Source of the DNA: Candidatus Fermentithermobacillaceae bacterium
GTDB lineage: Bacteria; Bacillota; Sulfobacillia; Fermentithermobacillales; Fermentithermobacillaceae
NCBI GenBank assembly: GCA_012842425.1
Contig: DUSU01000077.1
Coordinates: 1 to 39,382 of the forward strand
Direction of reading: 5' to 3'
Length of the DNA stretch: 39,382 nucleotides
Part shown: in pieces, positions 1-39,382 of the stretch
Layout of the letters: each line of letters opens with the position of its first letter
How positions within the stretch are numbered: the first letter of the stretch is position 1
Translations under genes and position numbers: made by a program
The notes under the pieces: generated by a model
Told to the model about the DNA's origin: nothing
The model's input: only the letters and a program-made list of their open reading frames with translations
Database searches by the model: none

Positions 1-140
1 AAGGGTACGTAGACTCGCCTCGCTGGTGTCACCCAACCTTGTCCTTTTCTTCCCGGTCTGTCACGTAGCATAGCCTATTCGGCAACAGCCTCACCTCCGA
101 AACTTGGCTCGTTACGGAGTGCTTCTTGCAGGGGGTGGGG

Positions 141-185
141 GATTTTTCATCCGGCCCTAATGGCGGATTTTACAACCGGCCGTAA
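141..185. repeat. Two imperfect 20-bp direct repeats, 25-bp period (possible IS-end remnant)
   Basis: GATTTTTCATCCGGCCCTAA (141-160) and GATTTTACAACCGGCCGTAA (166-185), 17/20 identical. Confidence 0.55.
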
Positions 186-265
186 CACACAAAATCCCGG
201 GGCAGTGAATCCTGCGTTTCTTTGGAGGAGAGACTAGGCGAGAGATCCATCACGGAGGTGCAGAC

Positions 266-751
266 ATGGCAAAGACCGTATTGGGAGTTTTCGATTCGGC
301 AGAGCAAGCTGAAAGAGCGGCGGATGAACTGCAGAAAAGAGGGTTCGACCGCAATGAGATCTCAATAGTGGCCAAAGAAAGCTCGGCAAGAGGCGACCGC
401 GAAGGTCGCGGCGAGACCAGCATGAGGTCGGATATCTCAGGCGGAGTTGCCACCGGGAGCGCCATAGGAGGGGCTGCCGGGCTTCTGGCCGGGGTCGGAG
501 CGCTGGCCATACCCGGCATCGGGCCGCTCGTCGCCGCGGGGCCCCTCGCGGCGGCCCTGAGCGGAGCCGTCACCGGAGGCATCGCAGGTGGGCTCATCGA
601 CTGGGGCATCCCCGAGGAATCCGGAAGACGATATGAGCAGAGGGTCAAGGAAGGCAAGATCGTGACCGCTGTGAGGACCGGTGACGACAAGGTCGACGAC
701 GCCGCCGATATCCTGAGGCGGAACGGGGCTTACGATGTAGAGACCCACTAG
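266..751 (+). CDS. General stress protein 17M-like / YflT-like protein with a Gly/Ala-rich central hydrophobic segment
   Basis: ORF MAKTVLGVFDSAEQAERAADELQKRGFDRNEISIVAKE..., typical N-terminus of this family, followed by GGAAGLLAGVGALAIPGIGPLVAAG; preceded by a GGAGG-like RBS (cacggaggtgcagacATG) and followed by a terminator. Confidence 0.8.
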   Translation: MAKTVLGVFDSAEQAERAADELQKRGFDRNEISIVAKESSARGDREGRGETSMRSDISGGVATGSAIGGAAGLLAGVGALAIPGIGPLVAAGPLAAALSGAVTGGIAGGLIDWGIPEESGRRYEQRVKEGKIVTAVRTGDDKVDDAADILRRNGAYDVETH

Positions 752-767
752 CGCCAAGGAAGTCTCA

Positions 768-799
768 GGGCGGCCTGTAAGGGGCCGCCCATTATTGTT
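768..799 (+). terminator. Rho-independent terminator after the stress protein gene
   Basis: GGGCGGCC-tgtaagg-GGCCGCCC perfect 8-bp stem followed by U-rich ATTATTGTT. Confidence 0.8.
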
Positions 800-863
800 C
801 ATGCAGATCCGTCGCTGGCACCAACAGGCAAGACAGGCTATACTAGTTAACTGGTGAGAAAAC

Positions 864-2519
864 ATGACAAGACAAGTGCGTCTCATACCCTTGGGTGGCC
901 TCGGGGAGATCGGCAAGAACCTCATGGTAGTCGAAACTCAGAGCGATACCATCGCAATTGACTGCGGTCTTGCGTTCCCCGAAGATGACATGCCCGGGAT
1001 CGATCTGGTCATCCCAGATGTTTCCTATCTAATCGAGCGCAAAGACAGGTTGCGAGGCATAGTCCTCACCCACGGGCACGAAGACCATGTGGGTGCGCTT
1101 CCTTTTGTGCTGAAAGACATCAATGTGCCTGTGTACGGCACCCGTCTGACTCTCGGGCTGGCCAGGAGAAAGCTGGACGAGAACTTTGAGGGTGAGGTTG
1201 ACTTCCGGGTATTTGAGCCGGGAGACATCATCGATTTCGGCTCGATCCAGGTTGAACCTTTTCGAGTGACCCATTCGGTTTCCGACTCCGTAGGTCTCAT
1301 ATTGCGCACTCCGGCCGGGACTATCATACATACGGGAGATTTCAAACTCGACCAGACTCCCGTCGACGGAGAGCCGACCGACTATTCCAGGCTGGCGCGC
1401 GCCGGAGACGAAGGAGTGTTGGCCCTCCTTTCCGACAGCACTCACGCCGACCGTCCGGGATTCACGCCGTCGGAGCGCGTGGTCGGCGAGACGCTGGACC
1501 GCGTGTTCCAGAAGGCTAAAGGCAGGATCATCATCACCACCTTTGCTTCCAACGTCCCACGTATACAGCAGGTGATCGACGTTGCCCACCAGCACAATCG
1601 CAAGGTGTGTGTCATCGGGCGCAGCATGGAGATGGTCGTGGATGTTGCCCTCAACATGGGCTACCTTCGCGCTCCTTTGGGAACGCTCGTGGACCCGTCG
1701 GATCTGGGAAAGTACCCCCATTCCAAGATGGTGATATTAAGCACCGGGAGCCAGGGAGAGCCCCTATCCGCGCTTGCCCGGATGTCGTGCAGGGACCACA
1801 GGAAGGTCGAGATCATGGAAGGAGACCTTGTGATAATGGCCGCATCGCCCGTGCCGGGCAATGAGACCATGGTGTCGAGGGTAGTTGACAACCTGTTCAG
1901 GTGCGGCGCTGATGTGATCTACGAGCCTGAATCCGAAGTCCACGTATCGGGCCATTCCAGCCAGGAAGAGCTCAAGATGATGCTCAACCTCACGAGGCCC
2001 AGGTATTTTGTCCCCGTTCACGGGGAGTACCGCCACCTCATAAAGCATGCGCAGCTCGCGGTGGCCACGGGCGTCCCGCCGTCCAACGTGCTTATCGGCG
2101 AAAACGGCACGATCTTCTCGCTCTCTCCCGAGCACTGTGAGATCATTGGAGTAGTCCAGACGAAGAACATCATGGTCGATTCCAGCGGTGTGGGAGAGAT
2201 AGGAGACCCCGTCCTCAAGGAGCGCAAGTATTTGAGCGATTCCGGCGCCATCTTCGTAAGCTGCGTGGTCTCTTCGACAAGCGGCGCCTTGCTGTCGATG
2301 CCGTCGGTGAAGAGCGCGGGCTTCATGAAGAGCGTAAGGGGAGAGGCGCTCCTCGCGGAAGCCGGCAAGCGGATAAAGGAGTACTTCGACGCGCTGCCGC
2401 CGGAAGGGCTCCTAAGGCGGGAGTTCCTTGAAGAAGAAGTGGCTTCTTTGGTCCAGAAGCTCGTGAGGAACGAGACGGGCAGAAGGCCGGTGGTTGTCTG
2501 TTCTCTGAGCACCGTGTAG
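864..2519 (+). CDS. rnj: Ribonuclease J (metallo-beta-lactamase/beta-CASP RNase)
   Basis: MTRQVRLIPLGGLGEIGKNLMVVE, HGHEDHVGAL metal motif, HTGDFKLDQTPVDG, VSGHSSQEELKMMLNLTRPRYFVPVHGEYRHL. Confidence 0.95.
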   Translation: MTRQVRLIPLGGLGEIGKNLMVVETQSDTIAIDCGLAFPEDDMPGIDLVIPDVSYLIERKDRLRGIVLTHGHEDHVGALPFVLKDINVPVYGTRLTLGLARRKLDENFEGEVDFRVFEPGDIIDFGSIQVEPFRVTHSVSDSVGLILRTPAGTIIHTGDFKLDQTPVDGEPTDYSRLARAGDEGVLALLSDSTHADRPGFTPSERVVGETLDRVFQKAKGRIIITTFASNVPRIQQVIDVAHQHNRKVCVIGRSMEMVVDVALNMGYLRAPLGTLVDPSDLGKYPHSKMVILSTGSQGEPLSALARMSCRDHRKVEIMEGDLVIMAASPVPGNETMVSRVVDNLFRCGADVIYEPESEVHVSGHSSQEELKMMLNLTRPRYFVPVHGEYRHLIKHAQLAVATGVPPSNVLIGENGTIFSLSPEHCEIIGVVQTKNIMVDSSGVGEIGDPVLKERKYLSDSGAIFVSCVVSSTSGALLSMPSVKSAGFMKSVRGEALLAEAGKRIKEYFDALPPEGLLRREFLEEEVASLVQKLVRNETGRRPVVVCSLSTV

Positions 2520-2570
2520 GAATCGAGTAATGGCGTACGGAAACCTGGGGGGCGAGTCGGAGGTGCTGCA

Positions 2571-5500
2571 TTGAGCCTGCGAATTATCGCCGGCCCGGCC
2601 GGTTCGGGGAAGACGACCTACATAACCTCTGAGATCGTGCGCGATCTCCTTCGGCGCTCCGGACGATCGGTCGCGGGGCGAGGCGGAGCGCTTGGTTCTG
2701 ATTTGTCAACGGCGAGCCGGCCCATGCTCCTCATAGTCCCCGACCAAGCCACCTTTCAGATGGAACGTAAGGTCTTGGAAGACCTCCGGCTCAGAGGGTT
2801 CTTTGACCTGCACATATTGAGTTTCCGCAGGCTGTGCTTGAAGGTGCTCGACGAATGCGGCGGGGTCTCGCTTCCTTTCATCACCCAGGTCGGACGCAGC
2901 ATGGCCATTCAGTCGGTTCTCTGGGAACACAGGAAAGACCTCACCGTTTTCGCGCCTATGGTCGATTATCCGGGTTTCAGGGAGACGCTCGGCAGGACGC
3001 TGCAGGAGCTTTCCCTGTACGAAATAAGTCCGGGCGACATGCACCCGGCGGCGGAGAGCGCGGCCAATTTGCCCTACCTGCAGCAGAAAGTTCACGACCT
3101 TGAGGTTGTGTTCAAAGCATACAGAGAGTTCCTAAGAGGAAGGTTCTTTGACCCTGAGGACTACCTTGAGATGGCGGCGGTCAAGATCCCCGGTTCATCC
3201 CTTGTCAGGGGATCCACTGTGTGGATCGACGGGTTTTCGGGTTTCACTCCCAAGGAATACAAGGTCCTCCGGGCCATAATGGAATCGGCGGAGCGCACTA
3301 ATGTTGCTCTGTGCATGGACAAGCGGGAGCTCTCCAGGCCGGTCTCCACGTCTTCGCTGTTTCATCCAACCCGCCAGGTCTACGAGAAGATCCTGGTCCT
3401 GGCAAAGGACGCGGGCATTCCGGTCGAGCCGGTGGTCCACCTAGGAGAGGACCGGGTCCCGCCGAGGTTCAGGGAGTCCGGTGATCTCGCCAGGCTTGAG
3501 ATGGCCGTCCGGTTCTCCGGGGATCCCGCGGGAGGTGCAGCCGGCGACCTTCGCGAGCAATCGCCCCGCGACGACAGGACCGGGGTCCCCGGGGTTGTCC
3601 TTGTCTCGGCGGCAAACCCCCAGGCGGAAGTGGAGTTCGTCGCCAGGGAGATCATCAGGCTTGTGAGAGACGAAGGCCTGCGTTACCGGGACATAACCGT
3701 CGAGGCCCGGGACCTTTCGGGGTATGCCGACTTAATCGAGCTCGTGTTCGCCGATCACGAGATTCCCTTTTTCCTTGACCGGAAGCGGTCTCTATCGCAC
3801 CACCCGCTATCTGAACTCCTGCGTTCTTCGCTAGAGGTGGTGGCCGGGTCGTTCCCCTCGGACAGCGTTTTCCGGTACCTGAAGACCGACCTCGTGCCTG
3901 TCCAGCGAGAAATCGTGGACAGGCTCGAGAACTACGTGCTCGCTCACGGGATCCAGGGCGAGAGGTGGATATCAAAGGAGCCCTGGCGCTACGCGAGAAA
4001 ATCGATGGTCAGCGAGGAGAAGGTCGTCTCGGAGGTCGAGGACGCCAAGTTCGCCGATGAAGCCAGGAGGCAAGCAGTCACGCACCTTGAGAAGTTCTAC
4101 CGGAGGCTAAGAGGTAGAAAGTCCGGCCTCACTGCGAGGGAAGTTTCGAGGGCCATCTACGACCTGCTGATCGACCTTGATGTGCCCGCCACACTAGAGC
4201 GCTGGCAGACAATCGCCGAGGATTCGGGAGACCTGGCCGAAGCGCAAGACCACGCCGGGATCTGGGACAAGGTTATGGAGATCCTCGAGCAGGCCGAGGA
4301 GATCCTGGGAGAACGCGAGGTAGACCTCAAGACTTACGCTGTACTGGTTGAGGCCGGGTTGGAGGATATCCGGCTGGGAGTCATACCTCCTTCGCTGGAC
4401 CAGGTCCTCATAGGGTCCATCGACAGGTCCAGGCAGCCGGAGTGCAAGGCTACTTTCCTAATCGGTGCCCTCGCAGGGGTTTTTCCCAGGAGGCAGTCGG
4501 AAGACAGCGTGTTTACCGACGAAGAGCGGGCCCACCTGGCGGAAAGAGGCATTGAGCTTGAGCCCGATTCGATCACCAGGCAGTTTCACGAGCAATACCT
4601 GGTCTACATAGCCCTTACAAGGCCGTCCGCGCGGCTTTATGTTTCGTACCCGTTGGGCGACGCCGAAGGGAAAGCCCAGACTCCTTCTCATGTCGTCGGG
4701 ATGCTAAAGCGGGTATTCCCGGACCTGGTCGAGGTTTCCGCGGGCATGGAACCGCCGGGTAGGTGGCCCGACGATCTGGATTACGTCGTCCCGGCCCGCG
4801 CGCGGGGGATTCTGACCAGGAGGCTCTCGCTCCTTCGCCACGGCCTGAAAGCAGGTGATGCATGGACAGAAACGTACCGCTGGCTCATAGAGCCCGAGCG
4901 GATAGACGTTTCCCGGCCTATATTGGGCTCCCTTTCGTTCACAAACAAGCTCGACCCCCTGGACAGGACCCTTGTCAGGAGGCTCTACGGCGGCGCGCCG
5001 GAAACCAGCGTGTCCAGGTTGGAGCGGTTTGGCGCGTGCCCCTTCTACCATTTCGCTTCAGACGGTCTCGGGCTCAGGGAGAGGGATATCTACCGGCTTG
5101 AGCCGTCCGATGCCGGCACGTTCCTTCACAATGCGATGAAGGAGTTTGTGGAGAGACTGGCGGCGTCGGGCGCCGACTGGAAGGCCCTCACTGAGGCCGA
5201 CATAATGTCGCTGTCCGGCTCAATCGTGGACAAGCTGGTCCCGGAAGTGCGGGATGAGCTCTTTATGAGCTCGGCAAGGTACCGGTATGTCGCGAGCGCC
5301 CTCAGGCGGATAGTCGGCCGCGCTGCGCTGGTCACGGCGGAACATATGAGGCGGGGCGGATTCAGACCCGTATGCACTGAGGTCAAGTTTGGGATGGGAG
5401 GCGCTCTGCCGCCTTACAAGATAAAGGTAGGCCCAAGAGAAGAAGTCGTCTTGAGAGGCCAGATCGACAGGGTGGACGTGGGCTTTTCGGGAAGTAGGCC

Positions 5501-6176
5501 TTACGTGCGGATCATTGATTACAAGTCCTCCGCAAGGTCTCTGGACCTCGTTGAGGTATGGAGCGGGCTTTCACTTCAGCTGTTGGTGTACCTCATTGTG
5601 GCGCTCGAGAACTGGCCCGTCATCGCCCGAATGGGCGTGGGGGCGGGACTGGCGCCGGAGGACCCTTCAGGAAGCGTCCTATCCGGCACCGGACCGCTTC
5701 CTGCCGGAGCCCTGTATTTCACCCTGCGAGACCCCATGATAACGGCGAAAGGACCCGTTCCCCCGGATGTGTCGGCCCGAAGCATCACCAAGGCCCTCCG
5801 CATGACAGGGCTTCTCATAGATGACCTGGATGTCCTAAGGGTGATGGACTCGGACAGCAGCTCCTACTCGGACATCATCCCGGTCGCTTTCACTTCGAAG
5901 GGAGTGGGCAAGAAGTCTTCAGTGGCCCGCCTTGCGGATTTCGAGGCACTCCTCGGTTATGTCCGGCAAAAGGTGAAAGAGATGTGCGACCGGATATACG
6001 CGGGCGACATAGAGATCGCCCCGTACAGACGCGGAAAGGAAAGGGCTTGCACCTATTGCCCCTACGGGCCCCTGTGCTCTTTCGATATCCTCTTGCCCGG
6101 CAACAGGTACCGGGTCATAGTGCCCCCGCCGGGAGGCATCTGGGAAGAGGTCCGCGGAGGTGTCGCCGGTGGCTGA
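2571..6176 (+). CDS. addB: ATP-dependent helicase/deoxyribonuclease subunit B (AddB)
   Basis: TTG start; GPAGSGKTTY Walker A, C-terminal nuclease (RGQIDRVD...IIDYKSS) and Fe-S cysteines (ACPFYHF... and CTYCPYGPLC, CxxCx5C); followed by addA. Confidence 0.93.
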   Translation: MSLRIIAGPAGSGKTTYITSEIVRDLLRRSGRSVAGRGGALGSDLSTASRPMLLIVPDQATFQMERKVLEDLRLRGFFDLHILSFRRLCLKVLDECGGVSLPFITQVGRSMAIQSVLWEHRKDLTVFAPMVDYPGFRETLGRTLQELSLYEISPGDMHPAAESAANLPYLQQKVHDLEVVFKAYREFLRGRFFDPEDYLEMAAVKIPGSSLVRGSTVWIDGFSGFTPKEYKVLRAIMESAERTNVALCMDKRELSRPVSTSSLFHPTRQVYEKILVLAKDAGIPVEPVVHLGEDRVPPRFRESGDLARLEMAVRFSGDPAGGAAGDLREQSPRDDRTGVPGVVLVSAANPQAEVEFVAREIIRLVRDEGLRYRDITVEARDLSGYADLIELVFADHEIPFFLDRKRSLSHHPLSELLRSSLEVVAGSFPSDSVFRYLKTDLVPVQREIVDRLENYVLAHGIQGERWISKEPWRYARKSMVSEEKVVSEVEDAKFADEARRQAVTHLEKFYRRLRGRKSGLTAREVSRAIYDLLIDLDVPATLERWQTIAEDSGDLAEAQDHAGIWDKVMEILEQAEEILGEREVDLKTYAVLVEAGLEDIRLGVIPPSLDQVLIGSIDRSRQPECKATFLIGALAGVFPRRQSEDSVFTDEERAHLAERGIELEPDSITRQFHEQYLVYIALTRPSARLYVSYPLGDAEGKAQTPSHVVGMLKRVFPDLVEVSAGMEPPGRWPDDLDYVVPARARGILTRRLSLLRHGLKAGDAWTETYRWLIEPERIDVSRPILGSLSFTNKLDPLDRTLVRRLYGGAPETSVSRLERFGACPFYHFASDGLGLRERDIYRLEPSDAGTFLHNAMKEFVERLAASGADWKALTEADIMSLSGSIVDKLVPEVRDELFMSSARYRYVASALRRIVGRAALVTAEHMRRGGFRPVCTEVKFGMGGALPPYKIKVGPREEVVLRGQIDRVDVGFSGSRPYVRIIDYKSSARSLDLVEVWSGLSLQLLVYLIVALENWPVIARMGVGAGLAPEDPSGSVLSGTGPLPAGALYFTLRDPMITAKGPVPPDVSARSITKALRMTGLLIDDLDVLRVMDSDSSSYSDIIPVAFTSKGVGKKSSVARLADFEALLGYVRQKVKEMCDRIYAGDIEIAPYRRGKERACTYCPYGPLCSFDILLPGNRYRVIVPPPGGIWEEVRGGVAGG

Positions 6177-9100
6177 TACGCTCTGGACCAAAGAGCAGGA
6201 GATGGCAATAACGCTTACGGGCAACAACATGCTCGTCTCGGCTGCAGCGGGGGCGGGCAAGACTTCGGTCTTGGTCGAGCGGATCATCCGCAAGGTGCTG
6301 GCGCCACAAGAACCCCTGGACCTCGGCAGGCTCCTCGTCGTCACCTTCACCGAGAAAGCGGCATCCGAGATGAAGGAGAGGATACGGTTTTCTCTGGAAG
6401 AGGCGGTGCGGAAGTCGCCGGGCGATCTCCGTATAGCACGCCAGCTGGCGCTCCTCGACCGGGCCCAGATCTCCACGATCCACGCTTTTTGTTTGCGGAT
6501 GCTCAGGAGGTACTACTTCAGGGTGAACCTGGACCCGTCTTTCAGGGTCCTGGACGCCAATGAAGCGGAACTCATCAGGATTGAGACAGTGGAGGAGCTT
6601 TTTGAGGACCTGTACGACGACCCATCTCCGTACGGGGATATATTCCGCTCGCTTGTGGAGCGTTTCGGTGGGAGAGCCGTAGATGAGGGCTTTCAGTCTC
6701 TGGTTTTGAGGCTCCATGAGTTCGTCCGGACGCAGCCTTCCATGACGGAGTTCTTCCATCTGACCAAGAAGAGGGCTTCTGGTGAGGACCTCGTCTGGTT
6801 AACTTGTTTGGCCTCACGTGCTATCCGGGATATCAAGCGGGCAAAGGCCCTGGTGGAGGAGGCCAGAGACCAGTGCAGGATGCCGGGCGGTCCGGACATT
6901 TACCTAAGAGCCCTAGACGACGATATGCGTCTCTTTTCGGAAGCCGAAACGCTGCTGGAAGGACTCCTCCGGGAGGCTCAAGCGGCGGTAGACGAGGGGA
7001 CCGGCCTCACAGACGTCCTCCGCGAAATAGCCGGCGCAGTGGCTTCCCGCATTTCATCTGCGTCGTTTACCAGGCTGCCGGCTGCCAAGGACTGCGACCC
7101 CGATCTTAAGGCCAGCGCAACCGCTTTCCGGAACCTCGCGAAGAAGGCTTTCGGCAAGGTGGCGGATTACGCGTTCACCCGGCCTCTCGATGAGGTCATC
7201 GCCGAGATGACGGCGGTCGGGCCGCTCATATCCGGCCTCTGCGATATCGTAGAGGACTTGGACAGGCGGTACACCGCCAAGAAGAGGGATAAAGGTGGGG
7301 TGGACTTCGCCGATCTGGAGCGGTACTGCCTGGAGATCCTGGAGATGGACGGTGGGAGGATCGCCGGAGACGTTAGGAAGGAGTTCGACTGGATCCTCAT
7401 CGACGAGTACCAGGACACGAACCCTCTCCAGGAGCGGATACTCACCCTCGTATCGAGGATTGGCTCAGGGACCGGCAACGTCTTCATGGTCGGAGACCTC
7501 AAGCAGAGCATCTATCGCTTCAGGCTGGCCGAACCGGCTCTGTTTTTGGAGAAGTTCAGGTCTTACGTTCCGCCGGGCACGGGTGGAGGAGGGAGCCCTG
7601 GGATCCGGATAGACCTAACCCACAACTTCCGGAGCAGGGCAGAGGTTTTGGATGCTCTTAACGCCATCTTCGCAGACATCATGAGGGAAGAGGTGGCCGA
7701 TATCGACTACGGCGAGGGGCACGAACTGAGACCCGGTGCGACATACCCTCCCGCAGCGGGTGAGTACGTCGTGGAGCTCCACCTCGTGGAAAGGCTGGCC
7801 GCTAATCCGGCCGAAGGGAAAGGCGGCGCGTCTTCCGGGCAGGCATCTTCGTCCGGAGAAGGCCCGGGCACGTCACCCTCAGGTGATGGCCAACCTGCCT
7901 ATCCCGACGACGGGGCGTCGCCGGAGCCGTCCGAGTCGCCCGATGCGTCTCTTGCTGCGGACGATCTTGAGGAGTACGAGGCACTGGAGAAAGAAGCCCT
8001 GGTTGCTGCAGCGCGGATCAAGGAGATGGTCGACCCGCATGACCCGCTTCTCATCTGGGACCACAAGACTAAGACAAGGCGTCCCTGCTCTTACCGGGAC
8101 ATCGCAATCCTCATGCGGTCGACCAAGGACAGGGTTAACGCGGTGGCGGAAGTCATGTCCAGGTGCGATATCCCGTGCTACGCCGAGGCCGCGACCGGGT
8201 ATTTCCAGGCCCGTGAAGTTGAGGTCGCTCTCTCGCTCCTTTCGGTGATCGACAACCCGCTCCAGGACATCCCGCTTGCCGCCGTATTGCGCTCGCCGAT
8301 CGTCGGACTGGAACCGAAGGACCTGGCCGTCATCAGGGCGACTGTCAAGAAGGGGGCCTTCTACGACGCGGTCCTTTCCTATTCCCTCTCCGATAGCGCC
8401 GAACCGCATCTCAGGGCGGTACTGAGGAAGTTCTTGGACGACCTGGACCGGTGGCGGACTCAGGCCAGGAGGCGCCCCATTGCGGAAGTACTGTGGAACA
8501 TACTGAGGGAGACCGGATATCACGACTACGTAGGCGGATTGCCCGGCGGAGGACAGAGGCAGGCGAACCTGCGGGCCCTCTGCGACCGGGCGCGACAGTT
8601 TGACTCCTTTGGCCGTCACGGCCTGCAGCGCTTCCTCAAGTTCATCGAGCGTCTCCAGGAGTCAGAGGGAGACCTCGGGACAGCCAGGGCCTTGGGCGAG
8701 CACGAGGACCTCGTGCGCCTCATGTCCATCCACAAGGCAAAGGGACTTGAGTTCCCCGTGGTGATCGTCCTAGACCTCGGGAAGAGGTTCAACAAGGACG
8801 ACCTGCGCGCGGACATCCTGTTTCACAGAGAGCTTGGGTTGGGCGCCTACTATGTCGATTTGGAGAACAGGGTGAAGTACCCCACCGCTCTCCACCAGGC
8901 GATCGCCGCAAGGATTGACCGCGAGAATACAGCCGAAGAGATGCGGGTTCTGTATGTGGCCCTCACGAGAGCCAAGGAGAAGCTGGTAATGGTGGGGTCG
9001 GTCCGGGGCCTCGATTCGGCGCTCCTACGCTGGCGACGAAGCGACCCCGAAAGCGCAGGTACCTACCTTGACTGGATCTGTCCCGTAGCGCTCTCAGAAC

Positions 9101-9981
9101 CGCGGGCAGGTCTCTTCACGGTGAAGCTTTGGGGTACGCCGGACGGCGAGAAAGTGCCGCCTCCTTCGTACGGTGTTTCGGAGCGTCTGGACCTTAGCCT
9201 CAGCGACGTGAAGAAGCTTGTGCCCCCGCCGCCGGCGGACGCCGAGGTGGCTCAGGAAGTCAGGAGGCGCCTGGAGTGGCGCTATCCCCTTAGCCTCCTA
9301 ACGACCGTTCGGGCCAAGATGTCGGTGGGCGAACTCAAGAGGCGCCTTGACGGTGACGATGACGAGTTCCCACGCTTCTTACCCAGGCCGACGGGCCGCC
9401 TGGGGATGGACGAGGCCAGGGCTTACTCGACCGCGGTGGAGCGAGGTATAGCGGTCCACGCTCTCCTCGCGCATATCAGGCTGGAACTCACCCACAGTCC
9501 GGAGGCAGTAGCGTCTGAGAACCGTAGGTTGGTGGAAGCGGGCTATCTCAGGCCTCCCGGCCTGGGCCCCGAGGACATCGTCCGCGTGGCAGGGTTTTTC
9601 GCTTCGCCGGCGGGCCTGGCGGTGCGCGAGTGCCGGGGACGTGTCTTGCGGGAACTGCCCTTCACCATGAAACTGCCCGCCGTCGCATTTGCGGAGGCAT
9701 GCAAGTCTTCCGGGGACTTCGTTATCGCGCAAGGCGTGATCGACATGCTTCTCGATGAGCCGGACGGGCTGGTTATCCTCGATTTTAAGACCGACGATAT
9801 CCCCGAAGAGCGGGCCAAAGAGAGAGCCCTTGGTTACACGCCTCAGGTGTCTCTATATGCTCTGGCCGCCGAGAGCATCCTCGGGAAACCTGTGAAGAAG
9901 GCGTCCATCTTCTTCCTGGAACCGCAGAGAGAGGAAGAGGTGGACTGGCAGTCATACGTCAGGTCGCGGGGACTTGCCTAA
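6160..9981 (+). CDS. addA: ATP-dependent helicase/nuclease subunit A (AddA)
   Basis: SAAAGAGKTSVLVERI Walker A, IDEYQDTNPLQ, GDLKQSIYRFR, MSIHKAKGLEFPVV, VLYVALTRAKEKL, C-terminal nuclease QGVIDMLLDEPDGLVILDFKTD; overlaps the end of addB. Exact start uncertain (GTG 6160 or 6169). Confidence 0.95.
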   Translation: MSPVADTLWTKEQEMAITLTGNNMLVSAAAGAGKTSVLVERIIRKVLAPQEPLDLGRLLVVTFTEKAASEMKERIRFSLEEAVRKSPGDLRIARQLALLDRAQISTIHAFCLRMLRRYYFRVNLDPSFRVLDANEAELIRIETVEELFEDLYDDPSPYGDIFRSLVERFGGRAVDEGFQSLVLRLHEFVRTQPSMTEFFHLTKKRASGEDLVWLTCLASRAIRDIKRAKALVEEARDQCRMPGGPDIYLRALDDDMRLFSEAETLLEGLLREAQAAVDEGTGLTDVLREIAGAVASRISSASFTRLPAAKDCDPDLKASATAFRNLAKKAFGKVADYAFTRPLDEVIAEMTAVGPLISGLCDIVEDLDRRYTAKKRDKGGVDFADLERYCLEILEMDGGRIAGDVRKEFDWILIDEYQDTNPLQERILTLVSRIGSGTGNVFMVGDLKQSIYRFRLAEPALFLEKFRSYVPPGTGGGGSPGIRIDLTHNFRSRAEVLDALNAIFADIMREEVADIDYGEGHELRPGATYPPAAGEYVVELHLVERLAANPAEGKGGASSGQASSSGEGPGTSPSGDGQPAYPDDGASPEPSESPDASLAADDLEEYEALEKEALVAAARIKEMVDPHDPLLIWDHKTKTRRPCSYRDIAILMRSTKDRVNAVAEVMSRCDIPCYAEAATGYFQAREVEVALSLLSVIDNPLQDIPLAAVLRSPIVGLEPKDLAVIRATVKKGAFYDAVLSYSLSDSAEPHLRAVLRKFLDDLDRWRTQARRRPIAEVLWNILRETGYHDYVGGLPGGGQRQANLRALCDRARQFDSFGRHGLQRFLKFIERLQESEGDLGTARALGEHEDLVRLMSIHKAKGLEFPVVIVLDLGKRFNKDDLRADILFHRELGLGAYYVDLENRVKYPTALHQAIAARIDRENTAEEMRVLYVALTRAKEKLVMVGSVRGLDSALLRWRRSDPESAGTYLDWICPVALSEPRAGLFTVKLWGTPDGEKVPPPSYGVSERLDLSLSDVKKLVPPPPADAEVAQEVRRRLEWRYPLSLLTTVRAKMSVGELKRRLDGDDDEFPRFLPRPTGRLGMDEARAYSTAVERGIAVHALLAHIRLELTHSPEAVASENRRLVEAGYLRPPGLGPEDIVRVAGFFASPAGLAVRECRGRVLRELPFTMKLPAVAFAEACKSSGDFVIAQGVIDMLLDEPDGLVILDFKTDDIPEERAKERALGYTPQVSLYALAAESILGKPVKKASIFFLEPQREEEVDWQSYVRSRGLA

Positions 9982-10289
9982 CACCAGGGCGTCTCGTATG
10001 GGCGCGTGAGCAGCAGCGACATCCCGTTGTCCAGCGTGATGTGGAGGCGGGTGCCGTCTTGAGGACCTTCGGGCTGGATATGTGATATTTGCTCTTCGTC
10101 AAGGTAGAGGCTGCTTCCACAAGGTCCTGCCAGGGCGAAACTCGAATAGGGGCTCCCCGGTCCGAGAGGCGAGGGCGGCGAGACTTCGGCCACCATGAAG
10201 CTGGCCTCCGCGCCTTGACCTAGGTTTATCTTGAGCATTGCGGGTCCTTGCTGGATGAACGTGGCGATGGCCATGTATCTGTCAGCCAA
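9978..10289 (-). CDS. Conserved-looking hypothetical protein, 103 aa
   Basis: Minus-strand ORF in otherwise non-coding space between addA and the GTPase gene; TTG start preceded by GGGGAGG (reverse strand GCGGGGAGGCTCGCTCATTG); tail-to-tail 4-bp overlap with addA. Confidence 0.55.
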   Translation of the reverse strand: MADRYMAIATFIQQGPAMLKINLGQGAEASFMVAEVSPPSPLGPGSPYSSFALAGPCGSSLYLDEEQISHIQPEGPQDGTRLHITLDNGMSLLLTRPYETPWC

Positions 10290-10431
10290 TGAGCGAGCCT
10301 CCCCGCTTTCGTAGTTCGATGCTGCCGGATTAGTATGCGCCGTTTTGCCCCGGTTGCCTTACCGGCGGAATGTCCGTACCATATTATTGGGCTTTGACCC
10401 GAAAAACCGCATTTCTCGGAGGTGAAGGCCA

Positions 10432-11409
10432 TTGCCTGCCAATTTGGGACCCCTCTACCTCGCGGCAGAAGAACGTTACCGGCAGGCCGTCACCGATGAG
10501 GAGAAGATGGCCGCCCTTGAGGAGATGATGGCCACCATCCCCAAGCACAAGGGGACGGAAAAGATGCAGGCGGACATAAAGCGCCGCATGGCCAAACTCA
10601 AGGAAAGCATGAGGGCGGGCTCCAGAGGGCCCAAGCGGAAGGATTTCTACCGCATTGAAAAAGAAGGCGCAGGCCAGATAGTCTTGGTTGGTCCCCCCAA
10701 CTCGGGTAAGTCCTCGATACTCAAGACGACAACGCGGGCGGAGCCGGAGGTGGCCGACTACCCGTTCACGACCCGCTTGCCGCTTCCCGGTATGGCCCAG
10801 TGGGAGAACGTGCAGGTACAGCTCATCGACATGCCCCCGATCGCTCCGGAGACCTCTCAGTCATGGGTGTGGGCGCTCCTCAGGCTGTCAGACGGGCTCC
10901 TGGTCGTGCTTGACGCGGGCGATGACGATGTCCTCGACCAGACCGAAAACCTCCTATCGTTCATGGAAGAGAACAACGTGTTTATAAAGAACGAGGGCGA
11001 GCGGGACTTTAAGGAGAAAAAGGCCATCTGTGCCGCAAATAAGTGCGACATGCCGGGGGCGGCTGAAAGGATCGAACTCCTCAAAGAGATCATCGCCGAC
11101 AAGATGGAGATCGTGCCTTGCTCGGCCCAGACCGGCGAAGGGCTTGACGTCCTCATGTCCAAGGTGTTTTTCGACGTCTTGGGCAAGATCCGCGTCTACA
11201 CAAGGCCTCCCGGGAAGAAGCCGGATTTCACGCAGCCGTTCATACTTGATAGAGGAACTACCATCATTGACGCTGCTCGAGAAGTCCACAAAGAGATCGC
11301 AGAGTCTCTGAAATACGCCCGCGTATGGGGCAAGAGCGTTTTTGACGGACAGATGGTGCCGCGCGACCACGTCCTAAACGACGGAGACGTGATCGCCTTC
11401 TACACATAA
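10432..11409 (+). CDS. DRG/Obg-like GTPase with C-terminal TGS domain
   Basis: G1 GPPNSGKSS, G3-like DMPP, G4 NKCD, C-terminal TGS (FILDRGTTIIDAAREVHKEIAESLKYARVWGKSVFDGQMVPRDHVLNDGDVIAFYT). Confidence 0.88.
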   Translation: MPANLGPLYLAAEERYRQAVTDEEKMAALEEMMATIPKHKGTEKMQADIKRRMAKLKESMRAGSRGPKRKDFYRIEKEGAGQIVLVGPPNSGKSSILKTTTRAEPEVADYPFTTRLPLPGMAQWENVQVQLIDMPPIAPETSQSWVWALLRLSDGLLVVLDAGDDDVLDQTENLLSFMEENNVFIKNEGERDFKEKKAICAANKCDMPGAAERIELLKEIIADKMEIVPCSAQTGEGLDVLMSKVFFDVLGKIRVYTRPPGKKPDFTQPFILDRGTTIIDAAREVHKEIAESLKYARVWGKSVFDGQMVPRDHVLNDGDVIAFYT

Positions 11410-11410
11410 C

Positions 11411-14089
11411 ATGCAGTCCAGAGAACTTGTACTCAGGATATTGCGGCTCAACCTCATTCCGGCTCCCAGAGTCGTTACGCCCGGTCCGGCAACGGTGTTT
11501 CCCGTGCTTTATATGTACTCGGAGGGTTCGGAGAAGGTTGTGAACACCCTGGACGAGGCTAAGGCGCTGTCCAAGGCCGTGGCAGGTTACCCGAGAGATG
11601 AGAGCGCAGCCGATTTCTTCTGCGAGATTCTCCCCGTAGAACACACGGCCCAGGTAGCCGTATCGGATCTTCGCGGTGAGTGGCGCCACGCCAGATGCGA
11701 CACGGCCGAAGAGGAGCGTCGGGAGGCCATCTTCCTGGCGGTAAGGGCGACCTACGTGCTGGGACTGGACCGCGCTACGGTTACCGTCGGATTCGGGCCC
11801 GGCGGGCCATGGGTGATTAACGTGGAGCCCCAAGGCACTGAGGGCAATTGGGGTCTCGATGAGGTGAGCCGGCAGCGTTCTCCCATCCGGTTCCTACACG
11901 CCAAAGCCGAGTATATCGCCGTAGAACCCCGGAGCGGCCGCTGCCTCAACCGGTTCTTTTTACTTCACCTGACTCCTGAAGGCGAGATGATACCTTCCGG
12001 CGCCGGAGCAGGCGATCTCGATGATGGCGGCAGTGCTCCGCCTGAAACCTACACGTGGATATCGTCACCACTCCCGCGACCGGAGATGCCCCTTTGCACG
12101 CGGTTTGTGTTTCAGGGGGAGCCTACCACAGTATTCCTCAGGGCTCTCGATAGATCTGTGGCCGTGCTGGGGATGATGTTTTCCCGGCCCGGCGAGGCGA
12201 GGGAGCGCAACGGGCTGGGCGAGGGGCTTTTGGGGTCTTACCGGTATACCGGTGAGGGGGTCTTCGAGTACACGACCGTACCCGGCCTCCTTAGGAGCCC
12301 GGGGGCGATGAAGCGGCTTTGCGAAGCCGTATCTGCTGTGGTCGAGCGTTACAATGCGGCTGTGGTAGAGGGGACCGGTGATGAGGGGGCAGGCGAAGCC
12401 GGAGGGCAATCCACGGACAAACCGGGGCGCTGGACATCACACCTAGAAGGCCTCTACCGGTGGCAAAGGGCTTACTACCACGCTGACAAAGCCTTCTTTC
12501 GCGACCTGTACGGACATCACTGGCTTTCCGACAACCGGGGCTTTTCCGGCATTGGGCCGGACGAACTAGAAGACCTTACGGAAGGCGATTTCCGTCCCGG
12601 ATGGGGACTGGAGGCGCCTGAGTTCCACGAGCCGTGCGTGACGGTGGCAAGCGGTGCTTCATCCACGGGGTTCAAGGCGCTCACGACCCAAAGCGACCAT
12701 GTTGTGCTCGGGGCGGGTGCCCGTCAGGTCTCCGTGAAATCCGAAAACGTGCTGGCCCCGGACGTACTTGACTCAGATGACTTCGAGAGGGGAAGTCCTG
12801 CATGGGCCGCTATGACTTTGGTCCGCCCCAATCCGGCTGCGGCTCGTATGCTGGCGCTCCCCGATGATGCCGTCTTGAGGGCACACGTAGCAAATGTAGC
12901 GTCCGGTGGAGAATGTCTCCGCATAGGTCCGGTGATAGGGATCATGGCCCCCGAACTTACAAAGGGCCAGAGGTTCGGCGTCGAGACCGACCGGTTCAGG
13001 CACATGATCCGGCTCGGAGCCGAATTGGGCCTTCTGGTATACGTGTTTTTCCCGGAGGACCTTGGCCGCGAGGGGCCTCATCTGGACCCATCGGCCGGAG
13101 TCCTGAGGGGCTGGACCCACCGCGACCGCCGCGGCTGGCTGGAAGAGTTTCTGCCCGTACCCGACGTGGTGTACGACCGATACATACCGGCATCAAGGAG
13201 CAGCGCGAGGGATGTGGCCCGGGAGTTCTCCGAGGCATTCCCACAAGCAGTATTCGTAAACTCCCTTCCTCTGGTGCGCCTCTGCAGGGACAAACTGAGG
13301 TCCCACGAGGCCCTGGCGCGACACCCTGAAATAGCGAGGCACTTGCCGTGCACTGAGCCGGTTAGTGGGCCAGAAGACGCAGTGCGTTTTGCCTCTTCTC
13401 GGCAGAGGTCCTTCCTAAAGCTCCGGTTCGGCACCGGGACTAAGGGCCTCGCGCTCATTGAGAACCTGGGGTCCGCGTACCGGATTACCCGGCGTGAAAA
13501 AGGCACGCCGCCTAGGGTGGACGAGGTCAAAGGACAGGATGGCCTCTTGGGGCTTCTTTCAGACATCCTCCAAGTAGCGGGAACCGGAGAACAGGGGAAA
13601 CAGGGACAAGGCCCGGAGTACATCATCCAGGAAGGGATAGACCTTGCGCCCCTTCCGGGCGGAAAAGGCGGCGCGTTTGAGGTCCGGGTCGTGTACCAAA
13701 AGGGTGGGGCAGGGGTGTGGCTAAGGACCGGCATGGTGGTCCGCGCCAACCCCGAAGCCGAGCGCTTTGTGGTACCGGGCGTGGAACTCCACCACCGGGT
13801 CGGTCACATCCTCGAACTGGCGCTTCCCGGGAGGGCGGACGAAGTGAAAGCCGAGGTCAGGCGCGTGGCCCGGATGATCCCTCCGGCTCTCGAGGAGCAC
13901 TCGGACCGGGGTGGCGAGATCTCCGTAGACCTGGGCATAGACAGAAAAGGCAAGCCATGGCTTATCGAAGTAAACTCCAAGCCTGCCACGCTGTTCAGGG
14001 ATATCGGCGCGTTTGGGCTCAGAAGACTGTCTTTGCTTCGTGTCTTGAACTACGCTATCACCCTACATGAGGAGCTTCACTCATCTTAA
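11411..14089 (+). CDS. YheC/YheD-like ATP-grasp protein (C-terminal half) with an N-terminal amidoligase-like region
   Basis: From residue about 506: IGPVIGIMAPE...RFRHMIRLGAELGLLVYVFFPEDL...PVPDVVYDRYIPA...FLKLRFGTGTKGLALIE...IIQEGIDLAPL...FEVRVVYQKG...GEISVDLGIDRKGKPWLIEVNSKPA, characteristic of the YheC/D family; the N-terminal ~450 aa is a separate region; ATG 2 nt after the GTPase stop. Confidence 0.85.
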   Translation: MQSRELVLRILRLNLIPAPRVVTPGPATVFPVLYMYSEGSEKVVNTLDEAKALSKAVAGYPRDESAADFFCEILPVEHTAQVAVSDLRGEWRHARCDTAEEERREAIFLAVRATYVLGLDRATVTVGFGPGGPWVINVEPQGTEGNWGLDEVSRQRSPIRFLHAKAEYIAVEPRSGRCLNRFFLLHLTPEGEMIPSGAGAGDLDDGGSAPPETYTWISSPLPRPEMPLCTRFVFQGEPTTVFLRALDRSVAVLGMMFSRPGEARERNGLGEGLLGSYRYTGEGVFEYTTVPGLLRSPGAMKRLCEAVSAVVERYNAAVVEGTGDEGAGEAGGQSTDKPGRWTSHLEGLYRWQRAYYHADKAFFRDLYGHHWLSDNRGFSGIGPDELEDLTEGDFRPGWGLEAPEFHEPCVTVASGASSTGFKALTTQSDHVVLGAGARQVSVKSENVLAPDVLDSDDFERGSPAWAAMTLVRPNPAAARMLALPDDAVLRAHVANVASGGECLRIGPVIGIMAPELTKGQRFGVETDRFRHMIRLGAELGLLVYVFFPEDLGREGPHLDPSAGVLRGWTHRDRRGWLEEFLPVPDVVYDRYIPASRSSARDVAREFSEAFPQAVFVNSLPLVRLCRDKLRSHEALARHPEIARHLPCTEPVSGPEDAVRFASSRQRSFLKLRFGTGTKGLALIENLGSAYRITRREKGTPPRVDEVKGQDGLLGLLSDILQVAGTGEQGKQGQGPEYIIQEGIDLAPLPGGKGGAFEVRVVYQKGGAGVWLRTGMVVRANPEAERFVVPGVELHHRVGHILELALPGRADEVKAEVRRVARMIPPALEEHSDRGGEISVDLGIDRKGKPWLIEVNSKPATLFRDIGAFGLRRLSLLRVLNYAITLHEELHSS

Positions 14090-14284
14090 TGAGCAGGGCG
14101 CATCCCAGGGCCTCTTTGCCGCCCGTAAGCGAGGCTTTTCCTGCCGCCGGGCAGTAAGGGCGCAGGAACTCCCTCTCCGCATCAAGAACAACTCCAAAGA
14201 TTCGGGGCTGTTTGGCCCGGGTAAGCCGGACGGTGCGAGACGGACCCCGGGATAGAAAACCGGATTGAGCCGAGGAGGAGCGCG

Positions 14285-15667
14285 ATGAGATCTTTCGACA
14301 CCCAATTTGAGCAGTACATGAAGGAGTTTCTCGAGGAGACGAAGGCTCCGGGAGTGGCCGTCGCCGTGGTCTCGGGAGATGAAGTAGTCTATGCACGCGG
14401 GTTCGGCGTGAAAAATCTGGAAACGGGAGATCCTGTCACTCCTGAAACCATCTTTGGAGTGGCGTCGGTATCAAAATCCTTTACTTGTCTTGCCATCATG
14501 CAGCTGGCCGAGGCCGGAAAACTATCTCCCCACGATCCCGTGAAGAAGTACATACCGGATTTCGATTTGCCGGGGGGAAGCGGTGAACGGGTTACCATCC
14601 ATCATCTCATGACCCATACGACCGGGATGCCCCCTTTGCCGGCACTCAACTACTCCATACGGGGAAACACCGGTATCGATGCGGACGAAAAGCCCAGCGA
14701 GAAACCGTTTCCGAGGATAGACAATTACGACCAGCTTATCGACTATATTCGGACAGCCGATTATGAAGTCCTGGGGAAGCCGGGAGAATACCTGAGCTAC
14801 TCCAACGATTCCTACGGCGTCCTGGGGGCCATAATCGAGAAGGTGACCGGTCAGAGGTTTGAGGACTATATGAAGGATAACGTGCTAAAGCCCCTCGATA
14901 TGAAGAGGAGCATGTACGACCTCAAGGACCTCGAGGCGTTTGACAATGTCACTTCTCTCTACATTAAGGAAAACGACGAGGTTAAGTACAAGCGCCACTG
15001 GCAGGTAGCGCCTCCCTTCACCGCCTGCGGGTGGCTAAAATCAACCGTCCTCGACCTCGCCAATTATCTCAGGATGTACCTTGGGAGGGGCAGCTTTAAC
15101 GGCAGGCAGCTCCTGTCGCCCGAAGGGATCGAGAGGATGTGCCGGTCCCATCACCCGTTCTCTCGCGACCGGGGTTACGGTTATGGGCTTGTCTGTATGG
15201 ATGATTTCCGCGGCGCTACTCTGATCGAACACAGCGGCAGCCTGAGAGGCGTTGCGTCGGATATAGGTTTCATCCCTGAGAAAGGGCTTGGAGTGGCTGT
15301 GCTCAGCAATCTGACGGGGACTCCGTCGGCCAGGGTGTTCCTGGCGGCCGTGAACCTGCTCATGGGGCTCCCGGTGGATACTCCAAGGAGCGTCTACAAA
15401 GAGGAAGCCTGGCCGCCCGAGCTCCTCCCGGTTTACACCGGCACCTTCAAGTCCGGCGAGGGTTCTGTCATAAGCCTCTCGGCGAAAGACGGCAAGCTGA
15501 TAGCGACGGTGGACAAGAAGGATTACGAGGTAAAGAGCGACAGCGAAAACCTGGGGACCTTGATCATGAACGGGCAGCACCTGGAAGTAACATTCTTGAG
15601 AGACGAAAACGGCAAGGTCTGGGCAGTTGGCTGGGGCGGACGGATTATCCGGAAGACCTCTGACTAG
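14285..15667 (+). CDS. Serine hydrolase of the beta-lactamase (class C / PBP-like) superfamily
   Basis: SVSK (SxxK) in FGVASVSKSFTCLAIMQL, YSN motif in YLSYSNDSYGVLGAIIEKVTG, HSG in LIEHSGSLRGVASDIG; GAGGAG RBS. Confidence 0.88.
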   Translation: MRSFDTQFEQYMKEFLEETKAPGVAVAVVSGDEVVYARGFGVKNLETGDPVTPETIFGVASVSKSFTCLAIMQLAEAGKLSPHDPVKKYIPDFDLPGGSGERVTIHHLMTHTTGMPPLPALNYSIRGNTGIDADEKPSEKPFPRIDNYDQLIDYIRTADYEVLGKPGEYLSYSNDSYGVLGAIIEKVTGQRFEDYMKDNVLKPLDMKRSMYDLKDLEAFDNVTSLYIKENDEVKYKRHWQVAPPFTACGWLKSTVLDLANYLRMYLGRGSFNGRQLLSPEGIERMCRSHHPFSRDRGYGYGLVCMDDFRGATLIEHSGSLRGVASDIGFIPEKGLGVAVLSNLTGTPSARVFLAAVNLLMGLPVDTPRSVYKEEAWPPELLPVYTGTFKSGEGSVISLSAKDGKLIATVDKKDYEVKSDSENLGTLIMNGQHLEVTFLRDENGKVWAVGWGGRIIRKTSD

Positions 15668-15708
15668 GCCCGTCTCAATAGCCCCGGAGCGAACTCACCA
15701 AGTGTTTC

Positions 15709-15735
15709 CATCCGGAGGAGTCGGAGGTCCGGATG
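15709..15735. promoter_or_regulatory. Perfect 8-bp inverted repeat upstream of tdh (candidate operator or RNA hairpin)
   Basis: CATCCGGA-ggagtcggagg-TCCGGATG; no following U tract. Confidence 0.4.
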
Positions 15736-15821
15736 TCGAAAACGAGAATGCAAAAAACTGGTGGCCTGGCATGGCCTAACACGGCCGGCGCGTAGTCGTA
15801 TAGGAGAGGGAGGATGTTCGG

Positions 15822-16862
15822 TTGAGAGCTGTTCTCAAGAAAGATCCTGCTCCGGGTGCTGTCTTGATGGATGTCCCCGTGCCCAAACCGGGGCCGGGCG
15901 AGGTCCTTGTGAAAATCAGGGCAACATCCATTTGTGGTACCGACCACCACATCTACATCTGGAATGAGTGGTCTCAGAACCGGATTAAGCCCCCGAAGAT
16001 AATGGGGCACGAGTTCGCCGGAGAGGTTGTCGAGCTCGGAAGTGGTTGTCTTAAGGCCAAGGTAGGCGACTACGTGTCTGCCGAGACCCATATTGTCTGC
16101 GGGCTCTGCATCCAGTGCATGCTGGGCGAGAAACACGTGTGCCAGGACACGCGGATCCTGGGAGTCGATACCGACGGCGTTTTCGCGGAGTACGCGGTGG
16201 TCCCCGAGGAGAACCTCTGGTACAACGATCCCGCTATCCCGCCCCATGTGGCTTCCGTCCAGGAACCCCTTGGAAACGCCGTCCATTCGGTGATGGCAGG
16301 CGAGACCCGCGGGAAGTCTTTCGCCGTTTTCGGATGCGGGCCCATAGGCCTCATGTCCATCGGCGTGGCGAAGGCCGTAGGCGGAACGTGGGTGGCCGCC
16401 GTCGACATCAACGATTACAGGCTCGGTCTGGCCCGGGCCATGGGAGCCGATCTGGTGATCAACAGTATGAAGGATGACCCGGTGCAGGCGATCTTGGATG
16501 CCACCAAGGGCATCGGCGTAGATGTAGTGCTGGAGATGTCAGGGGCCGCGCCGGTCTACAACCAGATGCTGAAGGCGGTGAGACCGGGCGGGCGCATAGC
16601 GCTCTTGGGCCTTCCGGCCAAACCGCTCACCGTGAACTTCTCCGATGATATCGTGATGCGCGGAGTCACCTTGCAGGGGATCACCGGGCGACGCATGTGG
16701 GATACCTGGGTCATGACCCGGGATCTTTTGCGTTCAGGCAAACTGAACATAGAGCCCATCATCACTCACCACCTCGACCTTGCTGATTACGCGCGCGGGA
16801 TGGACCTCATGACTGAAGGAAGATGCGGCAAGGTTATCCTTTATCCGGAGGGATTGAAGTAA
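15822..16862 (+). CDS. tdh: L-threonine 3-dehydrogenase (zinc-dependent MDR family)
   Basis: [29 protein letters not shown], zinc-structural cysteines [28 protein letters not shown]; followed by kbl. TTG start. Confidence 0.92.
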
Positions 16863-18043
16863 TGTCTAAACTGGGTTTTCTGCATGATGAGATCCAGAAC
16901 CTAAAGGAGTCCGGGCTTTATAACACCATCCGGACGATAAGCGGGCCCCAGGGCGCGTGGTTCGTGGTTGACGGGAAGAAAGTCCTGAACCTCTGCTCCA
17001 ACAACTACCTGGGCTTCGCTAACATGCCTGAGCTCAAGGAAGCGGCGAAGAAGGCCATCGACGAGTACGGCGTCGGGCCCGGCGCCGTACGCACCATCTC
17101 GGGGACCCAGGACATCCATCTGGCCCTCGAGAAGAAGCTTGCTGAGTTCAAGCACGCCCCTGCGTGCATAGTCGTCCAGGCCGGCTTTACGGCCAACACG
17201 GTGGTTATCCCCACCATCACCGGAGCGGGCGATGTGATCTTCTCGGACGAGCTGAACCACGCCAGCATCATCGATGGGTGCAGGCTGTCCAAGGCGACGG
17301 TCGTCAGGTACGCGCACAACGACGTAGCCGACCTCCGGGCCAAGATCATCGAGAACAAGGATAAGGCCCGCCGCATGCTGATCATCACCGACGGTGTTTT
17401 CAGCATGGACGGAGATATCGCTCCCCTTCCCGACATATGTGACGTGGCCGATGAGTTCGGCGCCATGGTCATGGTGGACGACGCTCACGGTGAGGGCGTC
17501 TTGGGAGACAGCGGCCGAGGCATCGTAAACCACTTCAAACTTGAGGGCAGGGTTGAGGTCGAAGTCGGCACTCTTTCCAAGGCCTTTGGCGTCATGGGCG
17601 GATATGTGACCGGCGAGGAGGTCCTCATTGAGTACCTAAAGCAGAGAGGCCGTCCGTTCCTCTTCAGCACCGGTCTTACCCCGGCCGATACTGCGGCGGC
17701 CATTGCTGCCGTGGATGTGCTCCTCAATTCCGACGCCTTGGTCAGGAAGCTCTGGGACAACGCCGCCTACTTCCGTACCGGTCTACAGAAGATAGGGTTT
17801 GACACGGGGAAGACCGAGACTCCGATCACCCCTGTCATGCTAGGAGACGAAAAGGTGACGGGCGAGTTCTCCAAGCGGCTCTATGAGGAAGGGATCTTTG
17901 CGTCCGCCATCAAGTATCCCACGGTCGCGAGGGGCAAAGCGCGCATACGCTGCATGCTCTCGGCGGCTCACGAGAAGAGCGACCTGGATTACGCGATCGA
18001 GAAGTTCGGAGCCGTCGGCAAGGCTCTTGGCGTGATCAAGTAA
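16862..18043 (+). CDS. kbl: Glycine C-acetyltransferase (2-amino-3-ketobutyrate CoA ligase)
   Basis: [79 protein letters not shown] overlaps the tdh stop as TAATG. The listed upstream ORF start at 16823 is not needed. Confidence 0.95.
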
Positions 18044-18146
18044 TCGCAGGCACCAGACGAAAAGCACGAGACGCTCGGCTGCGGCTACGCGGCTCTCATT
18101 GGCGTCTATAAAGCCGGGACGGGGCTTCTCTCGAGTGAGGCCTCCC

Positions 18147-19271
18147 CTAAGAAGGGTCCGAGCCCGGCGCCGGCAGAGGTCCGAGTTCGGTTATGAGCCT
18201 CCTGGTCTCCGGCGGATAGTCGTCCAGGATGAGGTTTACAGTCATCTCCGGCCGCTCGTAGAGGCTTACGTCCGTGGCCCGGTGTATACCCGGCCCGCTG
18301 ACAATCCGGACCACCGGTCTGTGATTGGCCCGCGGGTCTTGTTTTATGACCACTCCGACATAGCCGCCCCAGAGAGACAATATGGTGCCGGTGGGGTAGA
18401 GGGCTATCCTCTTGAACATGGCCTCAACCATGTCTCCGTCAAACAAGATCCCCCGTTTTTCCATGAGGAACGCTTGCACGGCTTCAGGGAGCACCGCCCG
18501 GCGCTGGGGCCTGTCCGCAGTCATGGCCTCATAGACATCTGCCACGGCTACTATGCGGCCAAACTCGGTGATGCTACTTCCTCTTATCTGCCTGGGGTAT
18601 CCCGAACCGTCCAACCTTTCGTGGTGGTCCAATGCCGCATGGGCTACTACGGGTCCCACGTTGTAGCACTGCTGTAGCAGTTCAAAACCCTTCATGGAAT
18701 GGGTTTTCACCAGTTCGTACTCTTCGTCGGTGAGAAGGGTCGGCTTGTTTATTATGTGTTTTGGGATAAGCACCTTGCCCACATCATGAAGAAGCGCGCC
18801 GAGCCCCAGCTCTTTAAGGCGAGGGACAGACCACCCCAGGACTCCCGCGATACACAGGCTGAGTATGCACACGTTTATGCTGTGGGTGTACGTCTCTTCG
18901 TCGAAGGCGCAAAGGGAATAAAGACCGACGGTGGCCTTCGGGTTGTTCCTGAGGTCCGCGACTATGGCGTCGACCGCTTCTCTTACGGGTCTTACGTCGC
19001 CGGGAGAACCGCGTAAGATGTTCTTCATTACCGCATCCATCACTCGTATGGTGGTCTGGCGGGTTTCTTCCTGGATAGACTCGTCGATCTCTATGTCGCC
19101 GGTCAGAGTATCTTCCAGGGCAACCCTTGTATAGCCCCTGCTGCGAAGCAGACTGATGAGTGCGGGGGTAAGCTTCATTCCTCTGGCAAGCATGAGGCGT
19201 CCGCCGTCGCCGTGCACGGGCATGGCCAGGCTTTCGCCGACCAGCTTGTCATGTAGTGCAACTACCCTCAT
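18147..19271 (-). CDS. HD-GYP domain protein (putative c-di-GMP phosphodiesterase)
   Basis: LLHDVGKVLIPKHIINKP and HHERLDGSGYPRQIRGSSITEFGRIVAVADVYEAMTADR; GGAG RBS before ATG. Confidence 0.92.
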   Translation of the reverse strand: MRVVALHDKLVGESLAMPVHGDGGRLMLARGMKLTPALISLLRSRGYTRVALEDTLTGDIEIDESIQEETRQTTIRVMDAVMKNILRGSPGDVRPVREAVDAIVADLRNNPKATVGLYSLCAFDEETYTHSINVCILSLCIAGVLGWSVPRLKELGLGALLHDVGKVLIPKHIINKPTLLTDEEYELVKTHSMKGFELLQQCYNVGPVVAHAALDHHERLDGSGYPRQIRGSSITEFGRIVAVADVYEAMTADRPQRRAVLPEAVQAFLMEKRGILFDGDMVEAMFKRIALYPTGTILSLWGGYVGVVIKQDPRANHRPVVRIVSGPGIHRATDVSLYERPEMTVNLILDDYPPETRRLITELGPLPAPGSDPS

Positions 19272-19420
19272 GTGTTCTCCTCTCTTCTTCCGCGCGAAGA
19301 CCGCAGCGCTCTCTGGTTTATCGGCTGCGATTGCCCAGTACAGTTATCGAAACTCGCAGGTTGCTGTTGAGATGGAGAGCGAAAGGGATTGTAAGCGGCA
19401 GTGTAGTATTAGTTCATGTT

Positions 19421-20641
19421 ATGAGGTTTCAACGAAACGCCAGTTTATATCTACAATCGGTATCCATGAGCGCCCTGGCGAGGGGTGCGTTTGGTGTTAT
19501 CCAGGGCCTTTATATCTTGTCCCTGGGTTTCAGCGAAGCGGTGTTGGGGACCATTCTGTCGGCCCGTATGCTGTCGGCAGCCGCCTTTTCGGTCCCCGCC
19601 GGGATGTTTTCAGACAGGGTGGGGCGCAGGCCGGTCCTCATCACTGCCGGCCTTCTTACCACGGTAGGTTACTTGGGAATGGCAGTCGCCTCTTCGCCGG
19701 CTCTGATGGTGATTTTCTCGTGCATCCTGGGGTGCGCCGAGGCTTGCCAGATGACGTCGGGGGCGCCGCTCCTCGCCGAATCCAGCACGTCCGAAGATAG
19801 AGGGAAGCTTTTCGGCGTTAACTTCTCGCTGTCCATGGGAGTCAACATGGTGGGAAGCCTACTGGGTGGGTTCCTTCCCCAACAGCTCCGGTCGCTGGGT
19901 CTTGTGAAATCATACAGGCTGTCGCTGGCCCTCTTCTCCCTCGTCACTCTCCTCGGTGTTACTCCGACCTTAAAGATGCAGGAGGAGAAGAAGTCAAAGA
20001 TCGGCGCCGGAGAGCTCACGGCTGCGGCGAGGGATGAGATACGTGAGCTGGTCCAGACCGCTTCCAACAGGGCGGTATGGAACCTCCTTTTCTACAACGT
20101 CCTAATCGGGTTTGGCGCAGGTATGGTGGTCCCCTACTTCAACGTGTTCCTCACCAAGAAGCTGGGGATTACTTCGGACCTCGTGGGCCTCATACTGTCT
20201 CTCACAAACGGCGCCACGGCCATCGCGGGGCTCATATCTCCCATCTTGGCGACGAAATACGGCCGGGTGGCCACCGTGGTCGGCACGCAAATGGCCTCGA
20301 TCCCGTTCTTGCTCCTAATCGCCCTGCCGCCCAACGTATACCTGGTCTCATTCGCGCTCTTCATGAGGTCTGCTCTCATGAACATGTCCAACCCGGTAGC
20401 CTCGGGCTTTTCCATGGAGATCGTTGACGCAGAGAAGCGTGGCAAGATGTCCAGCCTCATGCGGATAGCCGACAACGTAACCAGGTCGGCGAGCGCGGCC
20501 GTCGCCGGCTACATCATGGCCAACTGGAGCTACGAAGTGCCTTACTTCTTCACGGCCGTGCTCTACGTACTGGCGAGCCTGATCTACTGGCGCGCGTTCC
20601 GGAGTTGGGACCGGGAGCTACGTGGACAGGCCACACCTTGA
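19421..20641 (+). CDS. Major facilitator superfamily transporter
   Basis: Multiple hydrophobic segments, MFS loop 2-3 motif SDRVGRRPVLI; probable start MRFQRNASLYLQS at 19421 (ORF open from 19256). Confidence 0.85.
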   Translation: MRFQRNASLYLQSVSMSALARGAFGVIQGLYILSLGFSEAVLGTILSARMLSAAAFSVPAGMFSDRVGRRPVLITAGLLTTVGYLGMAVASSPALMVIFSCILGCAEACQMTSGAPLLAESSTSEDRGKLFGVNFSLSMGVNMVGSLLGGFLPQQLRSLGLVKSYRLSLALFSLVTLLGVTPTLKMQEEKKSKIGAGELTAAARDEIRELVQTASNRAVWNLLFYNVLIGFGAGMVVPYFNVFLTKKLGITSDLVGLILSLTNGATAIAGLISPILATKYGRVATVVGTQMASIPFLLLIALPPNVYLVSFALFMRSALMNMSNPVASGFSMEIVDAEKRGKMSSLMRIADNVTRSASAAVAGYIMANWSYEVPYFFTAVLYVLASLIYWRAFRSWDRELRGQATP

Positions 20642-20667
20642 CATTCCTTGGAAGGTCAGGGTATTAT
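20638..20667 (+). promoter_or_regulatory. Sigma-A-like promoter for the riboswitch transcript
   Basis: TTGACA (20638-20643), 18-bp spacer, TATTAT (20662-20667); the -35 overlaps the stop codon of the MFS gene. Confidence 0.6.
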
Positions 20668-20699
20668 ACAGCATACGTTAGCAGTGGGTAGCACGCCTG

Positions 20700-20815
20700 A
20701 TCGCTGAGTCTCCCAGATCGGGAGAGCGGGGGACCCAACTTATTCGGGGCTAATCGCGTAAGCGTAGGGCCAAACCTTTTCGGCCCGAGCCCGTCAGCTA
20801 ACCTCGTAAGCGTGG
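20700..20815 (+). ncRNA. Cyclic di-AMP riboswitch (ydaO-yuaA class)
   Basis: Class-diagnostic conserved strings in order: TCGCTGA...GGAGAGCGGGGGACCCAACT...TCGGGGCTAATC...GTAGGG...CCCGAGCCCGTCAGCTAACCTCGTAAGCGT; terminal helix CGCT/AGCG. Confidence 0.95.
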
Positions 20816-20819
20816 AGAA

Positions 20820-20866
20820 GGAAGACGGCTACATTGCGGCGTCCATTCCGCAACTCCTCGTCTTCC
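20820..20866 (+). promoter_or_regulatory. Two-tier hairpin immediately 3' of the riboswitch aptamer
   Basis: GGAAGACG (20820-20827) pairs with CGTCTTCC (20859-20866); inner TTGCGG (20834-20839) pairs with CCGCAA (20848-20853); no U tract after it. Confidence 0.6.
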
Positions 20867-21051
20867 CCTAAGGCAGTGGCTGCAAGCCATCTTGCGTATC
20901 CGGGATCTTTTGTGATCTCCGGGGTAGAGCACATGAGTTCAACTGGCCTTGCGCCGGTATGGGCGTAGGTTTGTGCCCTATTGTGCCAAAGGCCCGGCGT
21001 GTCTATGCGATTTTACCCCACTGCTCAGGAAACCGTGAGGAGGAGAGGCCC

Positions 21052-22044
21052 ATGCATGTATGCGTCATAACGGCGCCAACCGGTGACTGCCCGCTCAACC
21101 GGTACGATCCCCATGCCGCCCGGCAGACAAAGGAGACGCGGGATGCGGTAGCTGCGAGCCTCCGGGAGCTGGGCCATGAGGTGAGCGTGCTCGAGGCAGG
21201 GCCGTCCCTGCTCTTGGACATCGAGGCTTTGAAGCCGGAGGTACTGTTCAACATGGCCACGGGGTATCGCTCCAAAAAGGACCAGGCGAATATCGCCGCG
21301 CTCCTCGAACTGAGCGGTATTCCTTTCACAGGGGCGACATCCCACGGTCATCTTGTGGGGCTCCACAAGCACCTGGCCAAGATGGTCATGCAGGCAATCG
21401 GGGTAAGGACGCCTCCGTTCAGGGTCGCTTTTGGCGAAGGAGACCTAAACACCGGCCTTACTGAGGGGCTCAGGTTCCCGGTTATCGTAAAACCGGCCGC
21501 CGAAGGCTCAAGCGTGGGCATCACAGCCGACAGCGTGGTGACAAGTAACGCAGATGCTGCCCTGGTGGCATCTAAGGTTTTGAGAGATTTCGGACCCCCG
21601 GTCCTTGTAGAGGAGTTCATCTCAGGGAGGGAGTTCACCGTTGCCCTCCTGGGACATCCGCGTCTCAGGGCACTTCCGCCCGAGGAGATCATCTTCAAAG
21701 AGGGCGACATGTACACCTATGGAGTCAAGGCCCGCGACAACGTAACGGTCAAGTGCCCTGCTGACATCCCCGAAGACCTGGCCAGAGACTTGGAGGATAT
21801 GGCTTCAAGGGCCGCGACGGCCATCGGATGCCGGGATGCCGCGAGAGTAGATATCCGCCTAGACGGCGATGGGAAAGCGTATGTCCTCGAGGTCAACACA
21901 TTACCCGGCATGATGCCCGGCTACAGCGAGTTTCCGCGCATAGCGGCAGAGGTCGGGATCTCCTTCGCGGAGCTCGTGAAGACGCTCATCGAAGGCGCTA
22001 TATACAGGGCTCGGGGCGAAAACGTGCCTCAGGCTTTCATCTAG
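21052..22044 (+). CDS. D-alanine-D-alanine-ligase-like ATP-grasp enzyme, probably not a canonical Ddl
   Basis: ALLELSGIPFTGA, FPVIVKPAAEGSSVGI, VLVEEFISGREFTVALLG, ARVDIRLDGDGKAYVLEVNTLPGMMPGYSEFPRIA; RBS gaggaggagaggcccATG. Confidence 0.88.
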   Translation: MHVCVITAPTGDCPLNRYDPHAARQTKETRDAVAASLRELGHEVSVLEAGPSLLLDIEALKPEVLFNMATGYRSKKDQANIAALLELSGIPFTGATSHGHLVGLHKHLAKMVMQAIGVRTPPFRVAFGEGDLNTGLTEGLRFPVIVKPAAEGSSVGITADSVVTSNADAALVASKVLRDFGPPVLVEEFISGREFTVALLGHPRLRALPPEEIIFKEGDMYTYGVKARDNVTVKCPADIPEDLARDLEDMASRAATAIGCRDAARVDIRLDGDGKAYVLEVNTLPGMMPGYSEFPRIAAEVGISFAELVKTLIEGAIYRARGENVPQAFI

Positions 22045-22119
22045 AGCAGCGCAGCGGATGCTGTGCGAGACCGGATTATCCGGACATCTCACAAAGAAAA
22101 GAGAAAGGAGGCAGTAAGA

Positions 22120-23244
22120 ATGGCGGAGGAACTGCGCACTCACATAGGGCTGGAAAACGGAGATTTTGCTGTCATAGGAGCGGGGAACGGCGGCGTTGCG
22201 ATGGCGGGGTTCTTGGCCCTCAGAGGATACACTGTAAACCTTTGGAATAGGTCAGTGAGGACCATCCAAGACATTGAGTCGTGCGGGGGTATATTCCTCG
22301 AAGGTGAGATTAAGGGAGTAGCCGTTCCCAACAAAGTCACGACCGACATAGAGGAAGCCGTGAAAGGCGTGCCTGTCATCATGGTGACGGTACCTGCATC
22401 TGCCCATGAGACGGTGGCGCGTCTCATGGCGCCTTACCTTAGCGATGGCCAGATCATCGTGCTTAATCCCGGGAGGACAGGTGGCGCTCTGCATTTCCGC
22501 GCCACCCTCCGGAGGGAAGGGTGCACGGCTTCGGTAACCGTGGCTGAAACCAATACCTTTGTATATGCGAGCAGGACTCTGGGGCCCGGGCGCTCCCGGG
22601 TGTTCGGAGTCAAGAAATCAGTGAGTATAGCGGCTCTTCCTGCGGTAAGGACCGTTCAGGTTGTGAGGGCCCTCAAACCTGTGTACCCTCAGTTCTTGCC
22701 GGTTGAGAGCGTGATGGTCACCAGCCTCGACAACATGGGCGCGGTGTTCCATCCCGTTCCGACGCTCCTGAATGCCGCAAGGGTTGAGGCGTCCCTGGCT
22801 TTTCAGCACTACACCGACGGGATATCGCCCTCGGTGGCAGGAGTGCTGGAAGCGCTCGACCGTGAAAGGCTGAGCATCGCGGACGCTTTGGGGGTGCCTG
22901 CAAGGTCGGCCCTTGAATGGCTGCGCGAGAGCTACGGTATTCAGGCGGACAATTTGTACGACGCCATCCAGGCCAACAAGGCTTACCACGGCATTTCGGC
23001 CCCCACTACGCTAAGCTGCCGGTACATCACCGAAGATGTCCCCTTTAGCCTCGTCCCGATGCTTTCCTTGGCCGAGGCTGCGGGAGTCGACACGCCGGTG
23101 ATCCGCGCGGCGGTGAACATGGCGTGCGCCCTTACCGGCGAGGACTACGCGGCCAAAGGCCGTACCGCCGAGAGCATGGGAATAGCGGGCCTCTCCGGGC
23201 AGGAGATCATCGAGCACGTCGTTCAGGAGGTGTATCACGGATGA
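22120..23244 (+). CDS. NAD(P)-dependent octopine/nopaline dehydrogenase family protein
   Basis: FAVIGAGNGGVAMAGFLALRGYTVNLWNR, LNPGRTGGALHFRATL, VAETNTFVYASR, SLDNMGAVFHPVPTLLNAARVE, NKAYHGISAPTTLSCRYITEDVPFSLVPMLSLAEAAGVDTPVIRAAV; RBS GAAAGGAGG upstream of ATG. Confidence 0.92.
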   Translation: MAEELRTHIGLENGDFAVIGAGNGGVAMAGFLALRGYTVNLWNRSVRTIQDIESCGGIFLEGEIKGVAVPNKVTTDIEEAVKGVPVIMVTVPASAHETVARLMAPYLSDGQIIVLNPGRTGGALHFRATLRREGCTASVTVAETNTFVYASRTLGPGRSRVFGVKKSVSIAALPAVRTVQVVRALKPVYPQFLPVESVMVTSLDNMGAVFHPVPTLLNAARVEASLAFQHYTDGISPSVAGVLEALDRERLSIADALGVPARSALEWLRESYGIQADNLYDAIQANKAYHGISAPTTLSCRYITEDVPFSLVPMLSLAEAAGVDTPVIRAAVNMACALTGEDYAAKGRTAESMGIAGLSGQEIIEHVVQEVYHG

Positions 23245-24998
23245 CTGCAAGCACCCGCATATCGAACGGTAACGGACCTGGACCCAGGCGGGGGAAGAGG
23301 ATACTGGGCGCGTCAATGGGCGACTGCGTCCACGTGGCAGGAGTGCTTAACTTCCTGAGGCTAGCCGAGAGCCAGGGCTATTCAACAGAGTTCGCCGGGG
23401 CTGCCGTGTCGCCTGAGGATCTGGCGGCTCTTGCAAAGGCGAAGAAGTCGGACTACCTCGCTGTAGGATATCGCCTGGACCCTCAGGCTGCCAGGAACCT
23501 GATAAGAAGGCTGAAGGCCGCCCTAGAAAAGAAAGACTGCGCGCCGCGCCTACTCTTTGGCGGCACCCCGCCCGTGGCGGAGGTCGCGAGGGAAGAGGGT
23601 GGCTTCGACGCTGTTTTCTCCGGCAGAGAAGATATCGACGAGATCATCGCGTACCTCAGGGGAAAGCCCGTCCTGAAAGACGTCCCAAAATACCCCGATA
23701 CCCTCGGCGAAAGGATCGAGTGGAAAGAGCCTTATCCCATCCTAAGGCACCACTTCGGTCTTCCGTCTGTGGATGAGACCGCCGAAGGCATAAAGAAGAT
23801 CGCCGGATCCGGCGTCCTGGACGTCATTTCCCTGGGTCCGGACCAGAACGCCCAGGAAAGGTTCTTCCATCCGGAGGAGATGGACCACGACCAGGACGGA
23901 GCCGGCGGGACGGCGATACGGTCAAGGGAGGACTTTGAAAAGCTTTACGCGGCCTCGCGGACGGGCAACCAACCGCTCATGCGTTGTTACAGCGGGACGC
24001 GCGACGTCCTTCGCTTTGCCGCTCTCCTCGCCGAGACCATAAAGAACGCGTGGGCAGCCGTTCCTCTTACCTGGTACAACGTGCTGGACGGCCGCGGACC
24101 CAGGCCCGTCGTGCAGTCTATTGCCGAAAGCCAAGAAGTCATGGCATGGCACGCGGTAAGAGGGATCCCCGTCGAGGTCAACGAGTCTCACCACTGGAGT
24201 CTGAGAGACGCGCCCGATGTGGTGGCCGTGGCAGCCGCGTACCTGGCGGCGTACAACGCGAAGAAGGCCGGGGTCAAGGAGTACGTTGCCCAGTTCATGT
24301 TCAACACTCCTCCGGGCACGAGCCCTGCTATGGACCTCGGCAAGATGCTCGCCAAGATCAAGATGATTGAGTCCCTTGCGGGAGACGACTTCCGGGTATA
24401 CCGGCAGGTAAGGGCAGGACTGGCCAGTTTCCCGACGGACCTTGACCAAGCAAAGGGCCACCTGGCTCTCTCCACGACGGTTTCCATGGCAGTAAGGCCG
24501 CACATTGTCCATGTGGTTGGTTACTGTGAGGCCGACCATCTGGCCGGCCCTGAGGAAGTAATCGAGAGCTGCCGGATAGCCAGGGGCGCCATCCGCTCCT
24601 GCTTGCAGGGAATGCCCGATATGACCCGGGATGACTCCGTAATCGCAAGGCGCGACCGGTTGGTCCGGGATGCGGGGGTCCTCCTAGACGGGATAGCGGA
24701 GATACACCGCCTTCTCAGGGAAGGCGCCATCCCCGTCGACAAGAGGGCCGGGTCTTTCGAGATCGGGCCCGACCCCTTCACCGATCCGGTTACCTTGGCA
24801 ACCGCTATCGGGCTGGGCGTATTGGACGCACCTCACCTCAAGGGCAATCCCAGCGCGTATGGGGAGAGCTTGACTGCCATGGTGGACGGTGCTTGCGTGG
24901 CGATTGACCCCTCGACGCGGAAACCCATCCCCGAAGAACTGAGGATCGAGAGGATACTCGACATGTTCAGTAAGAAGCGGGTGGCGGCTGCTAAGTAA
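23241..24998 (+). CDS. Cobalamin (B12)-binding-domain protein fused to a large C-terminal domain reminiscent of B12-dependent mutase barrels
   Basis: N-terminal GKRILGASMGDCVHVAGVLNFLRLAESQGYSTEFAGAAVSPEDL...LLFGGTPPVAEVAREEGGFDAVFSGREDIDEII resembles B12-binding folds; C-terminal ~420 aa (TWYNVLDGRGPRPVVQSIAESQEVMAWHAVRGIPVEVNESHHW...). ATGA overlap with the upstream gene. Confidence 0.7.
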   Translation: MTASTRISNGNGPGPRRGKRILGASMGDCVHVAGVLNFLRLAESQGYSTEFAGAAVSPEDLAALAKAKKSDYLAVGYRLDPQAARNLIRRLKAALEKKDCAPRLLFGGTPPVAEVAREEGGFDAVFSGREDIDEIIAYLRGKPVLKDVPKYPDTLGERIEWKEPYPILRHHFGLPSVDETAEGIKKIAGSGVLDVISLGPDQNAQERFFHPEEMDHDQDGAGGTAIRSREDFEKLYAASRTGNQPLMRCYSGTRDVLRFAALLAETIKNAWAAVPLTWYNVLDGRGPRPVVQSIAESQEVMAWHAVRGIPVEVNESHHWSLRDAPDVVAVAAAYLAAYNAKKAGVKEYVAQFMFNTPPGTSPAMDLGKMLAKIKMIESLAGDDFRVYRQVRAGLASFPTDLDQAKGHLALSTTVSMAVRPHIVHVVGYCEADHLAGPEEVIESCRIARGAIRSCLQGMPDMTRDDSVIARRDRLVRDAGVLLDGIAEIHRLLREGAIPVDKRAGSFEIGPDPFTDPVTLATAIGLGVLDAPHLKGNPSAYGESLTAMVDGACVAIDPSTRKPIPEELRIERILDMFSKKRVAAAK

Positions 24999-25072
24999 CC
25001 AGTTAGCGGTAGAGTCTCCGGCGTGAGATGCCGGAAAGACAGGGAAAAGGCCCTCTAATCTGGGCTAAGAGA

Positions 25073-25106
25073 AGGACCGGCGGCTCAGCGCAGAGCTGCC
25101 GGTCCT
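25073..25106. terminator. Hairpin between converging genes (possible bidirectional terminator)
   Basis: AGGACCGGC-g-GCTC-agcgca-GAGC-t-GCCGGTCCT; reverse-strand tail is TCTCTTAG, forward tail is not U-rich. Confidence 0.55.
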
Positions 25107-25133
25107 CGGTATGCGTTTGGGAGCCTTCCGGAC

Positions 25134-27224
25134 CTAACCTTTCAGGTACTTCTCAAACCACCTCACGATGTGGTCGAGCCTTTCCACCCTGTTCCAGGGT
25201 TTCCCCGAGCGGGAGAGCTCGTGGTTTTCGCCGGCGAACTTCACGAACTCTACCGTCTTGCCGAGCCTCTTGAGCGCGACGTACCACTGTTCGGCTTGCT
25301 CCAGCGGGCAGCGGTAGTCCTGTTCCGAATGGATGATGAGGAGCGGGGTCTTGACGTTGGGGGCGTACCTAATGGGCGACCGCTCCATTATGAAGTCCTC
25401 GCTGTCCCAGAGGTCTCTTCCGCCGAAGCCCCTCTTGTTTCCGAACCAGCCGATGTCCGATACGCCGTACTTGGTGTACATATTCGAGATGCTGCGCTGG
25501 GTCACCGCTGCGGCGAACTCGTCGGTGTGGCCCACTATCCAGTTGGTCATGTAGCCGCCGTAGCTGCCTCCGGTTACGCCGATCTTGTTTACCTGGACCC
25601 AAGGCACCTTGTCGACGTAGTGCTTCAGCGACATGATGTCTTGGTAGTCCATCCCGCCCCAGTCACCGATGACGCCGTCTGCGAATTTCTTGCCGTAACC
25701 CGAGCTCCCGCGCGGGTTGCAGTAGAAGACGCCGAAACCTTTAGAGCACAGGAGCTGGAACTCCAAGAAGAAGGCTTCGCCGTACGCCGCGTGGGGTCCC
25801 CCGTGGATCTCGATAATCGCAGGGTACTTCTTGCCTTCTTCGAAGCCTGCCGGCTTCATCATCCAGCCGTCCAGCTCGAGACCGTCGGTGGAATGGAAGG
25901 TAAAGGGTTCGGGAGTGACCAGGGTGACGCCGGAGAGGAGCTCCTCGTTTACTGCCGTGACCTGTTGCAGGGGGCAGGATTCGGAGATGGGACCGCAGAT
26001 GGGACCCGTGAGCTCGATCGCGTAGATGTCGCCCGGGTTCACAGGTGAGTTCCCGTTAAAGGCCAAGAGGAGGTTTCCGCCGGGGAGCTCCCTCATGGCA
26101 AATGAGTTGGTCACGGGCGGGAACTTGCCGCAGTAGTTTAGGTTTCCGGGGACTGCGCCCGCCACCAGTTCAACGTGAGGGATGTCCAGAGACGTCTTGT
26201 AGATCCCCGAGGTACGCTTGTCGGTCAGGGTGAAGTACAGCGTCCGGCTGTCGCTTGACCAGTACGGGCCGGAGCGGCCTGCGTCAAACCTGGAATCGGA
26301 ACCGAGTCCCGAACCGACGCTCCTGTCGATATCCCAGAGGTGCACGATATCGCCGCCACCGGCGGGCACAACCATGACCTCGATGTTGGCAGTGGAGACC
26401 TCGCCTTCCTGGTGGCCCAAGACCGCGATCCACTTGCCGTCGGGCGAGTATACAGGCGCATGGACGGGGCCCTTTCCAAACGTGTACCTCTTGGCCTCTC
26501 CGCCCTCATGAGGGATCACCCAGAGGTCGGGTATCATCCTTAGCTCTCTGTCAGGCTCCCTCGCGGAGATGAAGGCTATCATCTTTCCGTCCGGAGAGAA
26601 AGCAGGGCTCATGTCGTGGAAATCGCCCGTGGTAACCTGCCTGATTTCGCCGGTTGAGACCTCTACGGTGTATATGTGTACGGGCCTTGGGTCGACGACT
26701 CCGGGTACGCCGTTTGCCTTGTAGCGGAGGTGGGTTATGACCGTGACATCTTTCGAAGTATCTATCTCGCCCGGCTTTGTCTCCTTCTTGGGCTTGGGTT
26801 CCCGGGAGCAGAAGGCGATGCGCTTGGAGTCGGGCGACCAGGTGAACTGGGAGAGACCGTCTTCCAAGTTCGTGAGCTGGCGCGCCTCCCCTCCTTCTTT
26901 CATGTTCAGGATCCACAGCTGGTTCTTGCCGGAGCGGTTGGAAGTGAAGGCCAGCATAGAGCCGTCAGGAGAAAACCTGGGCGAGCCTTCCCTTGCGCCG
27001 TCTCCGTTCTGCTTCTTCCCGTATGTGAGGCGGGAGGGCGGTCCGAACTTCCCCGACTCATCTCTCCTTGAAATGTAGATGGCCGATTCGTATTGGTTCT
27101 TTTCTGCGTTAACCCACGTCTTGACCCACACGAGCTCCTTTCCTGAAGGAGAGAGCTCCGGGTCTCCCGTGAACCTGAGCGACCAGAGGTCCCGCGATGT
27201 GAGCGGTCTTTTTTGCTTCTCCAT
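25134..27224 (-). CDS. S9 family peptidase (prolyl oligopeptidase / acylaminoacyl-peptidase type)
   Basis: N-terminal PD40/WD40-like repeats (FSPDGSMLAFTSNRSGKNQLW, WSPDSKRIAF), catalytic GVTGGSYGGYMTNWIVGHT, C-terminal HSEQDYRCPLEQAEQWYVALKRLGKTVEFVKFAGENHELSRSGKP. Confidence 0.94.
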   Translation of the reverse strand: MEKQKRPLTSRDLWSLRFTGDPELSPSGKELVWVKTWVNAEKNQYESAIYISRRDESGKFGPPSRLTYGKKQNGDGAREGSPRFSPDGSMLAFTSNRSGKNQLWILNMKEGGEARQLTNLEDGLSQFTWSPDSKRIAFCSREPKPKKETKPGEIDTSKDVTVITHLRYKANGVPGVVDPRPVHIYTVEVSTGEIRQVTTGDFHDMSPAFSPDGKMIAFISAREPDRELRMIPDLWVIPHEGGEAKRYTFGKGPVHAPVYSPDGKWIAVLGHQEGEVSTANIEVMVVPAGGGDIVHLWDIDRSVGSGLGSDSRFDAGRSGPYWSSDSRTLYFTLTDKRTSGIYKTSLDIPHVELVAGAVPGNLNYCGKFPPVTNSFAMRELPGGNLLLAFNGNSPVNPGDIYAIELTGPICGPISESCPLQQVTAVNEELLSGVTLVTPEPFTFHSTDGLELDGWMMKPAGFEEGKKYPAIIEIHGGPHAAYGEAFFLEFQLLCSKGFGVFYCNPRGSSGYGKKFADGVIGDWGGMDYQDIMSLKHYVDKVPWVQVNKIGVTGGSYGGYMTNWIVGHTDEFAAAVTQRSISNMYTKYGVSDIGWFGNKRGFGGRDLWDSEDFIMERSPIRYAPNVKTPLLIIHSEQDYRCPLEQAEQWYVALKRLGKTVEFVKFAGENHELSRSGKPWNRVERLDHIVRWFEKYLKG

Positions 27225-27515
27225 CTATGCACCCTCCCGTATGTTTGCATGCATTCATAGATATCTCGGAATGCCCTGTGGAATGCGACTAATCGAGCCG
27301 TTTAGGTCATTCTTCACGGACATGCCGTCATCCTCTACAAAGGAGAGCGCTCAGGTTATTGAATGTTTGTCCGGCGGGTGATAAAGTCTTCCTGAGAATT
27401 GTTGTGCGCCGGGCAAAGTGACATAAATGTATACACAATTCAACCCGGATTCTCAGCCAGAGGTGCCGGCAGCGAGGTTTGAGCCCGGGACCGAGTCATC
27501 CTCAACGCAGAAGAG

Positions 27516-29081
27516 GTGTGGGACTTGAGAAACCAAGTGATTATCCTCGATTTCGGAGCCCAGTACACCCAGCTCATCGCAAGGAACATCCGCGAACTCA
27601 AAGTCTATTGCCAGGTAATCCCCGGCGACGCTCCGGTAAGTGAAATCAAGTCCAGTGTCGACCCGGCGGGTAAGGATATCCCGGGCGCAATCGTCCTGTC
27701 AGGGGGGCCTGACAGCGTCTACGAGGAAGGGGTCGCGCTGCCCGACCCGGCCATCTTCGAACTAGGCTGCCCGGTTCTGGGAATCTGCTACGGTATGCAG
27801 GCAATGGCCAAGGTGCTGGGAGGAAGAGTAGTGGAAGGCAGCGTCCACGGGACCAGGGAATACGGCCCGCGAGTCCTGCATGTGGCTGCGAAGGAAGGCA
27901 TATTCCATGGCTTCCCCGATGAAACCCGCGTATGGATGAGCCACGGCGACACGGTGGATGAGGTGCCTCCCGGGTTTTCTGTCACCGGTTCGACCGAAAA
28001 GACAAAGGTGGCGGCGATGGCCGATCCCGTCAGGAAGCTGTACGGGGTCCAGTTCCATCCGGAAGTCAAGAACACCGTGCTGGGTAGGGAACTCATCGCC
28101 AACTTCCTGTTCAAAGTGGCCGGGCTTGAGCCCGACTGGACCATGGAGCGCTTTGTGGAGCGTTCCGTGAAGGAGATCCGGGAAAGGGTCGGGGACGCTC
28201 ACGTCGTAGCAGGCGTTTCGGGCGGGGTGGACTCGACGGTCTGCGCCGTCTTGGTCCATAAAGCCATCGGAGACAACCTGCACCCGATCCTGGTCGACCA
28301 CGGACTCATGAGACAAGACGAAGCGGCTTACGTGGTGGATGCCCTTGCCAGACTCGGGGTCAAGGTGAAACTGGTGAACGCGCAGGACAGGTTCCTGAGC
28401 AGGCTTGAGGGAGTGGCCGACCCCGAGCGCAAGCGGAAGATCATAGGTGAAGAGTTCATCCGGGTCTTCGAGGAGGAAGCCGAGAAGCTCGGCAACGTAG
28501 AGTACATCCTGCAAGGCACGATCTACCCCGATGTAATCGAATCGGGTACCCGCACACGCAACGTCATAAAGAGCCACCACAATGTCGGAGGACTTCCCGA
28601 GAGAATGAACCTGAAACTCCTCGAGCCGGTCCGGGAGCTTTTCAAGGACGAAGTCAGGCTCGTTGGAAAAGAACTGGGGCTATCGGACGAGTTCGTCGGA
28701 AGACACCCCTTCCCAGGACCGGGGCTTGCGGTCAGGGTCCTCGGCGAGGTTACCCGCGAGAAGCTGGATGTGGTGAGGAAGGCCCAGGCGATCCTGGATG
28801 AGGAGATCCGCCGCGCCGGTTGGTACGACAGACTGTGGCAGTGCTTTTGCGTGCTCCCCAACGTGCGCACAGTCGGCGTGATGGGAGACCGCCGCACTTA
28901 CGGCCACGTGGTCGCCATAAGGGCCGTCCATTCGGAAGACGCCATGACGGCGGACTGGGCAAGGCTGCCTTACGACGTCCTGGAGAGAGTATCCACGCGC
29001 ATAGTCAATGAAGTCCACGATGCTACCCGGGTGGTCTTGGACATCACTTCCAAGCCACCGTCGACTATTGAGTGGGAGTAG
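27516..29081 (+). CDS. guaA: GMP synthase (glutamine-hydrolysing)
   Basis: VIILDFGAQYTQLIARNIRE, LGICYGMQAMA, GVSGGVDSTVCAVLVHKAIGD, GRHPFPGPGLAVRVLGEV, C-terminal KPPSTIEWE; GTG start. Confidence 0.96.
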   Translation: MWDLRNQVIILDFGAQYTQLIARNIRELKVYCQVIPGDAPVSEIKSSVDPAGKDIPGAIVLSGGPDSVYEEGVALPDPAIFELGCPVLGICYGMQAMAKVLGGRVVEGSVHGTREYGPRVLHVAAKEGIFHGFPDETRVWMSHGDTVDEVPPGFSVTGSTEKTKVAAMADPVRKLYGVQFHPEVKNTVLGRELIANFLFKVAGLEPDWTMERFVERSVKEIRERVGDAHVVAGVSGGVDSTVCAVLVHKAIGDNLHPILVDHGLMRQDEAAYVVDALARLGVKVKLVNAQDRFLSRLEGVADPERKRKIIGEEFIRVFEEEAEKLGNVEYILQGTIYPDVIESGTRTRNVIKSHHNVGGLPERMNLKLLEPVRELFKDEVRLVGKELGLSDEFVGRHPFPGPGLAVRVLGEVTREKLDVVRKAQAILDEEIRRAGWYDRLWQCFCVLPNVRTVGVMGDRRTYGHVVAIRAVHSEDAMTADWARLPYDVLERVSTRIVNEVHDATRVVLDITSKPPSTIEWE

Positions 29082-29114
29082 GACGGAAAGAGATACGGAA
29101 AGGGGAGACGGCCT

Positions 29115-30413
29115 GTGATTCCCCGGTACACCCGGGCTCCTATGAAGAAGATCTGGAGCGAAGAGAACAAGTACGCCCGGTGGCTTGAGGTTGAGATACT
29201 GGCCCTCGAAGCGTGGGAGATCCTTGGGGCAGTGCCTAAGGGCACTGCGTCTGAAGTTAGGGCCAAAGCCAAGGTGGACCCCAAGAGGATCGACGAGATC
29301 GAGAGAGAGGTCAGGCACGATGTCATAGCCTTCGTGAGCCAGGTGGCCGAGACGGTCGGCGAAGAGGGGAAGTACATCCATTACGGCCTGACTTCCTACG
29401 ATGTGGTAGACACGGCGCTTTCATCCCTCCTCAGAGATGCCCTTAAGGAGATCATCTCGGGCGTTGACGAGATGACCGGTGTCCTCCGCGACCTTGCGCT
29501 TAAGTACAAAGACACCCCGTGCATCGGCCGCACCCACGGGGTCCACGCGGAACCCATGACTTTCGGGCTAGTGGTCGCTCTCTGGTACGAAGAGATGAGA
29601 AGGAACCGGGAGCGGCTCCAATTTGCCATGGCCGATATATCGGTTGGGAAGCTTTCGGGAGCCGTGGGCACATATGCCCACGTCGACCCGTTTGTCGAGA
29701 GGTACGTGTGCAAGAGACTCGATCTGTCGCCGGCCCCCATCTCAAACCAGATAGTGCAGAGAGACAGGCACGCGGCATGCGTGTCCGCTCTCGCGGTCGT
29801 GGCGTCCACGCTTGAGAAGATCGCTTACGACCTGAGGGGGCTCGCGAGGACCGAGGTCAGGGAGATCGAAGAGCCTTTCCGCGCCGGACAGAAGGGGTCG
29901 TCTGCCATGCCTCACAAAAAGAACCCCGTCGGCCTCGAGCAGATCTGCGGCATGGCGAGGCTCATGCGCGGATATGCCCAGGCGGCTCTCGAAAACAACC
30001 TCCTCTGGCACGAGCGCGATATATCCAACTCCTCGGTAGAAAGGATCATCCTCCCCGATGCGACCACTCTCCTGGACTACATGCTGCACCGCATGACCGG
30101 CATCCTCCGGGATATGAGGGTCTGCTCCGAAAGGATGCTTCAGAACTTGGAGATAACCGGCGGGCTCGTCTTTTCCGAGGAAGTCCTCCTGGCCCTTGTG
30201 GAGTCGGGTATAAGCAGGGAAGACGCGTACGCAAAGGTCCAGGGACACGCGATGGCCGCCTGGGAAGGCCCGCCTTCCTTCTACGAGCGGGTCACGGGTG
30301 ATGAAGAGATCGTGCGGAGAGTCGGCAAGGAACGGCTTCTTGAGTGCTTCAGCCTGACGAAGGCGCTTAAGTCGGTGGACTTTATCTTTAACCGGTTGGG
30401 GCTAATCATCTAG
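29115..30413 (+). CDS. purB: Adenylosuccinate lyase
   Basis: MIPRYTRAPMKKIWSEENKYARWLEVE, GRTHGVHAEPMTFG, GSSAMPHKKNPVGLEQICGMARLMRG; GTG start. Confidence 0.95.
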   Translation: MIPRYTRAPMKKIWSEENKYARWLEVEILALEAWEILGAVPKGTASEVRAKAKVDPKRIDEIEREVRHDVIAFVSQVAETVGEEGKYIHYGLTSYDVVDTALSSLLRDALKEIISGVDEMTGVLRDLALKYKDTPCIGRTHGVHAEPMTFGLVVALWYEEMRRNRERLQFAMADISVGKLSGAVGTYAHVDPFVERYVCKRLDLSPAPISNQIVQRDRHAACVSALAVVASTLEKIAYDLRGLARTEVREIEEPFRAGQKGSSAMPHKKNPVGLEQICGMARLMRGYAQAALENNLLWHERDISNSSVERIILPDATTLLDYMLHRMTGILRDMRVCSERMLQNLEITGGLVFSEEVLLALVESGISREDAYAKVQGHAMAAWEGPPSFYERVTGDEEIVRRVGKERLLECFSLTKALKSVDFIFNRLGLII

Positions 30414-30494
30414 GCCCAAACCGGGTCTCATCCAGAGTCTCATCTTTGAGGCCTGATCTGACTCCGGGCGGAGGTCAATCGAGGGGGGCCTAAT

Positions 30495-31241
30495 ATGGAC
30501 AACTTGTTTCCGGGTAAGAGAAAACTGTACGAGGGCAAAGCCAAAGTAGTATTCCCCGGAGATAACCCGGGAGAAGTGTATATGGTTTTCAAAGACACGG
30601 CTACCGCCCTGAACGGTCTTAAGAAGGGGACCATTGAGGACAAGGGCCGCTTGAACGCGGAGATCTCGGACATACTCTTCAGGCTCCTCGAGAAGCGAGG
30701 GGTCAGAACTCACTACCTCTCGAAGGTCAATGAAACGACGCTCAGGGTAAAAGAGCTCCGCATCTTGCCGGTCGAGGTTGTCGTGCGAAATGTGGTGGCC
30801 GGGAGCCTCGCCAAGCGGTCGGGAAGGGAAGAGGGGACACCTTTGCCCAGGCCCATACTTGAGCTTTACTTCAAGTGCGATGAGCTCGGCGACCCTGTGT
30901 GGAACGACGAGCACGTCTTGGCTTTTGGCGCTATGTCCGAAGAAGAGCTTACCGAGGTCAAGGAAATGGCCCATAAAGTAAACGGCATACTCCGCGAGTT
31001 CTTCGGCGAGCGGGGCCTTGAGCTCATAGACCTGAAACTTGAGTTTGGCAGGGCTATGACCTATGGGTCGGCTGGAGAAGAAGTGCTGGGCCCCATCGTG
31101 CTCGGCGATGAGATATCTCCCGATACCTGCCGCTTCTGGGACAAAGATACACAAGAAAAGCTGGATAAAGACCGGTTCCGCCGGGACCTTGGGGCGGTCC
31201 GGGAGGCTTATGTCGAAGTCTTGAGAAGGATCTCAAATTGA
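30495..31241 (+). CDS. purC: Phosphoribosylaminoimidazole-succinocarboxamide synthase
   Basis: KLYEGKAKVVF, VVVRNVVAGSLAKRSGREEGTPLPRPILELYFK, LIDLKLEFGR, LGDEISPDTCRFWDKDTQEKLDKDRFRRDLG. Confidence 0.95.
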   Translation: MDNLFPGKRKLYEGKAKVVFPGDNPGEVYMVFKDTATALNGLKKGTIEDKGRLNAEISDILFRLLEKRGVRTHYLSKVNETTLRVKELRILPVEVVVRNVVAGSLAKRSGREEGTPLPRPILELYFKCDELGDPVWNDEHVLAFGAMSEEELTEVKEMAHKVNGILREFFGERGLELIDLKLEFGRAMTYGSAGEEVLGPIVLGDEISPDTCRFWDKDTQEKLDKDRFRRDLGAVREAYVEVLRRISN

Positions 31242-31278
31242 TTCCGTGACCTTGGCACGGAGAATAGGAGGCGCTCAC

Positions 31279-31548
31279 ATGAAGTTCAAAGGAACCGTCA
31301 CTGTCTGGCTCAAGGAAGGGATCTTCGATCCTCAGGGGGCTGCCGTCAAGGGGTCACTGGAGGCCATGGGTTTCAAGGAAGTGGAAAAGGTCCGGATAGG
31401 CAAGAACATAGTGATAAGCCTGGACGCTGAAAACGCTCTGGAGGCCAAAGACCTCTTGGAACAGATGGCCCGCAAGCTCCTTGCCAACCCGGTGACCGAA
31501 GCCTACCGGGTTCACGTCGAAGAGGAGAAGGCTGGTGCGGAGAGATGA
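31279..31548 (+). CDS. purS: Phosphoribosylformylglycinamidine synthase subunit PurS
   Basis: [46 protein letters not shown]; lies between purC and purQ. Confidence 0.93.
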
Positions 31549-32252
31549 AGTTCGGCGTCGTCGTTTTTCCGGGATCCAACTGTGACTCCGATGCCTACCA
31601 CGTTATAAAGGACGTAATCGGGGTCGACTGCGAGTACGTCTGGCACGAGACGAGAGATCTTTCGGACTTCCAGGCCCTGGTTCTGCCCGGCGGGTTTTCC
31701 TACGGCGACTACCTGAGGTGCGGGGCGCTGGCCAGGTTCTCGCCGGTCATGGATTCGGTGTACCGGTTCGTGGATGAGGGGAAGCTCGTCATTGGCATCT
31801 GCAACGGGTTCCAGATCCTTCTGGAGGCAGGTCTACTCCCCGGCGCGATGCTCTCCAACAATGTCCTTGAGTTTAGGTGCCAGTGGGTTAACCTGAGAGT
31901 GGAGAACACAAAAACCCCGTTTACATGCCTTTACGAGCCCGGCGAAGTGATCAGGGTCCCCATAGCCCACCACGAGGGCAACTACTACGCGGAGCCGGAA
32001 GTGCTCGAAGAGCTCGAGCGTACCGGGAGAGTGGTCCTCAGGTACGTCGATGCCTCCGGCAATCCGACCGCCGAAGCCAATCCAAACGGTGCTGCCCACA
32101 ACATAGCCGGGATCATCAATGAGAAGGGAAACGTTTTCGGCCTTATGCCGCATCCTGAGCGGTGTTCCGAGTCCATCTTGGGAAGCCGGGACGGCAGGCG
32201 GGTCTTCCTCTCTATGATAAAGAGTCTCGAGACAGGCGCTCTTCTGTCTTGA
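31545..32252 (+). CDS. purQ: Phosphoribosylformylglycinamidine synthase subunit PurQ (glutaminase)
   Basis: [74 protein letters not shown] overlap with purS. Confidence 0.95.
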
Positions 32253-32272
32253 CAGAAAAGGAGCTGGATGAC

Positions 32273-34534
32273 ATGGCAGAGATTTCGCAAACGGCGCCCT
32301 GGCGCGAGATGGGGCTCAAGGATTCTGAGTACGAACTCATAAAGGAGCGTCTCGGGCGGGAGCCCAACTATACCGAACTGGGCATGTTCGCCGTGCTCTG
32401 GTCCGAGCACTGCGCTTACAAGCACTCAAAGCCGCTTCTCAAGACCCTTCCCACCAAGGGACCGGCGGTGCTCGTTGGCCCGGGTGAGAACGCGGGAGTC
32501 GTAGATATCGGCGACAATTTGGCATGCGCCTTTAAGATAGAGTCCCACAACCACCCCAGCGCCGTAGAGCCTTACCAGGGCGCTGCCACCGGGATCGGCG
32601 GTATCGTTAGAGACATCCTCGCCATGGGAGCGAGGCCCGTGCTGCTCCTTGACTCTCTGCGCTTTGGGCCTCCGGAAGACCCAAAGACGAAATTTCTTTT
32701 TGGGGGTGTGGTCTCCGGTATAGCCGGTTACGGCAACTGTCTGGGTATCCCGACGGTGGGCGGAGAGGTGTTCTTTGCCAAGCCCTATGCCGGTAATCCT
32801 TTGGTGAACGTCCTCTGCGGCGGCATCATGAAGCATGAGGACCTCCACAAAGGAGGGGCCTACGGCGTAGGCAATGTGGTAATGGTCGTCGGACATTCCA
32901 CCGGACGGGACGGCATCCACGGCTGCACTTTCGCTTCCGACGTGCTCGACGATGACAGCGAATCGAAACGGATAAATGTCCAAGTCGGCGACCCGTTCAT
33001 GGAGAAGCTCCTTATCGAAGCCTGCCTTGAGATGATGGCCTGTGGCGCAGTCGTAGGCATCCAAGACATGGGCGCCGCCGGGCTCACCTCGTCGTGCGCG
33101 GAGACCGCGGCGCGGGCAGGGACCGGCCTGGTCATCGACATAGGCAAGGTCCCCATGCGTGAGGAAGGCATGAACGCGTACGAGGTCATGCTCTCAGAGA
33201 GCCAGGAGCGCATGCTCCTCATCGTGAGCGCCGATAAGGTAGATGAGGTAAAGAGGATCGGCGCCAAGTGGGGGCTCCACGCAGCCGAGATCGGACGCGT
33301 CACCGATAGCGGCAATCTGGAGGTACTCCACAACGGAGTTCTGGAGGCTTCGATACCTGTTTCCCTCCTTGCCATGGGCGCGCCTGAGTATACGCCTGAA
33401 GCCCGCGAGCCGGAGTACCTCCGGAAGACCAGGGAGTTTAGCGGCGAGAGCGTGAGGGCTCCCGAGTTCTCTGAGATGAAAGGTATCCTGCTTAAGCTCC
33501 TCGCTTCGCCCAACATCGCTTCCAAAGAGCCGGTTTTCAGGCAGTACGACTACATGGTCCGTACCGATACCGTGGAAGGTCCGGGCCGCGGGGCGGCGGT
33601 CTTGAGGATCAAGGGCACCAAGAAGGGGCTCGTCTTTACCACCGACTGCAACGGGCGCCTTGTCTACCTGAACCCGAAAGCCGGAGCCGCCTGGGCGGTC
33701 ACCGAGGCTGCTCTCAACGTGGCGGTTACCGGCGCCAAACCGCTGGCGATCACAAACTGCCTGAACTTCGGTAGCCCCGAAAACCCTGAGGTCTACTGGC
33801 AGCTCAAGGAAGCCGTCCAAGGCATGGCCGAGGCCTGCAAGGCGCTGGAGACTCCCGTCACCGGAGGCAACGTGAGCCTCTACAATGAGAGCGACGGCGA
33901 AGCCATATATCCCACACCCATAGTCGGGATGCTGGGCCTCTGCGAAGATATTGAGAAACGCATCACCCCCGGCTTCAAGAACGCGGGTGACCTTGTGGCA
34001 GTACTCGGAAAGGTCTGGGGGGACGCCAGGTCCCTGTCAGGAAGCGAGTACCTGGAAGTCGCCCACGGAATGGTAGCAGGCGACCCCAGGGAGCCGGCCC
34101 TGGACCTCGCGCGGGGGATCATTGAGGTTCTTACCGAATGCGCGCGCGAAGGCGTGCTCAGCTCGGCCCAAGACCTGTCCGAAGGCGGGCTGCTTGTCGC
34201 TCTGGCCGAATCCTGCATCCACGGAGAAGAGGGCGCTAGAGGATGTGCCATGTCGCCCAAGGCTCTGGGTTGCGGTGGCAGGGAGGATATCCGGGCCGAC
34301 GCCATGCTCTTCGGCGAAACCAACACTGCGGTCGTGGTGTCGTTCGCCGCGAGCAACGAAGAACAGGTCGCTCATATCTGCAGGCAGAACAATGTGCCCT
34401 TCGCGGTCATAGGCCGCGTACAAGAGTCGGCCCTGGCCGTTGACACATGCGGGGGACTGCGTGTTCTGGAGGTCCCGACCGATGAGATCGCCCACGCGTA
34501 TTCTCATGGACTGGAGGATTCCCTGAGAGGCTGA
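32273..34534 (+). CDS. purL: Phosphoribosylformylglycinamidine synthase subunit PurL (small type)
   Basis: LGMFAVLWSEHCAYKHSKPLLKTLPT, IESHNHPSAVEPYQGAATGIGGIVRDILAMGARP, GGVVSGIAGYGNCLGIPTVGGE, PVTGGNVSLYNE; start chosen at MAEISQ. Confidence 0.95.
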   Translation: MAEISQTAPWREMGLKDSEYELIKERLGREPNYTELGMFAVLWSEHCAYKHSKPLLKTLPTKGPAVLVGPGENAGVVDIGDNLACAFKIESHNHPSAVEPYQGAATGIGGIVRDILAMGARPVLLLDSLRFGPPEDPKTKFLFGGVVSGIAGYGNCLGIPTVGGEVFFAKPYAGNPLVNVLCGGIMKHEDLHKGGAYGVGNVVMVVGHSTGRDGIHGCTFASDVLDDDSESKRINVQVGDPFMEKLLIEACLEMMACGAVVGIQDMGAAGLTSSCAETAARAGTGLVIDIGKVPMREEGMNAYEVMLSESQERMLLIVSADKVDEVKRIGAKWGLHAAEIGRVTDSGNLEVLHNGVLEASIPVSLLAMGAPEYTPEAREPEYLRKTREFSGESVRAPEFSEMKGILLKLLASPNIASKEPVFRQYDYMVRTDTVEGPGRGAAVLRIKGTKKGLVFTTDCNGRLVYLNPKAGAAWAVTEAALNVAVTGAKPLAITNCLNFGSPENPEVYWQLKEAVQGMAEACKALETPVTGGNVSLYNESDGEAIYPTPIVGMLGLCEDIEKRITPGFKNAGDLVAVLGKVWGDARSLSGSEYLEVAHGMVAGDPREPALDLARGIIEVLTECAREGVLSSAQDLSEGGLLVALAESCIHGEEGARGCAMSPKALGCGGREDIRADAMLFGETNTAVVVSFAASNEEQVAHICRQNNVPFAVIGRVQESALAVDTCGGLRVLEVPTDEIAHAYSHGLEDSLRG

Positions 34535-34577
34535 GTGTATAAAGAACTCTTAGGTGCTGCTTAAGGAGAAGTATGCA

Positions 34578-34610
34578 GGCCGCGCTGCCGGGTTTCCCCG
34601 GCAGGCGGCC
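34578..34610 (+). terminator. Strong GC-rich hairpin downstream of purL (weak or atypical terminator)
   Basis: GGCCGC-g-CTGCCGGG-tttc-CCCGGCAG-GCGGCC then TCTTAGG; stem is strong, U tract is poor. Confidence 0.55.
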
Positions 34611-34691
34611 TCTTAGGCGAGACCCAAGCAGGGGAAACTCGTATTGAGCATTGGAACACTATCCCGTCTAGCAGCAGGAAGGAGTTTTGTC

Positions 34692-35456
34692 ATGCTCAAA
34701 CTCAGCGGTGTCTCCAAGTCTTACGGTTCGGCAGTTAAAGCCGTCGACGGACTCGATCTCCACGTCCTCCCCGGAGAGATCTTCGGATTCTTAGGCCCCA
34801 ACGGAGCGGGTAAGACAACTACCATAAAGATGGTGGTAGGGGTTCTAAGGCCCGACGAGGGCGAGATAGAGATCGGGGGAGTGAACTTGGCCAAGGACCC
34901 AGTTCGGGCGAAGCTGATGACAGGGTATTTGCCCGATGAGGCGGCCCTCTGGGACAAACTTACCGGAATCGAGTACCTGAACTTCATGGGAGACGTCTAC
35001 GGCGTGTCGCTCGAAGAACGAAGGAAGAGGGCCCTACCTCTCCTCGAAACGTTTGAGATGACAAAGGCTGCAGGCGATCCCGTCGGCAGCTATTCACGCG
35101 GCATGCGCCAGAAGATCGCGCTTATAGGTTCCCTTCTCCACCGTCCCCGGTTCTGGATTCTGGATGAACCCATGATGGGACTGGACCCGCGTTCGTCCTA
35201 TCTCCTCAAAGAACTCATGCGCGCCCACGTGAGGGAAGGCGGTTCGGTGTTTTTCTCCACCCACGTCATGGAGGTTGCCGAGAGGCTCTGCGACCGCGTG
35301 GGGATTATCAACAACGGGAAACTAATCGCCGTAGGGACGACCGACGAGATCAGGAGGCTCTTTGCCCAAGAAGGCGACAAGTCGTTGGAGGAGGTCTTCC
35401 TGAAGGTTACCGAGGCGAAGCTGCCAGAAGACCAGTTGGCCTCACTTGCCAAGTAG
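34692..35456 (+). CDS. ABC transporter ATP-binding protein
   Basis: GFLGPNGAGKTTTIKM Walker A, SYSRGMRQKIALIGSLLHRPRFWILDEPMMGLDP signature and Walker B; start chosen at MLKLSGVSKSYG. Confidence 0.93.
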   Translation: MLKLSGVSKSYGSAVKAVDGLDLHVLPGEIFGFLGPNGAGKTTTIKMVVGVLRPDEGEIEIGGVNLAKDPVRAKLMTGYLPDEAALWDKLTGIEYLNFMGDVYGVSLEERRKRALPLLETFEMTKAAGDPVGSYSRGMRQKIALIGSLLHRPRFWILDEPMMGLDPRSSYLLKELMRAHVREGGSVFFSTHVMEVAERLCDRVGIINNGKLIAVGTTDEIRRLFAQEGDKSLEEVFLKVTEAKLPEDQLASLAK

Positions 35457-35484
35457 GCGGTAGCAAGGGAGAGAGGTGAAGTCA

Positions 35485-37170
35485 ATGAGCAAGGAAGCCA
35501 TTCTTGGCGGGAAGTTCAAGGTCAGGTCTCCCTTCTACTCACTGGTCCATACGCAGATGAAGGTCGCCTACGGCCCCAAGGGTCTAGCTGAAAAACTCGG
35601 CCTGGGTAGAAGAGATAGGAACGCTTACATATACCTCGCGCTTATAGCGATGGCTTTCATCCCGCTAGTGAGCCAGCTCTATGCCGCGGGCAAGGCGATG
35701 GCGTCCCAGCTCATCGCCATAGGACAACCGGGGCTTTCGGTCGTGACTTCCGTGGCAGCCGGGCAGTTCCTGGTCTTCTTCCTGGGCGTAAGTTCGGTCA
35801 TGTCGGTGCTTTACTACGCCAACGATAATGAGACACTGCTTGCCATGCCGCTAAAGCCTGCACAGATAATGCTGGCAAAGATGGCCGTGGCTTACGTGGC
35901 CGAGCTCTTCATGGCGCTGGCCGTTACCGGCCCTTTCCTGGCGGGGCTGGGCGTTCAGCTGGCCGTGCCTGAGTTCTGGCTGTATATGGTGCTCCTCGAG
36001 GTCGCGATTCCGGCCATCCCGCTCGCGTTGTCTCTCCTCGCTACGGTCCTCATCATGCGCGCCACAAAGGGGTCCCGGAGGCGGGACCAGTTCCGGGTAG
36101 TCTTAGGTCTTATTTTCTTCGCCTTGATAATCGGGCTCAACTTCCTGAACACGTCCATGGCCACTCGAGGCCCGGAAGAGACCATACGCATGCTCATGGA
36201 GCGGAACGGCCTTATCCAAGCGGCTGCAGGCTACTACCCGCCGCTTAAGTGGGCTGCCCTCGCCCTTACGTCCGACACTGCTTTCGGAAGATTGGCCGGG
36301 ATGCTGCTGTTCGTAGGGGTCTCTTTCGGCGTGCTGGGGGGTATCGCCGCTTTCACTCAGAGATGGTTCCTCGGTGGATACACCCGTGACGTCTCGGCTT
36401 CGCGCGCCGGCGCCTCTCGCCTAACGTTCCGCGCCAGGCGGCCCGCCGTCGCAGTGGCGCTCCGCGACCACTACATGTTGGTGAGGACTCCGAATTTCCT
36501 GCTTACCGTACTTACGAACCTTATAGTGTTTCCGCTCATCGTCACCCTGACCGCAGTGACCGGCCAGGGTCAAATACCCTATCTCGTGAGAGGTTTGTCG
36601 GGACACGCGCTGGACATCATGGCGCTCGTGATCATCGCCGTGCACGGATTTATAGTGTCGGGGAACCAGGTGGCTTCGACGACGCTCACGCGCGAAGGAC
36701 GGGCGTTCTGGGCGTCCAAGATGATACCTGTGTCACCCAGAGAGCAGTTTATGGGGAAGATGGTGTACAATATCCTGTTTGCGGCAGTACAGCTCGGTAT
36801 ACTCCTCGCCAGTGCGGCCGTGCTGCTAAGAGTTGACGCTGCGCATCTTGCGGTTATCGCGGTCCTGGGCACTCTGGTCTCGGTGCCGGTCACTGCGATA
36901 TGCATGATGAACGATTTGTGGAATCCGAGGCTCAACTGGGAAAACCCCCACGCGGCGATGAAGGGGAACTTCGGCACTCTGATCGCAATGCTGTTCTCCG
37001 CGGCATATCTGTTCGCATGTGGTCTCATTGTAAAGGCCATGCTGTCCGCGGGCCTTTCCATCCAGGTCATATACTGGGTATCGGCAGTCGTGGTCCTCGT
37101 GTCGGGCCTCGTGCTCGCGAAGGTCGCGTCTTCTTGGGCCGAGAAACGCTATGCTGAGATTGAGGTGTAA
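35485..37170 (+). CDS. ABC transporter permease / exporter membrane protein
   Basis: About 560 aa with many hydrophobic segments, directly follows the ABC ATPase gene; start likely ATG 35485 (ORF opens at GTG 35476). Confidence 0.8.
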   Translation: MSKEAILGGKFKVRSPFYSLVHTQMKVAYGPKGLAEKLGLGRRDRNAYIYLALIAMAFIPLVSQLYAAGKAMASQLIAIGQPGLSVVTSVAAGQFLVFFLGVSSVMSVLYYANDNETLLAMPLKPAQIMLAKMAVAYVAELFMALAVTGPFLAGLGVQLAVPEFWLYMVLLEVAIPAIPLALSLLATVLIMRATKGSRRRDQFRVVLGLIFFALIIGLNFLNTSMATRGPEETIRMLMERNGLIQAAAGYYPPLKWAALALTSDTAFGRLAGMLLFVGVSFGVLGGIAAFTQRWFLGGYTRDVSASRAGASRLTFRARRPAVAVALRDHYMLVRTPNFLLTVLTNLIVFPLIVTLTAVTGQGQIPYLVRGLSGHALDIMALVIIAVHGFIVSGNQVASTTLTREGRAFWASKMIPVSPREQFMGKMVYNILFAAVQLGILLASAAVLLRVDAAHLAVIAVLGTLVSVPVTAICMMNDLWNPRLNWENPHAAMKGNFGTLIAMLFSAAYLFACGLIVKAMLSAGLSIQVIYWVSAVVVLVSGLVLAKVASSWAEKRYAEIEV

Positions 37171-37199
37171 TAAACATACATATACAGAGGTGAACGCCG

Positions 37200-38420
37200 G
37201 TGACCGTGCGTGAAGCTGCAAAAGCGATAGAAAGCAAGATTATAGGCTGGAGAAGAGAGGTCCACAGGCACCCTGAACTCCAGCTGGAGACAGTGAAGAC
37301 CGCAGCCCTCGTATCCTCAGCCCTCAGGGAAATGGGAATAGAGGTGCGCGAAGGCGTTGGAGGCAACGGGGTAGTGGGGCTCTTGCGGGGAGAGGCGCCT
37401 AGCGGTGCGCCCGGCGAAGCGGTCCGCACCATCGCCTTGAGGGCCGATATGGATGCCCTTCCGGTTAAAGAAGAGACCGGCCTCCCGTATGCCTCAGAAG
37501 TGCCGGGGCTCATGCATGCCTGCGGGCACGACGCCCACGTCGCCATGCTCCTGGGAGCGGCCCAGGTCCTTTCCGATATGAGGAAGCAGTTCAGGGGCAA
37601 CGTGAAGTTCATCTTCCAGCCCGGTGAAGAAGGCGCAGGCGGCGCCAGGCTCATGATCGAAGACGGATGCCTCGAGGACCCGCGCCCTGACGCCATAGTC
37701 GGAGCCCACGTGGGCAGCCTGTGGAACGTGGGGAACGGCCAGGCAGGGTTCCGGCCCGGCCCGCTGATGGCGGCAAGCGACCGTTTTGAAGTGTTTGTCC
37801 AGGGCATGGGCGGACACGGAGCGGCTCCCCATGCTTCGGTCGACCCCGTGGTCGTCGCTTCCCACATAGTCACGGCGCTTCAGCTGATTGTGTCCCGGGA
37901 GATAAACCCGACCGAACCCGCCGTGGTCACCGTCGGGGCCATCCAGGCAGGCACGGCCAACAACATAATCCCCGATACTTGCCTGATGAAGGGCACGGTC
38001 CGGTACATGAAGAGAGACTTGGGGCCGTTCATCAAGAAGCGCATCACCGAGATCGCGGGAAGTGTGGCTGCGGGCATGAGGGCCGAGGCTAAAGTTACCT
38101 ACCACTTCGGTTACCCGCCGCTCGTGAACGATGAGGATATCACAAACCGGGTGCGGGCTTCGGCCGCCAAGATTGTCGGAGAAGATAACGTTGTGACTGC
38201 GGGTACCACCATGGGCGCCGAAGATATGTCTTATTACCTTGAGAGGGTCCCCGGAACGTTCTTTGCCATAGGAACAGGCAACGAGGCAAAAGGCATCATG
38301 TACCCGAACCACCATCCCAAGTTCGACCTGGACGAAGAAGTCCTCTATCTCGGAACGGCGATCTTTGTCCAGGCTTGTCTTGATTTCCTAGGCGAAGAAG
38401 GACCCTACAAGGAGAAGTGA
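37200..38420 (+). CDS. M20 family amidohydrolase (N-acyl-L-amino acid amidohydrolase / hippurate hydrolase type)
   Basis: WRREVHRHPELQLET, LRADMDALPVKEETGLPYAS, MHACGHDAHVAMLLGAA, FQPGEEGAGGARLMIEDG, GGHGAAPHASVDPVVVASHIVTALQ. Confidence 0.94.
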   Translation: MTVREAAKAIESKIIGWRREVHRHPELQLETVKTAALVSSALREMGIEVREGVGGNGVVGLLRGEAPSGAPGEAVRTIALRADMDALPVKEETGLPYASEVPGLMHACGHDAHVAMLLGAAQVLSDMRKQFRGNVKFIFQPGEEGAGGARLMIEDGCLEDPRPDAIVGAHVGSLWNVGNGQAGFRPGPLMAASDRFEVFVQGMGGHGAAPHASVDPVVVASHIVTALQLIVSREINPTEPAVVTVGAIQAGTANNIIPDTCLMKGTVRYMKRDLGPFIKKRITEIAGSVAAGMRAEAKVTYHFGYPPLVNDEDITNRVRASAAKIVGEDNVVTAGTTMGAEDMSYYLERVPGTFFAIGTGNEAKGIMYPNHHPKFDLDEEVLYLGTAIFVQACLDFLGEEGPYKEK

Positions 38421-38421
38421 A

Positions 38422-39382
38422 ATGGGAAGCCGGACAGGTAAGCCGTTTACCGGGGGCCCGACGCCCGGCTCCGGCAATATGCGTATAAATGTCGACCGGT
38501 TATGGGATGACCTCTCGGAGCTCTCGGGAATAGGCCGGGGCGAGAGGGGCGTATCCAGGCTGGCCTTCAGTCCTGCCGACATGGAGGGCAGGCGGTGGCT
38601 CCTCGGGAAGTTCGAGGAGGCCGGCCTAGCGGCGCGGATGGACGCCTACGGCAATGTCTTCGGGAGGCTACAAGGGGCGGGCCCGGAGGTCATCCTCATA
38701 GGTTCTCACATCGACACCGTCCCCGAAGGCGGCATGTTCGACGGGGCTTTGGGCGTCCTCGCCGGTCTCGAATGCCTAAGGGCTCTCAAAGAGATTAGAG
38801 GCCCGCTTCCCTATACCGTTGAGGTAGCCGCTTTTGCCAACGAAGAAGGTTCCAGGCTGGGTCCCGGCATCTTTGGCTCCAGGGCGCTACTTGAGGGCAT
38901 CCCTCAGGATGAATGGGCGAAGGTATACCCGGTGCTCAAAGAGGCAGGTTTGCCGGTAGATGGCTTTGAGCCGGGCCCGACCCTCAGGCCGTCAGAGCTC
39001 CGGGCATACCTCGAGCTTCACATAGAGCAGGGAGGAGTCCTGGATACATCAGGTGAGGACATCGGAGTTGTCCAGGGGATCGTCTGTATCCAGTCCTTTG
39101 GAGCCATTTTCAAAGGTGAACCCAACCACGCCGGCACGACGCCCATGGGTAGCCGTAAAGATGCGCTCTTGGGCGCCGCGGAACTCGTCCTTGCGGTGCC
39201 TTCCGCGGTCCGCGAAAGAGGCTCGGACACGACCGTGGGCACGTGTGGCCAGATCAGGATTTCTCCGGGCGGGAGGAACATCATTCCCGGTCTTGCGGAG
39301 CTGAGCGTCGAAGTCCGCGACCTTCGAGAGGACGTAGCAGGCCGGGTTGTGGAGTCGATCAGAAAGAGGGCTTACGAGATAG
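38422..39382 (+). CDS. M20 family hydrolase, allantoate amidohydrolase / N-carbamoyl-L-amino-acid hydrolase type (3' truncated by the window)
   Basis: My translation from ATG 38422: ...VILIGSHIDTVPEGGMFDGALGVLAGLE...FANEEGSRLGPGIFGSRAL...LELHIEQGGVLDTSGEDIGVVQGI...GEPNHAGTTPMGSRKDAL...GGRNIIPGLAELSVEVRD; absent from the ORF track because no stop occurs before the window end. Confidence 0.9.
   Translation, partial: MGSRTGKPFTGGPTPGSGNMRINVDRLWDDLSELSGIGRGERGVSRLAFSPADMEGRRWLLGKFEEAGLAARMDAYGNVFGRLQGAGPEVILIGSHIDTVPEGGMFDGALGVLAGLECLRALKEIRGPLPYTVEVAAFANEEGSRLGPGIFGSRALLEGIPQDEWAKVYPVLKEAGLPVDGFEPGPTLRPSELRAYLELHIEQGGVLDTSGEDIGVVQGIVCIQSFGAIFKGEPNHAGTTPMGSRKDALLGAAELVLAVPSAVRERGSDTTVGTCGQIRISPGGRNIIPGLAELSVEVRDLREDVAGRVVESIRKRAYEI

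Follow-up and report, generated by a model that had tools for sequence, protein, structure and literature searches.

A c-di-AMP riboswitch-associated operon of Bacillota pairing an opine dehydrogenase with a glutamate-mutase-like B12 protein

Organization of the operon

Three genes on the same strand, for an ATP-grasp ligase, an opine dehydrogenase (ODH) family enzyme and a B12-binding protein, follow a promoter and a riboswitch leader in the window (the whole stretch of 39,382 nucleotides that was analysed; Table 1). The initial annotation had proposed this promoter, a ydaO-class aptamer and the tight spacing of the genes, and all three hold: the -35 box of the promoter is identical and its -10 region aligned in the related genomes L001, L002 and L003; the aptamer matches RF00379 over the full length of the model (positions 1-134) with 84.9 bits (E 1.5e-18), the gathering score being 38, and is the sole Rfam match within the window; and the genes are tightly spaced, those of the ODH and the B12 protein overlapping by ATGA. 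The hairpin thought to end the cassette is present as an inverted repeat, but it has no T-run and is located between convergent genes; it may thus form a transcript end that serves either of them.

Table 1. Features of the operon and its flanks.
Feature	Position	Strand	Evidence and remarks
Sigma-70-type promoter, TTGACA-18-TATTAT	20638..20667	+	11/12 consensus matches; overlaps the preceding MFS gene at its stop
c-di-AMP riboswitch aptamer (RF00379, ydaO/yuaA leader)	20692..20826	+	Covariance-model match
Conserved leader hairpin, GGAAGACG...CGTCTTCC	20820..20866	+	Directly 3' of the aptamer; predicted fold
ATP-grasp ligase, D-Ala-D-Ala-ligase-like, 330 aa	21052..22044	+	PF07478, 147 bits; optional amide-forming partner
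Opine dehydrogenase (ODH) family enzyme, 374 aa	22120..23244	+	PF02317, 159 bits; core gene
Single-chain adenosylcobalamin mutase-like protein, 585 aa	23241..24998	+	PF02310, 33 bits; core gene
Strong inverted repeat after the operon	25073..25106	.	17-nt arms, 88% complementary; regional fold z -5.2

Downstream of the aptamer, a scan of the window's leader found no canonical T-run terminator; among relatives, terminators were found in 22 of 28 leaders (by a simple scan with no shuffled control). Both arms of the leader hairpin are identical in four genomes; it lacks a U-run and is no stabler than shuffled sequences (z -0.79), and is here taken as a candidate expression platform. Bacteria signal their salt and turgor state by c-di-AMP, a central osmotic signal in the Gram-positive ones, and riboswitches of the ydaO class act as OFF switches via regulated termination. 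A transcript ending before position 21052, which the initial annotation would have held against its proposal, would not speak against it, because regulated termination is the OFF mechanism of this riboswitch class.

Conservation of the dehydrogenase-B12 pair

In a sample of 399 genomes of the phylum, about 80 carry the B12 gene, and a comparison of neighborhoods shows the ODH and the B12 protein together at 63 of 67 loci. The conserved core is thus the pair, and the three-gene cassette of the initial annotation is one variant of it: the ligase is optional, an asparagine-synthetase-like (AsnB-like) enzyme takes its place in other families, and an amide-forming enzyme of any kind adjoins the pair in a minority of loci only.

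Of the 80 genomes with the B12 gene, 37, from 15 families, have RF00379 upstream of the pair, and the remaining 43 have none near the gene; at 14 scanned loci lacking it, no other riboswitch was recognized just upstream of the pair. Counted from the side of the riboswitch, 39 of the 114 RF00379 sites in the 80 genomes are on the same strand and less than 6 kb upstream, where about 0.13 would be expected by chance, so that chance does not explain their position. This recurrence, together with the strong aptamer in the window, supports the proposed control of the cassette by c-di-AMP. The three genomes whose loci lack an adjacent ODH (G354, G275 and G311; loci L043, L044 and L076) all encode a separate ODH elsewhere, directly behind an RF00379 of its own; the ATP-grasp gene stands alone behind RF00379 in G116, G150 and G227, and the AsnB-like gene in G037; in G342, both enzyme sets are found under separate RF00379 switches. 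Other RF00379 targets in these genomes are those typical of c-di-AMP regulons: cell-wall hydrolases, peptide uptake of the Opp type and genes that read as K+ transporters. A gene for a MutL reactivase is present at 6 loci; a corrinoid adenosyltransferase of the CobA type is present, while one of the PduO type is absent.

Enzymes of the operon

The ligase belongs to the ATP-grasp, Ddl-like class, as initially annotated, matching PF07478 far above the cut-off of 24 bits. It is not an ordinary Ddl, however: it falls below the curated NCBIfam cut-offs (161 vs 245.65 for TIGR01205, 187 vs 243 for NF002378), and a canonical Ddl is located elsewhere in the genome. In the AsnB-like members of L069, L070 and G037, the glutamine-hydrolysing Cys is missing.

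The assignment of the second gene to the opine dehydrogenase family is likewise sound. Its nearest solved relative is the N-(1-D-carboxyethyl)-L-norvaline dehydrogenase (CENDH) of Arthrobacter (1BG6; 303 bits with a single sequence, 409 bits with a profile), and the catalytic dyad His211-Asp306, alignable to 1BG6 and octopine dehydrogenase, is retained in 38/38 sequences. Equally invariant (38/38) are R119 and G207, which correspond to positions 111 and 198 in the Arthrobacter enzyme (ArODH); Arg111 and Gly198 confer a preference for L-Asp or L-Glu, with pyruvate, on the enzymes tested in PMC10787698. Judged by its residues, the ODH is a CENDH-type enzyme with the determinants for acidic substrates.

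The third protein, initially described only as B12-binding and mutase-like, keeps that class and can be placed more sharply: it is related to glutamate mutase but consists of one chain, in which an N-terminal B12-binding Rossmann domain is fused to a glutamate-mutase-epsilon-like barrel. The best PDB fold match of its AF2 model (pLDDT 91.8) is glutamate mutase epsilon (E 3.8e-17, TM 0.64-0.65 of the target), hhalign relates the two at E 3.1e-5, and PF06368 is matched by 25 of 51 family members. E430, which aligns with Glu330 of GlmE, the Ado-activating residue (PMC4413051), is invariant (51/51); in the base-off/His-on B12 motif DxHxxG, His and Gly are invariant as well (51/51), with the Asp position occupied by Cys in 45 members and by Asp in 5. 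The substrate side of the active site differs: the residues forming the arginine claw of glutamate mutase, R66, R100 and R149 (PMC9545868), align with H171, Q205 and Y250, and Glu171 has no clear counterpart, both in the N-terminal half of the alignment, which is less certain. With the claw lost, glutamate itself may therefore not be the substrate, and a plain glutamate mutase was set aside. A PLP-dependent aminomutase (OAM/KAM) was also rejected, as the position of the PLP lysine, 11 residues past the axial His, is Ala in 50/51 members.

Proposed pathway

The reading that we favor, at somewhat less than an even bet, is that of a c-di-AMP-repressed operon building a compatible solute by means of an AdoCbl-dependent mutase, an opine dehydrogenase and amide formation. 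With adequate K+ and turgor, c-di-AMP would be high and occupy the aptamer, silencing the operon; in a hyperosmotic medium, or when K+ is low, c-di-AMP would fall and the enzymes would be made. The B12 protein would act as an AdoCbl-dependent carbon-skeleton mutase akin to glutamate mutase, with a changed substrate pocket; the ODH would reductively join pyruvate to Asp, Glu or 3-methylaspartate (an Asp analogue), all acidic L-amino acids, and so form an opine of the N-(1-carboxyethyl) amino acid type; and the ATP-grasp ligase, or the AsnB-like enzyme in other families, would convert a carboxylate to an amide and so lower the net charge, yielding an amidated product that could accumulate as a compatible solute. 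Computation shows the conserved operon, its association with the riboswitch, the enzyme classes and the catalytic residues, whereas the OFF direction in this organism, the sequence of reactions, the substrates, the product and its part as an osmolyte are inferred. In favor of this reading are the recurrence of RF00379 before the pair and its separate enzymes, the regulon company of the riboswitch, the conserved residues of the mutase and the ODH, the MutL reactivase and corrinoid adenosyltransferase, and the lysine 2,3-aminomutase precedent described below. Against it count the lost arginine claw, the 43 genomes without RF00379 near the B12 gene, the minority of loci with an adjoining amide-forming enzyme, the AsnB-like members that lack their Cys, and the window's leader without a canonical terminator. 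That the product derives from amino acids, as the initial annotation held, is reasonable. In a bolder and rather unlikely version, the product of the ODH, N-(1-carboxyethyl)-L-Asp/Glu, would itself be the substrate of the B12 enzyme, whose arginine-rich, remodelled pocket would rearrange the secondary amine into a new backbone, to be capped by an amide; if true, both the B12 reaction and the class of compatible solute under c-di-AMP control would be new, and they would occur in dozens of Bacillota families. A pyrrolysine-like route (mutase, ATP-grasp enzyme and dehydrogenase) was raised by analogy only; the link to c-di-AMP and the replacement by AsnB speak against it.

AsnB and Ddl-like enzymes fit cell-wall chemistry too, and some homologues of AsnB act on peptidoglycan, amidating its diaminopimelate. 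An unusual amino acid might thus be made for, or attached to, peptidoglycan precursors under c-di-AMP control, the Ddl-like ligase joining and the AsnB-like enzymes amidating; the wall hydrolases among the other RF00379 targets of the same genomes agree with such a role. We nevertheless consider it unlikely: among the clustered, partly annotated neighbors of the pair no wall-synthesis cluster recurs, the genome has a canonical Ddl elsewhere, and the core ODH and mutase suit soluble amino-acid chemistry.

In the fermentation of glutamate and of ornithine, B12 mutases act ahead of further enzymes. The mutase and the ODH could accordingly serve energy or redox metabolism in the fermentation of amino acids, the ODH acting as a sink for NAD(P)H or, since its reactions are reversible, releasing an amino acid and pyruvate from an opine; the host class is in fact fermentative (PMC10215811). 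Control by c-di-AMP in 15 families and amide-forming partners are ill-suited to catabolism, however, and no catabolic gene set recurs at the loci (their neighbors being partly annotated), which makes this role distinctly improbable. A secreted specialized metabolite or metallophore, also suggested initially and made with opine-type dehydrogenases in the staphylopine and pseudopaline pathways, is very improbable, for all the family membership of the ODH and the MFS transporter gene upstream in the closest relatives: that gene is not retained next to the pair in other families, the partly annotated neighborhoods hold no recurrent metal-transport gene, and the ODH is of the CENDH type with its acidic-substrate determinants.

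To our knowledge, the known osmolyte targets of c-di-AMP are mostly transporters. If the compatible-solute reading is true, an opine-type, B12-dependent compatible solute would be added; if it is wrong, the operon would still define a new c-di-AMP output. It is among the most recurrent targets of c-di-AMP riboswitches in the sampled genomes that carry it. No published link between c-di-AMP and opine dehydrogenases was found in the literature searched, although the association may have been noticed earlier.

Relation to known systems

The B12 protein almost certainly belongs to a family that Zhang et al. (2009; PMC2667541) predicted in 11 genomes, with an N-terminal B12-binding domain, an adjoining octopine/nopaline dehydrogenase gene (pfam02317), and D-Ala-D-Ala ligase and asparagine synthase genes nearby in several organisms. 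The gene combination, which the initial annotation did not recognize, was thus in part foreseen; the section of that paper on the family gives it no function, mutase assignment or riboswitch, and covers 11 genomes against the about 80 of 399 here. The present operon gives the family a physiological setting, and the opine dehydrogenase narrows its substrate.

With glutamate mutase (GlmE/GlmS; 1CB7, 6H9E) the B12 protein shares the barrel fold, the C-terminal region, the base-off B12 His and the Ado-activating Glu, as well as the MutL reactivase as a neighbor at some loci; it differs in being one chain with the B12 domain at its N-terminus, in not conserving the arginine claw and Glu171, and in having, in most members, CxHxxG where glutamate mutase has DxHxxG. 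D-ornithine 4,5- and lysine 5,6-aminomutases also combine a B12 Rossmann domain with a barrel (fold match E about 1e-10), but the PLP lysine (Lys629 of OAM) is the residue replaced by Ala. The ODH resembles CENDH and the hot-spring mODHs over its full length, in the His-Asp dyad and in a key Trp, and the acid-preferring mODHs in its Arg and Gly at 111 and 198 (PMC10787698); the ligase shares with D-alanine--D-alanine ligase the ATP-grasp core (PF07478), without reaching the curated cut-offs for that enzyme. The closest parallel in regulation is the N-epsilon-acetyl-beta-lysine system (PMC9337991; Na+/c-di-AMP), in which a c-di-AMP riboswitch shuts off the gene of a lysine 2,3-aminomutase: there, too, the aptamer precedes a radical mutase, whose product is the precursor of an osmolyte, but the route is that of a radical-SAM/PLP enzyme and an acetyltransferase, where the present operon has an AdoCbl mutase, an opine dehydrogenase and amide formation.

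Operon layout and riboswitch association

The computational analysis establishes a conserved operon, its link to a c-di-AMP riboswitch, the classes of its enzymes and their catalytic residues. The promoter, c-di-AMP aptamer and three-gene run read from the sequence by the initial annotation are borne out; the aptamer is the sole Rfam match across the window, and three related Fermentithermobacillaceae genomes keep the promoter, the aptamer and the first hairpin 3' of it. Directly 5' of the cassette lies an MFS transporter gene (19256-20638), which is kept in the closest relatives (L001-L003); a distant MFS gene occurs downstream in L004, and conservation extends no further. This transporter is possibly an exporter. 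Also near the cassette, a minus-strand gene (18147-19271) encodes a protein that reads, by eye, as an HD-GYP phosphodiesterase.

Features of the riboswitch-led cassette (ODH, octopine-dehydrogenase-family enzyme)
Feature	Position	Strand	Remark
Promoter TTGACA-18-TATTAT	20638-20667	+	5' of the RF00379 aptamer
c-di-AMP riboswitch RF00379	20692-20826	+	full-length match, 84.9 bits
ATP-grasp gene	21052-22044	+	first of three genes after the aptamer
ODH	22120-23244	+	second gene
B12 protein	23241-24998	+	third gene
Inverted repeat, 17-nt arms	25073-25106		past the B12 protein gene

In the 80 genomes with a B12 gene, 114 RF00379 sites were used, and 39 of them lie less than 6 kb upstream of the ODH-B12 pair on the same strand (37 genomes, 15 of 37 families; one genome, G374, scores below the gathering score), against a chance expectation of about 0.13 for a mean genome of 2.6 Mb with uniformly placed sites. 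A simple scan, run with no shuffled control, finds a hairpin and T-run after the aptamer in 22 of 28 relatives' leaders, the usual OFF design; none is present in the window's own leader. In the source genome, which also encodes a diadenylate cyclase, RF00379 further targets a cell-wall hydrolase gene and one for an oligopeptide-binding protein; relatives add NlpC/P60 proteins, lytic transglycosylase-like proteins and, as labeled by eye, apparent K+ transporters. In G045 (L066), tandem aptamers (C37:42548-42674 and 42814-42937) precede the pair, for which a sharper c-di-AMP response is possible.

A conserved pair with an optional third enzyme

The B12 protein is single-copy in the source genome. 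Of the 399 genomes sampled from the phylum, about 80 hold a relative with no less than about 48% identity over most of its length. The expected co-occurrence of three families holds for the pair, with ODH present at 63 of 67 B12-gene loci, nearly always adjoining and often sharing a 4-base ATGA overlap; it does not hold for the ATP-grasp ligase, which is only optional. At L048 a contig end cuts the locus, leaving a partial ODH, and at L043, L044 and L076 no ODH was found; in the genomes of these three (G354, G275 and G311), an ODH elsewhere is the first gene after an RF00379 of its own, which strongly suggests that the two proteins and c-di-AMP go together. A longer B12 protein variant (1213-1233 residues) stands beside a divergent ODH at L094 and L095, at L094 directly 3' of Opp-type ABC transporter genes, a type found under RF00379 elsewhere.

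The window's family is one of several in which the ATP-grasp protein accompanies the pair, sometimes divergently oriented. An asparagine-synthetase-like (AsnB-like) gene instead lies directly downstream at L051, L063, L067, L069, L070, L076, L088 and L090, and upstream, behind its own riboswitch, at L103. Both types convert a carboxylate to an amide at the expense of ATP, and at none of the loci examined do the two adjoin the pair together. At thresholds set by eye and ignoring kinship between genomes, strong matches to the AsnB type occur in 13 of 75 genomes and to the ATP-grasp type in 25, with no genome holding both, a pattern that is no more than suggestive of mutual exclusion. Either type may also stand alone behind RF00379: a more distant ATP-grasp relative in G116, G150 and G227, and an AsnB-like gene in G037. 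The AsnB-like partners at L069, L070, L148 (G037) and L105 (G342) begin MSGIAG, MMGMAA, MYRIAG or MSRIVA and lack the N-terminal glutamine-hydrolysing Cys; like relatives of beta-lactam synthetase, they may therefore take ammonia or a different amine as substrate. The source genome has a third Ddl-like ATP-grasp paralogue (C113:23820-24749), 39% identical to the cassette ligase.

Enzyme classes and active sites

ODH is a full-length relative of the Arthrobacter opine dehydrogenase (CENDH, 1BG6), with His211, Asp306 and Arg301 invariant; at the positions of Ala 111 and Asn 198 in the Arthrobacter enzyme, all 38 members carry Arg and Gly, respectively. In hot-spring opine dehydrogenases, which may belong to the same family, PMC10787698 connects this Arg and Gly with a preference for L-Asp/L-Glu and pyruvate as partner, and reports that exchanging both residues flipped the preference.

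An AlphaFold2 model of the B12 protein (51 sequences, pLDDT 91.8) has glutamate mutase epsilon (GlmE) as its best fold match (E 3.8e-17, TM 0.64 of target), followed by ornithine and lysine aminomutases and methylmalonyl-CoA mutase. Profile comparison with GlmE agrees (E 3.1e-5; barrel alone, 1.8e-5); the B12-binding domain is matched by 50 of 51 family members and Met_asp_mut_E by 25. In the DxHxxG motif the axial His and following Gly are invariant, and the Asp is Cys in 45 of 51 (CxHxxG; window 23325-23342, residues 29-34), a substitution with a possible effect on the His-Asp relay to cobalt. In the alignment, the invariant E430 falls on Glu330 of GlmE, a residue in contact with the adenosyl group (PMC4413051). 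The claw residues of glutamate mutase, R66, R100 and R149 (PMC9545868), align with H171, Q205 and Y250, in an alignment whose N-terminal part is weaker, and the invariant R169 and R248 sit two positions from claw-aligned residues; the label of plain glutamate mutase is withheld on this changed claw. A PLP-dependent aminomutase is rejected, the PLP lysine of ornithine aminomutase being absent. A MutL (PF13941; GlmL-type) reactivase gene lies near the B12 gene in six loci (L065, L068, L078, L081, L083 and L085). Fold, E430, changed claw, missing PLP lysine and MutL together lead us to call the protein a predicted AdoCbl carbon-skeleton mutase and not a glutamate mutase.

Proposed pathway and relation to known systems

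c-di-AMP would shut the operon OFF; the B12 protein would perform glutamate-type mutase chemistry, ODH would couple an acidic amino acid with pyruvate to an opine, the optional third enzyme would cap it as an amide, and the product would build up as a compatible solute. The mutase might act first, for example turning glutamate into a 3-methylaspartate-like product, which as an Asp analogue would suit ODH and the AsnB-like enzyme. Alternatively, ODH might act first and its opine be the mutase substrate, an order that fits the loss of the claw and the amine-binding Glu from the B12 protein.

This B12 family was predicted by Zhang et al., 2009 (PMC2667541), who placed it next to pfam02317, with Ddl and asparagine synthase genes close by, and assigned it no function. 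No Pfam or NCBIfam model found names the whole protein, and no link of the family to c-di-AMP was found in the literature covered, a scope outside which the main ydaO papers fall. What the present analysis adds is the tie to c-di-AMP, the assignment as a mutase, a predicted class of substrate and an amide-forming partner that is interchangeable. For the logic of the proposal there is a direct precedent: a Na+/c-di-AMP tandem riboswitch precedes lysine 2,3-aminomutase (PMC9337991), like the cassette in placing a c-di-AMP riboswitch ahead of a mutase gene.
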